Position numbers and translations under genes: made by a program
Assembly (NCBI RefSeq): GCF_016863035.1
Contig: NZ_BOOC01000003.1
Location: 310,001-374,000, forward strand
Origin: Microbispora corallina
GTDB lineage: Bacteria > Actinomycetota > Actinomycetes > Streptosporangiales > Streptosporangiaceae
DNA: 64,000 nucleotides
Reading direction: 5' to 3'
Notes under the pieces: generated by a model
What the model saw: only the letters and a program-made list of their open reading frames with translations
Told to the model about the DNA's origin: nothing
Databases searched by the model: none
Shown here: positions 1 to 64,000 of the stretch, one piece after another
How positions within the stretch are numbered: position 1 is the first letter of the stretch
Layout of the letters: each line of letters starts with the position of its first letter

Positions 1-614
1 TACACCTCGCGCCTGGGGTTGGGGGCGGCGGCGGAGATGCGGGCCTCGTCGTCCAGCATCGCGATCCGGCGATGTCCCCGGTCGATCAGGTGGCCCAGGC
101 CCTCCCGCACGCCCGCGTCGAAGTCGATGCGCACCCCCGGGACCGAGGGGTTCATGCCGTCCTTGTCGAGCAGCACGATCGGCATGCTCATGTCGACGGC
201 CCGGTTGATCGCCTCGGCGTGCAGGAGGAACGCCACGCACACGTCCACCTGCTCGGCGATCATGTCGACCACGGCCAGCTCCTTGCGGCGCTGGGAGCCG
301 GTGTTGTAGACCACGACCTGCCACTCGCGGCGCTCGGCCGCCTTGAGCACGCCGGCCGTGACCTCGGGGAAGAACGGGTTGAGCACGTCGGCGATGACCA
401 GGCCGAGCGTGGTCACGTCCTGGCGGACCAGGCCGCGGGCGAAACGGCTCGGCCGGTAGCCCATGAGACGCGCGGCCTCCAGGATGCGCTGCCGGGTCTC
501 GGGGTCGATCTCGGTCTTGTTGTTGATGGCCCTCGACACCGTCTGGCGGGAGACGCCCGTGGCACGCGCCACATCGTCGATCGTGATCCGCCGGGTTTTC
601 CTCGTGGTCGGCAC
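1..614 (-). CDS. LacI-family transcriptional regulator (C-terminus cut by window edge)
   Basis: LacI/GalR-type repressor, expected to bind an operator as a dimer and release it when a sugar-like ligand binds. The N-terminal helix-turn-helix is clear (RITIDDVARATGVSRQTVSR, about residues 8-27), followed by the LacI hinge pattern INNKTEIDPETRQRILEAA and a periplasmic-binding-protein-like ligand domain (LGLVIADVLNPFF...). About 204 residues are visible; a full protein has 330-350, so the rest lies left of position 1. The GTG at 614 gives the normal short lead-in before the HTH. Its targets are probably outside the window on the left; the downstream cation transporter on the same strand is not a typical LacI target. 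Confidence 0.88.
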   Translation of the reverse strand, partial: MPTTRKTRRITIDDVARATGVSRQTVSRAINNKTEIDPETRQRILEAARLMGYRPSRFARGLVRQDVTTLGLVIADVLNPFFPEVTAGVLKAAERREWQVVVYNTGSQRRKELAVVDMIAEQVDVCVAFLLHAEAINRAVDMSMPIVLLDKDGMNPSVPGVRIDFDAGVREGLGHLIDRGHRRIAMLDDEARISAAAPNPRREV

Positions 615-644
615 GTAGCGAATCTAGCCCCATTCGGGACGTCT

Positions 645-2078
645 TCAGGTTCGGCGGCGCCGGGAAAACGTCGCGGAGGCGGTGAGAAGGTCGGATGTCT
701 GGCCCGTTCCGAGGCGCGTCCTGATGCGGAGCCCCTGGTCGGCGCCATGGCGGGCCCCGCGATCGCCTCCATGACCGGTTGTGTCGTCGGTTCTGTGATC
801 CGCTCTGTGATCCGCTCTGTGGTCGGCCCAGTGATCCGCTCTGTGGTCGGTTCTGTGGTCGGTTCTGTGGTCGGTTCTGTGGTCGGCCAGGACGGCGTGG
901 TGGTCGACGCCGTCGCCGGGAAGCGGATCGGCGTGCACGAGGGCGGCCGTCAGGCGGGGGATCGCGTGGATCAGCGCGTGCTCGGCCTCGACCGCCACGG
1001 CGTGCGCCTCGACCACGGTCGTGCCGGGGTCGACGACGACGTCGCACTCGGCCCGGAGCCGGTGGCCGATCCAGCGCAGCCGGACCTGCCCGACGCCGAG
1101 CACGCCGGGCGTGCCCCGGAGCGTCGCCTCGGCCGCGTCGACCAGGCCGGGGTCGACCGCGTCCATCAGCCGTCGGTACACCTCGCGGGCCGCCTGCCGC
1201 AGCACGGCGAGGATCGGGACCGTGATCAGCAGGCCGACGACGGGGTCCGCCCGGTCCCAGCCCGCCGCCGTCCCGGCCGCTCCCGCGAGGACCGCGAGCG
1301 AGGTGAAGCCGTCGGTGCGCGCGTGGAGCCCGTCGGCCACCAGCGCCGCCGAGCCGATCTCGCGGCCGATCCTGATCCGGTAGCGGGCCACCGCCTCGTT
1401 GCCGGCGAAGCCGACCAGCGCGGCCGCCGCGACCGCCCACAGCCCGGTCACCGGCTGCGGGTGCAGCAGCCGGTCCACGGCCGTGTACGCGGCGGCGACA
1501 CAGGACGCGAGGATCGTCAGCACGACGACGATCCCGGCCAGGTCCTCCGCCCTGCCGTACCCGTAGGTGTAGCGGCGGTTCGGCGGGCGGCGCGCGAGCA
1601 GAAAGGCGACACCGAGGGGGACGGCCGTCAGCGCGTCGGCGGCGTTGTGCAGCGTGTCGCCGAGCAGCGCCACCGACCCCGACAGCGCGACCACCACCGC
1701 TTGGACCAGCGCGGTCGCCCCCAGGCCCGCGAGACCGACCCACAGCGCACGCATGCCGCGCGAGGAGGTCTCCATGGCCGCGTCCACCTTGTCGGCCGCC
1801 TCGTGCGAGTGCGGCCGGACCATCTCCCGGATCCATCCGAACGGCCCACCCCGGCGCCCGTATCCGTGCCCATGACCGTGCCCAATACCGTGCCCGTGGC
1901 CATGTCCGTGCCCGTGGTCGGGCCCGTGGTCAGGCCCGTGCGCGTGGCCCTCGGCGTACGCATGGGCGTGCGAGGGGTCGTGGGCATGGCCGTCCGCGTG
2001 GGCGTGGCCGGGCCGCGGGCCGTGGGGGTGCCCGTGGTCGCTCTCGGAGGCGTGGTGGTCGGGGTGCGGCCGGCTCAT
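645..2078 (-). CDS. Cation diffusion facilitator (CDF) family metal transporter with His-rich ends
   Basis: Predicted proton-coupled exporter of divalent metal ions (Zn, Co, Ni or similar) in the cytoplasmic membrane; 477 aa. The first 75 or so residues are a His/Asp/Gly-rich cytoplasmic segment (repeated GHGHGHG), followed by six predicted membrane helices from about residue 105 to 300. Transport-site motifs HNAAD and HARTD, each an HxxxD pattern as in CDF sites, are present. A C-terminal cytoplasmic domain follows (LRGTPGVLGVGQVRLRWIGH). The last 80 residues include a second His-rich tract of HRTD/HRAD repeats built from 12-bp DNA repeats, which lengthens the protein well past the usual 300 aa. 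The ATG at 2078 precedes the His-rich region. Metal specificity cannot be read from sequence. Confidence 0.9.
   Translation of the reverse strand: MSRPHPDHHASESDHGHPHGPRPGHAHADGHAHDPSHAHAYAEGHAHGPDHGPDHGHGHGHGHGIGHGHGHGYGRRGGPFGWIREMVRPHSHEAADKVDAAMETSSRGMRALWVGLAGLGATALVQAVVVALSGSVALLGDTLHNAADALTAVPLGVAFLLARRPPNRRYTYGYGRAEDLAGIVVVLTILASCVAAAYTAVDRLLHPQPVTGLWAVAAAALVGFAGNEAVARYRIRIGREIGSAALVADGLHARTDGFTSLAVLAGAAGTAAGWDRADPVVGLLITVPILAVLRQAAREVYRRLMDAVDPGLVDAAEATLRGTPGVLGVGQVRLRWIGHRLRAECDVVVDPGTTVVEAHAVAVEAEHALIHAIPRLTAALVHADPLPGDGVDHHAVLADHRTDHRTDHRTDHRADHWADHRADHRADHRTDDTTGHGGDRGARHGADQGLRIRTRLGTGQTSDLLTASATFSRRRRT
785..890. repeat. 12-bp tandem repeats coding a (H-R-T/A-D)n tail
   Basis: About eight near-identical 12-bp units (variants of GGTTCTGTGGTC on the + strand) lie inside the 3' part of the CDF transporter gene. 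Read on the minus strand they give repeated Asp-His-Arg-Thr/Ala. The frame is kept because the unit is a multiple of three, so the array lengthens a metal-binding-like tail without breaking the gene. Confidence 0.85.
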
Positions 2079-2129
2079 GGCACCACGATGCCTCGGAAAT
2101 CGCGTTGCGGCATCTCGACACCAGCGCCT

Positions 2130-2164
2130 CCGCCGCTGTTGCGAAGCGCCCGCAACGGCGGCGG
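2130..2164. promoter_or_regulatory. Strong stem-loop between divergent CDF and DUF429 genes
   Basis: Arms at 2130-2143 (CCGCCGCTGTTGCG) and 2151-2164 (CGCAACGGCGGCGG) pair over 14 positions with one mismatch around a 7-nt loop. It sits between two genes that both start away from it, so it is not a simple terminator. It could be an operator for a dimeric regulator or a 5'UTR structure of the DUF429 transcript. The structure is seen; any role is inference. Confidence 0.5.
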
Positions 2165-2235
2165 TGCCCCCGCTCCCGCGACCGGGCGGAGGTGTGCACC
2201 GCGACATCCCGCACGACAGGCGGAACACGTGGACC

Positions 2236-2928
2236 ATGGGGGGCATGCGCGTGCTCGGGGTCGACGGCTGCACGGCCGGGTGGATCGGGATCGTCCTGGC
2301 GGACGGCCCGGTGACCGCCCTGTTCGCCACGGGGATCGCCGAGCTGGTCCGCCTGGCCGAGGCCGGAGGACCGGTCGAGGTCGTCGCGATCGACATCCCG
2401 ATCGGGCTGCCGGAGCGCGGCCGGCGCGCGGCGGACGTGCTCACCCGCGCGGAGCTCGGACCGCGCCGCCGGTCGCTGTTCATGACGCCGGTCCGCCCGG
2501 CCCTGGAGGCCGGCACGCACGCCGCCGCCGTCGAGATCAACCGGCGGCTGGCGGGCGAGGGCGTCTCCCGCCAGGCGTACGGCCTGCGGGACAAGCTCTT
2601 CGACGTCGACCGCTGGCGGCCGGGGCCGTCGAGGAGGGTCGTCGAGGTGCACCCGGAGCTGTCGTTCACCCGGATGGCCGGCGCCCCGCTCCCGTACCCG
2701 AAGTCCACATGGGCGGGGGCGGAGCGGCGCCGGGAGTTGCTGGCGGCGGAGGGCGTCGAGGTCGCGGGGGACCTCGGGCCCGCGGGGGCGTTCGCCGGAG
2801 TGGACGACGTGTTGGACGCGGCGGCCGCGGCGTGGACGGCGCGCCGGGTCGCGCGGGGAGCCGCCCGGCCGCTGCCGGATCCCCCGGAGGACCTCGGAGA
2901 CGGCCGGCCCTGCGCGATCTGGGCCTGA
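2236..2928 (+). CDS. DUF429 domain-containing protein
   Basis: 230-residue cytosolic protein of the DUF429 family, whose biochemical role is not firmly established. Its fold is likely ribonuclease-H-like, given the N-terminal GVDGCTAGWIG and the later AIDIPIGLPERG acidic segment, a spacing typical of metal-binding acidic residues. Further conserved blocks are RRRSLFMTP, VVEVHPELSF and DDVLDAAAAAWTA. No signal peptide or membrane helix is seen. Two in-frame ATGs (2236 and 2245) are possible: the first has AGGCGG 12 nt upstream, while the second has a G-run only 1 nt away, so I chose 2236. It stands alone, divergent from the CDF gene and convergent with the SRPBCC gene. Confidence 0.8.
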   Translation: MGGMRVLGVDGCTAGWIGIVLADGPVTALFATGIAELVRLAEAGGPVEVVAIDIPIGLPERGRRAADVLTRAELGPRRRSLFMTPVRPALEAGTHAAAVEINRRLAGEGVSRQAYGLRDKLFDVDRWRPGPSRRVVEVHPELSFTRMAGAPLPYPKSTWAGAERRRELLAAEGVEVAGDLGPAGAFAGVDDVLDAAAAAWTARRVARGAARPLPDPPEDLGDGRPCAIWA

Positions 2929-2947
2929 GGGGCGCTCGGGACGCCCC
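2929..2947. terminator. Short GC hairpin after DUF429 gene
   Basis: GGGGCG (2929-2934) pairs with CGCCCC (2942-2947) around a 7-nt loop, starting right after the DUF429 stop and just before the stop of the convergent SRPBCC gene. No U-tract follows, as is common in high-GC actinomycetes. It could serve both directions. Confidence 0.4.
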
Positions 2948-2952
2948 CCGGA

Positions 2953-3408
2953 TCAGGACGCGGCGACGTGCTCGGCGAGCCGGTCGAAGAACTGCAGCCA
3001 GCCGGCCTTGGCGGCCTCGGCGTGCGCCTCGTCGGTGTTGTACCCGGCCTGGTGGAACCGCATCTCGGTCCTGCCGTCGCCCAGGTCGTCAAGGGTGACG
3101 GCGGCGACCGACGCCGGCGCGCCCTCGGTGTTGTCGGGGTCGCCGGTGGTGAAGACCAGCCGCTCCGGCGCGGCCACCTCGTGGTAGACCCCGCCCAGCG
3201 GCGCCTTCGCGCCGTCGGGGGAGACCAGGACGGCGCTCCACGCGCCGCCGGGCCGTACGTCGAGGGAGGTGGTCGGCAGCGGGGTGGTGAACCCGCGCGG
3301 GCCGAACCACTGCGTGAAGCTCTCGGGGTCGGTCCACGCGCGGAACACCGTCTCGCGGGGGGCGTCGAGGACGACAGTGATCGTGTACTCGCGGTCGGGG
3401 GCGGCCAT
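2953..3408 (-). CDS. SRPBCC/AHSA1-type protein
   Basis: 151-aa START-like (SRPBCC) protein of the AHSA1 group, a small hydrophobic-cavity fold. The signature start DREYTITVVLDAPRETVFRAW, the WFGPRGF motif and the helical end GWLQFFDRLAEHV are all present, and the length is normal. It is the third gene of a probable arsR-SRPBCC-SRPBCC transcription unit, 109 nt after the preceding gene. Such ArsR/AHSA1 pairs are common in actinobacteria, but their ligand is mostly unknown. The ATG at 3408 has AAGGACA upstream as ribosome-binding site. Confidence 0.85.
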   Translation of the reverse strand: MAAPDREYTITVVLDAPRETVFRAWTDPESFTQWFGPRGFTTPLPTTSLDVRPGGAWSAVLVSPDGAKAPLGGVYHEVAAPERLVFTTGDPDNTEGAPASVAAVTLDDLGDGRTEMRFHQAGYNTDEAHAEAAKAGWLQFFDRLAEHVAAS

Positions 3409-3517
3409 GGCCGTGTCCTTTCGTCGTGAATGAAGCGAAGGGTGGGAATGCCTCGAACGCGTGCGGGGCCGAGGAGCGGTGCCCCGGCCGCACGCCAGAG
3501 AGAGTGAAGTGGAGCGG

Positions 3518-4270
3518 TCAGGCGAGGACGTCGTCGAGCCAGGAGTCCCAGGCCTTGCGCAGCTCCTCCGGATCCGCGTCGCCGAAGACGTGGTGGCCGA
3601 GGACGACGGTGTCGCCCCTCAGCGGGCCGGAGTGGATGAACCGGTAGAGCCCGTCCTCCGTGCGCACCCCGAGGAAGGTGGGGAACCCGGCGTAGTCGAC
3701 CACGCCCTGCATGGGCGGCAGGCCGTCCACCTCCAGGCGCGCCCGGTCGCCTTCGGCGGGCGTGCCGGGCAGGCCGAGCGCGGCCGTGATCCGGGTCCAG
3801 ATCTCGTCTCCGTCGCCGGCCTTCGGCCGTACCGCGGCGACGGGCGTGCCGGTGCGGCCGCGGAAGTGGGTGAGGTACTGCGCCAGCTTGTGCAGGTACA
3901 TGTCCCAGCCCACGCGCATGGCCTCGTACTCGGTCTCCCAGTCGTCGCCGAGGAAGCCGTTCTGCACCAGGCGCAGCACCGTGCTACCGCCCTCGCGCCC
4001 CTCGATGAGGTACTCGAACGCGAGGAACGCGCCGTCGGGCCCCTCGTCGCTGCGGAGCGCGAACCGGCTGCCCGGCTCCCATCCCGTGACGGTGGAGCCC
4101 TGGACGTGGCCGAGCAGGTCGAGCGCGCCCCGGCCGCCCTCCCGCGGCTCGACCTGGTTGCTGCCCATGAACCAGGAGTCGATCCCGGGCCCGGTGGCGA
4201 TCGCCGCCCAGACCTCCTCGGGCGTCGCCTCCAGCTCGATCTCCTTGCGCAGCTCGAACGGGTGGGGCAT
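3518..4270 (-). CDS. SRPBCC-domain protein
   Basis: 250-aa protein with an AHSA1-like SRPBCC domain over the first 150 residues (ELRKEIELEATPEEVWAAIA, SWFMGSNQVEP, GWDMYLHKLAQYL). A C-terminal part of about 90 residues (GDEIWTRITAALGLPG..., VDYAGFPTFLGVRTEDGLYR) resembles a second, diverged SRPBCC half. The ATG at 4270 lies only 2 nt after the ArsR stop, so the two genes are almost certainly co-transcribed and translationally coupled. Role unknown; it may bind a hydrophobic ligand sensed by the regulator. Confidence 0.85.
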   Translation of the reverse strand: MPHPFELRKEIELEATPEEVWAAIATGPGIDSWFMGSNQVEPREGGRGALDLLGHVQGSTVTGWEPGSRFALRSDEGPDGAFLAFEYLIEGREGGSTVLRLVQNGFLGDDWETEYEAMRVGWDMYLHKLAQYLTHFRGRTGTPVAAVRPKAGDGDEIWTRITAALGLPGTPAEGDRARLEVDGLPPMQGVVDYAGFPTFLGVRTEDGLYRFIHSGPLRGDTVVLGHHVFGDADPEELRKAWDSWLDDVLA

Positions 4271-4272
4271 GG

Positions 4273-4962
4273 TCAGGACTCCTCGCGGTCGACGGGGGGC
4301 TCGGCGTCCGGGCCCGTCTCGGTCTCGGTCTCGGTGTCGGTCTCGCTGGCGGCCCCCGGCGTCGCGACGCCGGCGGCCTGGTCGCGGGGGACGCTCGGAT
4401 GGACGGCGACGATGAGGCGATGAGCGCGGCCGCCCTCGGCGCTCTCGTCGTGGTAGCGGCTCACCAGCCCGGCGACGGCGGCCGCCAGCTCCTCGGCGAA
4501 GGCGGCCCGGTCGGCGGCCGAGGCGAAGCGCACCTCGCCGTCGATCGTGAACGTCGCCACCTTCCTGCGGGCCTTGTCCGCCCCGCTGATGAGCGCCCCC
4601 ACGTCGCGGACGAGCTGGGCCGCCACCGCGAGCAGCCACCGGGCCGACAGCCGGTCCGGCGCGCGCGCCGGGTCGGGGGCCACCGCCGACAGCGCCACCG
4701 GCGAAATGACGAACGACGCCGCCGTCGCCCGCATCACCCGCTCGGTCACGTTGCCCTTGCGCCGCTCCTCCACGAGCTCGACCAGGCCGTGCCGCTCTAG
4801 CGCCCTGAGGTGGTAGTTCACCTTCTGGCGGGGCAGGCCCACCTTCGCCGCCAGCATCGTCGCCGATCCCGGCTCGGCCAGCTCGGCGAGCAGCCGCGCG
4901 CGCACCGGATCCAGCGACACCTCTGCCGCCGCCGGATCCTCGATCACCGCCACGTCCAACAT
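4273..4962 (-). CDS. ArsR-family winged-helix regulator
   Basis: 229-aa regulator. The winged-helix domain at about residues 15-75 has the ArsR pattern (LDPVRARLLAELAEPGSAT, LPRQKVNYHLRALERHGLVE, then the wing VEERRKGNVTERV). No CxC metal-binding cysteines are seen, so it is unlikely to sense arsenite or cadmium. The rest is a helical C-terminal domain (FTIDGEVRFASAADRAAFAE) of the DUF type often linked to HTH_20 proteins, ending in a Thr-Glu repeat tail (ETDTETETETG). It heads the unit with the two SRPBCC genes. A palindrome just upstream is the likely autoregulatory site. Confidence 0.87.
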   Translation of the reverse strand: MLDVAVIEDPAAAEVSLDPVRARLLAELAEPGSATMLAAKVGLPRQKVNYHLRALERHGLVELVEERRKGNVTERVMRATAASFVISPVALSAVAPDPARAPDRLSARWLLAVAAQLVRDVGALISGADKARRKVATFTIDGEVRFASAADRAAFAEELAAAVAGLVSRYHDESAEGGRAHRLIVAVHPSVPRDQAAGVATPGAASETDTETETETGPDAEPPVDREES

Positions 4963-4979
4963 GTCTCAACCATGGCACC

Positions 4980-4995
4980 GACAATAATAATTGTC
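4980..4995. promoter_or_regulatory. Probable operator/promoter of the ArsR unit
   Basis: GACAAT-AATA-ATTGTC is a perfect 6-bp inverted repeat with a 4-bp spacer, 18-33 nt upstream of the ArsR start and very AT-rich for this DNA. On the minus strand it contains TATTAT (a good -10) and overlaps TTGACA (a -35 consensus), so a bound dimer would cover the promoter. Binding by this ArsR protein is inferred. Confidence 0.65.
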
Positions 4996-5031
4996 AAGAA
5001 GGTCGAAGCTGTCGGATGCGCGACTCGATGG

Positions 5032-5850
5032 TCAGCGGTCGCCCTCCGGGGCGTCGTCGATGGCGAAGGACAGGTAGCGCTCGGCCGAGCGCCGGACGGC
5101 CTCGCTCCCGTCCGCGTCGACCACCAGCCGCCACCAGGCGCCGTACACCCGGTCGAAGGGGTACGGCTGGAGCAGCGCGAGCGCCCGGCGGACGGTTCGC
5201 GGCCGCTCGGGGATGTAGTTGGGGTAGCTGTACATGAAGCTGACCCAGCGCCGGTCGCGGACGACCTGGAGGATGTCGCCGGAGAACAGCGCCCCGCCGT
5301 CCGCCGTCCGGCGGTGCAGCACCTGGCCGCCCGCGAAGTGGACCCCCGCGTTGATCAGCGTGAGGCCCTCGCCGATCTCCCGGGTGTCGCCCTCCCAGAA
5401 CACGACCGCGTCGTCGGGCCGGCCCACCCACCGCCGGTCGGCGGCGTGGACGTACACCGGGGCGTCGAACGCGTGCGCCCACTCGACCATGCTCCCGTAG
5501 AAGTGGGGGTGGCTGACCGCGATGGCGTCGACCCCGCCGAGGCCCCTGACCTGCCGCACCAGGTCGTCGTCCAGGTAGCTGATCATGTCCCACAGGACGT
5601 TGCCGGACGGCGTGCGCACGAGCAGCGCCCGCTGGCCGATGGCGGTGGGCGGCTCGGCGCCGATCCCGACCACGCCGGGGCCCTCCTCCTCGACCCGGCC
5701 CCGGTGCCCGGCCGCCCGCAGCGCGGCGAGCGAGGTCCAGCGCTGGCCGTCCCATCCGACGTACTGGCGCTCGTCCTCGCAGATCGGGCAGTCGTCCCGG
5801 GGGGCGGCGTACTGGACGCCGCAGGTCACGCAGATGGGCAGGTCGTTCAC
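5032..5850 (-). CDS. Zinc-ribbon + metallo-beta-lactamase-fold protein
   Basis: 272-aa protein. The N-terminal 25 residues hold two Cys pairs (CVTCG and CPICED), a rubredoxin/zinc-ribbon-like knuckle. The rest is an MBL-type fold: LLVRTPSGNVLWDMISYL, then VSHPHFYGSMVEWA where HxHxDH is expected, and later LFSGDILQVVRDR. The metal site is degenerate: the HxH is kept but the following Asp-His is replaced by Tyr-Gly. It may therefore bind one metal or none, and hydrolase activity is uncertain. The GTG at 5850 has GGAGGGAG just upstream. It is a same-strand neighbour of the ArsR unit, 69 nt apart, but probably transcribed separately. Confidence 0.75.
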   Translation of the reverse strand: MNDLPICVTCGVQYAAPRDDCPICEDERQYVGWDGQRWTSLAALRAAGHRGRVEEEGPGVVGIGAEPPTAIGQRALLVRTPSGNVLWDMISYLDDDLVRQVRGLGGVDAIAVSHPHFYGSMVEWAHAFDAPVYVHAADRRWVGRPDDAVVFWEGDTREIGEGLTLINAGVHFAGGQVLHRRTADGGALFSGDILQVVRDRRWVSFMYSYPNYIPERPRTVRRALALLQPYPFDRVYGAWWRLVVDADGSEAVRRSAERYLSFAIDDAPEGDR

Positions 5851-5965
5851 CGGGCTCCCTCCGGTCGGCGTACCCGTATCCCATCACCCTGAGTCACCTC
5901 CGCGCCGCCGGGCTTCGGGCGTCCTGTGCCAAGACGTCCTGGTAGAGGCATTACGTGCATCACAT

Positions 5966-5993
5966 TGCGCGTCCGATCTGTCACGTTATGTAA
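5966..5993 (+). promoter_or_regulatory. Candidate promoter of the low-complexity cluster
   Basis: TTGCGC (5966-5971) and TATGTA (5988-5993) are spaced 16 bp apart in an AT-rich island, about 45 nt before the start at 6040. The flanks also hold a loose inverted repeat (ATTACGTG ... CACGTTATGTAAT, 5951-5995), which could bind a regulator. The 5'UTR would be about 40 nt. Confidence 0.45.
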
Positions 5994-6039
5994 TCACAAC
6001 GGCGATGAGCCATCCCTATCCGGGCTCGAAGGAGTGACC

Positions 6040-7308
6040 ATGACGTTCACAGCGATGCACCCCATGTCCGTGGCGACCTCGCTGGGTTACGGCTCCCAGC
6101 ACCCGATCTCCGCCCTGCAGTTCGCCCAGATCCCACAGGCCCTCGGCCAGCAGCAGGTAACGCCCTTCGGCGGGATGGTCCAGCAGGAGGAGCAGATCCT
6201 CCCGCAGGAGCACCTGGTGAACCCGGCCGCCTTCTGGCACAAGGTCGCGCGGCAGGCCGTCCGGTACGGCGCTCCGGCCGCCCGGCAGATCCTCGAGATC
6301 GTCCAGTACCAGCAGATCCAGCCCCAGGTGGCCCAGCTGATGGCCCAGCAGCTCGCCCAGTCCGGGCTGCTCCAGCTCGCGCCGCAGGCCACGCTCCAGT
6401 ACGGCCAGCCCGTGCCGTTCGGCGCGATGACCGGGCAGGAGGAGCAGGTCCTCCCGCAGGAGCACGTCGTGAGCCCGGTGACCTTCTGGATGAAGGTGAA
6501 CCGCCTCAGCGCCCGGTACGGCGTTCCCGCCGTCCGGCAGATCCTGGAGAGCGTGCTGCACCAGCAGATCCAGCAGCAGATCCAGCAGCAGATCCAGGCG
6601 GGCATGCCGATCCAGGCTCCGCAGGCCGTCCAGGGCATGCCCGGCGTGGCCGCGCTGAACGGGCTGACGGGCCTCAACGGCATGGCGGGCCTCAACGGCC
6701 TGAACGGCGTCGCCGGATTGACCGCCGCGGCCGGGCTGACCGGGGTGAACGGGATGACCGGCGCGTTCGGCGTGCCCGGTGTCCAGGGCCTGCAGGCCGC
6801 CCAGGGTGTCCCGGGCATTCAGGGCGTTCAGGGCCTCCTGGGCGCCGCGGCCGTGCACCCGCTGCAGGCCGCCCAGCAGATCCAGCAGCTTGTGGCCCTG
6901 CAGCAGGCCCAGCAGGCGGCGGCCCAGCAGCTCGCCGCCCTCCAGTACGGCACGCCGTACGCCGCCCAGTACGCGGGCCAGTACGGGACCCCGTACGCCG
7001 CTCAGTACGCGACGCCGTACGCCCAGCAGCCGTACGCCCAGGCCCACTACGCGGCGCAGTACGCGACGCCGTACGCGGCCCAGTACGGCCAGGGTCACTA
7101 CGCGACCCCGTACGCGACCGCCTACGGCACCCCGTATGGGCAGCAGGCCGGCCAGAGCCCGCTGAGCATGCAGCTGGCCCAGCAGCTCGCGGCCCAGCAG
7201 TACGGCCAGTACGGCCAGTACGGCCAGCAGGTGCCCCAGGCGCACGCCGCCCAGATGCACCAGCAGGTCCAGCAGCAGTCCCCGGTGCCGGCCGGTGCCG
7301 GATTCTGA
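6040..7308 (+). CDS. Q/Y-rich prion-like low-complexity protein with duplicated module
   Basis: 422-aa protein of unknown function with no signal peptide or clear membrane helix. In order: (1) two copies of a folded-looking module of about 58 residues, roughly residues 41-97 and 125-184, sharing PFGxM...QEEQxLPQEHxVxP, FWxKV, RYGxPAxRQILE and QQIQxQ; (2) a Gly/Leu/Asn segment, about 206-267, of xLNG and VPGVQG type; (3) Gln/Ala-rich helices; (4) about 303-366, a Tyr/Ala/Gln segment with repeated QYATPYA, then YGQYGQYGQ. The Tyr-Gly-Gln composition resembles phase-separating or prion-like domains. ATG 6040 is preceded by GGAGTGACC. The Met-Gly-Pro repeat gene follows 13 nt later, so the two are co-transcribed. 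It could be a scaffold, assembly former or protease substrate. Confidence 0.7.
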   Translation: MTFTAMHPMSVATSLGYGSQHPISALQFAQIPQALGQQQVTPFGGMVQQEEQILPQEHLVNPAAFWHKVARQAVRYGAPAARQILEIVQYQQIQPQVAQLMAQQLAQSGLLQLAPQATLQYGQPVPFGAMTGQEEQVLPQEHVVSPVTFWMKVNRLSARYGVPAVRQILESVLHQQIQQQIQQQIQAGMPIQAPQAVQGMPGVAALNGLTGLNGMAGLNGLNGVAGLTAAAGLTGVNGMTGAFGVPGVQGLQAAQGVPGIQGVQGLLGAAAVHPLQAAQQIQQLVALQQAQQAAAQQLAALQYGTPYAAQYAGQYGTPYAAQYATPYAQQPYAQAHYAAQYATPYAAQYGQGHYATPYATAYGTPYGQQAGQSPLSMQLAQQLAAQQYGQYGQYGQQVPQAHAAQMHQQVQQQSPVPAGAGF

Positions 7309-7321
7309 TCGGAGGCACGTG

Positions 7322-7933
7322 GTGGACTCGATGGGCGCAGGGCCGTCGTGGCCCGGAGCCGTCGCGGGGGGAGCCGGCGCTGCCATGAACTCCGTGAACC
7401 CGGTGACGGGTCCGGCGATGGCGATGACGACAGGGCCGGTGATGAACCCGGGTGTGGGCCCCGCGATGACGCCGCCGATGGGTCCGATGGGTCCGGTGGT
7501 GGGTCCGCTCGGCATGGCGACGACCCCGATGGGCCCGATGGGATCGATGGACATGGCGACGGCCTCGATGGGTCCGATGGGTCCGATGGGCCCGATGGGA
7601 CCGATGGCTCCCATGGGCCTGGGGACTCCGCCGGCCGCGGCTTTCATGGGCGGTGCGCCGGCGGCCCCCGGGATGGGGCCGGTGACGGGGCCCGTCCCGG
7701 GCGTCCCGGGGCCGTTCGACCCGCCGCAGGCGCGGTGCGCCGCCGCCCTCCAGTGGATGTTCGGCTGGCTGCAGGCATCCCTCCCGCAGGCGCCGCAGCT
7801 CGCCGGGATCGTCCCACTGGCGGTCCAGGCGGTGCGGCTGTACCGGGCGGGTCAGTACGAGGCGTGCCTGGGCCAGATCCAGTACACGCTCACCGCCGTC
7901 CAGTACGGCCCGCCCATCGCTCCACCGCTGTGA
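7322..7933 (+). CDS. Met-Gly-Pro repeat protein with conserved-looking C-terminal domain
   Basis: 203-aa protein, function unknown. The first 120 residues are low-complexity with many Met-Gly-Pro triplets (PMGPMGPMGPMGPMAPMG), loosely collagen-like but too irregular to claim a triple helix. The last 75 residues look folded and helical (PPQARCAAALQWMFGWLQAS, AVQAVRLYRAGQYEACLGQI, then QYTLTAVQYG). No signal peptide. Start chosen at GTG 7322, which is 6 nt after GGAGG (7311-7315); GTG 7319 is too close and ATG 7331 too far. It follows the Q/Y-rich gene by 13 nt and is followed by a strong hairpin. Both proteins end in Gln-Tyr-rich or Tyr-Gly motifs, suggesting they act together. Confidence 0.7.
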   Translation: MDSMGAGPSWPGAVAGGAGAAMNSVNPVTGPAMAMTTGPVMNPGVGPAMTPPMGPMGPVVGPLGMATTPMGPMGSMDMATASMGPMGPMGPMGPMAPMGLGTPPAAAFMGGAPAAPGMGPVTGPVPGVPGPFDPPQARCAAALQWMFGWLQASLPQAPQLAGIVPLAVQAVRLYRAGQYEACLGQIQYTLTAVQYGPPIAPPL

Positions 7934-7948
7934 CGAGATCACCTGAGT

Positions 7949-7979
7949 GGCCCGGACCGGCCCGTCGCCGGTCCGGGCC
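7949..7979 (+). terminator. Perfect 12-bp hairpin after the two repeat-protein genes
   Basis: GGCCCGGACCGG (7949-7960) and CCGGTCCGGGCC (7968-7979) form a perfect 12-bp stem with a 7-nt loop, 15 nt after the stop of the Met-Gly-Pro gene. It probably ends or reduces transcription before the protease gene, which would then have its own promoter or lower expression. The 280-nt gap it lies in holds no convincing gene. Confidence 0.7.
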
Positions 7980-8213
7980 CCTCCCGCACCGATCCCGCGG
8001 AGGTTCGTCCCCCCGCCACCCGTGCCCGGGCCGTACGGCCTCACGAGGTTGACGCCGGGCGGGGGCGGGCGGGGTGCGGAGGGCGGGGAGCCGGCCGCGG
8101 AGCCCCGCGACCGGCCCGGCCACCGCGGGTGACGACAGAGCCCGTTCCTGCCCCGTCGAGCCCACCGGGCACGGCCGGCGACGCCAGCGCGAGCTGGGGA
8201 GAGTCGAGACGTT

Positions 8214-11021
8214 GTGACGAGTAACGACAAGCCAAAGGACGGAACCGGGGAGGCGCGCCGCACGGCCTCGGGCCGGGCGCGGCAGACCTCCCGGCAGGCG
8301 CCGCAGCCGGTGGAGCCCCGGCCCCGGCGCCACATGGTGGCGGCGCTGCCCCAGCCGTACCTGACGGCCCTCGGGGTCGCCGCGCCGGCGCTCGACGCGG
8401 ACGACCTGCACCGGCTGCTGGAGGACGACCCCGAGGTGCGGGTGCACCGCCGGGTCGTGCCCGCCGGAGGAGGGCTCGAAGGGGCCGACGCCATGCCCTT
8501 TCCACCCGTGGTGGTGGCGGACATGACGCCGGAGCACGCCGTGGCGCTGCGCAGACGCCATCCGCAACTGCACATCGAGCGCGACCGGCTGCTCACCTAC
8601 AGCGAGGTGCCCGTGCCGCCCCGCCGGCGGCGGCCCGCCGCGGCGGTGCTCCCGGTCGGCGTGGAGAGCACGTTCACGTTCCTGGTGCGGGACGCCGACG
8701 GCGACCCCGTGCCGGACGCGACCGTCTTCGTGACCGGGAACGGCTGGCCCGCGCAGGCCGTGACCGGGACGGACGGCAGGGCGACGGTCACCATGGCGGG
8801 GGAGACCCCGGAGACCGTCGCGAGCGTCATGGTCCGGCCGCGCGCCGGATTCTGGAGCCGCCACATCGAGCGGCCCGCCCTGTCGACCAGGCGGGACAAC
8901 CTGATCGAGCTGGTCAGGCTGTCGGAGACGTTCGAGGGCTTCCCGGGACGGCAGGTGTTCGGGTGGGGCCAGCAGGCCATGCACCTGGACCGGCTGCCGC
9001 CCACCCTCCGCGGCGCGGGGGCGCGGATCGCCCTGATCGACTCGGGGGCGGCCGTCCGGCACCCCGACCTCGCGGGCAGGGTGAGCGCGGGGATCGACCT
9101 CGTCGGCGGCAAGGCCGAGGGCTGGGCGCTCGACGCCGCCCAGCACGGCTCCCACTGCGCCGGGATCGTCGCCGGGGCCGACGACGGCCGCGGCGTCGTG
9201 GGCTTCGCGGTCGAGGCCGAGGTGCACGCCTGCAAGATCTTCCCCGGAGGCCGCTTCAGCGACCTCGTCGAGGCCCTCGACTACTGCATCGAGCAGCAGA
9301 TCGACGTCGTCAACCTCAGCCTCGGCAGCCCGCATCCGTCGCCGCTCGTGGCCGCCAAGATCGAGCAGGCGCGGAACGCGGGCGTCGCGTGCGTCGTGGC
9401 CGCCGGCAACGACGGCGGGCCCGTCGGCTTCCCCGGCACCCTGCCCACCGTGCTGACGGTGGCGGCGATCGGCAGGGCGGGCACGTTCCCGGCCGGGACC
9501 TCCCACGCCGCCGAGATCCTGGAGCCGCGCACCGGCGAGGGGTACTTCTCGCCCCGCTTCACCTGCCACGGCCCGGAGGTCGACGTCTGCGCGCCGGGCG
9601 TGGCCGTCCTGTCGTCCGTGCCGCCCGACGCGTACGCGGCCTGCGACGGCACCTCCATGGCCGCGCCGCACGTGGCGGGCCTGGCGGCGCTCGTGCTGGC
9701 GCACCACCCGGACTTCCGTAACGGGTACGCCGCCAGGGACGCCCGCCGGGTCGACCGGCTGTTCCAGATCATCAGGGCGAGCTGCGTCCCGCTGGATCTG
9801 GGGGACCCGAGGCGCACGGGGGCGGGGCTGCCCAGTGCCCTGCGCGCGCTCGGGCCGGCGCTCGCGCACGTCACGCGGGAGATGGGGGAGGTCCAGGTGA
9901 CGCTGGAGCAGCTGACGATGGAGATGATGTCGGCCGGGCTGCTCGTGCCGCCGGTCCCCTTCTCCGGCGTCGCCGGGGGCGTGCCCGGGGCGGCTCCGTC
10001 CGTGAACGGGACGGGCCCGGCCGCGATGGCCGGCACGTTGGCCGGCACGTTGGCCGGCACGTTGGCCGGCATGGTCCCGGGCGCCGGGCTCGGCCCGGTC
10101 TCCGTCCAGGTCGCGAACGGCCCGGTCGCGAACGGTCCGGTTCCGAACCCGTTCGCCAATGGCCCCGTCCCGAACGGCCCGTTCGCCAACGGCCCGGTCC
10201 TGAACGGCCCGGTCCCGAACGGTCCGGCGGCCTGCGGGCCTGATGTCGGCGGCCACCACTCCTTCACCGGCGGACAGCTCGCGGGCCAGGATCCCGGTCA
10301 CCCGGGTGCCCCGGGGCCGGCTCACGGTTCTCTCCACGGTCCGGGCATGGGCGGGCCGGCGTACCCGGGCACGGCCGCAGCGGGTCACACCGGCCTGGGT
10401 ACGCCCGGTCTCAACGGGCCGGCTTTCGACGTTCCGGGCGCGAGCGGGCCGGGTCTGCACGGGCCCGGTCTGAACGGGCCGGTCTCCAACGGGCCGGATC
10501 TGAACGGGCCGGATCTGAACGGGCCGGGTCTGAACGGGCCGATCCTGAACGGCCCGGCCACCGCCAACGGCCCGGTCCCGCACGTCAACGGCGGCTCATG
10601 GGCGCCGGACACGGCGGCCTCCGCGGGAGCCGGGACGCGGGGCGGCGTCGCGAGGCCGGACGCCGGGACGGGCACGGGCCGCGGCCGGACCGCGACCGGG
10701 CGGGCGTCCCACCCGGCCGGCACCGGGAAGGCGGGACGCGGGGTCTCCCGGGGCGCGGGCACGGCGTCCGCCGCGGAGGGCACCGCCGCGCCGGCCCAGG
10801 GGATCCCGCCGTACGGCGCCGCAGGAGCCGTGCCGGGGGTGGGCCCCGCGGCAGGAACGCCCGCCGACATGGGCGCGAACGGCGCCGGGGCCGCGAACGG
10901 CACACCCGGCGCGGCGGCCGGCTACCCGACGGGGAACGGCCTGACCGCCCTGTCGTGGCTGGCCGAGGAGATGCGCGCCGCCGGCCTCCTCGCGGAGCGG
11001 ACGTCCGAGACGCTGGACTGA
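8214..11021 (+). CDS. Signal-less subtilisin-like (S8) serine peptidase with NGP-repeat tail
   Basis: 935-aa S8 family peptidase. In order: a basic Pro-rich lead of about 40 residues with no signal peptide; a propeptide-like region (about 45-130); a beta-sandwich resembling carboxypeptidase-regulatory/Ig repeats (about 150-235, DADGDPVPDATVFVTGNG); and the catalytic domain (about 265-520). The catalytic residues are Asp276 (IALIDSGAAVRHPD), His311 (HGSHCAGIVAG), oxyanion Asn399 (AAGNDGG) and Ser481 (GTSMAAPHVAG), all intact. The final 360 residues are disordered with (L)NGP repeats. A short EM-x-x-AGLL motif occurs after the catalytic domain (MEMMSAGLL, about 569-577) and again at the extreme C-terminus (AEEMRAAGLLAE). 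GTG 8214 is preceded by GGGGAGAG about 13 nt away. The lack of an export signal suggests intracellular action, possibly on its low-complexity neighbours. Confidence 0.88.
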   Translation: MTSNDKPKDGTGEARRTASGRARQTSRQAPQPVEPRPRRHMVAALPQPYLTALGVAAPALDADDLHRLLEDDPEVRVHRRVVPAGGGLEGADAMPFPPVVVADMTPEHAVALRRRHPQLHIERDRLLTYSEVPVPPRRRRPAAAVLPVGVESTFTFLVRDADGDPVPDATVFVTGNGWPAQAVTGTDGRATVTMAGETPETVASVMVRPRAGFWSRHIERPALSTRRDNLIELVRLSETFEGFPGRQVFGWGQQAMHLDRLPPTLRGAGARIALIDSGAAVRHPDLAGRVSAGIDLVGGKAEGWALDAAQHGSHCAGIVAGADDGRGVVGFAVEAEVHACKIFPGGRFSDLVEALDYCIEQQIDVVNLSLGSPHPSPLVAAKIEQARNAGVACVVAAGNDGGPVGFPGTLPTVLTVAAIGRAGTFPAGTSHAAEILEPRTGEGYFSPRFTCHGPEVDVCAPGVAVLSSVPPDAYAACDGTSMAAPHVAGLAALVLAHHPDFRNGYAARDARRVDRLFQIIRASCVPLDLGDPRRTGAGLPSALRALGPALAHVTREMGEVQVTLEQLTMEMMSAGLLVPPVPFSGVAGGVPGAAPSVNGTGPAAMAGTLAGTLAGTLAGMVPGAGLGPVSVQVANGPVANGPVPNPFANGPVPNGPFANGPVLNGPVPNGPAACGPDVGGHHSFTGGQLAGQDPGHPGAPGPAHGSLHGPGMGGPAYPGTAAAGHTGLGTPGLNGPAFDVPGASGPGLHGPGLNGPVSNGPDLNGPDLNGPGLNGPILNGPATANGPVPHVNGGSWAPDTAASAGAGTRGGVARPDAGTGTGRGRTATGRASHPAGTGKAGRGVSRGAGTASAAEGTAAPAQGIPPYGAAGAVPGVGPAAGTPADMGANGAGAANGTPGAAAGYPTGNGLTALSWLAEEMRAAGLLAERTSETLD
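10029..10580 (+). repeat. In-frame short repeats in the protease tail
   Basis: At 10029-10076 a 12-bp unit (GCCGGCACGTTG) repeats four times in a row, the last copy diverged, coding Ala-Gly-Thr-Leu. From about 10110 to 10240 and 10440 to 10575 many 12-18-bp units code for Asn-Gly-Pro with a variable residue before (LNGP, SNGP, ANGP). All keep the frame, pointing to expansion by slippage under coding constraint. Confidence 0.85.
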
Positions 11022-11030
11022 CCCCGGCCC

Positions 11031-11999
11031 ATGAGGGGACTTCCGCCGTACTCGCCGATGACGGCGCAGCTCGGGCCGCTGCCCGAGCCGGACCGGGACT
11101 ACGCCCACGAGATGAAGTGGGACGGGGTCCGGGCGCTGGCCTACGTGGACGGGGGACGGCTCCGGCTGATCTCCAGGAACGCCAGGGACATCACCGAGGC
11201 GTACCCGGAGATCGCCGGCCTGGCCGGGGCCGTCGGCGGCAACGACGCCGTCCTCGACGGGGAGATCGTGGCGTTCGACGAGCAGGGGAGGCCCTCGTTC
11301 GAGGCGCTCCAGCCGAGGATGCACCAGCGCAACCCGGCGCGGATCGCCCAGCTCGCGGCGGCCGTGCCCGTGACGTACCTGCTGTTCGACGTGCTCCACG
11401 TGAACACCGCCCCCGCGATCGCCATGCCCTACTCGGCGCGCAGGGGGCTGCTCGACGAGATCGTGCGGAAGGGCGCCCACTGGGACATCCCGCCGTACTT
11501 CCGGAACGGTGGCGCCCATGTGCTGGCCGAGTCGCGGCGGCTCGGCCTCGAAGGCGTGGTCGCCAAGCGGCTGACCTCGCCGTACCGGCCGGGGAGGCGG
11601 TCACCTGACTGGGTCAAGGTGAAGAACGTCCGCACCCAGGAGGTGGTCGTGTGCGGCTGGAAGGCGGGCGAGGGCCGGCGCACCGGGACGATCGGGTCGC
11701 TGCTGCTCGGCGTGCACGACGAGCGCGGCCGCCTCCGGTACGCCGGTAGCGTCGGCACGGGCTTCACCGAGGCCGCGCTGCGCCGGATCGCCGAACGGCT
11801 GGCCCCTCTCGCGCGCCGGACCCCGCCCTTCGACGAGGAGCCGTCCCGGGAGGACGCGCGGGGCGCGCACTGGGTCGAGCCCCTGCTCGTGGGCGAGGTC
11901 CAGTACGCCGAGTGGACGGGCGAGCACCGGCTCCGCCACCCCTCCTGGCGGGGCTTCAGAGAGGACAAGAACCCCGAGGACGTGATGCGTGAGCAGTGA
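11031..11999 (+). CDS. ATP-dependent DNA ligase (LigC/LigD ligase-domain type)
   Basis: 322-aa stand-alone ATP-dependent DNA ligase. The nucleotidyltransferase domain has the AMP-accepting lysine Lys29 in EMKWDGVRA (motif KxDG). Other ligase motifs are LDGEIVAFDEQGRPSFEAL, the LGLEGVVAKR motif and SPDWVKVKN (motif V). A C-terminal OB-fold (VVCGWKAGEGRRTGTIGSLL, VGTGFTEAALRRI) follows. The polymerase and nuclease domains of full LigD are absent, so this resembles a LigC-type enzyme for end-joining or repair of ribonucleotide-containing breaks. It starts 9 nt after the protease stop, without a clear SD, so it may be translationally coupled; a functional link to the protease is not evident. Confidence 0.9.
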   Translation: MRGLPPYSPMTAQLGPLPEPDRDYAHEMKWDGVRALAYVDGGRLRLISRNARDITEAYPEIAGLAGAVGGNDAVLDGEIVAFDEQGRPSFEALQPRMHQRNPARIAQLAAAVPVTYLLFDVLHVNTAPAIAMPYSARRGLLDEIVRKGAHWDIPPYFRNGGAHVLAESRRLGLEGVVAKRLTSPYRPGRRSPDWVKVKNVRTQEVVVCGWKAGEGRRTGTIGSLLLGVHDERGRLRYAGSVGTGFTEAALRRIAERLAPLARRTPPFDEEPSREDARGAHWVEPLLVGEVQYAEWTGEHRLRHPSWRGFREDKNPEDVMREQ

Positions 12000-12030
12000 C
12001 GGCTCCCGGCGCGCCCCGGCGACGGCCGCT

Positions 12031-12120
12031 CGGCAGGCAGCGGTGCTCGGCAGGCAGCGGTGCTCGGCAGGCAGCGGTGCTCAGTAGGCCGCGGTGCTCG
12101 GCAGGTCCCGGTGTTCAGTA
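12031..12120. repeat. 17-bp tandem repeats overlapping the DUF1876 stop
   Basis: Five 17-bp units from 12031 to 12115 (CGGCAGGCAGCGGTGCT three times exactly, then two diverged copies), running into the last codons of the minus-strand DUF1876 gene (stop at 12115-12117). The diverged copies have CAGTAGG in place of CGGCAGG, matching the sequence at the gene's stop. It lies between convergent genes. Confidence 0.9.
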
Positions 12121-12384
12121 GGTCTCGTACGCCGGGCCGGCGAGCTGGGCGACGTCCTCCGCGCCGTCGCCGATGAGTTTGGCCCCCAGGTCGGCCAGCG
12201 CCCGCCCGGCCGCCAGTTCGTCGCCGATCTCCGGAACCGGCCGGTCGGCCGGGTTGCGCCGGGCCCGGCCGACGCTCTCGTGCCGCATGCCCCCGCCCGT
12301 GTACAGCACGGCGGTCGCCGTGGTGACGTCGTCGTTGTCGTCCTCGTTGAGGAAGACCTCCACCGTCCATCGCTTGGATTCCAT
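12115..12384 (-). CDS. DUF1876 domain protein
   Basis: 89-aa cytosolic protein of the DUF1876 family (dsRBD-like small fold), often found with stress and dormancy genes in actinobacteria. Conserved blocks are KRWTVEVFLNEDDNDDVTTA, ATAVLYTGGGMRHESVGRAR and VPEIGDELAAGRALADLG. Start chosen at ATG 12384 because GGGAGG lies 8 nt upstream; an ATG at 12408 would add 8 residues with no comparable site. It is divergent from the universal stress protein gene, and the two may share control. Molecular function is unknown. Confidence 0.78.
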   Translation of the reverse strand: MESKRWTVEVFLNEDDNDDVTTATAVLYTGGGMRHESVGRARRNPADRPVPEIGDELAAGRALADLGAKLIGDGAEDVAQLAGPAYETY

Positions 12385-12491
12385 GACGAACACCTCCCTG
12401 ACCAGCATCTCTCCGCCTCGGGCCGCACCGGAAGGGGCATAAGGCCAGTACGGCCGCCCGTGCCGGGGGCGGACGTGCGGCCCTGGGGGAC

Positions 12492-12505
12492 GGGACCTCC
12501 GGCCC
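12492..12505. promoter_or_regulatory. DevR/OsdR-like box between DUF1876 and USP genes
   Basis: GGGACCTCCGGCCC resembles the palindromic GGGAC-N4-GTCCC-type sites of the dormancy regulator DevR/DosR and its Streptomyces counterpart, with one off-consensus base in the right arm. It lies between two divergent stress genes, 108 nt before DUF1876 and 71 nt before USP. High GC makes chance matches possible. Confidence 0.35.
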
Positions 12506-12575
12506 TGGAGCCGGGGCCGGGCGGCGAGGTCCCATGGGGTCGTCCGGGCGGCCGGATGGAGACAGGAGGACGGTC

Positions 12576-13433
12576 ATGCCCCTACCGATCATCGTCGGCA
12601 CCGACGGCTCGCCCGAGGCGACGTCGGCCGTCGAGTGGGCCGCCGACGACGCCGCCCGCCGCGGGCTGCCCCTGCGGTTCGTCTCGGTGGTGGACCACTG
12701 GGCGTACGGCATCCCGAAGTTCCCCGCGACCCTGGCCGACCCGCTGACCGTGCACGCCGAGCGCGCCCTCGAGGCGGCCGAGGCGACGGCCCGGGAGCGG
12801 CGGCCCGAAGTCGAGATCAGCAAGGAGATCGTCGAGGGCATCCCGGCGCGGATCCTGCGCGACCGCGGCAGGGAGGCCGAGGAGATCGTGCTCGGCAGCC
12901 GGGGGCTGGGCGGCTTCGCCGGCCTGGTGATCGGCTCGGTGAGCACCCATGTGGCCGGGCACGCCCCCTGCCCCGTCGTCGTGGTCCGGCCCGGCTGGCG
13001 CGACGCGCACGCGCGGGTGGTGGTCGGCCTCGACGACTCGGCGGAGTGCGACCCCGCCCTCGGATACGCGTTCGAGCAGGCCCGGCTGCGCCGCGCGACC
13101 CTGCGCGCCGTCTTCGCCTGGCAGCTGCCGGTCCACACGCTCGCGCCGGAGATCGCCTACGACATAAGCGAGGTGCGGGAGGCGCGGCAGCGGGTCGTGA
13201 CCCGGAAGCTCGACACGTGGCGCCGCCTGCATCCCGAGGTGGACGTCCAGGAGGACCTCGTGTACGGGCATCCCGTCCAGGCGCTGACCGAGGCGTCCGG
13301 GGACGCCGACCTGCTGGTGGTGGGGTCGCACGGCCGGGGAGCCCTGGGGGCGGCGGTCCTCGGCTCGGTCGGCCGCGCCGTCCTCCACCACGCCTCCTGC
13401 CCGGTCGCCATCGTCCGCCCGCGGGCCGTCTGA
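12576..13433 (+). CDS. Universal stress protein, two UspA domains
   Basis: 285-aa tandem UspA protein. Domain 1 is about residues 1-140 (PIIVGTDGSPEATSAVEWAA; ATP-loop LGSRGLGGFAGLVIGSVSTH). Domain 2 is about 148-285 (VVVGLDDSAECDPAL; GSHGRGALGAAVLGSVGRAV). Both keep the G-x2-G-x9-G-S/T pattern of ATP-binding USPs. Such proteins are induced by hypoxia, starvation or redox stress in actinobacteria. ATG 12576 follows AGGAGGA by 5 nt, which rules out the upstream in-frame ATG at 12534. Neighbours DUF1876 and Hsp20 fit a stress block. Confidence 0.93.
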   Translation: MPLPIIVGTDGSPEATSAVEWAADDAARRGLPLRFVSVVDHWAYGIPKFPATLADPLTVHAERALEAAEATARERRPEVEISKEIVEGIPARILRDRGREAEEIVLGSRGLGGFAGLVIGSVSTHVAGHAPCPVVVVRPGWRDAHARVVVGLDDSAECDPALGYAFEQARLRRATLRAVFAWQLPVHTLAPEIAYDISEVREARQRVVTRKLDTWRRLHPEVDVQEDLVYGHPVQALTEASGDADLLVVGSHGRGALGAAVLGSVGRAVLHHASCPVAIVRPRAV

Positions 13434-13472
13434 CCGGGCGCGGGGGCCTGCGCCGGGGCGGAGCGAGCAGGG

Positions 13473-13502
13473 GTGGGCCCGCCCTCGCGGAGACGGGCCC
13501 AC
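13473..13502. terminator. Bidirectional hairpin between USP and Hsp20
   Basis: GTGGGCCCG (13473-13481) and CGGGCCCAC (13494-13502) form a perfect 9-bp stem with a 12-nt loop, between convergent genes ending at 13433 and 13518. Confidence 0.6.
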
Positions 13503-13517
13503 GATGAGCGGGATCGG

Positions 13518-13949
13518 TCAGGTCTGCGGGCCGCCGCGTTCGACGGGAATGCGCTTGCTCTCTTCTCTCTCCTCGGCGAGCCGCACGCTGATCTCGAGGA
13601 TCCCCTGGTCGTAGGTGGCCTTCACGTCGTTCTCGTCGGCGTTGGGCGGCAGCGGGACCGACCGGGTGAACGACCCGTACCGGAACTCGGTGCGCTGTCC
13701 CCGCCGCTCCTCCTGGCGCCGTTCCCCATGGATTGTGAGGATGCCGTTGGCCACGGTGATCTCGATGTCGCGCTCCGGGTCCATCCCCGGGAGCTCGGCG
13801 CGCAGCACGTACCGCCCGTCCTCCACGTAGTCCTCGAACCTCATCTGCTGCCCGGTGGTGGACCGGAACGCCGCCAGCGGGGCCTCCAGCAGGTCGAACA
13901 GGTCGGGTACGAGGCTTCGCTGCTCTCGTCGCATCATGGGTGCGCTCAC
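13518..13949 (-). CDS. Hsp20/alpha-crystallin small heat shock protein
   Basis: 143-aa small heat shock protein, an ATP-independent holdase chaperone forming oligomers. The alpha-crystallin domain runs from about residue 45 to 130: EDGRYVLRAELPGMDPERDI, EITVANGILTIHGERR, FRYGSFTRSVPLPPNAD and the dimer-interface strand ATYDQGILEISVRL. The C-terminal IPV (SKRIPVERG) matches the I-x-I/V anchor motif. The GTG at 13949 is chosen because GGAGG sits 8 nt before it; ATGs at 13937 and 13934 lack such spacing. No HspR (HAIR) box was noticed upstream. Confidence 0.93.
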   Translation of the reverse strand: MSAPMMRREQRSLVPDLFDLLEAPLAAFRSTTGQQMRFEDYVEDGRYVLRAELPGMDPERDIEITVANGILTIHGERRQEERRGQRTEFRYGSFTRSVPLPPNADENDVKATYDQGILEISVRLAEEREESKRIPVERGGPQT

Positions 13950-14146
13950 GCGCCTCACCTCCGTCTGCTCCGCCGTCACGCACACGCGGAGACCCGCGGG
14001 GATCCGGCGGAGATCGAGTGGCGACGCCCCTCGCGTCACGGCGTCAGACAAGGCACCTACCCGCCCCGCCGAGCGAATATGTGACTGTATGGGAGGTTCG
14101 TGCCGGTTTAGGGGTGACAGTCGGGTCCCGCGGCGCCTGAGGCAGG

Positions 14147-14839
14147 ATGGGGATCATGACACGAGACCTGTACGGCGGGACGGGACCCGGACCGATCACG
14201 CCGGACGGCTGCGCGGTCGACTACTACGCGACCCTCGTCCCCATGGGGGAGCCGGAGCTCGTCCACGGCGCCGTCCCGGAGGGCGCGTCGATCCTGGAGC
14301 TCGGGGCGGGCGCGGGGCGGATCACCCACAGCCTCCTGGCTCTCGGGCACGAGGTGGTCGCCGTGGACGAGTCGCCCGAGATGCTCGCCCGCATCAGGGG
14401 AGCGGAGACCGTCCGCTCGCCCATCCAGGACCTCGCCCTCGGCCGGACCTTCGACGTCGTCCTGCTCATGTCGTACGTGATCGACACGGCGGACGACGAG
14501 CTGTGCCGCGCCTTCCTGCGGACCTGCCGCCGGCACGTCTCCCCGGACGGCTGCGTGATCCTGCAGCACAAGCCGGCCGAGTGGCACGACGCGATCGGGC
14601 CGTTCGAGCGTGACCACGGCGACGGGAGGATCACCCGCATGACTGAGGCCCGCCGCCCCGAGCCCGACCTGCTGGCCGCCACGATGGAGTACGTCGTGGG
14701 CGACCGGCGCTGGACCCACTACTTCCTCAGCAGGCGGCGGGACGACGAGGTGTTCGCCGGGTTGCTCGCGGAGGCGGGCCTGGCGCCCGCCGGCCATCTC
14801 GGCGGCGACCCCGAGTGGATCAGGGCACTGCCGATCTGA
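14147..14839 (+). CDS. Class I SAM-dependent methyltransferase
   Basis: 230-aa methyltransferase with a Rossmann-type SAM site: motif I SILELGAGAGRITHSLLALG (about residues 48-67), the acidic end of strand 2 EVVAVDESPEML, then FDVVLLMSYVID. The substrate is not evident. Two in-frame ATGs (14147 and 14156) are possible and neither has an ideal ribosome site; I used the first. A cupin gene follows after 44 nt on the same strand, suggesting a two-gene unit. Confidence 0.85.
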   Translation: MGIMTRDLYGGTGPGPITPDGCAVDYYATLVPMGEPELVHGAVPEGASILELGAGAGRITHSLLALGHEVVAVDESPEMLARIRGAETVRSPIQDLALGRTFDVVLLMSYVIDTADDELCRAFLRTCRRHVSPDGCVILQHKPAEWHDAIGPFERDHGDGRITRMTEARRPEPDLLAATMEYVVGDRRWTHYFLSRRRDDEVFAGLLAEAGLAPAGHLGGDPEWIRALPI

Positions 14840-14883
14840 CGGGCACCCGCACGACCCCCGGCACGGCCGGAACGGAGACGACG

Positions 14884-15300
14884 ATGAAGTTCGTACGAGA
14901 AGACCAGATCACGACCACCACACCGGAATCGAGCAGGTTCACCGGCGCCGTCTGGGAGGCCCGCGCCCTGGAGCCCGTCGAGGAGGACGGCCTGCGGGCG
15001 CAGCGCTTCTCCTACGCCCCCGAGGCCCGCTCCTGCTGGCACACCCATGAGGGCGAGCAGGCGCTGTACGTGCTCTCCGGCCGGGGCGTGGTCGCCCGAT
15101 GGGGCGAGGCCACCGGCACCGTCATCGGGCCGGGCGACTGGGTGCACGTGCAGCCGGGGGAGAAGCACTGGCACGGCGCCCTCCCCGACGGCACGCTCGT
15201 CCACCTCGCCGTCACGGCGAGCGGCGGGACCCTGTGGCACGAGCCGGTCTCGGAGGAGGACTACCGGGCGGGCGTCGAGGCCGCCCGCCCCACCGGCTGA
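14884..15300 (+). CDS. Cupin-domain protein
   Basis: 138-aa single-domain cupin. The metal motifs are partly visible: SCWHTHEGEQALYVLSGRG (HxH...E of cupin motif 1) and GDWVHVQPGEKHWHGALPDG (motif 2, with the final His). It is likely a small metal-binding beta-barrel enzyme or sensor; substrate unknown. ATG 14884 follows CGGAG by about 8 nt. It lies downstream of the methyltransferase. Confidence 0.85.
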   Translation: MKFVREDQITTTTPESSRFTGAVWEARALEPVEEDGLRAQRFSYAPEARSCWHTHEGEQALYVLSGRGVVARWGEATGTVIGPGDWVHVQPGEKHWHGALPDGTLVHLAVTASGGTLWHEPVSEEDYRAGVEAARPTG

Positions 15301-15363
15301 CGCCACGCCGCCCCCGCCGCGACGCCCGCTCCCGCCGCGGTCCGGCGCGTCACCGGCCGTGCA

Positions 15364-15407
15364 GGGGGAGCGCCGGGGGAGTGCCGGGGGAGTGCCCGGG
15401 GAGTGGC
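15364..15407. repeat. 11-bp tandem repeats next to the PPOX stop
   Basis: Four 11-bp units (GGGGGAGTGCC and close variants) lie at 15364-15374, 15375-15385, 15386-15396 and 15397-15407, ending 10 nt before the stop of the minus-strand PPOX gene, in a convergent gap. Confidence 0.85.
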
Positions 15408-15417
15408 GGGGGCGGGG

Positions 15418-15867
15418 TCACCCCGCGGGGTTCGAGTAGACCCGGTCCGGCGACAGCAGCACCGCGGTGCGGCCCTCCTCCGCCATGACCCGGTCGTAGG
15501 TGTCCCAGTCGTCGTGCGTCCCGCCCGCGGCGGCGAACACCTCGCGCAGGAGCAGGCGCAGGCCCTCGCCGTCCACGCCGGTGAACGGGTCCTCCGGCCC
15601 CACCAGGTCGGCCCGTCCCTCGGCGGCCGCCCACTGCCAGCCGCTGCGCACGACGACCGTCGCGTACGGCCGGGCCCGCAGGTCGCGCAGCTTCCGCGTG
15701 CTGCCGCGGACGACGAAGCCGACCACCGGCCGGCCGGTCGTGGGATGGTCGAGGACGCCGGCGTTGACGACGGACGACCGGATCGTGCCGTCGGGCCGCA
15801 GGGTCGAGACGACGCACAGGCCGTGGTCGCCGGAGACGAGCGCGGCGAAGTCAGCGAGGTCGGTCAC
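15418..15867 (-). CDS. Pyridoxamine 5'-phosphate oxidase-fold (PPOX, possibly F420-dependent) protein
   Basis: 149-aa split-barrel flavin- or F420-binding protein. Features are GLCVVSTLRPDGTIRSSVV (the first beta-hairpin typical of PPOX class proteins), RGSTRKLRDLRARPYATVVV (cofactor phosphate-binding region) and a C-terminal WDTYDRVMAEEGRTAVLLSP. Actinobacterial members of this size often use F420; which cofactor is used here cannot be told. GTG 15867 is the only reasonable start, although no clear SD is present. Confidence 0.78.
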   Translation of the reverse strand: MTDLADFAALVSGDHGLCVVSTLRPDGTIRSSVVNAGVLDHPTTGRPVVGFVVRGSTRKLRDLRARPYATVVVRSGWQWAAAEGRADLVGPEDPFTGVDGEGLRLLLREVFAAAGGTHDDWDTYDRVMAEEGRTAVLLSPDRVYSNPAG

Positions 15868-15997
15868 GGGGCGAGCGTACCCCGCCCGGCCCCGCCGCCC
15901 CCCCTCGTAAGGGGTGTGCCGGGCGCGAACGGGGCGAATAGGATCACTGGGCCGGGCGCCGGACGGTGGGGCGGCGCGACCGCGCAGGGGAGGCCGT

Positions 15998-16957
15998 ATG
16001 AGCACACGGGCCTGGGTGGCCTTCGCGTCGATGTCCGTCCTGTGGGGCATCCCGTACCTGCTGATCAAGGTGGCGGTCGACGACGGCGTGCCGCCGGGGT
16101 TCGTCGCCTGGATCCGGGTGGTGCTCGGGGCGGTCGTGCTGCTGGCACTGGCTCCCCGGCGGGGCGCCGTGCGCGCGCTGCGCGGCCGGCTCCGGTGGCT
16201 GGCCGCGTTCGCCGTCGCCGAGGTGGTCGTGCCCTTCCCGCTCATCGCGTACGGCGAGCAGCACGTGTCGTCCTCGCTCACGGCGATCCTGATCGCGTCG
16301 GCGCCGCTGTTCGTGGCGCTGCTCGCGCTGCGTTTCGACGCGGACGAGCGGGTCGGCGGGCGGAGGCTCGCCGGGCTCCTCATCGGCCTGGCGGGCGTGG
16401 TCGCGCTGGTCGGCATCGACGTCGCCGGCCGCCCGGACGAGCTGTGGGGCGCGCTGGCCGTTCTCGGCGCGGCCCTCGGGTACGCGGTCGGCCCGATGAT
16501 CCTCAAGCGCCACCTGTCCGGCCTGGACGCGCGGCTGTCCATGGGGACCAGCCTGGCGCTGGCCGCGGTGTTCCTGGCCCCGGCCGCCGCGTTCGATCCC
16601 CCGGCCGCCGTGCCTTCGGGGCCGGCGCTCGCCTCGCTTGCCGCGCTGGGCCTGCTGTGCACGGCGGCGGCGTTCGTCGTCTACAGCCGGCTGGTCGCGG
16701 AGGTGGGCGCCGGCCGCGCGCTCGTCATCACATACGTCAACCCGGTCGTCGCGCTCGCGCTCGGCGTGCTGATCCTCGGGGAGCGCCCGGGGGCCGGGAC
16801 GATCATCGGGCTGGTGCTCATCCTCGCCGGGTCGTGGCTGTCCACCGACGGCCGCCTCCCGTGGCGGGGTCGCGGCGGCCACGGCGCCCCGGCCGTCGGC
16901 CCCTCCCAGGAGCATGCGCGCGAACCCTCGGTGGATCGGGTCGGGAGCGGCGAGTGA
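15998..16957 (+). CDS. EamA/DMT-family transporter
   Basis: 319-aa membrane protein with ten predicted helices in two EamA repeats (first half WVAFASMSVLWGIPYLLIKV, second half LWGALAVLGAALGYAVGPMI). The conserved end-of-repeat motifs ALLALRFDADERV and ALGVLILGERPGAGTIIGLV are present. It is likely an exporter of amino acids or other small metabolites, specificity unknown. ATG 15998 has GGGGAGG upstream. The last 40 residues are hydrophilic and variable. Confidence 0.9.
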   Translation: MSTRAWVAFASMSVLWGIPYLLIKVAVDDGVPPGFVAWIRVVLGAVVLLALAPRRGAVRALRGRLRWLAAFAVAEVVVPFPLIAYGEQHVSSSLTAILIASAPLFVALLALRFDADERVGGRRLAGLLIGLAGVVALVGIDVAGRPDELWGALAVLGAALGYAVGPMILKRHLSGLDARLSMGTSLALAAVFLAPAAAFDPPAAVPSGPALASLAALGLLCTAAAFVVYSRLVAEVGAGRALVITYVNPVVALALGVLILGERPGAGTIIGLVLILAGSWLSTDGRLPWRGRGGHGAPAVGPSQEHAREPSVDRVGSGE

Positions 16958-17011
16958 CGGACGACGAGGAGATCGAGGGCTCCGGCGGGCACACGGCCCC
17001 GTGAACCCCGC

Positions 17012-17554
17012 TCAGCCGGTGACGATCCTGATGCCGGCGCGTGAGCGCACGTCGTGGGCGGCGTAGTAGCGCTCCTCCTGCGCGGCCCACCGCTCCCAGT
17101 GCGGCGCGTACATCTCGCCGTCGCGTTCCAGGGCCCGGGCCCTGCGGACCGCGTCGTCCGCCTCCAGCCACACCAGGCCGCTCAGGTACGGCCACGCCTG
17201 GCGGGCGCCCGACCCCACCCCCTCGACGACGAGCGCGTCCAGGTCACGGGCCTCGTGCCATTCGGCGTACCGGAACCGCTCCCAGTCGTAGCGCCGCCAC
17301 CGGGCGGGGCGGCCCCGGGCGAGCGGGGACAGCACCCACTCCACCAGGCGGTGGACGCCGGCGAGCAGGCCGTCCCAGCCCTCGTACAGGTCGTCCATGC
17401 GGACGACGGGAGCCGGGATCTCGGCGGCCAGGGCGGCCGCGAGGGTGGTCTTCCCGCTCCCCGACCGTCCCTCGACGGCCACGACGCGGACGCCTCCGGC
17501 CCGCGGCGGCCGGGTGGCCAGCCAGGCCGCGACGCCCGCGGCCTGGGCCCGCAC
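17012..17554 (-). CDS. Uridine kinase-like P-loop protein
   Basis: About 180-aa P-loop NTPase similar to nucleoside or uridine kinases. Walker A is VEGRSGSGKTTLAAALA near residue 30, followed by VVRMDDLYEGWDGLL (the Asp-Asp after strand 2 typical of uridine kinases), the LDALVVEGVGSGAR block and a lid-like region RRARALERDGEMYAPHWERW. The start is uncertain: GTG 17554 is the first start codon after the preceding gene's end but lacks an SD, and no start overlapping the upstream gene was found. It probably shares a transcript with the small membrane protein 71 nt upstream. Confidence 0.75.
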   Translation of the reverse strand: MRAQAAGVAAWLATRPPRAGGVRVVAVEGRSGSGKTTLAAALAAEIPAPVVRMDDLYEGWDGLLAGVHRLVEWVLSPLARGRPARWRRYDWERFRYAEWHEARDLDALVVEGVGSGARQAWPYLSGLVWLEADDAVRRARALERDGEMYAPHWERWAAQEERYYAAHDVRSRAGIRIVTG

Positions 17555-17625
17555 CGGGGCGGAGAGGGACGGCGGCCCGGAGCGGCCCGGTTCCCCGGGC
17601 CCTCCGGGCCGCTCCCGCGAAGCCG

Positions 17626-17916
17626 CTACACCCCGGCTCGGGTGGGACGGCGGATGTCGCTGCTCTGCTCCTGCCACTCGGGGGTCTCGCGTCCCTTCTC
17701 CATTTCCAGCTCCTCCATGCGGAGGGCGACGCCGATCGCGAAGAAGGTGGGCGCCCACTCACCCACGAAGAGGGCCCAGCGGTCGGCGCGGTCCATGCCC
17801 GCGGGCTCGAACTCCTTGGAGATGAACCACGAGGCGATCGACGCGCCGATCGAGACGACGCCCGCCCCGTACATCATGCTGGAGCGCAGCCCCATTTTGT
17901 GGAGAGTCTTGATCAT
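17626..17916 (-). CDS. Small membrane protein of unknown function
   Basis: 96 aa. Two predicted hydrophobic segments, about residues 13-33 (SMMYGAGVVSIGASIASWFI) and 46-64 (WALFVGEWAPTFFAIGVAL), are followed by a charged tail (RMEELEMEKGRETPEWQEQ). ATG 17916 follows AAGGGGGA closely, a strong ribosome site. I do not assign a family with certainty. It precedes the P-loop kinase on the same strand. Confidence 0.75.
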   Translation of the reverse strand: MIKTLHKMGLRSSMMYGAGVVSIGASIASWFISKEFEPAGMDRADRWALFVGEWAPTFFAIGVALRMEELEMEKGRETPEWQEQSSDIRRPTRAGV

Positions 17917-18144
17917 TTTGTCCCCCTTGTGGTGTTTTCCCCCGATTTATCGCTACCCGGCATGACCTGCCGTAACCCGGGGGCATGAGCCGCCGCCGGG
18001 GGGCGGTGATCGGCGGTAGGTTGTGCGGTGCCCGCGCCGCCCCTCGCCGTACGGACGGGGGAGGCCGGGTGGCTGCTCGCGCGCGTTTTCGGCGCATAAC
18101 GCGGGGACGGCGGGGTAGCCGTGGTAGTCGGACCGGGAGGGGCA

Positions 18145-18879
18145 ATGGAAGCGCTGGGCATCGACATCGGCGGCTCGGGCGTCAAGGGCGCCCCCGTCAA
18201 CACCGAGACGGGCGAGCTCACCCGGGAACGGCTGCGCATCCCCACGCCGCAGCCGTCGTCGCCCGCGGCGGTGGCCGACACCGTACGGCAGATCGTGCGG
18301 CACTTCTCGTGGACCGGTCCGATCGGCGTCACGTTCCCCGGGGTCGTCCTCGACGGCGTCATCCGCACGGCCGCCAACGTCGACCGCTCGTGGATCGGCG
18401 TGAAGGGCGCCGACCTGTTCGGCGAGGGCGTGGCGGTCCTGAACGACGCCGACGCCGCGGGGGTCGCCGAGGTCGCCTTCGGCGCCGGGCGGGGCCGGAC
18501 CGGGGTCGTGCTCATGCTCACGTTCGGGACCGGCATCGGCAGCGCCCTGTTCCTCGACGGCAGGCTCGTGCCGAACACCGAGTTCGGCCACATCGAGATC
18601 CGCGGCAAGGAGGCCGAGCACCGGGCGTCCGACCATGCCAGGGAGGCCCACGACCTCAGCTGGGAGGAGTGGGCCGAGCGCGTCGAGGAGTACCTGCGGC
18701 ACATGCGCGACCTGCTGTCCCCCTCGCTCGTCATCGTGGGCGGCGGCGTGAGCAAGAAGGCCGACAGGTTCCTCCCGCTCGTCAACCTCGGGGACACCCC
18801 GGTCGTCCCGGCCGAGTTGCTCAACCAGGCGGGGATCGTGGGCGCCGCCATGGCCGCCGTACGGGGCCGGGCGGTCTGA
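18145..18879 (+). CDS. ppgK: Polyphosphate glucokinase (ROK family)
   Basis: 244-aa ROK kinase that phosphorylates glucose using polyphosphate (and usually ATP), giving glucose 6-phosphate in the cytosol. The phosphate-binding loop [14 protein letters not shown] lies at the N-terminus. [19 protein letters not shown] and the catalytic-Asp segment [18 protein letters not shown] follow, then the second phosphate motif [11 protein letters not shown] and EFGHIEIRG. The length and the [10 protein letters not shown] loop match PPGK rather than ordinary glucokinase, and the ROK zinc cysteines are absent as in PPGKs. ATG 18145 follows GGGAGGGG. Confidence 0.93.
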
Positions 18880-18954
18880 GGTCCGTTCGACCGTTCCACA
18901 TCTTCCCCTTTTTCCTACCTGGACAGCAGGGAATTTCCTTGTCATGATGAGGTC

Positions 18955-19026
18955 ATGACTCATTGGCGAGAGTTCACCCAACGTCGCCACATCGACCTGC
19001 TCCGCGTCTGCGGCGCCGCCTGTTGA
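18955..19026 (+). CDS. Cysteine-type leader peptide (RRHIDLLRVCGAAC)
   Basis: 23-codon ORF, ATG 18955 to TGA 19024-19026, reading MTHWREFTQ then RRHIDLLRVCGAAC. The RRHxDLxRxC core with cysteines near the end is the hallmark of actinobacterial leader peptides usually found before sulfur-assimilation and related genes, thought to respond to cysteine supply during translation. Here it lies 70 nt before a winged-helix regulator gene. TGAGG 5 nt before the ATG is a fair ribosome site. Translation and attenuation are inferred. Confidence 0.72.
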   Translation: MTHWREFTQRRHIDLLRVCGAAC

Positions 19027-19096
19027 CGACCGGATCCACGAGCATCCGGCCGCCGCCGGGCGGGCACGCGACAACGACAAGGAGAGAAGACCGCCG

Positions 19097-19687
19097 ATGT
19101 CCCAGCAGAATGTGATCGACTTCGCCGTACGCCAGCGCGGGCAGGGCCATGAGCCGCAGCCGCAGGACGACGGGACGGTCCTCGGGGTGCTGCCGCTCCC
19201 CGAGACCGGCGACACCCTGGTGATCGTGGGCTACCTGGTCCCGTCGGGACGGGCCGAGGAGGAGCGGCCCGGGCTTCCCGCCGTGGCGGCCGAGGTCGTC
19301 CACCGGCTCCAGGACCTCCCGCTCCACGAGGAGCGCCCGGCCGGGCACGCCCCCGTCTCCGGGGAGGGCCGCGCCGTCCGGCGCGGGGCCCACCCCGAGG
19401 AGGACCTGGTCGTCGACCGCGCCGCCCGCGTGGTCCGGGTGGACGGCGAGGAGATCGAGCTCACCTTCCGCGAGTTCGAGCTGCTCGACTACCTGTCCTC
19501 CGCGCCGGGCCGGGTCTACAACCGCCGCCAGCTGCTCGCCGCCGTCTGGGACCGGTACGGCGAGGAGGGCGCCCGGACCGTGGACGTGCACGTCCTGCGG
19601 CTGCGGCGCAAGCTGGGACGGCACGCCGCGCGCATCGTGACCGTGCGCAACGTCGGCTACAAGTACCAGCCGTCCCGCCAGTCCTGA
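19097..19687 (+). CDS. Winged-helix regulator with OmpR-type DNA-binding domain, no receiver
   Basis: 196-aa regulator. The C-terminal 90 residues (about 105-193) are a clear Trans_reg_C/OmpR-type winged helix (VDGEEIELTFREFELLDYLS, RVYNRRQLLAAVWDRYG, TVDVHVLRLRRKLG, IVTVRNVGYKYQP). The N-terminal half (LGVLPLPETGDTLVIVGYLV, GLPAVAAEVVHRLQ) is not a receiver domain: no phospho-acceptor Asp pocket is seen. It may be a distinct sensor domain. ATG 19097 follows AAGGAGAG. The cysteine-type leader peptide just upstream suggests that its expression follows cysteine or sulfur status. Confidence 0.85.
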   Translation: MSQQNVIDFAVRQRGQGHEPQPQDDGTVLGVLPLPETGDTLVIVGYLVPSGRAEEERPGLPAVAAEVVHRLQDLPLHEERPAGHAPVSGEGRAVRRGAHPEEDLVVDRAARVVRVDGEEIELTFREFELLDYLSSAPGRVYNRRQLLAAVWDRYGEEGARTVDVHVLRLRRKLGRHAARIVTVRNVGYKYQPSRQS

Positions 19688-19749
19688 TCGGGGCGGGCGA
19701 AAAACGGCTGGCAGATCGACGGGGTGCGTTGCCTATCCTTGAGCATGGA

Positions 19750-22700
19750 ATGAACATGCTCGCCGATCTCCAGGACCGCCTGCCCGACCTGATGCTGCGC
19801 GACCAGCGCAGGTTGCGCCGCCGCATCGACGGCATGCGCCGGGTGCGCGGAGCCTCCCGTCAGGCCGTCGCACAGGAGATAGCGGGGGACATCGAGGCCG
19901 CCGAGCGCCGCGTCGCCGCGCGCCGCTCGGCCGTCCCGGTCATCCACTACCCGCCCGAGCTGCCGGTCAGCCAACGCAGGGACGACCTGCTTGAGGCCAT
20001 CCGCGACAACCAGGTCGTGATCGTCGCCGGGGAGACCGGCTCGGGCAAGACGACCCAGCTGCCGAAGATCTGCCTGGAGCTCGGGCGCGGCGTGCACGGG
20101 ACGATCGGGCACACCCAGCCGCGCCGGATCGCCGCCCGCACGGTGGCCGAGCGCATCGCCGAGGAGCTGTCGATCCCGCTCGGCGAGGCCGTCGGCTACA
20201 AGGTCCGCTTCACCGACCACTCCAGCGACGGGACGCTGGTCAAGCTGATGACCGACGGCATCCTCCTCGCGGAGATGCAGACCGACCCGCTGCTGCTGCA
20301 GTACGACACGCTGATCATCGACGAGGCCCACGAGCGCAGCCTCAACATCGACTTCATCCTCGGGTACGTCAACCAGCTCCTGCCGAAGCGGCCGGACCTC
20401 AAGGTCGTCATCACCTCGGCCACGATCGACCCCGAGCGGTTCGCCCGGCACTTCGCCCCGCCGGGGAGGGACGCCGCGCCCATCGTCGAGGTGTCGGGAC
20501 GCACGTACCCGGTCGAGGTGCGCTACCGCCCGATCGGCGAGGACGACGACCAGACCCAGGCCATCGCCGACGCCGTCGACGAGCTGTGCGCCGAGGGGCC
20601 CGGCGACATCCTGGTGTTCCTGAGCGGCGAGCGGGAGATCCGCGACACGGCCGACGCGCTGAAGGGCCGCCAGGAGGAGGTCCTCCCGCTGTACGCCCGG
20701 CTGTCCGCGGCCGAGCAGCACCGGGTGTTCCAGTCCCACCGCGGACGCCGGATCGTGCTGGCCACCAACGTCGCCGAAACCTCGCTGACCGTGCCCGGCA
20801 TCAAGTACGTCATCGACCCGGGAACGGCCCGGATCTCGCGCTACAGCCACCGCCTCAAGGTGCAGCGGCTGCCGATCGAGCCGGTCTCGCAGGCGTCGGC
20901 CAACCAGCGGGCCGGGCGGTGCGGCCGCACCTCGGACGGCGTCTGCATCCGGCTCTACTCCGAGGAGGACTTCGTCTCGCGGCCGGAGTTCACCGACCCG
21001 GAGATCCTCCGGACAAACCTGGCCAGCGTCATCCTGCAGATGACCTCGCTGGGCCTGGGGGACATCGCCGCGTTCCCGTTCGTCGAGCCGCCGGACAGCC
21101 GGCAGGTGAAGGACGGCGTCAACCTGCTGCACGAGCTGGGCGCGCTGGCCGACCGCGGCGGCGGCCTCACTCCGCTCGGGCGCAAGCTCGCCCAGCTCCC
21201 GGTGGACCCCCGGCTGGCCCGCATGGTGCTGGAGGCCGACAAGAACGGCTGCGCCCGCGAGGTCATGGTCGTCGCGGCCGCCCTGTCGATCCAGGACCCG
21301 CGCGAGCGGCCGGCCGACCGGCAGCAGGCGGCCGACGAGAAGCACCGCCGCTTCGCCGACAAGGAGTCCGACTTCCTGACGTACCTCAATCTGTGGAGGT
21401 ACCTGCGGGAGCGGCAGGCGGAGCTGTCGTCCAGCGCGTTCCGCCGGCTGTGCAAGGCGGAGTTCCTCAACTACCTGCGCGTACGCGAGTGGCAGGACAT
21501 CGACAGCCAGCTCCGGCAGGTCGCCCGCTCGCTCGGCATCGTCCCCAACAGCGCGGACGCCGACCCCCAGCGGATCCACCAGTCCCTGCTCGCGGGCATG
21601 CTGTCGCACATCGGCGTCAAGGACGTCGAGGCCAAGCGGCGGCAGGACGGCCAGCGCCGCCCGCTGACCGAGTACATCGGCGCGCGCAACGCCCGCTTCG
21701 CGATCTTCCCCGGCTCCGCCCTCGCCAAGACCCAGCCGCAGTGGCTCATGTCGGCCGAGCTGGTCGAGACGTCCCGGCTCTGGGCCCGGGTCAACGCGAA
21801 GATCGAGCCCGAGTGGGTCGAGCCGCTCGCCCAGCACCTGGTGAAGCGCACCTACAGCGAGCCGCACTGGGAGAAGGACCAGGCCGCCGTCATCGCGCTG
21901 GAGAAGGTCACGCTGTACGGCGTGCCGATCGTGACCGAGCGCAAGGTCAACTACGGCCGCATCGACCCCGAGCTCAGCCGGGAGCTGTTCATCCGGCACG
22001 CCCTGGTCGAGGGCGACTGGCGCACCCACCACCGGTTCTTCCACGACAACCGCAAGCTCCTCGAGGAGGTCGAGCGGCTCGAGGAGAAGGCGCGCCGCCG
22101 CGACATCCTCGTGGACGACGAGACGCTGTTCGACTTCTACGACGAGCGCGTCCCGGCCGACGTGGTCTCGGGCCGCCACTTCGACAGCTGGTGGAAGAAG
22201 GTCTCCCGGGAGACCCCCGACCTGCTCACGTTCTCCGAGGACATGCTGGTCAACGACAGCGCCGGGGTGAGCGCCCGCGACTACCCGGACGCCTGGCGGC
22301 AGAACGGGCAGCGGATGCGGCTGACCTACCGGTTCGACCCCGGCTCCCCCGACCAGGGCGCGGCCGCCGACGGCGTCACCGTGCACATCCCGCTGGCCGT
22401 GCTCAACCAGGTCGACCCCCTCGGCTTCGACTGGCAGATCCCGGGACTGCGGGAGGACCTGGTCACCGCCCTCATCCGGTCGCTGCCGAAGAACCTGCGG
22501 CGCAACTTCGTCCCCGCGCCCAACTTCGCCAAGGCCGTCCTGGAACAGGTCCGGCCGGGCAGCGAGCCGCTGCTCGACGCCCTGGAACGGGAGCTGCACC
22601 GGCTGACCGGGGTGAGCGTGCCCCGTGACGCCTGGGCCGTCGACCAGCTTCCCGAGCACCTGCGCATCACCTACCGGGTGGTGGACGACAGGAAGCGCAC

Positions 22701-23661
22701 GGTCGCCGAGGACAAGGACCTCGAGGCGCTGAAGCGGCGGCTCGCGCCCAAGCTCCGCGCGACGCTGTCGAGGGCCGCCGACGACTTGGAACGCGAAGGA
22801 CTGCGCGCCTGGACCATCGGCGCCCTCCCGCGCGTGTTCGAGCAGGGCCGCGTGCGGGCCTACCCGGCGCTGGTGGACGAGACCGGCTCCGTCGCGGTCC
22901 GCATGTTCGAAACGGAGGCCGAGCAGGCCAAGGCCATGTGGGCCGGCACCCGCCGCCTGCTGCTGCTCAACGTGGTGCACCCGGCGAAGGCGATCCTGCG
23001 CGGGCTGACCACGTCCCAGAAGCTCGCGCTCAGCCGCAGCCCGCACGGGAGCGCCCCCGCGCTGTTCGACGACTGCACCGCCTGCGCCGTGGACACGCTG
23101 ATGGCGAAGGCCGGTGGGCCCGCCTGGGACCAGGCCGGCTTCCAGCGGCTGTACGACCACGTCCGCGCCTCCCTGTACGAGACCACCGAGGAGGTCGTCT
23201 CCCGGGTCGAGCGCATCCTGGCCGCCTGGCACGCCGCGCAGACCCGGCTCCAGGCCCTGGGCGGCGCCGCGGCGACGGCGGAGGCGGCCGCCGACGTGGC
23301 CGGGCAGCTCGACGGGCTGGTCCACGCGGGGTTCGTGACCGAGACCGGGTACGCCCGCCTGCCCGACCTGCAGCGCTACCTGAAGGCGGTTGAGCGCCGC
23401 CTGGAGAAGCTGCCCGAGGACCCGCGCCGCGACCGCGAGTGGATGGACCGCGTCCACGACGTCGAGGACGACTACCGCGACCTGCTCGACCGGCTCAAGC
23501 CCGCCGAGCGCGACGCCACGGCCGTCCGGGACATCCGCTGGATGATCGAGGAGCTGCGGGTCAGCTTCTTCGCCCAGCAGATCGGCACGCCCACCCCGGT
23601 GTCCGAGAAGCGCATCCGCCGCGCGATCGAGCAGGCCGAGGCCGCCGCCCGCCAATCCTGA
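19750..23661 (+). CDS. hrpA: ATP-dependent RNA helicase HrpA
   Basis: About 1303-aa DEAH-box helicase. Walker A GETGSGKTTQLPKI near residue 95, TLIIDEAHERSLN (motif II), ITSATIDPERFARHF (motif III), TNVAETSLTVPGI and QRAGRCGRTSDGV (motif VI) make the helicase core. HA2/winged-helix and OB regions follow, then the long C-terminal part (DUF3418-type) typical of bacterial HrpA. HrpA acts on mRNA and stalled ribosomes. The annotated start is uncertain: TTG 19729 is possible, but ATG 19750 or 19756 is more likely; I used 19750. The gene is convergent with gamma-glutamyltransferase. Confidence 0.95.
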   Translation: MNMLADLQDRLPDLMLRDQRRLRRRIDGMRRVRGASRQAVAQEIAGDIEAAERRVAARRSAVPVIHYPPELPVSQRRDDLLEAIRDNQVVIVAGETGSGKTTQLPKICLELGRGVHGTIGHTQPRRIAARTVAERIAEELSIPLGEAVGYKVRFTDHSSDGTLVKLMTDGILLAEMQTDPLLLQYDTLIIDEAHERSLNIDFILGYVNQLLPKRPDLKVVITSATIDPERFARHFAPPGRDAAPIVEVSGRTYPVEVRYRPIGEDDDQTQAIADAVDELCAEGPGDILVFLSGEREIRDTADALKGRQEEVLPLYARLSAAEQHRVFQSHRGRRIVLATNVAETSLTVPGIKYVIDPGTARISRYSHRLKVQRLPIEPVSQASANQRAGRCGRTSDGVCIRLYSEEDFVSRPEFTDPEILRTNLASVILQMTSLGLGDIAAFPFVEPPDSRQVKDGVNLLHELGALADRGGGLTPLGRKLAQLPVDPRLARMVLEADKNGCAREVMVVAAALSIQDPRERPADRQQAADEKHRRFADKESDFLTYLNLWRYLRERQAELSSSAFRRLCKAEFLNYLRVREWQDIDSQLRQVARSLGIVPNSADADPQRIHQSLLAGMLSHIGVKDVEAKRRQDGQRRPLTEYIGARNARFAIFPGSALAKTQPQWLMSAELVETSRLWARVNAKIEPEWVEPLAQHLVKRTYSEPHWEKDQAAVIALEKVTLYGVPIVTERKVNYGRIDPELSRELFIRHALVEGDWRTHHRFFHDNRKLLEEVERLEEKARRRDILVDDETLFDFYDERVPADVVSGRHFDSWWKKVSRETPDLLTFSEDMLVNDSAGVSARDYPDAWRQNGQRMRLTYRFDPGSPDQGAAADGVTVHIPLAVLNQVDPLGFDWQIPGLREDLVTALIRSLPKNLRRNFVPAPNFAKAVLEQVRPGSEPLLDALERELHRLTGVSVPRDAWAVDQLPEHLRITYRVVDDRKRTVAEDKDLEALKRRLAPKLRATLSRAADDLEREGLRAWTIGALPRVFEQGRVRAYPALVDETGSVAVRMFETEAEQAKAMWAGTRRLLLLNVVHPAKAILRGLTTSQKLALSRSPHGSAPALFDDCTACAVDTLMAKAGGPAWDQAGFQRLYDHVRASLYETTEEVVSRVERILAAWHAAQTRLQALGGAAATAEAAADVAGQLDGLVHAGFVTETGYARLPDLQRYLKAVERRLEKLPEDPRRDREWMDRVHDVEDDYRDLLDRLKPAERDATAVRDIRWMIEELRVSFFAQQIGTPTPVSEKRIRRAIEQAEAAARQS

Positions 23662-23670
23662 ACGGCCCGG

Positions 23671-23800
23671 CGGCGGGCGCGGTCAACGGTCGTGCGCGGC
23701 GCCGTGCTTCAGGGGCCGGCGGCGGGTGCGGTCAGCGGCCGAGCGCGGCCCCCGTGTTTCAGCGGCGGGCGCGGATGCGGTCAGCGGCCGAGCGCGGCGC
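23671..23800. repeat. 49-bp tandem repeat over the 3' end of the gamma-glutamyltransferase gene
   Basis: Three units (23671-23719, 23720-23768 and most of a third from 23769) share the core GGTCAGCGGCCGAGCGCGG. The TCA giving the gene's stop (23781-23783) has copies at 23732 and 23683, exactly 49 and 98 bp away. The array therefore copies the last codons and stop into the convergent gap behind hrpA. Confidence 0.88.
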
Positions 23801-25310
23801 CGATCAGGGCGCGCGGGTCGGCCGCCCCGGCGAGCACGCCCGACGGCAGCACGTCGATGAGGTGCGCGTGGCCGAACGCGGATCCGTAGGGCACGGACGC
23901 CACCGTGTGGCCGCGCTCGCGCAGGCCCTCGGCCCACGGCGCGCCCTCCTCCAGCTCGACGACGGGCGCCGACCGCCAGGTGTCGAAGCCCGTCTCGCCG
24001 GTGCCGAGCGCCCACCGGGGAGCGCCCACGGCCCGGCCCGGCGACTCGCCGTGCCCCAGCAGCCGTGTGACGACCTGCAGCAGGATCTGCGGCTGGGCGT
24101 CCCCGCCCATCGTGCCGAAGACCGTGCGCAGCGAGCCGTCCGGGTGCGTGACCAGCGCCGGGCACAGAGTGTGCGGCGGCCGCCTGCCCGGTCCGTACTC
24201 GGCGGGGTGACCGGGGACGAGCGAGAACCCGATGCCGCGGTTGTGCAGGTTGATCCCGGTGCGGGGCTCGAAGATGAGGCTGCCGAACCCGGCCGCGTTC
24301 GACTGGATGAGCGAGACCCCCATGCCCTCGGCGTCGACCGCGCACAGGTACGTCGTGTCGCCCGCGCCCGCGGGCGGGTCGAGCAGGGGCGAGCGCCGTT
24401 GCGGATCGATGAGCGCCCGCCGGGCCTCCGCCGTGTCCAGGGGCGGTACGGCCGACTCGTGGAGCACGTCGAGACGGTCGCGGCCGGCCGCCCGGGCCGC
24501 CTCGACCAGCAGATGGGCCCATCGGGGATCGGCGGGATCGGCCGGCGGGTCGAGCTTGGCCAGGATCTCCAGCGCGAGCAGGAGCAGGTAGCCCTGCGAG
24601 TTCGGCGGGATCGTCCACACCCGGTGGCCGAACGCCTCGACCTCGATCGGCTCCACCCAGTCGGCGTTGGAACGCGCCAGGTCGTCCTCGGCGTACTCCC
24701 CCTGGCCGAGCGCGAGCAGGCTCTCGCCGAACTCGCCCTGGTAGAAGGCGGCGCGACCACCCGCGGCGACGGCCTCGAGCGTGCGGGCCACGCCGGGACG
24801 CCGGACGAGGTCGCCCGCGCGCCTGAGCCCCCTGAAGTCGTCCGCCCCCTGCAGCGAGCCGATGAAGTCGCCCGGCCCGAGGAGCGGCGACGCCGGGAAG
24901 CCGTCCTTCGCGTGCCGGACGGCGGGGGCCAGCAGGTCGGCGAGGGGCAGCCGCCCGTACCGCTCGTGCAGCGCGAGCCACCCGTCCACGCATCCGGGCA
25001 CCGGGACCGACCTGATGTCCTGCAGGTGCGGCATCCGGTCGCGTCCCTCGGCCCGCAACCGCCCGGGGTCGGCGCCCGAGCCCGCCCTGCCCGACGCGTT
25101 GAGCGCCGCGACCGAGCCGTCGTGCACGATCGCGAACAGGTCCCCGCCGAGCCCGCACATGTGGGGCGCGGTCACGGCGAGCACCGCGTTCGCGGCGATG
25201 GCCGCGTCGACGGCGTTCCCGCCCCGGTCGAGCATGGCCACCCCCGCGGCGGAGGCGAGATGGTCGACGGTGCACACCATGCCGTTACGGGCGAAACGGG
25301 TCTCACTCAC
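23781..25310 (-). CDS. Gamma-glutamyltransferase family protein
   Basis: 509-aa Ntn-hydrolase precursor of the gamma-glutamyltranspeptidase family, which cleaves gamma-glutamyl bonds of glutathione or related thiols after self-processing. The heavy-chain start has GMVCTVDHLASAAGVAMLDR, GGNAVDAAIAANAVLAVTAP and HMCGLGGDLFAIVHDG. The processing-site threonine lies in AGAGDTTYLCAVDAEGMGVS (small subunit starts TTYL). Later come NRGIGFSLVPGHP and FGTMGGDAQPQILLQVV. GTG 25310 was chosen; a longer form from 25419 would add an apolar stretch but overlaps the HAD gene's start region. No clear signal peptide in the chosen form, so location is unsure. Confidence 0.88.
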   Translation of the reverse strand: MSETRFARNGMVCTVDHLASAAGVAMLDRGGNAVDAAIAANAVLAVTAPHMCGLGGDLFAIVHDGSVAALNASGRAGSGADPGRLRAEGRDRMPHLQDIRSVPVPGCVDGWLALHERYGRLPLADLLAPAVRHAKDGFPASPLLGPGDFIGSLQGADDFRGLRRAGDLVRRPGVARTLEAVAAGGRAAFYQGEFGESLLALGQGEYAEDDLARSNADWVEPIEVEAFGHRVWTIPPNSQGYLLLLALEILAKLDPPADPADPRWAHLLVEAARAAGRDRLDVLHESAVPPLDTAEARRALIDPQRRSPLLDPPAGAGDTTYLCAVDAEGMGVSLIQSNAAGFGSLIFEPRTGINLHNRGIGFSLVPGHPAEYGPGRRPPHTLCPALVTHPDGSLRTVFGTMGGDAQPQILLQVVTRLLGHGESPGRAVGAPRWALGTGETGFDTWRSAPVVELEEGAPWAEGLRERGHTVASVPYGSAFGHAHLIDVLPSGVLAGAADPRALIGAALGR

Positions 25311-25416
25311 GAACGGCGACTCTACGGCAGCCGGGCTGTCCTGCTCCTGAGAGCCTCCTAAAGTTGCGATAACAAAGGTTGCCGCCGCAAGCAGGGATGA
25401 AGGGGAGGCCGCGTCC

Positions 25417-26070
25417 ATGATCCGGGCGATCGTGTTCGACGTTGGGGAGACGCTGATCGACGAGACGCGGCTCTGGTCGCGGTGGGCCGACCGGATCGGT
25501 GTGCCCCGTCTCACCTTCATGGGCGTCATCGGCGCCATGGCCGCCCTCGACCGGTCCCACCGGGAGGCGTTCGAACTCGTCCGTCCCGGGTTCGACCTGG
25601 AGGCCGAGATCGACGCCTGGCGGCTGGAGGATCCGGCCGGCCTCCGCGAGAACTTCGACGCCGACGACCTCTACCCCGACGTGCGGCCGGCCCTCGGCAC
25701 CCTGCGCGAGGCGGGATACCACCTCGTCATCGCGGGCAACCAGCCGCCGCAGGCGTACGGCGCGCTCGTCGCGATGGACCTGCCCGTGCACGGCGTGCAC
25801 ACCTCGGCCGCCTGGGAGGTGGAAAAGCCCGACCCCGGCTTCTTCGCCAAGGCGGCGGCCGTGGTCGGACGCCCGGCGGAGGAGATCCTCTACGTCGGCG
25901 ACAGGCTCGACAACGACGTGCTCCCGGCCCGGGCGGCCGGGATGCGGACGGCGCTGCTGCGCCGGGGCCCCTGGGGGTATCTGCACACCGCGCGCCCCGA
26001 GGCCGCGGCCGCCGACCTCGTGGTGGACCGCCTCACCGACCTCGCCCCCCTCGTCGCCGCCCTGCCCTGA
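25417..26070 (+). CDS. HAD-superfamily hydrolase
   Basis: 217-aa HAD-like protein. Motif I is IVFDVGETLID: the nucleophile Asp8 is kept but the second Asp of DxDxT is Gly, a variant recurrent in DVGET-type HADs. Motif II Asn/Thr area is LVIAGNQPP, motif III Lys VEKPDPGFFAKAA, motif IV YVGDRLDNDVLPARAAG. The cap is helical (about residues 15-90). It is probably a small-molecule phosphatase or a non-phosphatase HAD; substrate unknown. ATG 25417 follows GGGGAGG. It faces away from the gamma-glutamyltransferase gene. Confidence 0.87.
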   Translation: MIRAIVFDVGETLIDETRLWSRWADRIGVPRLTFMGVIGAMAALDRSHREAFELVRPGFDLEAEIDAWRLEDPAGLRENFDADDLYPDVRPALGTLREAGYHLVIAGNQPPQAYGALVAMDLPVHGVHTSAAWEVEKPDPGFFAKAAAVVGRPAEEILYVGDRLDNDVLPARAAGMRTALLRRGPWGYLHTARPEAAAADLVVDRLTDLAPLVAALP

Positions 26071-26159
26071 CCCGGCGGGCGATCGAGAGTGGAGGATCGG
26101 GTGCTGCGGTTGGACGCGGGGTCCGGGCGTGGCGATCGGACGCGACGTGTGGGCGCGGT

Positions 26160-26384
26160 GTGAAGGCGGGTCACGGAGGCGGGGCCAGGAGGTCGCGCAG
26201 CGCGCCGGCGCGAGCGCTCGCCACGCCGTACGGGCGGCTGCTCACGGGGGAGATCCTCGACGCGCCGGTGCTGGCGCGCGCCGTCGAGCCGCGCAGCGAG
26301 GGTCCCGACGAAGTGCTGCTCACCCCGGCGGGTCCCGACCCCCGGTGGACGCCGCTGATCGAGGCGCTGTACGGCCTCCTCTGA
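26160..26384 (+). CDS. Small hypothetical protein (74 aa)
   Basis: Possible gene with an Arg/Gly-rich start and then a plausible folded stretch (ALATPYGRLLTGEILDAPVL, EGPDEVLLTPAGPDPRWTPL, IEALYGLL). Codon third positions are GC-rich in this frame from about 26205. GTG 26160 is the only in-frame start found and lacks a convincing SD. I do not recognise it. Could be a remnant of a longer gene. Confidence 0.4.
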   Translation: MKAGHGGGARRSRSAPARALATPYGRLLTGEILDAPVLARAVEPRSEGPDEVLLTPAGPDPRWTPLIEALYGLL

Positions 26385-26463
26385 CCGCCGGTCACGCACG
26401 CCGATGCGGCGGCCCGCGGCAGGGCGGTGCGCGGCCGGCGTTCCCGGGTCCGCGGGGGTCCGT

Positions 26464-26496
26464 GAAGGCCCGGCGGGTTCCGGGCGCCGGGCCTTC
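26464..26496. terminator. Perfect 12-bp hairpin before the hemerythrin stop
   Basis: GAAGGCCCGGCG (26464-26475) and CGCCGGGCCTTC (26485-26496) with a 9-nt loop, in the convergent gap 26385-26555. It likely ends transcripts from both sides. Confidence 0.65.
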
Positions 26497-26555
26497 GCGG
26501 GGACCGTGCGGGCCGTGCGGGGCGGGCCGTTTCGGCGCGGCCTGGCCGTGCGGGG

Positions 26556-27119
26556 TCAGCCCTGCTTGCTCTTGATGGCCTTGAGCAGCTCCTCCTTGCT
26601 CATGGCCGACCGGCCCTGGATGCCGAGCTCCTCGGCCTGGTGCAGCAGCTCGTCCTTGCTGCGCTGCCGGGGCTTGGGCGGGCTCTGCAGCTCCTGGGCC
26701 TTGGCCTGGCTGAAGACCTTGCCGAGGCGAACGCGCTCGGCTGCCGGGACGGCCTTCTCCAGAGCGGGGAGGATGTCGGTCTCCTCCTCCTGGACGTGGT
26801 GCGACACGGCGGCCACCAGCTCCTGGAGGATCGAGTCGAACTCCGGCCCGTCGGGGTCGGCCGCCATCAGCTGGGCCAGGGTCTCCTCGGCCTCGTGGTG
26901 CTCCTCGGCGCCGTGGTGGACCTCGCTCGCCTCCTCGGGGTCGCGCTTCTCGAGCAGCGGGTAGACCTCGCTCTCCTCCGCGCGGGCGTGCGCGACGAAC
27001 TTCGCCGCGAGCTCCGCGACGAGGGCCGGGCGGTTCTCGGGCACCTTCTGGAGCCGTTCGAAGATCGACTCCACGTCCCGGTGATCTTCCTTGATCAGGC
27101 TGATGACGTCGGTTGCCAT
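26556..27119 (-). CDS. Hemerythrin HHE-domain protein with Rho_N/SAP-like tail
   Basis: 187-aa protein. A four-helix HHE cation-binding domain fills about residues 1-145, with the iron-ligand patterns LIKEDHRDVESIF, FVAHARAEESEVYPLL, EVHHGAEEHHEAEETL and VSHHVQEEETDILPAL. The last 35 residues (SKDELLHQAEELGIQGRSAM then SKEELLKAIKS) resemble Rho N-terminal/SAP-like helices that bind nucleic acid, a combination known in actinobacteria. It probably senses or stores oxygen, or handles oxidative or nitrosative stress. ATG 27119 follows GGAGGA. Confidence 0.9.
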   Translation of the reverse strand: MATDVISLIKEDHRDVESIFERLQKVPENRPALVAELAAKFVAHARAEESEVYPLLEKRDPEEASEVHHGAEEHHEAEETLAQLMAADPDGPEFDSILQELVAAVSHHVQEEETDILPALEKAVPAAERVRLGKVFSQAKAQELQSPPKPRQRSKDELLHQAEELGIQGRSAMSKEELLKAIKSKQG

Positions 27120-27216
27120 GGTTCCTCCTGTGCGTGGACGCGCTCGCACTACCCGGCGCCGCCCCGATCACACCGGCCCGTACGGCGCAGTGAGGAAGAA
27201 CCGGGAGCTCCCGCCG

Positions 27217-28872
27217 TCATCCGTCCTTGGACAGGTCGCCGTTGTAGGTCACCAGCCCGGCGTCGTCCTTCCACCGGTACGCGAGCTTGTCGCCCTTCCG
27301 GGTCAGCGTGACGTCACCGGGGACGCATCCGGGCGCGGTCAGTCGCAGGGCGAGCGCGGAGTCGTCCGCGACGACGGCCTTCAGCTCCAGCGTGCCCACG
27401 CAGCCGTCGTCCGGCTCGGCCCACCGCGCCTCCATGCGGCCCGCCTGGAGGGTGATCTCGACGTCGTGCTCACCCATGATCAGGTCGGGGGTGGGGACGA
27501 TGTGCCCGCGCCAGGTGCCGGCGAACGCCGCCGGGATCGTGCCCGCCCGGCCTGTGGTGGCCGGCTGCGACGTCCCACCCCCGGTCGCCGGCCGCGTGGT
27601 CCCGTACGACGGGCTCGGGGCCGCCGGGCTCCCGGTGGCCGCGCCGGACGCGGCCGAGGAGGGAGGAGCGGACGGGTGGCCTCCTGAAGGGTCCTGGATC
27701 AGCCGCGGGACCAGGAGTGCGGCCGTGACCGCGAGGGCCGCGACCGCGGCGGCGATCCCGACGAGGAGACCCGCCCGGGAGCGACGCGGCGCGGGGGGCC
27801 GCGTGTCCGCCTCGGCCGGGTGCGCCGGCCCGGTGGCCTGCCCGGTCCCCCCGGAGTACGCCGGCTGCGCTGCCCGCCCGCTGTTTCCCTGCGCCCCGAA
27901 ATACGGCTGCCCCTGCCCGAAGCCTCCGCCGTTCCCGGGCGCGCCGCCCTGCGGCCCTCCGTAAGGGTCTCCGTACGGGCCGTTCGGGGGCCCGCCCTGC
28001 TGTCCGCTCCGCCGTCCCCCGTACGGGTCGCCCGGCGGGCCGCTGGAGGCGGCGGCGGCGCCGGCGCGGAGGGGGTCGGGGGACGAGCCGACCAGTTCCA
28101 GCAGCAGGTCGCGGGCGGCCGGGCGCGTCGAGGGGTCCTTGGCCAGGCAGCGGCCGACCACGTGCCGCAGGGGCTCGGGCACCGCCGACAGGTCGGGGTC
28201 GGTGGTCATGATGCGGTGCATGACGGCGGCGACCGAGTCGGCGCCGAAGGCGGCCCTTCCGCCGGCCGCGTACGCGATGGTCGCGCCCCAGGCGAACACG
28301 TCGGAGGCCGGGGTGGCCGGCCGCCCGGCGATCTGCTCGGGGGCCAGGTAGGCGGGCGTCCCGATGGGTCCGGCCGTGATCGTCTCGCTCTCGCCCTGCC
28401 GGGCGATGCCGAAGTCCACCACCCGCGGTCCGTCCGGGCCGAGCAGGACGTTCCCGGGCTTGAAGTCGCGGTGCACGATCCCGGCGGCGTGGATGGCGGC
28501 GAGGGCCGTCGCCGTCCCGACCGCGAGCCGTTCCAGCTCGCCGCCCCGCAGCGGGCCGTTCGCCGCCACCCGCTGCTGCAGCGACGGGCCGTCGATGAAC
28601 TCGCTCACGACGTACGGCCGGGGTCCCTCGGCGACCGCGGTGAGGACGCGCGCCGTGCAGAAGGGGGCGACGCCGCGCATGGCGTCGATCTCGCGGGCCA
28701 GTCGCTGCCGGACGCCGGGGTCGAGCCCCGCCTTGAGGACCTTCACCGCGACGGGCTCGCCGCTCGGCGCGTATCCCAGGTAGACGATCCCCTGGCCGCC
28801 CTCGCCGAGGCGTCCGCTCAGGCGGAACTCCCCGAGTGCGCGGGGGTCATCGGGCTCCAAGGGGGTGACCAT
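27217..28872 (-). CDS. Serine/threonine protein kinase, membrane-anchored
   Basis: 551-aa PknB-like kinase. Kinase domain about 15-265: glycine loop GRLGEGGQGIVYLG, Lys44 (AVKVLK), catalytic IVHRDFKPGN with Asp136, DFG at 153-155, then GTPAYLAPEQ. A Gly/Pro/Gln-rich juxtamembrane region, one membrane helix (LLVGIAAAVAALAVTAALLV, about 380) and a Ser/Thr/Pro linker follow. The outer domain of about 110 residues (AFAGTWRGHIVPTPDLIMGE, TLTRKGDKLAYRWKDDAGLV) is lipocalin-like in feel rather than PASTA. ATG 28872 is adopted. It probably signals from the cell surface; substrates unknown. Confidence 0.92.
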   Translation of the reverse strand: MVTPLEPDDPRALGEFRLSGRLGEGGQGIVYLGYAPSGEPVAVKVLKAGLDPGVRQRLAREIDAMRGVAPFCTARVLTAVAEGPRPYVVSEFIDGPSLQQRVAANGPLRGGELERLAVGTATALAAIHAAGIVHRDFKPGNVLLGPDGPRVVDFGIARQGESETITAGPIGTPAYLAPEQIAGRPATPASDVFAWGATIAYAAGGRAAFGADSVAAVMHRIMTTDPDLSAVPEPLRHVVGRCLAKDPSTRPAARDLLLELVGSSPDPLRAGAAAASSGPPGDPYGGRRSGQQGGPPNGPYGDPYGGPQGGAPGNGGGFGQGQPYFGAQGNSGRAAQPAYSGGTGQATGPAHPAEADTRPPAPRRSRAGLLVGIAAAVAALAVTAALLVPRLIQDPSGGHPSAPPSSAASGAATGSPAAPSPSYGTTRPATGGGTSQPATTGRAGTIPAAFAGTWRGHIVPTPDLIMGEHDVEITLQAGRMEARWAEPDDGCVGTLELKAVVADDSALALRLTAPGCVPGDVTLTRKGDKLAYRWKDDAGLVTYNGDLSKDG

Positions 28873-28914
28873 GGGTCATACCGTAGCGATACGGGTCCCC
28901 TGGAGCCGCAGGGA

Positions 28915-30408
28915 TCACAGCAGGCCCAGGTTGACGGTGTACGCGAGCCTGCGGCGGCCGGCGTCGCTCATGTGCAGGTGGTCGCCGTGGTCGTACGGGA
29001 GCGCGAGCTGCTGGGGGAACTCCGGGTCCCGCACGGCCTTGTCGAAGTCCACGACCGCGTCGAACGCACGGCTGCTCCGGATCCAGGCGTTGATCTTCTG
29101 GCGGATCTCCTCGCGCTCCGGCGTCCAGGTGCCGAAGCCGTAGAACGGCGTGAGGGTCGCCCCGACGATGCGCAGCTTGCGGGCATGGGCCTGCTGGATG
29201 AGCCGCTTGTACGCGTAGATGATCGGCTTGGCCGAGGTGTACTCGCCGCGGGAGATGTCGTTGATGCCCTCGTAGAGGACGATCGTGCGGACGCCGGGCT
29301 GGGTCACCGCGTCGCGGTAGAACCGGCTCAGCCCGCTCGGCCCCTCGACGGGGTGGAGCAGGCGGTTGCCGGCGATGCCGGAGTTGAGGACGCCCATCCT
29401 CCGGGAGGGGGCCAGGCCGGCGATGCGGTGGCGCAGGTAGTCGGTCCACCGGCGGTTGGCGTCGAGGTCCTGCCCGGCGCCGTCGGTGAGCGAGTCGCCG
29501 AACGCCACGACCGACCGGACGGCGGCCGGCGCGGCCACCGCCATGCGGTCGAGGAAGTACCACTGGCTGCTCGTGTAGGTGAAGCCGTCGGCCTTCTCGT
29601 CGGCCGCGTGGTCGCCCGGCCCCGACAGGAACGTCGTCGCGTACGCGCGCTCGTGGCCGGTGATGTTCCGCACGGTGGCCGGGAGGTAGACGCTCACCAC
29701 GACGTCGGCCCCGCCGGGGATCTTCCCCGGGATCGGGTCGCTCCAGACCGCCCGGCCCGGCCGCACCGTGATCGACGTCTTGCCGGCGAAGGTGATGGGC
29801 CGGTTGGTCCCCGACAGGATCTCCGCGCCGTACGCCTGGATGCCGAGGTGCACGTCGCGGAACGTCACGGCCGCGGCGCCGAAGACGTTCGACAGGCGGA
29901 TGCGGGCGCCCGCGCCGCCGATGCTGGTGCGCACCACCATGCGGACGGTCTGCCCGCCGAGGGCCGCGTCGACGAGGTCGCTCGGCGCCGACCACGTGCC
30001 GACGAGGTGGGACGAGCGCTCCGGCTCGTCGCTCCGGTGGCCGGAGGAGCCCTTCCCGTCGGGGGCGCGGCGCACCGCCGACGACGAGGCCGCCGACAGG
30101 CGACGCCGCCCGTCCGTGGCCGCCCCCGTCGCCTCGGCGGCGGACGGGAGTGCGGCCGTCGTCGCGTCCGGGCGCGAGGCCGCACCCGGAGCGTCCGCCG
30201 CCGTGCCGGGAGGCGGAGCCGCCTCCGGGTCGCGTGCCGCGTCGTGCCGCAGGGTCGCCCCGGGCCCGCGCGCCGCGTCCCCCGTCGTGCCCGTCGCCGG
30301 CGCGCCCGTCGACACCGTGCCGGTGCCCGTCGCCGTCGCGGCGAGGGCCGCTGTGGCGGAGACGGCGATCGCGGCGAACAGGGTCAACCGGTGGGCCGGC
30401 CGTGGCAT
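28915..30408 (-). CDS. Secreted SGNH/GDSL hydrolase
   Basis: 497-aa secreted esterase/lipase-type protein. Signal peptide MPRPAHRLTLFAAIAVSATA then an Ala/Thr-rich cleavage region; an unstructured Ala/Asp-rich spacer to about residue 130; a domain with beta-sandwich feel; and an SGNH domain with block I VVAFGDSLTDGAG (Ser nucleophile), block III Gly/Asn in YEGINDISRG and block V DHLHMSDAG (Asp-x-x-His). Start ATG 30408 follows GGAGGATCTCG; an upstream in-frame start at 30474 would bury the signal peptide. It may deacylate polysaccharides or lipids. Confidence 0.9.
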   Translation of the reverse strand: MPRPAHRLTLFAAIAVSATAALAATATGTGTVSTGAPATGTTGDAARGPGATLRHDAARDPEAAPPPGTAADAPGAASRPDATTAALPSAAEATGAATDGRRRLSAASSSAVRRAPDGKGSSGHRSDEPERSSHLVGTWSAPSDLVDAALGGQTVRMVVRTSIGGAGARIRLSNVFGAAAVTFRDVHLGIQAYGAEILSGTNRPITFAGKTSITVRPGRAVWSDPIPGKIPGGADVVVSVYLPATVRNITGHERAYATTFLSGPGDHAADEKADGFTYTSSQWYFLDRMAVAAPAAVRSVVAFGDSLTDGAGQDLDANRRWTDYLRHRIAGLAPSRRMGVLNSGIAGNRLLHPVEGPSGLSRFYRDAVTQPGVRTIVLYEGINDISRGEYTSAKPIIYAYKRLIQQAHARKLRIVGATLTPFYGFGTWTPEREEIRQKINAWIRSSRAFDAVVDFDKAVRDPEFPQQLALPYDHGDHLHMSDAGRRRLAYTVNLGLL

Positions 30409-30473
30409 CGAGATCCTCCAAGGATGTGCCGGGAGGGGCGGGTGCGCCCGGGGGGAAGCGTCCGTGACGCCAT

Positions 30474-30541
30474 ACATTACGGCCCGGAGGGCCGCGCTTG
30501 ACCACGACCCGCCCTGATCGTGAAGGTCGCCGCCGTAATGT
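30474..30541. promoter_or_regulatory. Paired inverted half-sites between divergent GDSL and NB-ARC genes
   Basis: ACATTACGGC (30474-30483) and GCCGTAATGT (30532-30541) are exact reverse complements 48 nt apart, in the 219-nt gap between two divergent genes. This looks like two copies of one site placed symmetrically, each near one promoter. The regulator is unknown. Confidence 0.45.
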
Positions 30542-30627
30542 CACCGGCGTCTGGTTGAATCTTTACCGTCGGACGACGGCGCCGAGCCCTCCCTCGTCGC
30601 CCTCCCTCGTCCCGGAGGACATGACGG

Positions 30628-33276
30628 ATGCTCCCGTCCCCGCATGACGACGACGCGTCTCCCGGCCGGCGCCCGGAGGGGCCCTCGGGCCGGCCCGAGG
30701 CCGGTCCGCCGAGCCGCACCCCGAGAGGGTCCCTCAGCCGTTCCCGGGCGCGGGGCGGCGTCTCGCCCGTACGGCGGCGGATGTCGCTGGCGGCGCCCGC
30801 GGTCGCCGGCATGGCGGCGGCGGTGGCGAGCGCCCTCGGCACCTCGCTCGACATCTGGACGCTCCCCCTGACCGCGCGGATCGTCGTCACGGTGGCGGCC
30901 GCCGCCCTCGTCGGGACGCTGACCTGGGCGACCGCGACGCCCCACGCGTCCGGCGAGGGCCCGCGCGGGCCCGAGGGCGCGCCGCCTCCGGCCGAGCTGC
31001 CGCCGGTCATCGCCCACTTCACCGGCCGCCGGGAGATCCTCGACGAGCTGCGGCACCGGTTCGCCGAGCGCGACGGGGACGCCCCGCTCGTGGTGTCGTT
31101 GTACGGCCGGGGCGGGGTCGGCAAATCGGCGCTCGCGGCGCGGTTCGCCCATGAGGTCATCGGCGACTTCCGCGACGGCCAGCTCTACTTCGACCTGCGC
31201 GGCGCCGACGGCGAGGCCCGGCCGCAGGAGGTGCTCGCCGGGTTCCTGCGCGCCCTCGGCGTCCGGCTCACGACCGACCCGGGCGGCCTGACGGAGCTGC
31301 AGAAGCTCTGGTGGACCTGGACCAAGGACCGCCGCATCCTGATCCTCCTCGACAACGCGCAGAACGCCGACCAGGTCAAGGTGCTGGTGCCGCCCGAGCC
31401 GCGCTGCGCCGTCATCGTGACCTCGCGTCAGCCGCTGTTCCTGCGCAACCGCTACGACCGGCAGCTCGGCGCCTTCACCGAGGCCCAGGGCGTGGAGCTG
31501 CTGGCCCGCCTCGCCGGGGACGACCGCATCGCGGCCGACCTCGACGCGGCCCTGGAGATCGTCCGGCTGTGCGACCGGCTGCCGCTCGCCATCAGCATCT
31601 GCGGCGGCCGCCTGGCGACCAGGGAGAACTGGTCGCTGGCCGAGCTGGCCGGCCGGCTCGCGGACGAGCGCCGCCGCCTCGACCAGCTCCAGGTCGGCCG
31701 GGAGATCGACAAGAGCGTGCGGGCCTCGCTCCAGCTGAGCTACGACGACTGCACCGACATCCAGCGGCGGCTGCTGCGGCTGCTCGGCCTGCTCACCGCG
31801 CCCGACGTGCAGGCGTGGGTGGCCGGAGACCTGCTCGACACCTCGGAGCTGGACGGCGCCGACCAGCTGGAGGCGCTGGTGGACGCTCAGCTCGCCGAGT
31901 GCTCGGGCACCGACGCCACCGGCCACATGCGCTACCGGCTGCACGAGCTGGTCCGCCTCTTCGCGTACGAGCTGGCCGTACGGGAGGAGCCGGAGCCGAG
32001 GCGGCTCGCGGCGATCGAGCGCGTGCTGTACGGCTACCGCCGCCGCGCGGAGGCGGCCGCGACCGACCGCTGGCCGCAGGACTGGCGGCGGCGCGGGCGG
32101 CGGCCCGGCCCGTCCGACGGGGGCGCGGCGGCCGAGCGGCAGATCTCCTCGGCCGGCTGGTTCACCGCGGAGCGGCTGGCCCTGCTCGCGTCGGTCCACC
32201 AGGCGCGCGCCGCCGGGCTGTGGGACCTGGCCTGGGCCACCGGCCGGGCGTTCTGCTCGCTGTGCCACTCACTGCGCGCGTACTGGTCCGACTGGCGGGC
32301 CGTGGCCGACATCGCCTGTGAGGCGGCCGAGCGCACCGGCGACTCCCGTGCCCTCGGCATCGCCCTGCTGGAGCGGGCCGCCGTCGCCGGCGGGATCGGC
32401 AGGTACGCCGAGGCCCGCGCCGACGCCGATCGTGCGCGGGAGCTGTTCGACGGCCTGGGGGAGACGTGGTGGGCCGCCCGGGCGATGCGCACGGTCGGCA
32501 TGACGCTGTTCAGCGAGGGCAACCTCGACCGCGCCCAGGGCCTGCTGCTGGCCGCCGTCGACGCGTTCAAGGCCGAGGACGACCGGTGGTGGCAGGCGCG
32601 GACCCAGCGCAACCTCGCCGAGCTGCGGCTGGCCCAGCGCCGGTACGCCGAGGCACGGGAGCTCCTGGAGGACTCCCTGACCGCCTTCCAGTCCGGGGGC
32701 AACCGCTACTCGGAGGCGCAGACGCAGCGCGTGCTGGGCGAGGTGCTGGCCGCCGAGGCCCGGCGGCTGCTCGCGGCCGGCGACGCGATGGACGCCGAGC
32801 GCAGGTTCGTCCTCGCCGGCAACGCCCTCCGCTTCGCCATCCGGGCCTTCCACGACCGCAACGAGGAGTGGGAGGAGGCCCGCTGCCTGCGCGCGGCCGG
32901 CGAGATCGGCGACCCGCAGAACGGCCTGCAGGAGTACGCGAGCGTCCGCGAGGCCAAGGAGACCCTGGCCAAGCTGGGCGACTCCTGGGGTGTCGCCCGT
33001 ACCGAGATGTCCGAGGCCGGCGCCCTGGCGCGGCTGGGCCGCCAGGACGAGGCGGTCGAGGGACTGCGGGGCGCCGCCCGGCACTTCGCGGAGCTGGGCG
33101 ACCGCTGGTGGCAGGCGCGCGGGCTGCGCACGCTCAGCGAGGTGCTCCTGGAGGCCGGGCGGCGGGCCGAGGCCCGGGAGCCGGCGGCCGAGGCGCTGGC
33201 CATCTACCGCAGCCTCGGGAACGAGGCCGGCATGTCGCGCGCCCAGGACGTCCTGGAGCGGGCCAGCCGCGGGTGA
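30628..33276 (+). CDS. Membrane-anchored NB-ARC/TPR (STAND) protein
   Basis: 882-aa STAND ATPase. A basic, Pro/Ser-rich start (about 1-50) is followed by two hydrophobic segments (about 55-70 and 80-103), suggesting membrane anchoring. The NB-ARC domain follows, with P-loop GRGGVGKS at 160-167, ILILLDNAQNADQ (Walker B) and IVTSRQPLFLRN; then GLPLA-like LPLAISICGGRLA and a winged-helix. From about residue 480 on come many TPR-like helices (WWAARAMRTVGMTLFSEGNL, WWQARTQRNLAELRLAQRRY). No effector enzyme or DNA-binding domain was seen. ATG 30628; SD GGAGGA upstream. It probably acts as a ligand-triggered switch or scaffold. Confidence 0.88.
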   Translation: MLPSPHDDDASPGRRPEGPSGRPEAGPPSRTPRGSLSRSRARGGVSPVRRRMSLAAPAVAGMAAAVASALGTSLDIWTLPLTARIVVTVAAAALVGTLTWATATPHASGEGPRGPEGAPPPAELPPVIAHFTGRREILDELRHRFAERDGDAPLVVSLYGRGGVGKSALAARFAHEVIGDFRDGQLYFDLRGADGEARPQEVLAGFLRALGVRLTTDPGGLTELQKLWWTWTKDRRILILLDNAQNADQVKVLVPPEPRCAVIVTSRQPLFLRNRYDRQLGAFTEAQGVELLARLAGDDRIAADLDAALEIVRLCDRLPLAISICGGRLATRENWSLAELAGRLADERRRLDQLQVGREIDKSVRASLQLSYDDCTDIQRRLLRLLGLLTAPDVQAWVAGDLLDTSELDGADQLEALVDAQLAECSGTDATGHMRYRLHELVRLFAYELAVREEPEPRRLAAIERVLYGYRRRAEAAATDRWPQDWRRRGRRPGPSDGGAAAERQISSAGWFTAERLALLASVHQARAAGLWDLAWATGRAFCSLCHSLRAYWSDWRAVADIACEAAERTGDSRALGIALLERAAVAGGIGRYAEARADADRARELFDGLGETWWAARAMRTVGMTLFSEGNLDRAQGLLLAAVDAFKAEDDRWWQARTQRNLAELRLAQRRYAEARELLEDSLTAFQSGGNRYSEAQTQRVLGEVLAAEARRLLAAGDAMDAERRFVLAGNALRFAIRAFHDRNEEWEEARCLRAAGEIGDPQNGLQEYASVREAKETLAKLGDSWGVARTEMSEAGALARLGRQDEAVEGLRGAARHFAELGDRWWQARGLRTLSEVLLEAGRRAEAREPAAEALAIYRSLGNEAGMSRAQDVLERASRG

Positions 33277-33371
33277 CGCGCGGGTGGAATGTCCTGGCAT
33301 GACGTTCGGTGGGACAGACATTCACTCTGCCCTCACGTTCGCGCCATTTTGCGACATATAGGCTCTTGGGG

Positions 33372-34163
33372 GTGAACGAGCGCTGGATTGATCTCGAAGG
33401 TGCGGTCAACGTACGGGACCTGGGCGGGCTGCCCACGACGGACGGCGGGACGACCCGGTACGGGCGGATCCTGCGGGCGGACAACCTCCAGGGTCTGACC
33501 GAGGGCGACCTCGGCCGGCTCGTGGGGGACCTCAAGCTGCGCAACGTCGTCGACCTCCGCTCCGACACCGAGGTGCGGCTGGAGGGGCCCGGGCCGCTGA
33601 CCCGGCTGCCGGAGATCGAGATCCACCATCTCAGCCTGTTCGCCGAGGGCGGGCGGTTCACCGACGTCGAGGCCGACACGATCGACGACCGGGCGCTGCC
33701 GTGGCAGGACGAGCGCCCCGAGGACGAGGTCGCCGAACTCCGGGTCACCGGCTACTACTACGGCTACCTGCGCGACCGCCCCGACTCCGTGGTGGCGGCG
33801 CTGCGCGTGCTGGCCGACGGCGACGGCATGGCGGTCGTCCACTGCGCCGCGGGCAAGGACCGCACCGGCGTGGTCAGCGCGCTCGCGCTGGCCGTCGCCG
33901 GGGCCACCCCCGAGGCGATTATCGACGACTACGTGGCGACCGGCGAGCGGCTGGAGGGCATCCTCGCGCGGCTGCGGGCGAGCGACACGTACCGGACCGA
34001 CCTCGACTCCAAGCCCGCCGACAGCCACCTGCCGCGGGCGGAGTACATGGCCCAGTTCCTGACCACGCTGGAGGACAGGTTCGGCGGCCCGTTCGGCTGG
34101 CTGGAGACCCAGGGCTGGACCGAGGAGGACACCGAGGCGCTGCGCGCCCGTCTGCGCGACTGA
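33372..34163 (+). CDS. Tyrosine phosphatase family protein (PTP-type, CX5R)
   Basis: 263-aa cysteine phosphatase of the Y_phosphatase3 type. N-terminal GAVNVRDLGGLPTTDGGTTR, then RILRADNLQGLTEGDL and the P-loop VVHCAAGKDRTGVVSAL, where HC-x5-R holds the catalytic Cys and Arg with KDRTG typical of broad phosphatases, including PtpB-like enzymes. GTG 33372 was chosen: it lies near an AT-rich GACATATAGG that could be a -10 of a nearly leaderless transcript. An in-frame GTG at 33309 is the alternative. Confidence 0.88.
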   Translation: MNERWIDLEGAVNVRDLGGLPTTDGGTTRYGRILRADNLQGLTEGDLGRLVGDLKLRNVVDLRSDTEVRLEGPGPLTRLPEIEIHHLSLFAEGGRFTDVEADTIDDRALPWQDERPEDEVAELRVTGYYYGYLRDRPDSVVAALRVLADGDGMAVVHCAAGKDRTGVVSALALAVAGATPEAIIDDYVATGERLEGILARLRASDTYRTDLDSKPADSHLPRAEYMAQFLTTLEDRFGGPFGWLETQGWTEEDTEALRARLRD

Positions 34164-34198
34164 ACCCCTGCGAGGGGGGTCGGCGAACCGGACTCACG

Positions 34199-34229
34199 GG
34201 AAGTTGTATAGGCTTCCTATGTAATTTCC
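34199..34229. promoter_or_regulatory. Probable MarR operator
   Basis: GGAAGTTGTATAGG (34199-34212) and CCTATGTAATTTCC (34216-34229) pair at 11 of 14 positions around CTT, an AT-rich inverted repeat ending 22 nt before the MarR start. Its size (31 bp) and position fit MarR autoregulation. The AT-rich arms likely include the -10. Confidence 0.65.
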
Positions 34230-34251
34230 GGTTCGCGTCAGGAGCATGCCC

Positions 34252-34716
34252 GTGGCCGACACCCACGCCGCCGTCCCCGGAGAGGAGACTCCTCCGGTCG
34301 CCGCCGTGCTCGAAGAGCTCGCGCTGCTCGCCGTACGGCGGCTGACGACGCCTCGCGACATCAGCCTCACGGCCGCGTCCACGCTGTCGTCCCTCGAACG
34401 GAACGGTCCCGCGCGGCTGAGCACCCTCGCCGCCGAGCAGGGGGTCAGCCAGCCGTCGATGACCCAGCTCGTGCAGCGCCTGGAGCGTGAGGGGCTCGTG
34501 GGCCGGCGGTCCGACAGCCTGGACGGACGGGCCACCCGGATCGCCGTCACCGACGCCGGACTGGAACTGCTGGCCGTACGGCGGCGCCGGCGCAGGGACC
34601 TCATCGCCGACATGCTCGGCGGGCTGTCCCCCGAAGAGCGGCGGGAGATCGACCGGCTCGCCGGCGAGTTCCTCCCGCTGCTGCTGCGCCTGCTGGAGAC
34701 CCCGGCGGCCGAGTAG
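34252..34716 (+). CDS. MarR-family regulator
   Basis: 154-aa winged-helix regulator. HTH region LAAEQGVSQPSMTQLVQRLE, then the wing GLVGRRSDSLDGRATRIAVT with the Asp-x-Arg of MarR proteins, and C-terminal dimerisation helices. The GTG at 34252 is chosen because AGGAG (34240-34244) is 7 nt upstream; the ATG at 34246 is only 1 nt from it. It precedes an MFS exporter by 50 nt, so it probably represses that gene and itself in response to a small toxic compound. Confidence 0.9.
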   Translation: MADTHAAVPGEETPPVAAVLEELALLAVRRLTTPRDISLTAASTLSSLERNGPARLSTLAAEQGVSQPSMTQLVQRLEREGLVGRRSDSLDGRATRIAVTDAGLELLAVRRRRRRDLIADMLGGLSPEERREIDRLAGEFLPLLLRLLETPAAE

Positions 34717-34766
34717 CCCCTGGCCGCCGCCCGACGGCCACCCCCTCGCTACCTCCAGGAGGTTCG

Positions 34767-36041
34767 GTGAGCTCTGCTCATGCCCCCGTTTCCAATCCCT
34801 TCAAGCAGCCGAAGGCGGTCTGGGCCGTCGCCTTCGCCTGTGTCATCTCCTTCATGGGGATCGGGCTGGTGGACCCGATCCTCCCGGCTCTCAGCAGCAA
34901 GCTGCACGCGACGCCGAGTCAGGTGTCGCTGCTGTTCACCAGCTACCTCGTCGTCACCGCGGTGGCCATGCTCGTCACCGGCTGGGTCTCCAGCCGGATC
35001 GGCGCCAAGCGCACGCTGATCGCGGGCCTGGTCCTCATCGTCGTGTTCAGCGCGCTCGCCGGGCTGTCCGGCAGCATCGGCGGCATCGTCGGCTTCCGCG
35101 CGGGCTGGGGACTGGGGAACGCCCTGTTCATCGCCACCTCGCTCGCGGTCATCGTCGCGTCGAGCAGCGGCGGGTTCGCCGGCGCCATCATCCTGTACGA
35201 GACCGCGCTCGGCGTCGGCATCGCCATCGGCCCGCTGCTCGGCGGCGAGCTGGGCGGCATCAGCTGGCGCGGCCCGTTCTTCGGCGTCGCCGTCCTCATG
35301 GCGATCGCGCTCGCCGCCACCGTCACGCTGGTCCGCCCGACGCCGCGGCCCGCCCGCAGGACCGGCGTCCTCGACCCCATCAGGGCGCTGCGCCACCGCG
35401 GCCTGCTCACCATGGGCCTGACCGCCCTCTGCTACAACTGGGGCTTCTTCACCGTCCTCGGCTTCGCGCCGTTCCCCATGGGGCTCGACGCCCACCGGCT
35501 CGGCTACGTCTTCACCGGCTGGGGGCTCCTGGTCGCCCTGTTCTCCGTCTTCGGCGCCCCCCGGCTGCAGGCGCGCTTCGGCATCGCCAAGACGCTCTAC
35601 GCCAACCTCGTGCTGTTCAGCGCGGACATCCTGGTGATCGCGCTGTTCACGGACAACACGACCGTCCTGGTCTGCTGCGTCATCGTCGCCGGGGTCTTCA
35701 TCGGCGTGAACAACACGGTCACCACACAGGCGGTCATGACGATCGCGCCGGTGGAGCGGCCGGTGGCCTCCGCCGCGTACGGGTTCATCCGCTTCATCGG
35801 GGGCGGCCTGGCCCCGTTCGCCGCGGGCAAGCTCGCCGAGGGGGTGAACGTCCACGCGCCGTTCTACGTGGGCGCGGCCTCGGTGCTGCTCGGCGTGGTC
35901 GTCCTGGCCACGGCGCACCGACAGCTCGGCGAGGCCGAGCGCGTCCAGGCGGCCGAGCTGGCCGCGGCCGCGCCGGCCGCCGCGCGGCGCGAGGAACTGC
36001 AGGAGGAGGCGCTCGCCGAGGACCTCGGCAGCGCCACCTGA
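34767..36041 (+). CDS. MFS transporter (drug-efflux type)
   Basis: 424-aa major facilitator with 12 predicted helices. The first-half signature LVTGWVSSRIGAKRTLIAGL (loop 2-3) and the motif around helix 5 (ALGVGIAIGPLLGGELGGIS, like motif C of antiporters) suggest a drug:proton antiporter. The C-terminal 40 residues are Ala/Glu-rich. GTG 34767 follows CAGGAGG by 6 nt. Adjacent MarR regulator supports inducible efflux. Confidence 0.92.
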   Translation: MSSAHAPVSNPFKQPKAVWAVAFACVISFMGIGLVDPILPALSSKLHATPSQVSLLFTSYLVVTAVAMLVTGWVSSRIGAKRTLIAGLVLIVVFSALAGLSGSIGGIVGFRAGWGLGNALFIATSLAVIVASSSGGFAGAIILYETALGVGIAIGPLLGGELGGISWRGPFFGVAVLMAIALAATVTLVRPTPRPARRTGVLDPIRALRHRGLLTMGLTALCYNWGFFTVLGFAPFPMGLDAHRLGYVFTGWGLLVALFSVFGAPRLQARFGIAKTLYANLVLFSADILVIALFTDNTTVLVCCVIVAGVFIGVNNTVTTQAVMTIAPVERPVASAAYGFIRFIGGGLAPFAAGKLAEGVNVHAPFYVGAASVLLGVVVLATAHRQLGEAERVQAAELAAAAPAAARREELQEEALAEDLGSAT

Positions 36042-36068
36042 GCACCCCTCACGGGCCCGCGGACGCGT

Positions 36069-36095
36069 CCGGCGCCGACCTCCCTCCGGCGCCGG
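36069..36095. terminator. Hairpin between convergent MFS and oxidoreductase genes
   Basis: CCGGCGCCG (36069-36077) pairs with CGGCGCCGG (36087-36095) around 9 nt. Convergent gap 36042-36158. Confidence 0.55.
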
Positions 36096-36100
36096 GCGCG

Positions 36101-36151
36101 CCGCTCACCCGGCCGCGCCGCTCAGGCGGCCGTGCCGCTCACCCGGCTGCG
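36101..36151. repeat. 17-bp tandem repeats before the Gfo/Idh/MocA stop
   Basis: Three 17-bp units (CCGCTCACCCGGCCGCG, CCGCTCAGGCGGCCGTG, CCGCTCACCCGGCTGCG) lie 7 nt from the minus-strand stop at 36159, each carrying a TCA like the stop. Confidence 0.85.
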
Positions 36152-36158
36152 ACGTCGG

Positions 36159-37235
36159 TCACCCCTCGGGTACGGGCACGACCTGTCCCGTGCCGGCCGA
36201 CAGCGTCGCGGCCTCCAGGACGGCGACGGTCGCGGCGGCGCTGTCCGCCGTCACGGGCGGCGGAGCGCCCTCCCGCAGGGAGGCCAGCACGCCCTCGTAG
36301 AAGAGCTGGTAGGCCCCGTGCTCGGTGGGGACCGGGCGGTCGTCGCCCTCGGTCCCGAGGCGGCCCCACCGCTCGGGCGCCTCGGCGCCCCAGCCCGCGC
36401 CGCCGAAGGCGTGCGGGTCGCCGGGCCGCTCGCCCGCCCGCAGGCGGTCCTCCTGTGGGTCCAGGCCCCACTTGACGTACGCCGCCTGCGAGCCGAGCAC
36501 CCGGAACCGGGGCCCGAGGCGGGCGGCGACCGCGCTCATCCACAGATGCGACCGCGTGCCGCTCGCGTGCGTGAGCGCCACGAACGCGTCGTCGTCGTTG
36601 CTCACGCCCGCACGCCGGATGTCGGCCTCGGCGTACACGTGGGAGACCGGCCCGAAGAGCTGGAGCGCCTGGTCGACCAGGTGGCTGCCGAGGTCGTAGA
36701 GCGTGCCGCCGACCTCGCCGGGGCCGCCCGTCTCGCGCCAGCCGCCCTTCGGCACCGGACGCCACCGCTCGAACCGCGACTCGAAGCGGTGCACCCTCCC
36801 CAGCTCGGGCAGCAGGCGGCGCAGCGTCAGGAAGTCGCCGTCCCAGCGCCGGTTCTGGAAGACCGCGAGCATGAGGTCGCGCTCGCGGGCCAGCCGCGCC
36901 AGCTCGCGCGCGTCCGCGGCCGTGCCGGCGAGCGGCTTGTCGACGACGACCGGCAGGCCCGCCTTGAGCGCCTCGGTCGCGAGCGGCACGTGGGTGCGGT
37001 TGGGGGAGGCGACGACCACCAGGTCGGACCGGTCCCACAGGTCGGCCGCGTCGGCGACGACCTCGGCGCCGGGGTGCTCGCGCCGTACCCGCTCGGCCTT
37101 GGCCGGGTCGCGGGTGACGACGGCGGACAGCCGCAGGCCCGGGGTGGCCGCGATCAGCGGCGCGTGGAAGAAGGAGCCCGCGGGGCCGTAGCCGGCCAGG
37201 CCGACGCGGTACTCGGCGACGTCGGGGAAGCTCAT
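36159..37235 (-). CDS. Gfo/Idh/MocA-family oxidoreductase
   Basis: 358-aa NAD(P)-dependent oxidoreductase. N-terminal Rossmann fold (YRVGLAGYGPAGSFFHAPLI), the conserved VVVDKPLAGT motif with Lys of the EKP type, FQNRRWDGDF, then the C-terminal alpha/beta domain with GGTLYDLGSHLVDQALQLFG. Substrate probably a sugar or inositol-like polyol; not determinable. Starts 6 nt after the PAC2 stop, so the two are co-transcribed. Confidence 0.92.
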   Translation of the reverse strand: MSFPDVAEYRVGLAGYGPAGSFFHAPLIAATPGLRLSAVVTRDPAKAERVRREHPGAEVVADAADLWDRSDLVVVASPNRTHVPLATEALKAGLPVVVDKPLAGTAADARELARLARERDLMLAVFQNRRWDGDFLTLRRLLPELGRVHRFESRFERWRPVPKGGWRETGGPGEVGGTLYDLGSHLVDQALQLFGPVSHVYAEADIRRAGVSNDDDAFVALTHASGTRSHLWMSAVAARLGPRFRVLGSQAAYVKWGLDPQEDRLRAGERPGDPHAFGGAGWGAEAPERWGRLGTEGDDRPVPTEHGAYQLFYEGVLASLREGAPPPVTADSAAATVAVLEAATLSAGTGQVVPVPEG

Positions 37236-37241
37236 CGGCGG

Positions 37242-38147
37242 TCAGGAGTCCCGGTCGTCGCGCTCGGCGAGGAACGCCTCGAACTGCGCGGCCAGCTCCT
37301 CGCCGGTCGGCATCGGGGTGTCCTCGGCGAGCAGGCTCTCCCGCTCCGCGCCCGTCTGGAACGCGTCGTACTGCTGCTCCAGGCCGCGGATCGCCCCCGA
37401 CAGCTCCGCCGAGGCGCTGATCTGCTCCTCGATCTCGCCGGTCGTCCGTTCGGCGGCCTCGCCCAGCGCGTCCAGCGGGAAGACCAGCCCGGTCGCCCGG
37501 GTGATGGCCTCCAGCGCGGCCAGGGCGGCCTGGGGGTACTCCGCCTGGGCCAGGTAGTGGGGCACGTGCAGGGCGAAGCCGAGCGTGTCGTGGCCCTTGG
37601 CGCCGAGACGGTACTCGATGAGGGCGGCCGCGCTCCCCGGCACCCGCACCTTGCCGAACGGGCTCGGCGAGCCGCCCGCCAGCTCCGGCTTGGAGCCGTG
37701 GGCCGTGTGGCCGAGCGGCCGCGTGTGCGGGACGCCCATCGGGATGCCGTGCACGGTCACCAGCGTGCTCACGCCCAGCTTCGCGACGAGCACCTCGACG
37801 GCCTCGGTGAACAGCTCCCACTCCCGGTCGGGCTCGGGGCCGGTCATCACGAGGAACGGCGTGCCGGTGAGGTCGTACGCGAGGTGGACGGCCAGTTCGG
37901 GGGTGTCGTAGTCGGTCCAGTGGTCGCTGTCGAAGGTCATCACCGGCCGCCGGGACCGGTAGTCGAGCAGCCGGTCCACGTCGAACGTCGCGACGACCCG
38001 GTGCTCCAGCTCGGCGAGGAGGTGACCGAGCGCCAGCCTCCCGGCCGCGCCTGCGTCGACGAACCCCTCGAAGTGGTAGAGCAGCACCGGATCGGTCAGC
38101 TCGGGGAGCTCCCCTTCGAGCCGAAAGAGATCCGTGGGGTCGAACAC
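37242..38147 (-). CDS. PAC2-family protein (proteasome assembly chaperone-like)
   Basis: 301-aa PAC2 domain protein. Characteristic segments are VLLYHFEGFVDAGAAGRLAL, FDVDRLLDYRSRRPVMTFDS, FLVMTGPEPDREWELFTEAV and the GFALHVPHYLAQAEYPQAAL stretch. Actinobacterial members are common and often occur in species with proteasomes, but their exact role is unclear. GTG 38147 is the start. Acidic C-terminal helices follow the domain. Confidence 0.88.
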   Translation of the reverse strand: MFDPTDLFRLEGELPELTDPVLLYHFEGFVDAGAAGRLALGHLLAELEHRVVATFDVDRLLDYRSRRPVMTFDSDHWTDYDTPELAVHLAYDLTGTPFLVMTGPEPDREWELFTEAVEVLVAKLGVSTLVTVHGIPMGVPHTRPLGHTAHGSKPELAGGSPSPFGKVRVPGSAAALIEYRLGAKGHDTLGFALHVPHYLAQAEYPQAALAALEAITRATGLVFPLDALGEAAERTTGEIEEQISASAELSGAIRGLEQQYDAFQTGAERESLLAEDTPMPTGEELAAQFEAFLAERDDRDS

Positions 38148-38247
38148 GTGTCCCAGCCTTTCTCAAGGAGCCTTTACCTACAGAACCTACGGGGTGCCCC
38201 AGGGATTCCGCGCGGTTGCGGCGACCTTACCGGTGGACAATGGCCAC

Positions 38248-38631
38248 ATGGAGTCCGACCCGGAGCTGGAGGGATTCGCCACCCGCCTTTTCGACCTCGC
38301 GCGGGCGGGGGAGACGGAGGCGCTGTGCGCGTACGTGGACGCGGGCGTCCCGGCGAACCTGCGCAACCAGAAGGGCGACACGCTGCTGATGCTCGCGGCC
38401 TACCACGGCCACGCGGGCACGGTCCGCGCTCTGGCCGAGCGCGGCGCCGACCCGGACCTGGCCAACGACCGCGGCCAGACGCCGCTCGCGGGAGCCGTGT
38501 TCAAGCAGGAGGTCGAGGTGGTGCGGGCCCTGCTGGACGCGGGCGCCGACCCCCAGGCCGGCACCCCGTCCGCCCTGGAAACCGCCCGGATGTTCGGGAA
38601 TCCCCAGATCGTCTCGTTGCTGGAGATCTGA
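38248..38631 (+). CDS. Ankyrin-repeat protein
   Basis: 127-aa protein made of about three ankyrin repeats: AYVDAGVPANLRNQKGDTLL, MLAAYHGHAGTVRALAERGA then DPDLANDRGQTPLAGAVFKQ, and ALLDAGADPQAGTPSALETA. Such short proteins act through protein-protein contacts. ATG 38248 begins the N-terminal capping helix. Divergent from the PAC2 gene; partner unknown. Confidence 0.9.
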   Translation: MESDPELEGFATRLFDLARAGETEALCAYVDAGVPANLRNQKGDTLLMLAAYHGHAGTVRALAERGADPDLANDRGQTPLAGAVFKQEVEVVRALLDAGADPQAGTPSALETARMFGNPQIVSLLEI

Positions 38632-38705
38632 ATCGGGTGTCCGTAATTTGTCACCTTGGGCACATGGTCTGGCGGTATGGCCTACCTCTGGTCATGCTGT
38701 AACGC

Positions 38706-39743
38706 GTGGTTACTACGTTCACCAATCCCCTCGGTAGGCACCCACTTCGTATTCCTCCGCTGGACTGCCCCTTCCCCAGCGAGATCAACCCCCATGTTGA
38801 CGAGGCGAATCAGGAGAGTTTCGCCTGGCTTCTCCGGACCGGAATGATCGAGGACGCGCGGCAACTCGACGTGTACCGGCAGGCGAAGTTCGGATGGCTG
38901 ACGGCCCGCGCGTATCCGCGTGTCGACAGGGACATGCTCCGGCTCCTGATGGATTGGTGCGTCTGGCTCTTCGCGTTCGACGACGGCTTCTGCGAATCCG
39001 AGCTGCTGAGCCGCCGGACGGCTCTGATCGCCCAAGCGCTCCCCGACATGTTCCGGGTCCTGCACGATCTCGACTCGGGCGGTGAGTTGACCAACGTCTT
39101 CGCCCGCACACTTCGCGAGCTGAAGGAGCGAATCGCCGTACACGCCGAACCGGATCAGCTCGACCGTTGGTCCACCGCCACCAAGGAGTACATCTTCGCC
39201 CAGGTGTGGGAGGCGGCGAACCGGGAAACCCAGGCGGTGCCCACTCCCGAGGACTACATTTTCATGCGCCGCCGAACTGGGGCGATGTATCCGGTCTATG
39301 CCCTCATCGATATCGCGGGCGGTTACCGCCTGACTCCCGAGGAGTGGCACCACCCCGACATCCGGGAGCTCACAGAGCACGCCAACGATCTCGTGGTCTG
39401 GGACAACGATCTCTTCTCCTACGCCAAGGAGCGGGAGCACGACAGAGCCCGGCACAACCTGGTCAACGTTCTGATCACGCACCGCGGATACGCCCTGCAG
39501 GAGGCGCTCGACGAGGTGGCGGGGATGCACGACCGGGCCGTGGAGCGGATGGTCGAGCTTCGAGCCTCGGTCGAGAAGTGGGGTTCGCAGGGGGTCCTGG
39601 ACTACACGCTCGGACTTGAGCACTGGGTGCGCGGGCACATCGAGTACTCCCTCAACAGCGCCCGGTACATCCACGCCTGGCCCTCGAACACGTACTGGCC
39701 GGCGATGGCCGACAGGGGCCGGGTCGAGGCCGACCGGGCTTAG
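38706..39743 (+). CDS. Class I terpene cyclase
   Basis: 345-aa bacterial terpene synthase, cyclising a prenyl diphosphate (probably FPP or GPP). The Asp-rich metal motif is FAFDDGFCES (Asp92, Asp93), shorter than DDxxD but of the kind seen in bacterial cyclases. The NSE triad is WDNDLFSYAKERE (Asn234, Ser238, Glu242), followed by the pocket-closing RY pair in SARYIHAW near the C-terminus. GTG 38706 probably gives a nearly leaderless mRNA. No prenyl transferase or P450 neighbour is seen, so the product is an unmodified terpene or is modified elsewhere. The stop overlaps the convergent regulator's stop by 4 nt. Confidence 0.92.
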   Translation: MVTTFTNPLGRHPLRIPPLDCPFPSEINPHVDEANQESFAWLLRTGMIEDARQLDVYRQAKFGWLTARAYPRVDRDMLRLLMDWCVWLFAFDDGFCESELLSRRTALIAQALPDMFRVLHDLDSGGELTNVFARTLRELKERIAVHAEPDQLDRWSTATKEYIFAQVWEAANRETQAVPTPEDYIFMRRRTGAMYPVYALIDIAGGYRLTPEEWHHPDIRELTEHANDLVVWDNDLFSYAKEREHDRARHNLVNVLITHRGYALQEALDEVAGMHDRAVERMVELRASVEKWGSQGVLDYTLGLEHWVRGHIEYSLNSARYIHAWPSNTYWPAMADRGRVEADRA

Positions 39744-41839
39744 TCGAAGTCCTGCTCACCCAACGCGTAGCTGATGGCGTCCTCGAGGTTCCTGCGCGCG
39801 CCCGTCTCGAAAGCCGTCTGATAGGGGTCGTCGCCGAGGATCCGCTGACATTCCTTCACGGCCTGCTCGTGTTCCGCGGTGAAGAAGGGCGAGCCGAACT
39901 GGGGAAGGCCGAACAGCTCCCAGTTGGCCTGGGCGGCGCCGAGGATCTGGGCCGCGTGGTCCGCATCGCCCTGGTCCACGGCGAGGTTGGCCAGCGTCTC
40001 CATCGTCATGACCGTGCCCAGGACATCGTGGAAGGAGCGCTTGAGCCGAAGCGCCAGCCGGGCGCTGTCCACCGCCTCGGGGATGCGCCCGGTCGCCCGG
40101 TGCGTCAGCGACATGGCATACGAGGCGTAGGAGCGGAGCCACAGCTCGCCTCGATCCTGGCATATCCTCAGGCAGTCCTGGAGGAGCGTCTCCGCCTCGA
40201 AGTGTTCCTCCTGGGCGGTGAGCACGAGCGACAGTTCGACGATCGCCGGGAGAAGGCCAGGATTGAGCTCTCTGCCTCCCCTGTGGAACTCGATGGCCAC
40301 GCCGAGCAGGGCCATCGCCTTCTTCAGGTCGCCCTGAAGGAAGGCGGCGGTTCCGAGCATCTTGGTGGCGAGGATGACCGCCCCCGAGTCCCCGACCTGG
40401 ATCGCATCGGTGCTGCACTGCTCCGCGGCCGAGATGGCGCCGGTGATGTCGCCCTGGGCGCTGCGAATGTAGGACAGCACCCACAGCGCTTTGCATCGTT
40501 CTTTGCTCGCCTGTACCGACACCTGCAGCGCCCGTTCCAGGTAGAGCCTTCCCTCTCGGGCGAACCCGCAGGCCATCCACATGTACCAGAGCGAGGACAG
40601 GAGATCGAGGCCGATGCGGCTCTCACCGGGCTGCGACAGGCAGTAGTCGAGGGCGACACGGATGTTGTCGTGCTCCTGCCGCATGCGCACGTACCAGTGC
40701 ACCTGACGAGGGCCCGACCACGCGTGCTCGCCGCGCTGGGCGAGCTGGAGGTAGTAATCCCGGTGCCGCCGGCGCAGGGCCTCGGTCTCGCCGAGCTTGT
40801 CGAGCCACTCGCCGCCGTACTGCCCCAGGGTGTCGATCAGCCGGTACCGCTGACCGGCCGGGGTGGAGAAGCTGAAGAGCACCGACTTGTCGACCAGGCC
40901 CGTGATGACGTCGAGGATCCGCTCGGAGGGCAGGCTGTTGCCGGCGCAGACGTAGCGGGCGGCGTCGAGCTCGAAGTCGCCGGCGAACACCGACAGGCGG
41001 GCCCACAGCAGCCGCTCGGCCGGCTCGCACAGCTCGTGGCTCCAGCCGATGGCCGCGCGCAGCGTCTGGTGGCGCGGCAGAGCCGTACGGCTGGCCCCGG
41101 CCAGCAGGCTGAACCGGTCGGCCAGCAGCGCGAGGATCTGCTGCACCGACAGCGTCCGCAGGCGCACCGCCGCCAGTTCGATCGCGAGCGGGATGCCGTC
41201 GAGACGACGGCACAGCTCGGCCACGGCCGTGATGGTGTCCTCGTCGACCGCGAAGTCGGGCGCGACGGCGGAGGCGCGGGCGCTGAACAGCTCGACGGCC
41301 TCGTTGGTGTACGGGCTCTCCATGGGGTCGTCGCCCGGGACGGTCAACGGCGGCACGGCGACCGTGTACTCGCCCTGCGCGTTCAGGGACCGCCGGCTCG
41401 TGGCGATGATCCGCAGCTTGGGCGAGGCGCTGAGCAGCTCCTGCGTGAGCTCGGCCACGGCGTCGACGAGGTGCTCGCAGGTGTCCAGGAGCAGCAGGAT
41501 CTCCCGGTCGGCCAGCCACTCGGCGAGCGTGTCCGATCCGCGCCGGGGCGACTGGTCCGCGATGCCGAGCGCCGCGGTGATCGTGTGGTGGACCATCCCG
41601 GGGTCCTGGAGCCGGGCGAGGTCGGCGTACCAGACGCCGTCCCGGAACTGGGAGCGCACCTGGTGGGCGATGCGCAGCGCGGTGCGGGACTTGCCCACTC
41701 CTCCGATGCCGGTCACCGTGACCAGCCGGGACTCCTGCAGCCGCTGCCTCAGGGAGGCCAGGAGCCGTGTCCGTCCCACGAAGCTCGTGAGCTCCACGGG
41801 GAGGTTCCCGTCTTGCCGCCATCCTGCTGGCGTAGCCAT
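39740..41839 (-). CDS. NB-ARC/TPR protein of LuxR-type (LAL-like) architecture without HTH
   Basis: 699-aa STAND ATPase. FVGRTRLLASLRQRL, P-loop VTGIGGVGKS (44-51), ILLLLDTCEHLVDA, IIATSRRSLNAQGE and GIPLAIELAAVRLRTLS form the NTPase, then a winged helix (ALPRHQTLRAAIGWSHELCE) and TPR-like repeats to the end. Similar regulators end in a LuxR HTH after LEDAISYALGE; here the protein stops at EQDFD, so no DNA-binding domain is seen. It overlaps the terpene cyclase stop by 4 nt (39740-39743), convergent. Start ATG 41839, preceded by GAGGCGGC. It may work with a separate effector, or be a truncated regulator. Confidence 0.87.
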   Translation of the reverse strand: MATPAGWRQDGNLPVELTSFVGRTRLLASLRQRLQESRLVTVTGIGGVGKSRTALRIAHQVRSQFRDGVWYADLARLQDPGMVHHTITAALGIADQSPRRGSDTLAEWLADREILLLLDTCEHLVDAVAELTQELLSASPKLRIIATSRRSLNAQGEYTVAVPPLTVPGDDPMESPYTNEAVELFSARASAVAPDFAVDEDTITAVAELCRRLDGIPLAIELAAVRLRTLSVQQILALLADRFSLLAGASRTALPRHQTLRAAIGWSHELCEPAERLLWARLSVFAGDFELDAARYVCAGNSLPSERILDVITGLVDKSVLFSFSTPAGQRYRLIDTLGQYGGEWLDKLGETEALRRRHRDYYLQLAQRGEHAWSGPRQVHWYVRMRQEHDNIRVALDYCLSQPGESRIGLDLLSSLWYMWMACGFAREGRLYLERALQVSVQASKERCKALWVLSYIRSAQGDITGAISAAEQCSTDAIQVGDSGAVILATKMLGTAAFLQGDLKKAMALLGVAIEFHRGGRELNPGLLPAIVELSLVLTAQEEHFEAETLLQDCLRICQDRGELWLRSYASYAMSLTHRATGRIPEAVDSARLALRLKRSFHDVLGTVMTMETLANLAVDQGDADHAAQILGAAQANWELFGLPQFGSPFFTAEHEQAVKECQRILGDDPYQTAFETGARRNLEDAISYALGEQDFD

Positions 41840-42018
41840 GCCGCCTCACGGGGGGATTCGTCCGGCGTGCTGTCTGCTCCCGCATCGTACCTTTGCGAAC
41901 CGATGGCTGTCCGGTGGTGGGTACGTGACGTTTCTCCGCAGGAAAGGGGACGTGGCCGCCCGCCCTCGGGGAGGTGACGGGGGCCGCCGGGGCCGCCGGT
42001 TGCGGTTAGCATGGGCGC

Positions 42019-42180
42019 GTGAGCGTTCAGCATCCGGATGACATGCGTCCGGTGGACCTCTTCGACGAGGGGCCGCCGGTGCTGCCCGACCAGACGAGCG
42101 ACGACACCGACCTCGGGTGGGGCGACTGGCGCCCCGACTCCGACGACCGCTACCTGGAGGAGCGGCCGCCCCACTGGTGA
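42019..42180 (+). CDS. Small acidic protein (53 aa), probably leaderless
   Basis: GTG 42019 to TGA 42178-42180 encodes SVQHPDDMRPVDLFDEGPPV, then LPDQTSDDTDLGWGDWRPDS and a DDRYLEERPPHW end. It is strongly acidic with Trp-rich motifs and no membrane segment. TAGCAT lies about 7 nt upstream, a possible -10 of a leaderless mRNA. The pattern (TSDDTDLGWG...ERPPHW) looks like a conserved small actinobacterial protein; function unknown. It ends 4 nt from the ABC permease stop, convergent. Confidence 0.65.
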   Translation: MSVQHPDDMRPVDLFDEGPPVLPDQTSDDTDLGWGDWRPDSDDRYLEERPPHW

Positions 42181-42184
42181 CGGG

Positions 42185-43051
42185 TCAGGAGACCACGTCC
42201 TTGCGGCGGAAGCGGCGGAACGCCAGGGCGACGAGGATCGCCGAGTACGTCACGGAGATCGCCACGCCCTTGACCATCCCGCTGTAGTCGGGCCGCGGGG
42301 CGAGCGCGTCCAGCCAGGCGGTGTTCCAGAAGGTGGGGAGGAACTCGCGCAGCGAGCCGAGCGCCTCCACCGCCTGAAGGATGCTGCTCACGATCACCAG
42401 GCCCACCGCGCCGCCGACGGCGCCCAGCGGGGAGTCGGTGCCGACCGACAGCAGGAAGGCCAGCGCGGCGACCACCAGCTGGCTCACCAGGGCGTACCCG
42501 ATGACCACGGCGAACTTGGGCAGCACGTCGGCGGCGGGGATGACCTCGCCGGTGCCCGGCACGCGGATGTCGTGCCAGCCGAACGCGAGCGTGCCGGCGA
42601 GCAGCGCCATGAGCGGCAGCACGGTCACCGCCGCGGCCGAGTAGGCCAGGGCGACGACCAGCTTCTGGCGCAGCAGCCGGTCCCTGGGCACGGGCGCGGC
42701 CAGCAGGTAGCGCAGCGACGACCAGCTCGCCTCGCTCGCGACCGTGTCCCCGCAGAACAGCGCGACGGCGACGACGAGCAGGAAGCTCGCCGACACCGAC
42801 AGCGCGAACGCCGCGAAGTTGAGGCCGCCCTGGGTCGCCAGGTCCGACAGCCGCAGCCCGCCGCCCGGGCCGTTCGAGGCGGGCCCGAACTGGAACGCGA
42901 CCACGAGGACCCACGGCAGCGCCAGCAGCAGGCCGAACATCACGATCGTCCGGCGCCTGCGGAACTGCCGGACGAACTCCACCCGCAGCGGCAGGGTCCG
43001 ACCGGGCGCGTAGCCGGGGGCCGAGGCGGTCACCGTGTCGGCCGGGCTCAT
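42185..43051 (-). CDS. ABC transporter permease (ABC-2 type)
   Basis: 288-aa membrane protein with six predicted helices (IVMFGLLLALPWVLVVAFQF, FALSVSASFLLVVAVALFCG, ALAYSAAAVTVLPLMALLAG and so on) and the conserved loop LRYLLAAPVPRDRLLRQKLV. It ends with YSAILVALAFRRFRRKDVVS. Overlaps the upstream ATPase-hydrolase gene by 4 nt (ATGA), so they form one unit. Substrate unknown. Confidence 0.85.
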   Translation of the reverse strand: MSPADTVTASAPGYAPGRTLPLRVEFVRQFRRRRTIVMFGLLLALPWVLVVAFQFGPASNGPGGGLRLSDLATQGGLNFAAFALSVSASFLLVVAVALFCGDTVASEASWSSLRYLLAAPVPRDRLLRQKLVVALAYSAAAVTVLPLMALLAGTLAFGWHDIRVPGTGEVIPAADVLPKFAVVIGYALVSQLVVAALAFLLSVGTDSPLGAVGGAVGLVIVSSILQAVEALGSLREFLPTFWNTAWLDALAPRPDYSGMVKGVAISVTYSAILVALAFRRFRRKDVVS

Positions 43052-45624
43052 CGGCTCTCTCCGATCAGGTCGAGGAACACGTCCTCCAGCCGGGGGCCGG
43101 AGCCGTTCACATGGGTCGTGGCGCCCAGCAGGTCGCCGACGGGCCCGGCCGACACCAGCCGTCCCCGGTGCATGACCACCACGTGGCTGCAGGTCTGCTC
43201 GACCTCGCCGAGCAGGTGGCTGGAGACGATCACGGTGCGCCCGCGCTCGGCGTACGCCTTGAGCACGCGGCGCATCTCGGCGATCTGCGGCGGGTCGAGC
43301 CCGTTCGTCGGCTCGTCGAGCACGAGCAGGTCCGGCAGGCCGAGCATGGCCTGGGCGATGGCCAGGCGCTGTCGCATGCCCTGGGAGTAGGTCCGCACGG
43401 CGCGGTCGAGGGCCGCGCCCAGCCCCGCGATCTCCAGGGCCTCCTCCATGCGGGCGTCCTCGGCTGGCCGTCCCGTGGCGCGCCAGTAGAGATCCAGGTT
43501 GGCCCGCCCGGTGAGGTGCGGGAGGAAACCGGGACCCTCGACGAACGACCCCAGCCGCGACAGCACCGGGGCGCCGGGCACGACCCGCGTCCCGAAGATG
43601 CGGATCTCACCCTCGTCGGGGTGGATGAGGCCCATCAGCATCCGCATCGTCGTGGTCTTGCCCGCGCCGTTCGGGCCGAGCAGGCCGAGCACCTGCCCCC
43701 GCTCGACCCGGAACGACAGGCCGTCGACCGCCTTCTCGCCGTTGCGGTAGCGCTTGCCGAGGTCGCGGATCACCAGCGGCACGTCGGCCAGGTCGTCGTC
43801 CGTACGGCCGGCCGTGCGGGGGGCGCGGCCGGTCAGCAGCAGCACGGCGGCCACGACCACGGCGACCAGCGGGAGCACCCAGGTCCACCAGGCCGGGCCG
43901 GTGGCCGGGGTGGTCAGCGCCGGGTCGGACGGGACCGTCAGCTCAGGCGAGTCGAGCCCGATCCGGTACACGGCCGGGGCGGCGGGTGTGGCGTACCCCA
44001 TGTCGGTGGTCGACACCACGAGCCGGAACCGGTGGCCCGCGTCGAACCGCCGGTCGACGGCCGGCAGCGTCACGGTCACCGGCGTGCCCGACTCGGTCGC
44101 GGTGACGCGCAGCGGGGCGACCAGGCTCGACGGCAGCACGGGAAGGGCTCCGCCCGTGTCGTAGAGCTTGGCGAACAGCGTCGCCTCGCCCGTGCCGTAC
44201 ACGCGGATCCTGACCGTGGGGCTGCCGGTCACCTGGACCGGCGCGGCCAGCGCCGCCGACTCGAAGGCGGCGAACTGCCCCGGCATGTCGAGGGCCACAG
44301 ATACAGACCCGCCCCCGGCGCCGCCCAGCAGGCCGCCGAACCCCGGCACGGAGGAGACGGAGGCGGGGGAGCCGCCCGGCGGGTTCGCCACCGGCTGCTC
44401 GGGACCGGCCAGCTCGACCCGGGTCTGCCGGACGCCGCCCAGCCCCGGGTACGCCGCCGACGTGGCGTGCACGAGGACGGTCCGCCGGGTGCCCGGGTCG
44501 CGCCCGCCGTCCCGGCTCACCGTGAAGGGGGCGCCGTCCCCGCCCGCGGCCGACCCCTTGAGCCAGTGGTCGAACCAGCCCGTGGTGCGGTCGGCGGCCC
44601 AGTCGGGCTCGGCGTCGCCGCCGTCGTGGCCGCCGTCGTACCAGGCCACCTCGACCGGGGCGCCGGTGGCCGCGATCGCCCGGGCGTTCGCGTCGGCCTG
44701 CGACAGCGGGAACAGCGAGTCGTGCTGGCCCTGGATCAGCAGCGTGGGGATCCTGATCCTGCCGGGGACGGACACCGGGCTCGACCGCCGCAGCATGTCG
44801 ACGGCCGCCTGGGTGGGCCGGCCCGTCTCGGCCACCGTCTGGTACATGTCGCAGATCGACGGCAGGAACCGCCCGCACCGCACCTGGTCGGCCGTGGGGA
44901 CGGCCGCCGTTCCCGCCCGCCCGGCTCCGGTCAGGGCGGCGAGGGCGGACGCGTCCGCGCCGCCGTCCGGGGCGAGCCGGTCGGCCCCGGCGCTGAAGAA
45001 GATGCCGGCCCACATCTTCTTGAAAACGCCCTCGGCCGGGCCCCTGCCCGTCGCGTCGGGGAACAGCGCGTCGGCCAGGTCGTACCAGGTGATCTGGGGG
45101 ACGATGGCGTCGATCCTGCGGTCGTACGCCGCGGCCATCAGCGCGATCGCGCCGCCGTACGAGCCGCCCGCGATGCCCACGCGCGGGTCGCCGGGGCCGT
45201 CGAGCCGGACCTCCGGCCGCGCGGCGAGCCAGTCGACGAGCCGGCGGACGTCCTTGACCTCGTAGTCCGGGGAGTTGAGGGCGATCTGGCCGGTCGACCG
45301 GCCGAACCCGCGGGCCGACCAGGTCAGCACGGCGTACCCCTGCGCGGCCAGCCGCGCCGCCTGCGCCCGCATGCTGTCCTTGCTGCCGCCGAACCCGTGG
45401 GCGAGCAGCACCGCCGGGGCCCTGCCTCCGGACGCCGGGGGGAAGAAGGTCGCGTCGAGCGTCACCCGCTGGTCGTCCGCCGGGCCGTCCAGCACGGGGA
45501 TCGTCAGATCACGCCCCCTGACCGGCTCGTCGCCGGGCCACAACGCCCAGATAAGACCCCCCACCACCAGGACGAGCAGCGTGGCCACCGTCGCGAGGGC
45601 CCGCCGCCCACCCGGAAACGTCAT
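43048..45624 (-). CDS. Fusion of extracytoplasmic alpha/beta hydrolase and ABC ATPase
   Basis: 858 aa. A signal-anchor helix (about 9-29) leads to an alpha/beta hydrolase of the CocE/X-Pro dipeptidyl-peptidase type (about 45-340): VLLAHGFGGSKDSM, nucleophile Ser155 in GIAGGSYGGAIALM, HGGHD-type YDGGHDGGDAEPDW. A beta-rich domain follows (about 370-560), then a second helix (about 580-600, WTWVLPLVAVVVAAVLLLTG). The cytoplasmic ABC ATPase (about 613-845) has GLLGPNGAGKTTTM, signature TYSQGMRQRLAIAQ, LLVLDEPTNGLD and the H-loop SSHLLGE. The two catalytic domains are on opposite sides of the membrane in one chain. Paired with the permease gene downstream. Confidence 0.88.
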   Translation of the reverse strand: MTFPGGRRALATVATLLVLVVGGLIWALWPGDEPVRGRDLTIPVLDGPADDQRVTLDATFFPPASGGRAPAVLLAHGFGGSKDSMRAQAARLAAQGYAVLTWSARGFGRSTGQIALNSPDYEVKDVRRLVDWLAARPEVRLDGPGDPRVGIAGGSYGGAIALMAAAYDRRIDAIVPQITWYDLADALFPDATGRGPAEGVFKKMWAGIFFSAGADRLAPDGGADASALAALTGAGRAGTAAVPTADQVRCGRFLPSICDMYQTVAETGRPTQAAVDMLRRSSPVSVPGRIRIPTLLIQGQHDSLFPLSQADANARAIAATGAPVEVAWYDGGHDGGDAEPDWAADRTTGWFDHWLKGSAAGGDGAPFTVSRDGGRDPGTRRTVLVHATSAAYPGLGGVRQTRVELAGPEQPVANPPGGSPASVSSVPGFGGLLGGAGGGSVSVALDMPGQFAAFESAALAAPVQVTGSPTVRIRVYGTGEATLFAKLYDTGGALPVLPSSLVAPLRVTATESGTPVTVTLPAVDRRFDAGHRFRLVVSTTDMGYATPAAPAVYRIGLDSPELTVPSDPALTTPATGPAWWTWVLPLVAVVVAAVLLLTGRAPRTAGRTDDDLADVPLVIRDLGKRYRNGEKAVDGLSFRVERGQVLGLLGPNGAGKTTTMRMLMGLIHPDEGEIRIFGTRVVPGAPVLSRLGSFVEGPGFLPHLTGRANLDLYWRATGRPAEDARMEEALEIAGLGAALDRAVRTYSQGMRQRLAIAQAMLGLPDLLVLDEPTNGLDPPQIAEMRRVLKAYAERGRTVIVSSHLLGEVEQTCSHVVVMHRGRLVSAGPVGDLLGATTHVNGSGPRLEDVFLDLIGESR

Positions 45625-45770
45625 GTCGCGATGCTACTTACCCCCTCCTGAGAGACGACTGAGGACCGGCCCCAGACCCGGTCGCACCGCCGCGATGTGC
45701 GCAATCGTGATGATGGATCGGGGTAAACCCCGATTGCGCGGCGGGTTTACGGACCGGCATCATTTCGCGC

Positions 45771-47069
45771 GTGACCCAAGGAACGACGCTCAGCAACGTC
45801 CCCGCCCGCATCATCGGGTGGGCCCTTCCCTACTGGACGCGGGGGGAGGCGGGCAGGCAGACCCCGGCGGACCTGTTCCGGGTGCTGTACCTCGGCTGGC
45901 TGGCGGCGTTCGTCCTGAAGGTCCTCGGATCGTCGTGGGACGTGTCGTGGCACTTCAGGTGGCTGCGCGACGACCTCGCCCCGCCGCACCTGCTCAACAC
46001 GGTCGGCACGGTCATCGCGGTCGGCCTCGCCATCGTGCACTGGTACACCGGGTACGGCGTCGACCGGACGGCCTCCCGGCTGATCGTGTGGGGCACCGGC
46101 GTCTTCCTCGTCGCGATCCCGCTCGACTTGATCAACCACCGGGTGAACGGCCTCGACATCACCGCCTGGAGCCCCTCGCACGCGCTGCTGTTCATCGGCA
46201 CCGCGCTCATGATCGCCGGGGCGATCCGGGGCTGGTGGACCGGGTCCGCCGGCCGTCCGGAGATCTCGCCGCTGCGGCGCTCGCTCGTGCTGGGCGGGCT
46301 GTTCGCGTTCTTCCTGGAGAACGCCCACTTCCCCGAGCAGCACCAGGAGTACGGCGTGCTGGAGCTGGCCTCCTGGGACCGCGGCCACCCGTACGCCGAG
46401 CCGAGCCTGCTGCACTTCGCGGCCGACCAGATGGGCCGGGCCGTGGACCGCGCGATGATCGTCAAGTTCTCGCTGCCGATCCCGGACTACGTCTACCCGG
46501 TGTACGCCGGGATCCTCGGCATGGCGATCCTGGTGTTCGCCCGGCTCATGGTGGGGCGGCGCCTCACGGCCACCACGATCACGGCCGTGTACGTGGGGTA
46601 CCGCTGCCTGGTGTGGCCGCTCCTGGTGGGGACGGGCTTCCCGCCCTCCGCCGTCCCGTTCTTCTTCCTGCTCGCCGGGGTCTGCGTCGACGCGGCGTTC
46701 CTGCTGCGGCAGCCATACGTCCGGGCCGTCGGGGGCGCGGTGCTCGTCACGGCCGCGGTGTACGGCGGGCTCGCCGTGCAGGACCGGCTGCTGGAGGCGC
46801 CGCCGTACGCGCGGGACTCCTGGCCGGTGGCCGCCGCCGGGCTCGTGGTCGCCTGGCTGGCCGTGGAGTGGTTCGCCCGCCGGCACAACCTCGCGGCGTC
46901 CGACGCGGGTCAGGCGACCGCCCCGGCCGCGTCCGTGGCTCCGCTCGCCGTCCTGCCCGGTACGGCGCAGGCGTCCGAGGCCGTCGAGCCGCCGGCCCCC
47001 GCCGACCTGCCCGCCGCCGTCGACGTCGCCGTGGACGTCGCTGTGGCGGCCCCCGAACCCACCGCCTGA
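45771..47069 (+). CDS. Multi-pass membrane protein, unknown function
   Basis: 432 aa with about nine or ten predicted helices (FRVLYLGWLAAFVLKVLG, LLNTVGTVIAVGLAIVHWYT, LIVWGTGVFLVAIPLDLINH and others). Histidines and acidic residues cluster near membrane edges (SSWDVSWHFRW, NAHFPEQHQEYG), which could mark a metal or haem site. The C-terminus is an Ala/Val/Pro-rich tail. GTG 45771 begins the ORF. It is convergent with the CopC/CopD pair; I cannot name a family. Confidence 0.75.
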   Translation: MTQGTTLSNVPARIIGWALPYWTRGEAGRQTPADLFRVLYLGWLAAFVLKVLGSSWDVSWHFRWLRDDLAPPHLLNTVGTVIAVGLAIVHWYTGYGVDRTASRLIVWGTGVFLVAIPLDLINHRVNGLDITAWSPSHALLFIGTALMIAGAIRGWWTGSAGRPEISPLRRSLVLGGLFAFFLENAHFPEQHQEYGVLELASWDRGHPYAEPSLLHFAADQMGRAVDRAMIVKFSLPIPDYVYPVYAGILGMAILVFARLMVGRRLTATTITAVYVGYRCLVWPLLVGTGFPPSAVPFFFLLAGVCVDAAFLLRQPYVRAVGGAVLVTAAVYGGLAVQDRLLEAPPYARDSWPVAAAGLVVAWLAVEWFARRHNLAASDAGQATAPAASVAPLAVLPGTAQASEAVEPPAPADLPAAVDVAVDVAVAAPEPTA

Positions 47070-47104
47070 TCGACGGCACCTTGGGTGCCTGTCTGATAGC
47101 CGAG

Positions 47105-47140
47105 ACCCAGGTCCCGCCGTCTGTCCGCCGGGACCTGGGT
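47105..47140. terminator. 11-bp hairpin after the membrane protein gene
   Basis: ACCCAGGTCCC (47105-47115) and GGGACCTGGGT (47130-47140) form a perfect stem with a 14-nt loop in the convergent gap 47070-47323. Confidence 0.6.
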
Positions 47141-47184
47141 GCCGTCGTCTGGTAGCTGGGACCTGGGTGCCGCCGTTTGAGGGT
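47130..47184. repeat. 28-bp tandem repeat
   Basis: GGGACCTGGGTGCCG starts at 47130 and again at 47158, period 28, with related but diverged flanks; the second half-site of the adjacent hairpin is duplicated this way. No gene is seen in it. Confidence 0.75.
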
Positions 47185-47315
47185 CTGGGATCCTGTCCCG
47201 TCCGCCTGGTTCCGGCCGCCGAGTCCTGGTCGCCTCAGCCCCACCGCCTGGTCCGCACGACTGGTCGTCCCTGGGGCTGGGACGGCGGGGCGGGAATCGC
47301 GGCCGGGCGGCGGGA

Positions 47316-47355
47316 GCTCGGGGTCAGGCGACGGGGGCTCGGGTCAGGGCGACGG
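47316..47355. repeat. 20-bp repeat spanning the CopD stop
   Basis: AGCTCGGGGTCAGGCGACGG (47316-47335) is followed by GGCTCGGGTCAGGGCGACGG (47336-47355). The gene's stop TCA (47324-47326) and its in-gene copy (47344-47346) are 20 bp apart. Confidence 0.7.
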
Positions 47356-48361
47356 CGACGCCGTAGGCGAGGCCCATGACGGTCAGCTCGAACGCCGCCC
47401 AGGCGGCGAACGCCGTTGGCGCCCGCCGTGCGACGGCGGGCATGAGGCGCCAGCGGATGTTGGCCCCCAGCACGGCGACGATCCCGATCAGCGCGGCCTT
47501 CGCGAGCACGAGCTGGCCGTACCTGGTCGTGACGAGCGACTCGGGGAACCGCTCGACGGGGGACAGGACCAGCTCCACCACCCCGTTGAAGATGCCGGAG
47601 GCGCCCACGACGAGCAGGGCGTAGGTGGCCAGCCGCGAGAAACGCGGCAGCGTCCTGGCCAGCAGCTCGCGGTCGCGGTGCACCAGGACGGCGAGGGCGA
47701 TCAGGCCGCCCGTCCACGCCGCCGCTCCGAGGACGTGGAGCTCCATGGAGACCATGCTGAGGTCGTGCCAGTACCAGTTCGAGGCGTGGCCGGTCACCGG
47801 GAGCGGCAGCAGCCCGAACCCGGCCACCAGGACCCGCAGCTCGGCCGGCACCTTCTCACCGAAGCGCACGGCGAACATGCCCACGGCGGCGGCGGCCAGG
47901 GCGCAGGAGGCGCTCACCACCAGCCCCTGCCCCGAGCCGATGCCGTTCACATAGTCCGCGATGTCGGGGATCTTCCCAGGGGTCAGCTCCGCCGCGCTCA
48001 GCACCACGGAGGTCAGGGCGGCGGCGCACCAGATGAGCGCGCAGAGCACCGCCCAGTGGCGGGCGCGGGCCGCCAAGGGCTCCGTACGGACCGGGTCGTC
48101 GAAGCCGAGCAGCTTCGGCAGCAGGCTCAGCCCGACCGTCGCCGTGGCCGCCAGGTCGAGGACCAGCCGGGTCACCGGCAGGCCGTACTCGACCACCCTG
48201 CCCGGCATCGGGATGCCCGGAACCGCGCCCGGCAGCGTCAGCCACGTCGCGATCACCACGGCGAGCGCGCCTCCGGCGGTGAGTCCCGCGACCGGGATCC
48301 GCCCCCGGTATGGCTCGGCCGCTGAGCCCCTCGCGGTTCCCCGACCCAGGGTCGCGGTCAC
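47324..48361 (-). CDS. copD: CopD-family copper-resistance membrane protein
   Basis: 345-aa membrane protein with eight or nine helices. CopD features: conserved H in GHASNWYWHDLSMVSMELHV, AAAWTGGLIALAVLVHRDRE and FSRLATYALLVVGASGIFNG, plus YGQLVLAKAALIGIVAVLGA. Predicted to take part in copper import or tolerance with CopC. Its ATG overlaps the CopC stop by 4 nt (48358-48361), so one operon. Confidence 0.88.
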   Translation of the reverse strand: MTATLGRGTARGSAAEPYRGRIPVAGLTAGGALAVVIATWLTLPGAVPGIPMPGRVVEYGLPVTRLVLDLAATATVGLSLLPKLLGFDDPVRTEPLAARARHWAVLCALIWCAAALTSVVLSAAELTPGKIPDIADYVNGIGSGQGLVVSASCALAAAAVGMFAVRFGEKVPAELRVLVAGFGLLPLPVTGHASNWYWHDLSMVSMELHVLGAAAWTGGLIALAVLVHRDRELLARTLPRFSRLATYALLVVGASGIFNGVVELVLSPVERFPESLVTTRYGQLVLAKAALIGIVAVLGANIRWRLMPAVARRAPTAFAAWAAFELTVMGLAYGVAVALTRAPVA

Positions 48362-49218
48362 GCCTCGCCCCCCGAACCCCTGGCCGTGTCGCCGCCCGTC
48401 TTGTTCCCGCCCGCCGCGCTCGGCACATCCCCGCCGCCCGCCGGGGCCCCGGTGTCAGCGCTGTCAGAGGCTGGACGGGTGCCGCCGTTCCCCGCACTCG
48501 CGGGCGCGGTCCCATTCGTGGCTCCCGCCTCGCTCCCGGCGGTGCGGTCGGCCGGGGTGGCGGTGGCCGCCGGCGCGGCCGCATCGTCTCCGCCTGAGCC
48601 CGTGATGTCCGGGACAGGTCCGGAGGGGCCGCCTCCCGGGGGGCCACCGGTCGCGAGGGCGAGGCGGCGGTCATGGCGGACGAGCACGCGGATGGCCAGC
48701 GCGAGCAGCGCGGCGGTCGCGACCAGCAGCCCCCAGACCCATCCTCCGCTCGATCCGGGCACCTCCAGCGATCTCCCCGCGCCTGTCGCCGCTGTGCCGC
48801 CGGGCTTCGAACCGGAGGCCGGTCCCGCCACGCCGCCGGTGCCGCCGGTGCCGCCGGTGACCGTGAAGGTGATTGTGCCTGTGACGGGATGGCCGTCGTT
48901 GGAGACGATCCGGTACCCGATGGAGTAGTCGCCGGCGGGACCCGCAGGCCGTACTGAGATGAAGACGCCGGCGCCGCTCGTGCCCACCTCGCCCTGTTCG
49001 TAGTGGGCCCCGCCAGGACCGGTGACCGCGATCCTCGCGAAGTCGCGGCGGACCGCCTGGTCGAACGTCAATGTGACCACGTTGGGAAGAGCCGCGAGCC
49101 GCGCGCCCTGCTGCGGGTCGCTGCCGATCAGGACGTTGTGGGCCGATGCGGGGGACGCCAGCGGTGCCGCCGTCGCGAGCAGCGCCAGGACGAGCGCCGC
49201 GATCGCCCGCCCGGCCAC
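48358..49218 (-). CDS. copC: CopC-domain copper-binding protein
   Basis: 286-aa exported copper-binding protein. Signal segment AGRAIAALVLALLATAAPLA with SPASA cleavage, then mature AHNVLIGSDPQQGARLAALP, VVTLTFDQAVRRDFARI and RIVSNDGHPVTGTITFTV, where His of the mature start and of DGHP are typical Cu(II) ligands. A long Gly/Thr/Pro linker, one membrane helix (WVWGLLVATAALLALAIRVL) and a low-complexity Ala/Gly/Thr tail follow. GTG 49218 puts the signal peptide at the N-terminus; the longest ORF from 49443 would push it to residue 80, and is the alternative. Confidence 0.85.
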   Translation of the reverse strand: MAGRAIAALVLALLATAAPLASPASAHNVLIGSDPQQGARLAALPNVVTLTFDQAVRRDFARIAVTGPGGAHYEQGEVGTSGAGVFISVRPAGPAGDYSIGYRIVSNDGHPVTGTITFTVTGGTGGTGGVAGPASGSKPGGTAATGAGRSLEVPGSSGGWVWGLLVATAALLALAIRVLVRHDRRLALATGGPPGGGPSGPVPDITGSGGDDAAAPAATATPADRTAGSEAGATNGTAPASAGNGGTRPASDSADTGAPAGGGDVPSAAGGNKTGGDTARGSGGEA

Positions 49219-49523
49219 CCGCGTCGCCGACGGAAGGGCGTGAGCCGCCCGGGACGCCCGCCGCTCGACCGTGACCGCCGGACGGGCCCACAGGCGCGGC
49301 GAGGCGTCTCCGACGAGGCGTCGGGGCGCCGGCCGGGGACCGGACGCGCGACCGCCCGCACCCGCAGTGCTCCCGCGTCCATGGGCGCGTGGGACCTCGA
49401 ACACCTGGCTTGCCTTCCCCTTGCCGTGCACCGACCCAGCCATGGTCCCATTGATCCCGCCCGGCCCGGTCCCGGCCCGCGGCTCCTGTGGACAACCGAG
49501 CTTCGCCGGGCGACGGCGGGGCT

Positions 49524-49690
49524 CCGGGCCGCGCGAGTGTCACCGGTCTCGCGCGACCCGGAGGCCGTGCCCGGGGCGGGCGGCGCCGGCTGCCCGCCCC
49601 GGGGTGGTGCCCGGGCCGCGCGAGTGTCACCGGTCTCGCGCGACCCGGAGGCCGTGTCCGCGGCGGGCGGCGCCTGCTACCCGCCCCGGA
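49524..49690. repeat. 87-bp direct tandem repeat with internal stem-loops
   Basis: A unit beginning CCGGGCCGCGCGAGTGTCAC starts at 49524 and again at 49611, 87 bp apart, with only a few base changes. Each copy contains GCGCGAG-N10-CTCGCGC, a 7-bp stem. The second copy runs over the stop (49677) of the mini chitin-binding-like gene. The gap between the CopC start (49218) and this gene otherwise shows no gene. Confidence 0.85.
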
Positions 49691-49925
49691 GATCCGGAAG
49701 GGCCGGGGTCAGACCCTCATCCAGGGGGCGCCGCGACGTCGGCGGCTTCCACCCGGCGTTGGCCGTGTGCGCCTGGAGGCATTCGTAGGCGGAGACGCCG
49801 TACGTCACCTTCGCCCCGGTTGCGTACGCCATGCCGCCGGCTCCCAGGGCCGGCACGAGCCCGGCGACCGCCGCCCTCCTGAGGGGAGCGGCGCGGACCG
49901 CTCCCGCTGATGTACGCACGCGCAC
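49677..49925 (-). CDS. Mini secreted protein with CBM5/12-like motif
   Basis: 82-aa protein. A basic, apolar start (RTSAGAVRAAPLRRAAVAGL) may be an export signal. The rest carries KVTYGVSAYECLQAHTANAG then WKPPTS, very like the core of carbohydrate-binding modules CBM5/12 of chitinases (Y-x-C-x2-HT-x3-G-W-x-P). No catalytic domain is attached. GTG 49925 has GGAGG 7 nt upstream, better than the longer ORF from 50018. It could be a chitin-binding protein or a leftover piece of a chitinase. Confidence 0.65.
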   Translation of the reverse strand: MRVRTSAGAVRAAPLRRAAVAGLVPALGAGGMAYATGAKVTYGVSAYECLQAHTANAGWKPPTSRRPLDEGLTPALPDLRGG

Positions 49926-50131
49926 GGCTACACCTCCGATAGGCGAATGCCAGTCGTCGACCGCCCCGCCCCCAGGGGGATTGATCGGAAAGTAAGCCGC
50001 GCCCACAGGGCCCGTCAATGCCCTCTGTTAAGAAAGTTTCCTTATAATGCTGCCTTAATGCTGTCTTGAGCCGGAGAAATGCCGGGCATGGCACGAGAGG
50101 CCCGCGCACACCCCTTCGAAGTGGAGACCGT

Positions 50132-51004
50132 CTACCGGGCCGTCGCGGGACGATCTGTGGTCAGGGCGGGTGTGCTCCAGGACTCGAGCAGGCGCAGCGA
50201 CTGTTCGGTCGGTGAGCCCGGTTCCACGTTGTAGATGTACAGGGTCTGCTCCGCGTCTCCAGGAACCTGGAAGGACTCGAAGACGAAGTGCAGGTCACCG
50301 ACGACGGGGTGATGATAGAGCTTCGCGCCGTGGGTGCACCGCAGCACCCGGTGGTCGTTCCACCAGGTCGTGAACTCCGGTGACCGCAGCATCAGTTCGC
50401 CCACCAGGTCTGCGAGTTGCCGGTCGTGGGGACGGAGCCCGGCCTCCAGGCGGAGGATCGCCGCGGTTTGGGCGGCCACGCGTTCCCAGTCGCCGACGGT
50501 CTGCCGTGCGGTGGGGTCCAGCAGGTAGTAGCGGGCCAGGTTGCGGGCCGGCACGGGCAGGGCGTCGAAGTCGGTGAGGACGGCCCGGGCCAGCCGGTTG
50601 GAGGCCAGGACGTCGGTCCGCCGGCCGAGGATGTACGCCGGCACGTGCTGCAGTGTCTGCAGCATCAGGTGCAGGCCTGGACGGACTCGCTGCGGTCCGG
50701 TGGGGGTGCGGCGAGCGGCGGCCTTCGGCCGGGCCAGCAGATTGTGCAGGTGTTCCTTCTCGGACGCGTCCAGGCGCAGGGCCCGGCTCAAAGCCTCAAG
50801 CACTTCCGGTGAGGGGTTGCCGGCTCGACCCTGTTCGAGCCGTGTGTAGTACTCGGTGCTCACCCCGGCGAGCCGGGCGGCCTCGTCGCGACGCAGTCCC
50901 GGCACCCTGCGCGTACGGCCGTCCTCGGGCAAGCCTGCCTGGTCAGGGGTCAGGCGGCTCCGCCGGGTGCGCAGGAAGTCGGCGAGCTCGCTTCGGCTGT
51001 CCAT
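50132..51004 (-). CDS. XRE-family regulator with MmyB-like ligand domain
   Basis: 290-aa regulator. N-terminal HTH (ELADFLRTRRSRLTPDQAGL ... LRRDEAARLAGVSTEYYTRL, EQGRAGNPSPEVLEALSRAL), then the MmyB-like domain (PAYILGRRTDVLASNRLARA, LARYYLLDPTARQTVGDWER). This type often faces the gene it controls, here the SDR at 51177. ATG 51004 was chosen as the start; the longer ORF adds a poorly coding stretch. Confidence 0.9.
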   Translation of the reverse strand: MDSRSELADFLRTRRSRLTPDQAGLPEDGRTRRVPGLRRDEAARLAGVSTEYYTRLEQGRAGNPSPEVLEALSRALRLDASEKEHLHNLLARPKAAARRTPTGPQRVRPGLHLMLQTLQHVPAYILGRRTDVLASNRLARAVLTDFDALPVPARNLARYYLLDPTARQTVGDWERVAAQTAAILRLEAGLRPHDRQLADLVGELMLRSPEFTTWWNDHRVLRCTHGAKLYHHPVVGDLHFVFESFQVPGDAEQTLYIYNVEPGSPTEQSLRLLESWSTPALTTDRPATAR

Positions 51005-51176
51005 ACACCCAGTGTGGCGTCTCGCGTGTGCGGTGTTTCCGGTCTGAGTGGCCCTGCCGGTACCTGTTTCCACAGGGTGCGGTGGGCGTCCTTTGCGGTC
51101 TGCCGGGCCATGGTGTGCTGGATGAGCGGCCCGGATGAGCGGACCGCCCCCAAGAAAATCTACGAAAGGTACTTAG

Positions 51177-51953
51177 ATGACCTCGCATACCTCTGCCACC
51201 CCACTCGCCGGCCGTGTCGCCGTCGTCACCGGCGCCTCCAGCGGTATCGGCGAGGCGACCGCCGAACACCTGGCATCGCTGGGAGCGAAGGTCGCCGTGC
51301 TGGCCCGGCGCGAGGACCGGCTCGCTGATCTGGTCTCGCGTATCGAGAAGAACGGCGGCACCGCACTGGCGATCGCCGTGGACGTGACCGACGCGCAGTC
51401 CGTGCGTGCGGCCGCTGACCGGGTGAAGAACGACCTGGGCGGCGCGGACCTGGTGTTCAACAACGCGGGTGTGATGCTTCCGGCCCCGATTGAGGAGCTG
51501 GCCACCGACCAGTGGCAGCGCCAGATCGACCTGAACGTCACCGGCCTGATGAACGTCATCGGCGCGTTCGTCCCGCAGCTGGTCCAGGCGGCCGCCGAGC
51601 GCGGCGTCGGTGACCTGATCAACAACTCCTCGATCGCCGCCCAGAACATCTACCCGAACTTCGCCGTGTACGCGGGGACCAAGGCCTACGTCACGCACCT
51701 GTCCCGGCACCTGCGGACGGAGCTGGGCCCGAAGAAGGTACGGGTCTCCGCGATCGAGCCGGGCATCGTCGGCACGGAGCTGCAGAGCCATGTCACCGAC
51801 GCCGGTGCGCGGGAGTGGCTGGCGGGCTCCAAGGAGACGATGGAGTGGCTGACATCGGAGGACATCGCCCACACCGTCGGCTTCCTCGCCTCCCAGCCGG
51901 CACGCGTCAACCTCCAGCAGGTCACGATCATGCCGACCGGCCAGCCCAGCTGA
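51177..51953 (+). CDS. Short-chain dehydrogenase/reductase
   Basis: 258-aa classical SDR. Cofactor motif VAVVTGASSGIGEATAEHL, acidic/basic turn ARREDRL favouring NADP(H), NNAGVMLPAPIEEL, NNSSIAAQN for the Ser, and YAGTKAY with catalytic Tyr and Lys. C-terminal EPGIVGTEL typical. ATG 51177 with AAGG upstream. Divergent XRE regulator suggests substrate-induced expression; substrate unknown. Confidence 0.92.
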   Translation: MTSHTSATPLAGRVAVVTGASSGIGEATAEHLASLGAKVAVLARREDRLADLVSRIEKNGGTALAIAVDVTDAQSVRAAADRVKNDLGGADLVFNNAGVMLPAPIEELATDQWQRQIDLNVTGLMNVIGAFVPQLVQAAAERGVGDLINNSSIAAQNIYPNFAVYAGTKAYVTHLSRHLRTELGPKKVRVSAIEPGIVGTELQSHVTDAGAREWLAGSKETMEWLTSEDIAHTVGFLASQPARVNLQQVTIMPTGQPS

Positions 51954-52067
51954 TCGCACCCGAGGCGCCGCCGTCCGCATCGGACCGGCCGGCCGGACGC
52001 GGCCGGGACACCCCGGTAGACCGGGCCGTGTCCGTGTGGAGGATGGGGCCGGTCACCTGACCGGTGC

Positions 52068-54254
52068 TCAGGCCAGGAACCACCCGTACAGCCAGGCGAG
52101 CAGGGCGAGCCCGGTCAGGACGGGGACGATCTGCACGGCCCGAGATCGCAGCCGGAACGCGTCGACGGCCGACAGCACGGTCGACACGAGGGCGAGGAGC
52201 CCGCACCAGGCCACGGCGTGCGGCACGCCGATCGCGAGCGCGGTCGGGTCGGGCACGCCGGACACGCTGAGGGCGCCCAGCCCGATCAGCGCGAGCCCGG
52301 CGAGGCCGGCCACCGCGTTCGCGCGCCCCGGACGGCGGCGGACGAGGCTCCACAGCCCGGCGATCAGCTGAACGGCCGACACGAGCCCGTACGCGCCGAG
52401 CGGCGCGAGCAGCGCCGGCGAGTTCATCGCCCGGTACGCCGAGATCGTGAGCACCAGGTCGCCGGGACGGACCATCGGGTACGGGGCCGTGCCCGGGTCG
52501 CACGGCGCGGCCGGCGACGCCGGGTTGTCGAGGAACGCGGCGATGGTCCTGCGGCCGCACTCGCTGGACAGGAAGACCGCGTGCCCGACGCCGGCGAACT
52601 CGGTGAAGCGGGCGCCCGGCACGCTCGACGCCGCCTGGCGGGCGCTCTCCGGGGGTGTGGTCGGGTCGAACCGGCCGCCCACGACGAGGACCGGCGGGTT
52701 GGCGGCCGCCCTGCGGGTGCGGTCCCCGGCGGTCGCGGAGCGGCCCGCGGCCCGGGTGGCGCCGGTAGCCGGCGTCGCGCCGTCAACGGCTCGCACGGCG
52801 CCGGCGTCGCTCGCGGCGGTGGTGTCGTCCGGGCCGGGCACGGAGCCGACGGGGGCCGTGGCGTCCGGCAGGACGGTGCTCTCGTCCCGGGCCGCGGGCA
52901 GCTTCCAGGCGCCGCAGACGGCCGCGTCGAGGACGGCGGTGAACAACCGGGGGTGCCCGCCGTCGGGGAACCGGTTGAACGGCACCTCGTCCTGGCACTG
53001 GACCGCGTAGTACAGGCCCCATTCGTGTGAGGTCAGCCCGTCGCCGGCCTGGTCCACGAGCGGCTGCAGCAGGTCGGCGTGTCCGTCCGCCAGGCCGTCC
53101 ACCAGCGCCGGCATGACCGGGATGACGTCGGCCTCGTGCAGCGCCTCCTCCAGGATCGTCGCCACGTCGTCGCCGTTGAGCTGGACGGCGAGCCTCTTGC
53201 GCGTCAGCGGGTCCTGGGTCTCGTAGGTCTCGGGGTGGGCGTTGAAGCGGGCCACCATCGAGTTGAAGCGCGCGGTCAGGCCGAGCTTGGCGATGGCGGA
53301 CGCGAGCGCCGGACCGGCCTCGTCGTACCACTTGGCCGAGGCGGGCAGGAAGGAGTCGAGCACGACGCTGCGCGTGCCCTGGGGGTCCTCCGAGGCGGCC
53401 AGCAGCATCGAGCGGGTCGAGTAGCTGACGCCGAACAGGTTCCACTGCCGATAGCCGAGAGCCCGGCGCAGGTCCACCACGTCGGCGGCGATCTCCGCGG
53501 TCTGGTAGCCGCGCAGGTCCACGTGCTCGGCCTCCAGCCGCGACTGGCAGGCCAGCGCCTCGCGGACGAGCGGGCCGGTCTCCTGCGCCGTCGGACCAGG
53601 GGTCTTCAGCGTCTCGACCACGCCGCGCAGGATCTCCGGGCAGCTCAGCCGGGGCTCCGAGTGGCGGCCGCCGCGCTGGTCGACCACGACGACGTCCCGG
53701 TCGGGCAGCATGTGCGCCAGGAACTCGACGAGCTGGAGCGAGGCGGAGCCGGGGCCGCCGCTGGAGTACACGACGGGGTCGGGCCTGTGGCCGGGCGCGG
53801 ACGACTTGTGGACGGCGAAGGCGACCTTGATCGTCCTGCTGTTCGGCACGTCACGACGTTCGGGGACGAGGAGGAAGCCGCACGTCGTGCCGGCGGGGAC
53901 GGCCAGCGGGCACTGCCGGTTCTCGACGGTCGGCTCGTCCGCGGACGCGGTGCGGCGCGGGCCCGCCAGGGAGTGGGCGACGCCGGGCGGTTTCGTGCCT
54001 CGTCCGGCCGAGACGGCGGCTGAGGCGGCGTGCGGCGTGAGCGCGGTCGCCCGCGTTTCGGTGCTCGCGGCGGCGGTGGGGGTGGCGAGCGGCGTGAACG
54101 CCGTCGCCCGCGCTTCCGCGCTCACGGCGGCGTCCGCGGCGACCGGCGACGCGACCGGGCCTGCCGCGAGCAGGACCGTCAGAAGGGCGACGAGGAGAGC
54201 CGCAGTCACGGCCGCGGCCGACGCCCTGACGGCCGCTCCACACCCACTCAGCAA
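52068..54254 (-). CDS. Secreted S33-type alpha/beta hydrolase with C-terminal membrane helices
   Basis: About 728 aa. An apolar N-terminal segment (AVTAALLVALLTVLLAAGPV) acts as signal. The hydrolase has CGFLLVPERRD, the PVVYSSGGPGSASLQLVEFL oxyanion region, VVVVDQRGGRHSEP, nucleophile WNLFGVSYSTRSML, acid VVGGRFDPTTPP and base FAGVGHAVFLS, as in tripeptidyl aminopeptidases. The usual GxSYG here reads GVSYS. After the catalytic part come four predicted helices at the C-terminus. The TTG at 54254 is used; a GTG further in is possible. Likely cleaves peptides or esters outside the cell. Confidence 0.85.
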   Translation of the reverse strand: MLSGCGAAVRASAAAVTAALLVALLTVLLAAGPVASPVAADAAVSAEARATAFTPLATPTAAASTETRATALTPHAASAAVSAGRGTKPPGVAHSLAGPRRTASADEPTVENRQCPLAVPAGTTCGFLLVPERRDVPNSRTIKVAFAVHKSSAPGHRPDPVVYSSGGPGSASLQLVEFLAHMLPDRDVVVVDQRGGRHSEPRLSCPEILRGVVETLKTPGPTAQETGPLVREALACQSRLEAEHVDLRGYQTAEIAADVVDLRRALGYRQWNLFGVSYSTRSMLLAASEDPQGTRSVVLDSFLPASAKWYDEAGPALASAIAKLGLTARFNSMVARFNAHPETYETQDPLTRKRLAVQLNGDDVATILEEALHEADVIPVMPALVDGLADGHADLLQPLVDQAGDGLTSHEWGLYYAVQCQDEVPFNRFPDGGHPRLFTAVLDAAVCGAWKLPAARDESTVLPDATAPVGSVPGPDDTTAASDAGAVRAVDGATPATGATRAAGRSATAGDRTRRAAANPPVLVVGGRFDPTTPPESARQAASSVPGARFTEFAGVGHAVFLSSECGRRTIAAFLDNPASPAAPCDPGTAPYPMVRPGDLVLTISAYRAMNSPALLAPLGAYGLVSAVQLIAGLWSLVRRRPGRANAVAGLAGLALIGLGALSVSGVPDPTALAIGVPHAVAWCGLLALVSTVLSAVDAFRLRSRAVQIVPVLTGLALLAWLYGWFLA

Positions 54255-54454
54255 CCGTCAGCCCCGTCCCCGCGAACCCGGCGATATCCGCAGAAACCTT
54301 AGCGCGGATCCCCTCCGGTCGTGCCCGCGATCCCCATCCCCGCGAGGACGGAGGCGCGCGACGCCGCCCCTGACCACGTCCCCGACCCGTGCGCACGGCG
54401 GCTCGCCACGAGGCCCCGGCGAGCGCGGCGGCCGCGGCGAGCGTGCCGGACGCG

Positions 54455-55465
54455 TCAGCGGGGGGTGGCCGTGCTGTCGCGGATCACGAGGTCGGTGGCG
54501 AGCTCCACACGCCGGGCCTCGGTGCCCTCGCCCCGCCCGATGGCCAGCACCATGCGCGCGGCGAGCGCGGCCATCTCCTGCAGCGGCTGGCGGACCGTGG
54601 TCAGCGGCGGCCACGCCGAGCGCGACAGGGGCAGGTCGTCGAACCCCACGACGCTCAGGTCCTCCGGAACCCGCAGCCCCCGCTGGCGCGCCGCCTCGAA
54701 GACCCCGAACGCCTGCATGTCGCTGCCCGCGAAGATCGCAGTGGGCGGGCGGTCGAGCGATAGCAGCCCGTGCCCTTGGTCGTGGCCGGAGTTGACGAGG
54801 AAGTCGCCGTACCGGATCAGCTCCGGGTCGATCGGCACGCCCGCCGTCTCCAGCGCCGCCCGGTAGCCGTCGATCCTGGCCCGGCTGCACAGCATGTCGG
54901 CGGGCCCGCCGATCATGCCGATCCGGGTGTGGCCGAGGTCGAGCAGGTGGCGGGTGGCGGCCAGGCCGCCGTGCCAGTTGGTCGCGCCGACGGAGGCGAC
55001 TCCCGGCGCCGGCTCGCCCTCCGGGTCCACCACGACGAACGGGATCGACCGGGCGCTCAGCTGGCCCTGCTGCCGGACCGAGAGCCGGGAACCCACGATG
55101 ATCACGCCGTCGGTGCGCCGGGCCGCTATCCGCTCCAGCCAGTCGCGCCCCGGGCCGGCATGGGTGTGCAGCACGGAGATCACGACGCTGGCCGCCGCCT
55201 CGTGGGCGGCGGACTCGGCCCCCCGCACCAGCTCCATCGCCCAGGGACTCTCGATCTCGGCGAAGACCAGGTCGAGCAGGCCGACGGGGCCGTCTCCCTG
55301 GCCGGTCCTGCGCTGGTATCCGTGCTTGTGCAGCAGGCGTTCCACCCGCTGCCGGGTCTCGGGGGCCACCTCCGGACGCCCGTTGATCACCTTGGACACG
55401 GTCGGGACGGAGACGCCGGCCTCCTCCGCGATCTGGGCGATGGTCACCCGCCTTTTCACTGGCAT
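54455..55465 (-). CDS. LacI-family regulator of the glycoside hydrolase genes
   Basis: 336-aa LacI repressor. HTH VTIAQIAEEAGVSVPTVSKV, hinge INGRPEVAPETRQRVERLL, then a sugar-sensing domain (GLLDLVFAEIESPWAMELVR, GVIIVGSRLS, FAGSDMQAFGVFEAARQRGL, VVGFDDLPLSRSAWPPLTTV). It faces GH5-GH10-GH43 and has CGAAANTTTCG-like sites on both sides, so autoregulation and repression of those genes are likely, with a xylo- or gluco-oligosaccharide as inducer. ATG 55465 chosen as it starts just before the HTH; no strong SD. Confidence 0.88.
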   Translation of the reverse strand: MPVKRRVTIAQIAEEAGVSVPTVSKVINGRPEVAPETRQRVERLLHKHGYQRRTGQGDGPVGLLDLVFAEIESPWAMELVRGAESAAHEAAASVVISVLHTHAGPGRDWLERIAARRTDGVIIVGSRLSVRQQGQLSARSIPFVVVDPEGEPAPGVASVGATNWHGGLAATRHLLDLGHTRIGMIGGPADMLCSRARIDGYRAALETAGVPIDPELIRYGDFLVNSGHDQGHGLLSLDRPPTAIFAGSDMQAFGVFEAARQRGLRVPEDLSVVGFDDLPLSRSAWPPLTTVRQPLQEMAALAARMVLAIGRGEGTEARRVELATDLVIRDSTATPR

Positions 55466-55480
55466 GGAGCAGATCGTAGC

Positions 55481-55491
55481 CGAAAGTTTCG
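55481..55491. promoter_or_regulatory. Operator A, CGAAAGTTTCG
   Basis: Perfect palindrome CGAAAGTTTCG (CC/GG-flanked over 55480-55492), 15 nt before the LacI start. CGAAA-N-TTTCG motifs are known in xylanase promoters of actinomycetes. Probable autoregulatory site. Confidence 0.65.
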
Positions 55492-55555
55492 GAGTCGTCC
55501 GCATCGGTGTTCCCAGGTGAGGGCCATGACGCTTGGGATCGCTCCCACGGCGCTC

Positions 55556-55584
55556 TTGACGGTTAACGTTCGGTTTACTTATTC
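55556..55584 (+). promoter_or_regulatory. Promoter of the GH5 gene
   Basis: TTGACG (55556-55561), 17-bp spacer, TTATTC (55579-55584). Operators B and C lie directly downstream, about +3 to +34, in a position to block it. Confidence 0.5.
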
Positions 55585-55593
55585 TCCGGGTCG

Positions 55594-55604
55594 CGAAACA
55601 TTCG
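55594..55604. promoter_or_regulatory. Operator B, CGAAACATTCG
   Basis: One mismatch to CGAAANTTTCG, at about the transcription start of the GH5 promoter. Confidence 0.5.
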
Positions 55605-55613
55605 GATACATGC

Positions 55614-55624
55614 CGAAACTTTCA
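55614..55624. promoter_or_regulatory. Operator C, CGAAACTTTCA
   Basis: One mismatch to the consensus, 20 bp (two helical turns) downstream of operator B, same face of the DNA. Confidence 0.5.
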
Positions 55625-55694
55625 GGCAAAATGGGGGAGGTCGTGCCCGTCGGCCTCCCGGGCCGGTCGGGCGGTTTCGTCTTAGGGAGATTTG

Positions 55695-57065
55695 ATGGCG
55701 CTGCGTGTCTCCGGAACACGACTGGTCGACGACGCGGGCAGCCCCGTACGGCTGCGCGGAGTCGGCCTCGGCGGCTGGCTCAACATGGAGAACTTCATCA
55801 CGGGCTACCCGGCCAACGAAGCGGGGATGCGCTCCGCCGTGCGGGAGGTGCTGGGCGAGGAGCGCTACGAACTGTTCTTCGAACGGTTCCTGGAGTCGTT
55901 CTTCTCGGAGGCCGACGCCGACCTCCTGCGGGAGGTGGGCGCCAACTGCGTCCGGATCCCGGTGAACTACCGGCACTTCGAGTCCGACGACCGGCCGATG
56001 GAGGTCGTCGAGCACGGCTTCCGCCACCTCGACCGGGTCATCGGGGCGCTGGGCGAGCGGGGGATCTACAGCGTCATCGACCTGCACGCGCTCCCCGGCG
56101 CGCAGAACCAGCACTGGCACTCCGACAACCCGACCCACGTGGCGTCGTTCTGGCAGCACCGCCACTTCCAGGACCGCGTCGTCAACCTGTGGGAGACGAT
56201 CGCCGACCGCTACAAGGACGACCCCTGGGTCGCGGGCTACAACCCGGTCAACGAGCCCGGCGACGTCAGCGGACGGGTGATCGGCCCCTTCTACGACCGC
56301 CTGGTCAAGGCGCTGCGCGCGGTCGACCCCGGGCACGTGCTGTTCCTCGACGGCAACACCTACTCCACCGACTTCTCGATCTTCCGTGAGGTCTACGAGA
56401 ACACGGTCTTCGTCTGCCACGACTACGCCCTGGCCGGCTTCGCCCACGGCGGGCCGTACCCGGGCTACACGCGCGGCGAGTGGTGCGACCGCGACGAGCT
56501 GGAGCAGGCCTTCGAGCGGCGCACGCGCTTCCAGCGGGAGACCGGCACGCCGATCTGGGTGGGGGAGTTCGGCCCGGTCTACACCGGAGACCCCTCGGTC
56601 GACGAGCAGCGCTACCAGATCCTGCGCGACCAGCTGGAGATCTACGACGCCCACGGCGCCGGGTGGTCCCTGTGGACCTACAAGGACGTCGGCCTGCAGG
56701 GCCTCGTCTGCGCCGGCGGGCCGTACATGCGGCGGTTCGGCTCGTTCATCGCGAAGAAGAAGCGGCTCGGCGCCGACCGGTGGGGCTCCACGATGGAGGA
56801 GTCCGGCGACGACCTCGCCCCGCTGCACCGGCTGGTCGAGACCGAGTTCCCGACGTGGGACCCCTACCCCTGGGGCGCCCGCTACCAGACCGACGACCTG
56901 GTCCGGCACATCCTCGTCGCCCAGGCACTGCTCCCCGAGTACGCCGAGCTGTTCCGCGGCCTCGACGACGGCGAACTGCTCGCGCTGGCCGACTCGTTCG
57001 CCCTGGAGGGCTGCTCGCGGCGCGAGCCGCTGATCCGGCTGCTCACCGACAACCTGACCGGCTGA
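55695..57065 (+). CDS. GH5-family glycoside hydrolase (cytoplasmic)
   Basis: 456-aa TIM-barrel glycosidase of family 5. Start VRLRGVGLGGWLNMENFITG; catalytic acid Glu187 in AGYNPVNEPGD; nucleophile Glu291 in WVGEFGPVYTG; also CHDYALAGF and NCVRIPVNYRHF. No signal peptide, so it probably acts on short oligosaccharides inside the cell. Subfamily and substrate (beta-glucan or related) not settled. ATG 55695 follows GGGAGA by 4 nt. First gene downstream of operators A-C. Confidence 0.88.
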   Translation: MALRVSGTRLVDDAGSPVRLRGVGLGGWLNMENFITGYPANEAGMRSAVREVLGEERYELFFERFLESFFSEADADLLREVGANCVRIPVNYRHFESDDRPMEVVEHGFRHLDRVIGALGERGIYSVIDLHALPGAQNQHWHSDNPTHVASFWQHRHFQDRVVNLWETIADRYKDDPWVAGYNPVNEPGDVSGRVIGPFYDRLVKALRAVDPGHVLFLDGNTYSTDFSIFREVYENTVFVCHDYALAGFAHGGPYPGYTRGEWCDRDELEQAFERRTRFQRETGTPIWVGEFGPVYTGDPSVDEQRYQILRDQLEIYDAHGAGWSLWTYKDVGLQGLVCAGGPYMRRFGSFIAKKKRLGADRWGSTMEESGDDLAPLHRLVETEFPTWDPYPWGARYQTDDLVRHILVAQALLPEYAELFRGLDDGELLALADSFALEGCSRREPLIRLLTDNLTG

Positions 57066-57066
57066 C

Positions 57067-57117
57067 GACCTCACCCGCCGGCCGACCTCACCCGCTGACC
57101 GGCCAGACCCGCTGACC
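57067..57117. repeat. 17-bp repeats just after the GH5 stop
   Basis: Units GACCTCACCCGCCGGCC (57067-57083), GACCTCACCCGCTGACC (57084-57100), GGCCAGACCCGCTGACC (57101-57117). The CTGACC part resembles the gene's last codons (CTGACCGGCTGA). Confidence 0.8.
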
Positions 57118-57132
57118 CCCTTCCCGCACCCG

Positions 57133-57176
57133 CCGGCCGGCGGCCGGGCGCCCACGCGCACCCGGCCGCCGGCCGG
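57133..57176 (+). terminator. Very strong 16-bp hairpin between GH5 and GH10 genes
   Basis: CCGGCCGGCGGCCGGG (57133-57148) and CCCGGCCGCCGGCCGG (57161-57176) form a perfect 16-bp stem with a 12-nt loop, 57 nt before the xylanase start. Probably a terminator, or an RNA stabiliser splitting expression of GH5 from GH10. Confidence 0.7.
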
Positions 57177-57232
57177 CCCACCCCTCCGAGAACCCCCCAC
57201 CAGCGCCCCGTCGCTCCGCCCGAGGAGAGCCC

Positions 57233-60200
57233 ATGTCCACCGCACGTCCCCGGGCGGCGTCCGCCCTGATGTGCCTCGCCGCGCTCGTCGCGGCGCTGCT
57301 GGCCGCCCCGTGGGCGCAGGCCCCCGCCCGCGCCGCGGCCGTCCAGGTCGCCGCGTACGACTTCGAGGACGGCACCGCCCAGGGGTGGGGGCCCCGGGGC
57401 GGCGCGACCGTGACGGTCACCCGGGACGCCGCCCACTCGGGCTCGTCCTCACTGCTCGTCACGGGGCGTACGGCGACCTGGGAGGGGGCGTCGATCACCC
57501 CGCCGTTCGAGAAGGGGGTGACGTACGCGGTTACCGCGTACGCCCGGCTCGTGAGCGGGCAGCCGTCGAGCACGATCGCGCTGACCGTGCAGCGCACCCC
57601 GGACGGCGGCGACACGACGTACGAGCGGGTCGCGGCGGGGACCGTGACCGACGGCGGCTGGGTGGAGCTGTCGGGCACCTACAGCTTCGGCGCCGACTCC
57701 ACGGGCCTGCAGCTCTACGCCGAGAGCTCCGACGCCACGTCGCAGTACTACATCGACGACGTCGTCGTCACCTCCGACACCGACCCCACGCGTTCGGGGC
57801 TGGCGACCGACTTCGAGAGCGGGACGGCCCAGGGGTGGTCGCCGCGGGCCTCGGCGACGCTCACGCCCACGGCCGACGCGGCGCACGGCGGCGGCCACAG
57901 CCTCGCCGTGACCGGCAGGTCGGCCTCCTGGGACGGCCCGGCGATCAGCGTGCTCGGCAAGATGGCGAAGGGCGAGAAGTACACGCTGTCGGCATGGGTG
58001 CGGCTCGGCCCGGACACCCCGTCGGGGAACCTCGGCCTGTCGATCGAGCGGCACACGAACGGCACCCCCAGCTACGAGCGGGTCGCCGCGCCCACGGCCG
58101 TCCCTGCCGGGGAGTGGGTGCGGCTCACCGGCACGTACACATTGGCCTACGACGTCGACTTCCTCAGCGTGTACGTCGAGTCCGACAGCGGCACGTTCCC
58201 CTTCTACCTGGACGACTTCACGCTGGCCTACGTCGCCCCGAAGCCGATCCAGACCGACATCCCCTCGCTCAAGGACGCGGTGCCGTTCACCATGGGGTCG
58301 GCCGTCACCCGGCCCGACACCCTCGGGGAGCACGGCAGGCTGCTGCTCAAGCACTTCGCCCAGATCACGCCCGGCAACGAGCTGAAGTGGGACGCCACCG
58401 AGCCGAGCGAGGGGCAGTTCACCTTCGCCGACGGCGACTACCTGGTCGACTACGCCGTCGAGCACGGCCTGAAGGTCCGCGGGCACACGCTCGCCTGGCA
58501 CAGCCAGACCCCCGACTGGGTGTTCAAGGACGGCGACCGCGACCTCACCGCGTCGGCGGCCGACAAGGCCCTGTTGCTCAAGCGGCTGGAGAACCACGTA
58601 CGCACGCTCGTGACGCGCTACAAGGGCAAGATCGCCACCTGGGACGTCGTCAACGAGGCGGTCGACGAGAACCAGCCGGACGGCCTGCGCCGCTCGAAGT
58701 GGTACCAGATCGCCGGGCTGGACTTCATCCGGACCGCCTTCCGGGTCGCCCACGAGGCCGACCCCGCCGCCAAGCTGTTCATCAACGACTACAACACCGA
58801 GTTCCCCCGCAAGCGGGACGCGCTGTTCGCCCTGGTCAAGAAGCTGAAGGCCGAGGGCGTCCCGATCGACGGGGTCGGCCACCAGCTGCACCTGAACATC
58901 GAGCAGCCCCCCGCGTCCTCCGTCGAGGACACGATCGAGAAGTTCGCCAAACTCGGCGTGGACCAGCAGGTCACCGAGCTGGACGTGAGCGTCTACACCG
59001 ACTTCGTCTCGACGTACGACACCGTGCCGGCCGAGGTCCTCGCGCTGCAGGGGTACCGCTACAAGGAGCTGTTCGACGTCTTCCGCCGGCACCGGTCCCA
59101 GATCAGCTCGGTCACCGTGTGGGGCGTGTCCGACGACGTGAGCTGGCTGCGGTCGTTCCCGATCACGCGGGTCAACGCGCCGCTGCCGTTCGACGACGAC
59201 CTCCAGGCGAAGCCGGCGTACTGGGGCGTCGTGGACCCCTCGAAGCTGCCGCCGCTGGTACGGAAGCTGGAGGCCCCCGCGGGCACGGTCCGGGTGGACG
59301 GCGCGCGCGACCTCGAGTGGGACCTGCTGCCCGACGCCCCGATCGCCCGCGTGGGGGATGTGTCGGCCGGCTTCCAGGCCCGCTCCGCCCCCTCCGGTCT
59401 GTACGTCCTGGCCGAGGTGAACGACCCGACCGATGACAGGGACGACGCGGTCACCTTCACCGTGGGCGGCACGGCGTATCAGGTCAAACGGGGCGGCGCG
59501 CACCCCCGTGGCGTCGACGCCGCCGTGCGGCGGACCCCCGGCGGCTACCGGGTCGAGGCGCGGCTCCCGTCGGGCTCGGCCACCGCGACCACCGTCGTCG
59601 TCCACGACGCCCATGGCCGCACCGACGTCACCTGGGCGGGCGCGCTGACGTTCACGCCCGCCGTGAAGGTCACCACGGCGGCCCACGCGCGGCCCGTCGT
59701 GGACGGCGTGGCCGACCCCGTCTGGGCCGCCGCGCCCGAGGTGCGCACCGCCACCTGGATCCAGGGCACCTCCGGCGCCACGGCGCGGGTCCGGGCGCTG
59801 TGGCACGGCGGCACGCTCTACGTCCTCGCCCGGGTCACCGACCCCACGCTGAGCGCCGAGTCGCCCGACCCCTGGCAGCAGGACTCCGTCGAGATCTTCG
59901 TGGACCCCGAGAACGGCAAGACCAAGGGGTACGGCGACGACGACGGCCAGTACCGGATCGCCTTCACCGGTGCGCAGTCGTTCGGCGGCACCTTCGACGC
60001 GGCCGGGATCAAGGACAACCTGACCAGCGCGGTGAAGACCGTGCCCGGCGGGTACGTGATCGAGGCGGCAATCGCGCTGCCCACCGTGACCCTGGCACCG
60101 GACGCCCTGCTCGGGTTCGACGTCCAGGTGAACGACGCCACCGGCGCCGCCCGCACCGCGGCGGCGACCTGGAACGACGCCACCGGCCGCGGCTACCTGG

Positions 60201-60238
60201 ACACCAGCCACTGGGGCGTGCTCCGCCTCGTCCAGTGA
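57233..60238 (+). CDS. Secreted GH10 endo-1,4-beta-xylanase with CBM22 and CBM9-like modules
   Basis: 1001 aa. Signal peptide (SALMCLAALVAALLAAPWAQ then APARAAA). Two beta-sandwich CBM22/CBM4_9-like modules at about 40-185 (YDFEDGTAQGWGPRGGATVT) and 190-335 (DFESGTAQGWSPRASATLTP). GH10 domain about 345-680: HTLAWHSQTPDWVF, acid Glu475 in WDVVNEAVDENQ, FINDYNTEF, HLNIEQPP, nucleophile Glu582 in VTELDVSVYTD, VTVWGVSDDVSWL. C-terminal about 310 residues: two CBM9-like domains (DGVADPVWAAAPEVRTATWI, SVEIFVDPENGKTKGYGDDD). Degrades xylan outside the cell. ATG 57233 with GAGGAGAG. Confidence 0.95.
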   Translation: MSTARPRAASALMCLAALVAALLAAPWAQAPARAAAVQVAAYDFEDGTAQGWGPRGGATVTVTRDAAHSGSSSLLVTGRTATWEGASITPPFEKGVTYAVTAYARLVSGQPSSTIALTVQRTPDGGDTTYERVAAGTVTDGGWVELSGTYSFGADSTGLQLYAESSDATSQYYIDDVVVTSDTDPTRSGLATDFESGTAQGWSPRASATLTPTADAAHGGGHSLAVTGRSASWDGPAISVLGKMAKGEKYTLSAWVRLGPDTPSGNLGLSIERHTNGTPSYERVAAPTAVPAGEWVRLTGTYTLAYDVDFLSVYVESDSGTFPFYLDDFTLAYVAPKPIQTDIPSLKDAVPFTMGSAVTRPDTLGEHGRLLLKHFAQITPGNELKWDATEPSEGQFTFADGDYLVDYAVEHGLKVRGHTLAWHSQTPDWVFKDGDRDLTASAADKALLLKRLENHVRTLVTRYKGKIATWDVVNEAVDENQPDGLRRSKWYQIAGLDFIRTAFRVAHEADPAAKLFINDYNTEFPRKRDALFALVKKLKAEGVPIDGVGHQLHLNIEQPPASSVEDTIEKFAKLGVDQQVTELDVSVYTDFVSTYDTVPAEVLALQGYRYKELFDVFRRHRSQISSVTVWGVSDDVSWLRSFPITRVNAPLPFDDDLQAKPAYWGVVDPSKLPPLVRKLEAPAGTVRVDGARDLEWDLLPDAPIARVGDVSAGFQARSAPSGLYVLAEVNDPTDDRDDAVTFTVGGTAYQVKRGGAHPRGVDAAVRRTPGGYRVEARLPSGSATATTVVVHDAHGRTDVTWAGALTFTPAVKVTTAAHARPVVDGVADPVWAAAPEVRTATWIQGTSGATARVRALWHGGTLYVLARVTDPTLSAESPDPWQQDSVEIFVDPENGKTKGYGDDDGQYRIAFTGAQSFGGTFDAAGIKDNLTSAVKTVPGGYVIEAAIALPTVTLAPDALLGFDVQVNDATGAARTAAATWNDATGRGYLDTSHWGVLRLVQ

Positions 60239-60280
60239 CCCTCGTCAAGCAAACCCTCACTGATGAGCGCGGAGGCGCCG

Positions 60281-61795
60281 ATGCGGACGTACACGAACCC
60301 GGTGATCCCCGGGTCCTACCCCGACCCGTCGATCTGCCGGGTGGGCGAGGACTACTACCTCGTCACGTCCAGCTTCGAGTGGTTCCCCGGCGTGCCGATG
60401 TTCCACAGCAGGGACCTCGTCCACTGGCGGCAGATCGGGCACGTCCTGGACCGGCCGTCCCAGCTCGACCTCGACGGCGTGCGCCCCTCGGGCGGGATCT
60501 ACGCCCCGACCATCCGGCACCACGACGGCGTGTTCTACATGATCACCACGCTCATGGACGAGGCGGGCACCTTCCTGGTCACCGCGGACGACCCGGCCGG
60601 GCCGTGGAGCGACCCCGTCTGGCTGCCCGCCCTGCAGGGCATCGACCCGTCGCTGTTCTTCGACGACGACGGACGGGTCTGGGTGACCGGCACCCGGGAG
60701 AAGGCGAAGGCCGCCTATTCGGGCGAGACCGAGATCTGGCTCCAGGAGCTCGACCGGACCACCCTCGCCCCGATCGGCGAGGAGCACGTCATCTGGGAGG
60801 CCGTCCAGCGGGGCGCCGTGTGGTGCGAGAGCCCGCACCTGTACAAGGTGGGCGGCCGCTACTTCCTGCTGACCGCCGAGGGCGGCACGGCCGACGAGCA
60901 CTCGGTCATGGTGGCCCGGGCCGACCGGGTGACCGGGCCGTACGCGTCGAACCCGCGCAACCCCGTCCTCACCCACCGCCACTTCGGGAGCCGGCACGCG
61001 ATCACCTCCGTCGGCCACGCCGACCTGGTGGAGACGCCCGACGGCGAATGGTGGGCCGTCCTGCTCGCCGTCCGCCCGTACGGCGGGGGGCGCAACCTGG
61101 GCCGGGAGACCTTCCTCACCCGGGTCCACTGGGAGGACGGGTGGCCGCTCGCGGACCTGGTCGCGCCGGAGGCCCCGGCTCCGTCGCAGCAGGAGCACCG
61201 GTGGCCCGCCGAGCCCCTGTGCGACCACTTCGACGCGGAACGGCTGTCGCCCGTGTGGAACCTCCTCCGCACGCCCAGGGAGCCGTACTGGAGCCTGGAG
61301 GGCGGCCGGCTGCGGCTGCGCCTGCGGCCGGAGACGCTCGCCCAGCGGGCCAACCCCAGCCTCGTCGCGCGGCGGCAGCAGCACCGGGACTTCGCGGTCC
61401 ACGCCGCGCTCGACTTCTCCCCGTCCGCGGGGGAGTGCGCCGGGCTGGTGCTGGTGCGCGACGACGACAACCACGTCCTGCTCGTCCGGACCGCCCGGGG
61501 CCTGCAACTCGTCCGCCGGGCCGGGGGCAGGGACGAGTTGCTCGCCTCCGTCCGCGTCCCCGAGGGCCGGCTCCACCTGGGCGTCGAGGCGCGCGGGCAG
61601 TCCTACCAGGCCCGCTTCGCCGTACGGCCGGGCGAGTGGCGCGACCTCGGCGGCCCCGTCGACGGGCGCCTCCTGAGCCCGCCGCCCGCCAGCGGCTTCA
61701 CCGGCGCGTACGTCGGCATGTACGCCAGTTCCAACGGCCACCCGAGCACGGCGGTCGCCGAGTTCGACTGGTTCGAGTACCAGCCGCTCTGCTGA
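60281..61795 (+). CDS. GH43 beta-xylosidase/alpha-L-arabinofuranosidase
   Basis: 504-aa five-bladed propeller enzyme plus C-terminal beta-sandwich (XynB-type). Catalytic base Asp15 (IPGSYPDPS), pKa modulator Asp122 (QGIDPSLFFDDDGR) and acid Glu183 (AVWCESPHLYKVGG). The second domain begins near FDAERLSPVWNLLRTP. No signal peptide: it likely hydrolyses imported xylo-oligosaccharides or arabinosyl side groups. ATG 60281 is chosen because GGAGG lies 5 nt upstream; the ATG at 60263 has none. It starts 42 nt after the xylanase stop, so co-transcribed. Confidence 0.92.
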   Translation: MRTYTNPVIPGSYPDPSICRVGEDYYLVTSSFEWFPGVPMFHSRDLVHWRQIGHVLDRPSQLDLDGVRPSGGIYAPTIRHHDGVFYMITTLMDEAGTFLVTADDPAGPWSDPVWLPALQGIDPSLFFDDDGRVWVTGTREKAKAAYSGETEIWLQELDRTTLAPIGEEHVIWEAVQRGAVWCESPHLYKVGGRYFLLTAEGGTADEHSVMVARADRVTGPYASNPRNPVLTHRHFGSRHAITSVGHADLVETPDGEWWAVLLAVRPYGGGRNLGRETFLTRVHWEDGWPLADLVAPEAPAPSQQEHRWPAEPLCDHFDAERLSPVWNLLRTPREPYWSLEGGRLRLRLRPETLAQRANPSLVARRQQHRDFAVHAALDFSPSAGECAGLVLVRDDDNHVLLVRTARGLQLVRRAGGRDELLASVRVPEGRLHLGVEARGQSYQARFAVRPGEWRDLGGPVDGRLLSPPPASGFTGAYVGMYASSNGHPSTAVAEFDWFEYQPLC

Positions 61796-61803
61796 CCGGT
61801 CCC

Positions 61804-61831
61804 GCGGCGCCGGCCTCCGGGCCGGCGCCGC
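61804..61831. terminator. Hairpin between convergent GH43 and SDR genes
   Basis: GCGGCGCCGGCC (61804-61815), TCCG loop, GGCCGGCGCCGC (61820-61831): perfect 12-bp stem, 8 nt after the GH43 stop. Confidence 0.75.
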
Positions 61832-61860
61832 CCGCGCGGCCCCCTGGGCGAGGAGCCCGG

Positions 61861-62652
61861 TCAGGCCAGGAACCGGCGGAAGGCCGAGCCCGCGACCCGG
61901 GTGGCCAGGCCCGGCGAGAGCCGGACGAGCCGCCACGCCACGCGCGCCGAGGCGGGCGCCACGATGAGCGCCCGGTTGAGGGCCACGCCGCGCAAGACGT
62001 CGCGGGCCAGGTCGTCGGCCGGGTAGAGCCGCCCCTGGGCGCGCAGCGCCGCGGCGCGGGCCTCCCGGCCCACCTCGGTCTGCGGCAGCCCGGGGTTGGC
62101 GTTGTCGAGCAGCGGCGTGTCCACGAACCCGGGGCAGACAACGCTGACCCGCACGCCGTGCGCCGCCGCCTCGGCCCGCAGCGCCAGCGACAGCCCCACC
62201 ACGGCGTGCTTGGTCGCGGTGTACGGGATCATCAGCGGCGCCGGGGTCAGCCCGGCCAGCGACGCTGTGTTCACGATGTGCCCGTACCCCTGCTCGATCA
62301 TGAGGGGGTACGCCGCCCGCACGCCGTGGACCACGCCGCGCAGGTTGACGTCGATCGTCCGGTTCCAGTGGTCGAGCGTGAGCTCCTCCGCGCTGCCCCC
62401 GACCGCGATGCCGGCGTTGTTGAACAGGAAGTCGAGCCGTCCGTGCTCGGCCCGCACCCTGCCGGCGAGGGCGGCCACGGCCTCGGCGTCGGTCACGTCG
62501 AGGGCGGCGCCGTCGCAGTCGAGCTCCTTGGCGACTCGGTCGGCGTCCCGGACGTCGGCGATCACGACGTGGACCCCGCGCCGGACCAGCCCGGCCGCGA
62601 CGGCCCGCCCGATGCCCGACGCCCCACCCGTGACGATGGCGGTCTTCCTCAC
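61861..62652 (-). CDS. Short-chain dehydrogenase/reductase
   Basis: 263-aa SDR. TAIVTGGASGIGRAVAAGLV cofactor motif, NNAGIAVGG, NTASLAGLTPAP (Ser) and YTATKHAV (Tyr, Lys). C-terminal extra helix region (ARVAWRLVRLSPGLATRVAG) as in dehydrogenases that use lipophilic substrates. GTG 62652 overlaps the upstream gene's stop by 4 nt, so it is translationally coupled to the AurF-like oxygenase. Confidence 0.92.
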   Translation of the reverse strand: MRKTAIVTGGASGIGRAVAAGLVRRGVHVVIADVRDADRVAKELDCDGAALDVTDAEAVAALAGRVRAEHGRLDFLFNNAGIAVGGSAEELTLDHWNRTIDVNLRGVVHGVRAAYPLMIEQGYGHIVNTASLAGLTPAPLMIPYTATKHAVVGLSLALRAEAAAHGVRVSVVCPGFVDTPLLDNANPGLPQTEVGREARAAALRAQGRLYPADDLARDVLRGVALNRALIVAPASARVAWRLVRLSPGLATRVAGSAFRRFLA

Positions 62653-63641
62653 GCTGCTCTCCCGGTGGTCCGCTGGTCGTCCCAGATGCCCATGATCCGC
62701 CACAGACGGCGGCTGACGGGGTTCACCATGCCCAGCTCCGCGCACAGCTCCCGCGTCCGGCCCACGGATTCGCGGATCTCGGCCGCCGCCGCGGGGTTGT
62801 CCGTGTAGACCTCGCGGACCACGTCGTCCGGGATCCGGAACGCCGCGATGAGCGAGGCGGGCGGGGACAGCATGATCCTGGCCATGACGCCGATGATCAC
62901 CGGGGCGATCAGGCTCAGCGCGAGGCGCCGGTAGCCGGGCATCCGGGGGACCCGCCGCCGCAGGTAGTGCCGGGCGAACGAGATGTGCCGCGCCTCCTCC
63001 GCCACGTGGATGCGCATGATGGTCTCCTCCAGCGGGTGCCGGGCCCGGCCGTCCCGCAGGGTCTTGCGCTGCACGTGGTCGATCGGGTCCTCGCCGCCCA
63101 GGACGAAGATGAAGAACAGCTCGGTCGAGATGAGCGGGATCCACGGCACCACCTGCGCGAGCGTGGTCAGCGGCAGCGGCATCCCGCGGATCGGGAGCTT
63201 CGTCCGGTTGACGAACTCCTGGAACATCATCCCGTGATGCCCCTCTTCGATCATCTCGTGGTAGACGTACCGGAACTCGGGGGAGCCGTTCGGCAGCCGG
63301 TAGGCGTAGTTGAGCAGCCCGCGCTTGAGCAGGTTCTCGAACTGCAGGCCCACCTTCATGGCCGTGGCCACCCGCCACAGGCCGATCCGCGCACGGACCT
63401 CGGGCGGCCTGCCGCGGTACCAGGGATGCCCGCCCAGCTTGTCGACGGGCGGCAGCTCCCATCGCGGGTCTGACTGGCTGACCAGGAACTCGGGGTCGTC
63501 CCAGGGGATATCGGCGTAGGGCTCCCAGTGCTTGTCGACCGAGGCCTTCGACAGGCGCTCGATGACGGCCTCGTACGCGCTCCTGTCGGCGACCTTCTCG
63601 TCCTTCTCCCTGCTCGCGGTGGTCCTGGGCGCAGCGGACAT
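62649..63641 (-). CDS. AurF-like diiron oxygenase
   Basis: 330-aa non-haem diiron protein with four-helix ferritin-like fold. Iron-ligand-type segments: VYHEMIEEGHHGMMFQEF, ISTELFFIFVLGGEDPI and IHVAEEARHISFARHYL (ExxH patterns). AurF-type enzymes N-oxygenate aryl amines, but many family members are uncharacterised, and some act on fatty or amine substrates. ATG 63641 follows AAGGGAG by 8 nt. Coupled with the SDR; divergent from a FAD-dependent oxidase. Confidence 0.85.
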   Translation of the reverse strand: MSAAPRTTASREKDEKVADRSAYEAVIERLSKASVDKHWEPYADIPWDDPEFLVSQSDPRWELPPVDKLGGHPWYRGRPPEVRARIGLWRVATAMKVGLQFENLLKRGLLNYAYRLPNGSPEFRYVYHEMIEEGHHGMMFQEFVNRTKLPIRGMPLPLTTLAQVVPWIPLISTELFFIFVLGGEDPIDHVQRKTLRDGRARHPLEETIMRIHVAEEARHISFARHYLRRRVPRMPGYRRLALSLIAPVIIGVMARIMLSPPASLIAAFRIPDDVVREVYTDNPAAAAEIRESVGRTRELCAELGMVNPVSRRLWRIMGIWDDQRTTGRAA

Positions 63642-63666
63642 GACGGCACTCCCTTCCGGCGCCGTA

Positions 63667-63672
63667 ATTGTA
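63667..63672 (-). promoter_or_regulatory. -10 element of the AurF-like gene
   Basis: TACAAT on the minus strand, 26 nt upstream of the start; a loose TTCCCG lies 17 bp before it as -35. AT-rich relative to surroundings. Confidence 0.45.
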
Positions 63673-63785
63673 CTTTCGATCCAATAGGCCGGGAAGGGAT
63701 GACTTCCGCCGAGATGGGAGACCGGTCCACCTCCGGCCGCTAGCCTTCCGACTAACCCAGGGACGCCGACGCATCGGGAGCACGT

Positions 63786-64000
63786 GTGCCTGACACCTGC
63801 GATGTCGCGATCATCGGCGGGGGCGTGGTCGGATGCGCCGTCGCGCATCGGCTCGCCGCGGACGGTCGCAGCGTCGTGCTCGTCGAGGGCGGCCCGCGGC
63901 TCGGCCTCGGCGCCTCCGACGCCGCGATGGGCGGCATCACCCCGCAGTCGGAGCCGTCCTGCCTCGGCCCGCTCGGCGCGGTGGCCGGGCGGAGCCGCGA
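63786..64000 (+). CDS. FAD-dependent oxidoreductase (DAO type), partial
   Basis: 71 residues visible before the window ends. The dinucleotide-binding motif CDVAIIGGGVVGCAVAHRLA with VVLVEGGPRLGLGASD is typical of D-amino-acid-oxidase/glycine-oxidase-like flavoproteins. GTG 63786 start. The remainder lies right of the window. Divergent from the AurF-SDR pair, possibly same pathway. Confidence 0.82.
   Translation, partial: MPDTCDVAIIGGGVVGCAVAHRLAADGRSVVLVEGGPRLGLGASDAAMGGITPQSEPSCLGPLGAVAGRSR

Follow-up and report, generated by a model that had tools for sequence, protein, structure and literature searches.

An apparently intracellular subtilase encoded in a conserved actinomycete cassette with a Q-rich repeat protein and a small helical protein

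The stretch of Microbispora corallina DNA analysed here (64,000 nucleotides, positions 310001–374000 of contig NZ_BOOC01000003.1, hereafter the window) carries three adjacent genes on its forward strand, g1, g2 and g3, which form a real, conserved cassette (Table 1). They encode a Q-rich repeat protein, a small protein with a three-helix domain and a subtilase, and the open reading frames agree with the initial annotation in placing them side by side on one strand. The gene set is well supported: it was established by computation together with the gene order, the co-occurrence, the domains, a motif in the protease tail, the conservation of a hairpin and of a promoter region, and the lack of a visible export signal. 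Our main reading, to which we assign a probability of roughly 40%, is that the cassette specifies an intracellular prodomain-gated subtilase docked by short tails on a multivalent scaffold; the docking, self-assembly, inhibition and stoichiometry in this reading are what we infer from these data. No published description of the cassette was found in a literature search that covered few subscription journals and preprints. Prodomain-gated subtilases and stand-alone propeptide-like inhibitors are already known (PMC6993865, PMC6220982), and it is the combination of a subtilase with g1 and g2 that appears to be new.

Table 1. Features of the cassette, in positions of the window.
Feature	Position	Strand	Evidence
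Conserved stretch upstream of g1 (candidate promoter/operator)	5949–6007	+	Alignment of the sequence upstream of g1 at 27 loci
g1, presumed scaffold; Q/G-rich, with hydrophobic helical modules	6040–7308	+	ORF, relatives, composition
g1 helical module 1 (EEQILPQEH..FWHKVARQ..RYGAPAARQILE)	6184–6306	+	Duplicated within g1, kept in relatives
g1 helical module 2 (EEQVLPQEH..FWMKVNR..RYGVPAVRQILE)	6436–6555	+	Duplicated within g1, kept in relatives
g1 G-x-y/LNG stretch, collagen-like	6670–6825	+	Pfam Collagen, E 6.5e-8; no array in relatives read
g2, MGP-rich N-terminal part (variable) and conserved C-terminal domain	7319/7322–7933	+	ORF, alignment of relatives
g2 conserved three-helix domain	7715–7930	+	Alignment A2; AlphaFold pLDDT 86
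GC-rich hairpin between g2 and g3	7949–7979	+	Perfect 13-bp stem
g3, intracellular subtilase	8214–11021	+	Pfam, relatives, model, hydropathy
g3 prodomain-like N-domain, aa 38–123, beta-alpha-beta-beta-alpha-beta	8325–8582	+	Predicted model; homology to gI of relatives
g3 Ig-like domain, aa 151–232	8664–8909	+	Pfam Big_1 and predicted model
g3 S8 domain; Asp276, His311, Asn399, Ser481 present	9012–9719	+	Pfam and alignment
g3 tail motif 1 (LEQLTMEMMSAGL)	9903–9941	+	Motif search of g3 tails
g3 Asn-Gly-Pro repeat stretch, variable	10100–10590	+	ORF reading, comparison with relatives
g3 tail motif 2 (LSWLAEEMRAAGL)	10950–10988	+	Motif search of g3 tails

We searched 345 genomes of one actinomycete order with two profiles, A2 for the core of g2 and A3 for the N-terminal region of g3. 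The A3 profile matched 43 of them (E ≤ 1e-10), patchily distributed over 11 of the 70 genera, and g3 was present in all 14 Microbispora genomes searched. Every one of the 42 genomes that A2 matched at E 1.3e-9 or better lies within these 43; none of the 345 showed a strong g2 match without g3, and four other genomes gave weak g2 matches (E 0.002–0.006). In all 42, g2 is upstream of g3 on the same contig and strand, with 209–562 bases between the matched stretches. The A2 profile was made from copies of g2 that adjoin g3 and is therefore biased towards linked ones, but 29 of the 42 genomes contributed no row to it. The sole genome of the order with g3 and no g2 (G577) holds only a fragment of g3 with an open frame of 243 aa. 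A class-level search of 394 genomes gave A3 matches in 22 (E ≤ 0.001), of which 14 were strong (E < 1e-30) and the remaining eight weak, over the Ig-like part; g2 accompanies 13 of the 14 strong matches (the exception is G238), and one further genome of the class (G287) has a g2 match at E 0.009. The initial annotation had held that its hypothesis would fall if the neighbours were not conserved together. They are: g2 lies beside g3 in 42 of 43 genomes, and 50 of the 52 readable loci have a Q-rich g1 preceding g2.

The window's g3 is a protein of 935 aa and one of 13 S8 matches in the 8.36-Mb genome. Pfam Peptidase_S8 (PF00082) matches residues 267–502 (E 3e-38), and the Asp/His/Ser triad and oxyanion Asn that define peptidase family S8 are all present (D276, H311, N399, S481). 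In the predicted model (590 aa, pLDDT 79) an N-domain at residues 38–123 and an Ig-like domain at 151–232 are followed by the S8 domain and a C-terminal helix. Pfam Big_1 matches 15 of 15 relatives at E ≤ 0.1 (best 2.4e-8), the window's own match (E 2.9e-7) lying below the curated cut-off, and a profile of the g3 N-terminal region returned 10 weak matches, mostly Ig-like, among PDB sequences. Foldseek placed unprocessed pro-subtilisin E at ranks 1 and 2, with Pro-S324A mutants and pro-Tk-subtilisin at ranks 31–48. The alignments to these pro-forms cover 525–570 columns at an rmsd of 9.0–11.6, a poor overall superposition that makes any seating of the N-domain on the active site tentative. Pfam I9 matched none of 15 relatives at E 0.1 and none of eight N-domain and gI sequences even at E 10. 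Because of this miss and the poor superposition we call the N-domain 'prodomain-like' and infer its inhibitory role. Like the pro-subtilisins with an I9 prodomain (pro-subtilisin E, 3whi; pro-Tk-subtilisin, 2e1p), g3 has an S8 domain and the same predicted strand and helix order in its N-domain. It differs from them in having an Ig-like domain between the N-domain and the S8 domain, tail helices and g1 and g2 as partners, and in lacking both a Pfam I9 match and an export signal.

The lack of an export signal, remarked on for the window's protein in the initial annotation, holds across the family as judged by hydropathy: none of 46 distinct g3 proteins has a signal-peptide-like start, and the highest 11-residue Kyte-Doolittle mean within the first 60 residues has a median of 0.85, the family maximum of 1.83 belonging to the window's g3. 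As a control we took seven further S8 loci from the window's genome, of which four gave readable ORFs and three gave none; these four score 2.15–2.56 and have signal-peptide-like stretches. At the other end of the protein, the LxxLxxEMxxAGL helix is found in 44 of the 46 distinct g3 tails, against 1.1 expected from shuffles and none of 46 reversed tails; it was not found in g3 of loci L058 and L102. The best NCBIfam score for g3 came from the type VII mycosin model (TIGR03921), but this identity was rejected at 121 bits against a cut-off of 278.75 bits and with no hydrophobic start in the 46 proteins. Type VII mycosins carry a signal peptide and a membrane anchor. Assignment to the PatA/PatG cyanobactin protease (TIGR03895, 37.6/421 bits) or to IetS of IetAS was rejected as well; the IetS match covers only residues 260–396 of 749 and there is no IetA in the conserved cassette.

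Repeat arrays had been put at the centre of the initial annotation, but the MGP, NGP and shared LNG arrays proved to be variable expansions. LNG repeats are indeed common to g1 and g3 in the window genome, but not as arrays in those g1 proteins of relatives that were read, and g3 of outgroups (563–650 aa) has no NGP arrays. What is conserved instead is the three-helix domain of g2 and, in g3, the N-domain, the Ig-like domain, the S8 domain and the LxxLxxEMxxAGL helix. Within Microbispora the median dN/dS was 0.40 for g1, 0.81 for g2 and 0.29 for g3 (36, 34 and 28 pairs), values to which we give little weight given low dS (0.08–0.20) and extreme GC content; taken alone, the figure for g2 is no demonstration of strong purifying selection.

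The active site itself is not constant. The four residues D/H/N/S are kept in 36 of the 46 distinct g3 proteins; the oxyanion Asn is replaced by Ser in five and by Asp in one (L059), and four are without further catalytic residues, namely those of L062 (Thermomonospora echinospora, DRDS), L102 (G238, DHDA), L103 (G058, DGDG) and L139 (G529, DTDG). From their sequences, these four of the 10 altered proteins look like dead proteases, and with four of 46 in this state proteolysis cannot be needed everywhere. At L062, L103 and L139 both g2 and a Q-rich g1 are retained beside the altered g3, and a pure switch in which the protease cleaves its scaffold is thus not the whole story. The constancy of the set, taken with the dead forms, argues that a complex, and not cleavage alone, is kept by selection.

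Active and dead members in one family of soluble subtilases are also a feature of the clostridial Csp germination proteins. C. difficile senses germinants with the soluble pseudoprotease CspC (PMC6636752). A signal relay of this type, in which soluble subtilases and pseudoproteases would be sensors or partners in spores or hyphae and g1 and g2 would anchor g3 in a coat or matrix, is in our judgement an unlikely account of the cassette. It would suit the hosts named here, all actinomycetes of mycelial habit, as well as the mixture of active and dead forms, but g3 scores far below the cut-offs of the Csp models (19.6/1250 bits for CspBA and 11.1/675 bits for CspC), on which ground we rejected the identification, and the flanks examined have no spore or germination gene in common. 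Csp subtilases are not known to have partners resembling g1 and g2.

In 22 of 54 loci, 17 of them distinct, g2 and g3 are separated by a fourth gene, gI, of about 73–93 aa; the model used to find it was built from six of the distinct ones. By hhalign gI is a homologue of the N-domain of g3 (probability 97, P 1.5e-11) and not of its Ig-like part. A further weak match, at L151, was read as part of g3 itself, and gI was not found in Microbispora, the window included. It stands beside 18 of the 36 active-site-intact g3 proteins and beside none of the 10 altered ones (Fisher p 0.0036, a value inflated by shared ancestry), a direction that fits gI being an inhibitor of the active enzyme; the other 18 intact proteins, the window's among them, are without gI. 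Streptomyces sulfonofaciens has a second S8 gene of the family with its own gI upstream of the main cassette (L060, 4333–6379). The nearest parallel is found among stand-alone propeptide-like inhibitors such as Plasmodium SUB1-ProM, which is encoded next to a subtilase (PMC6993865), and gI is placed likewise in many relatives. SUB1-ProM differs in being eukaryotic and in acting in the parasitophorous vacuole, whereas gI is absent from the window and its inhibition is putative.

The g1 protein of the window (422 aa) had been described as prion-like. It is Q-rich (20.6% Gln, with 5.7% Tyr) but N-poor (1.7% Asn), and the only family match in it is the Pfam Collagen repeat at residues 211–262. A collagen-like adhesin was considered and rejected, the models matching only the G-x-y stretch and far below cut-off. 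For the survey of relatives, g1 was taken to be the ORF richest in Gln immediately upstream of g2 at 54 loci (some genomes being represented twice), of which L104 and L107 were too short, leaving 52 readable. An 80-aa window with at least 14% Gln occurs in 49 of the 52 upstream ORFs and one with at least 20% in 46, compared with 24 and 2, respectively, of 333 flank control positions subjected to the same ORF selection. The upstream ORF of L105 reaches 13.75%, and among the 52 no Q-rich ORF was found at the two that lack g2, L102 and L146. By tblastn the N-terminal part of g1 was recognised in 37 of 43 loci; L027, L028, L059, L060, L061 and L062 gave no match, and g1 is assigned there by position and composition only.

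The theme common to these proteins is one of hydrophobic helical modules between Q/G-rich linkers, a grouping by theme and not by demonstrated homology. The type of module depends on lineage: FWxKVAR in most Streptosporangiaceae, glycine-zipper modules in Acrocarpospora, Nonomuraea and G171, LLPLLEKLFSLF in G030, and QYPLLHQLVSNAIQQAL in Thermomonospora and Actinomadura. The repeats of G030 and G171 are nearly identical. Repeated glycine-zipper-like units in g1 of L054–L056 and L101 resemble membrane-active peptides, with Pfam matches below cut-off. Q-rich composition and repeated modules are the features of g1 that would suit a functional amyloid or prion-like scaffold. We also considered whether g1 shares the tail motif of g3 and rejected the idea, the motif being absent from all 50 g1 proteins with 1.2 expected. 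It is conceivable, if no more probable than a Csp-type relay, that g1 is instead a multi-copy peptide precursor, with g3 cutting the linkers to free hydrophobic or glycine-zipper peptides for membranes or signalling. Repeated modules whose type differs by lineage, the near-identical repeats and the weak, sub-cut-off glycine-zipper matches in L054 and L055 would all be in line with this; however, the conserved cassette has neither an exporter nor a modifying enzyme, the window's g1 repeats no peptide beyond two copies, and g1 and g2 are kept beside dead forms of g3.

From its first start, g2 of the window is a protein of 204 aa with 11% Met, 17% Gly and 18% Pro. The ORFs of most relatives measure 92–150 aa (those of L053, L057 and L058 being inflated by upstream starts) and have only the C-terminal domain in common; the window and L040 have long forms rich in repeats. 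The Actinoplanes g2 (L061, 17% identity) was assigned by position. AlphaFold predicts the core as three helices, for which a fold search against the PDB gave no match below E 1.1. As no Pfam model matches gI, the domain of g2 or most of the g1 proteins above cut-off, these are candidate new families.

The gap between g1 and g2 is 10 bases in the window, counting from the GTG at 7319, and 9–14 bases in L039, L040, L044, L054, L055, L056 and L025; at other loci the two genes overlap by the longest-ORF rule. The initial annotation was also right to point out a hairpin between g2 and g3. Its 11-bp arms occur in one place only in the genome. At 21 of the 31 loci compared, Streptomyces, Nonomuraea and G030 among them, the g2 stop is followed at +9 to +16 by a GC-rich stem that is 11 bp or longer; at the other ten there is no such stem in that position. 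Mononucleotide shuffles equalled the stem in at most 1 of 100 cases, and the whole 291-nt spacer folds only slightly better than its shuffles (z −2.1, 5 of 200 as good). The hairpin may affect termination or mRNA stability, and it is plausible that it is a means of keeping g1 and g2 in excess over g3. The conserved stretch upstream of g1 emerged from 27 of 32 loci, five having been dropped where the start was unrecognised or too near the edge. Its core, TCACGNNRTGTAATCACA, has one exact match in the genome, at 5981–5998, and 12 with up to three mismatches, against four for the reversed pattern. An alternative sigma factor or a regulator may bind at this core; in some relatives the stretch loosely resembles GTTT-N14/15-GGTATG, which we take to be the consensus of a sigma-B type element. 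Simple sigma-70 and terminator scans of 5800–11300 called nothing.

Cytoplasmic S8 proteases with an inhibitory N-terminal part are known from the intracellular subtilisins (ISPs) of Bacillus and Planococcus, and the ISP inhibitor IPI has an Ig-like fold (PMC6220982; PMC3901451). The LIPY/F propeptide motif of ISPs is found in none of the 46 g3 proteins, and we rejected g3 as an ISP on that basis; g3 further differs in that its one chain includes both an Ig-like domain and a folded N-domain, and in being accompanied by presumed scaffold and adaptor genes. A plain stationary-phase turnover enzyme of the ISP kind, whose low-complexity neighbours are merely operon-mates, would have precedent in stationary-phase intracellular subtilisins with inhibitory propeptides (PMC6220982). 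We consider it improbable, and slightly more so than the Csp-type relay and the peptide precursor, in view of the strict g1–g2–g3 linkage in the absence of shared flanks, the missing LIPY/F motif and the dead forms.

The cassette is not part of a frozen neighbourhood, and its flanks differ between distant genera. Among 34 loci searched, the window's neighbours (ArsR, metallo-beta-lactamase, LigD and universal-stress genes) recur only in Microbispora, Planotetraspora, Sphaerimonospora and two other genomes, with none at the Acrocarpospora, Nonomuraea, Actinomadura, Thermomonospora, Streptomyces or Actinoplanes loci; within Microbispora the window's flanks are stably inherited. Elsewhere in the window, an ORF on the reverse strand (about 645–1950) contains HGHGHG stretches that are very rich in His, along with DHRTDHR repeats in tandem, and is presumably cation-efflux-like, as we read its translation. 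Ten neighbours at six distant loci, compared with Pfam and PADLOC, comprise an allantoicase, a PASTA kinase, an S-adenosyl methyltransferase, a NACHT-LRR protein, a LysR, a pectate lyase, a LuxR-type regulator, an amylase, a peptidoglycan-binding protein and one without a match. The NACHT-LRR protein (NNH1-NACHT; L055, 12490–15831, reverse strand) adjoins the cassette in one Nonomuraea. A defence or cell-death module whose protease is freed by infection or stress finds some encouragement in the patchy distribution, in that NACHT-LRR gene, in a weak similarity to IetS (8e-6) and in a match to a PADLOC subtilase model (1e-23), each of the last two lying over the S8 domain, but it is the least probable of these readings, and a defence island was rejected as the main one, given that the other neighbours are mostly metabolic or regulatory, that the PADLOC matches on a kinase (PD-T4-6, L053) and an amylase (GlgB-like, L061) look generic, and that the Microbispora flanks are stable.

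Under our main reading, a prodomain-gated subtilase docked on a scaffold, g3 would be a soluble S8 protease restrained by its own prodomain-like N-domain, and gI would add a further inhibitor, acting in trans, in the many relatives that have it, outside the window's genus. The LxxLxxEMxxAGL helices of the g3 tail would probably dock onto g2, g1 or both; g1, with its hydrophobic helical modules on Q/G-rich linkers, is probably a multivalent, self-associating scaffold, and g2 probably serves as a small helical adaptor. With the hairpin behind g2, both g1 and g2 would be made in excess over g3, and a signal that alters the assembly would set the protease free or draw it into clusters. Supporting this mechanism are the g2–g3 linkage, the Q-rich g1, the N-domain topology, the gI homology, the occurrence of gI beside intact g3 proteins only, the tail motif, the lack of an export signal and the hairpin. 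Counting against it are the I9 misses, the high Foldseek rmsd, the dead g3 forms, the intact proteins without gI, the six of 43 loci with no g1 BLAST match, the absence of the tail motif from g1 and a hairpin that the terminator scan left uncalled. More tentatively still, we suggest a protease-on-scaffold switch unlike any named system, in which the Q-rich, multi-module g1 scaffold and the three-helix g2 adaptor would recruit a prodomain-gated cytoplasmic subtilase through repeated tail helices, and in which pseudoprotease lineages would keep the scaffold function while the trans inhibitor gene is lost. Lineages with a dead protease and retained partners offer a natural separation-of-function test. 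A protease in the cytoplasm is dangerous, and a subtilase without an export signal, encoded with a Q-rich protein, a helical partner and, in many relatives, a second version of its prodomain-like domain, may represent an unstudied regulatory device in mycelial bacteria.
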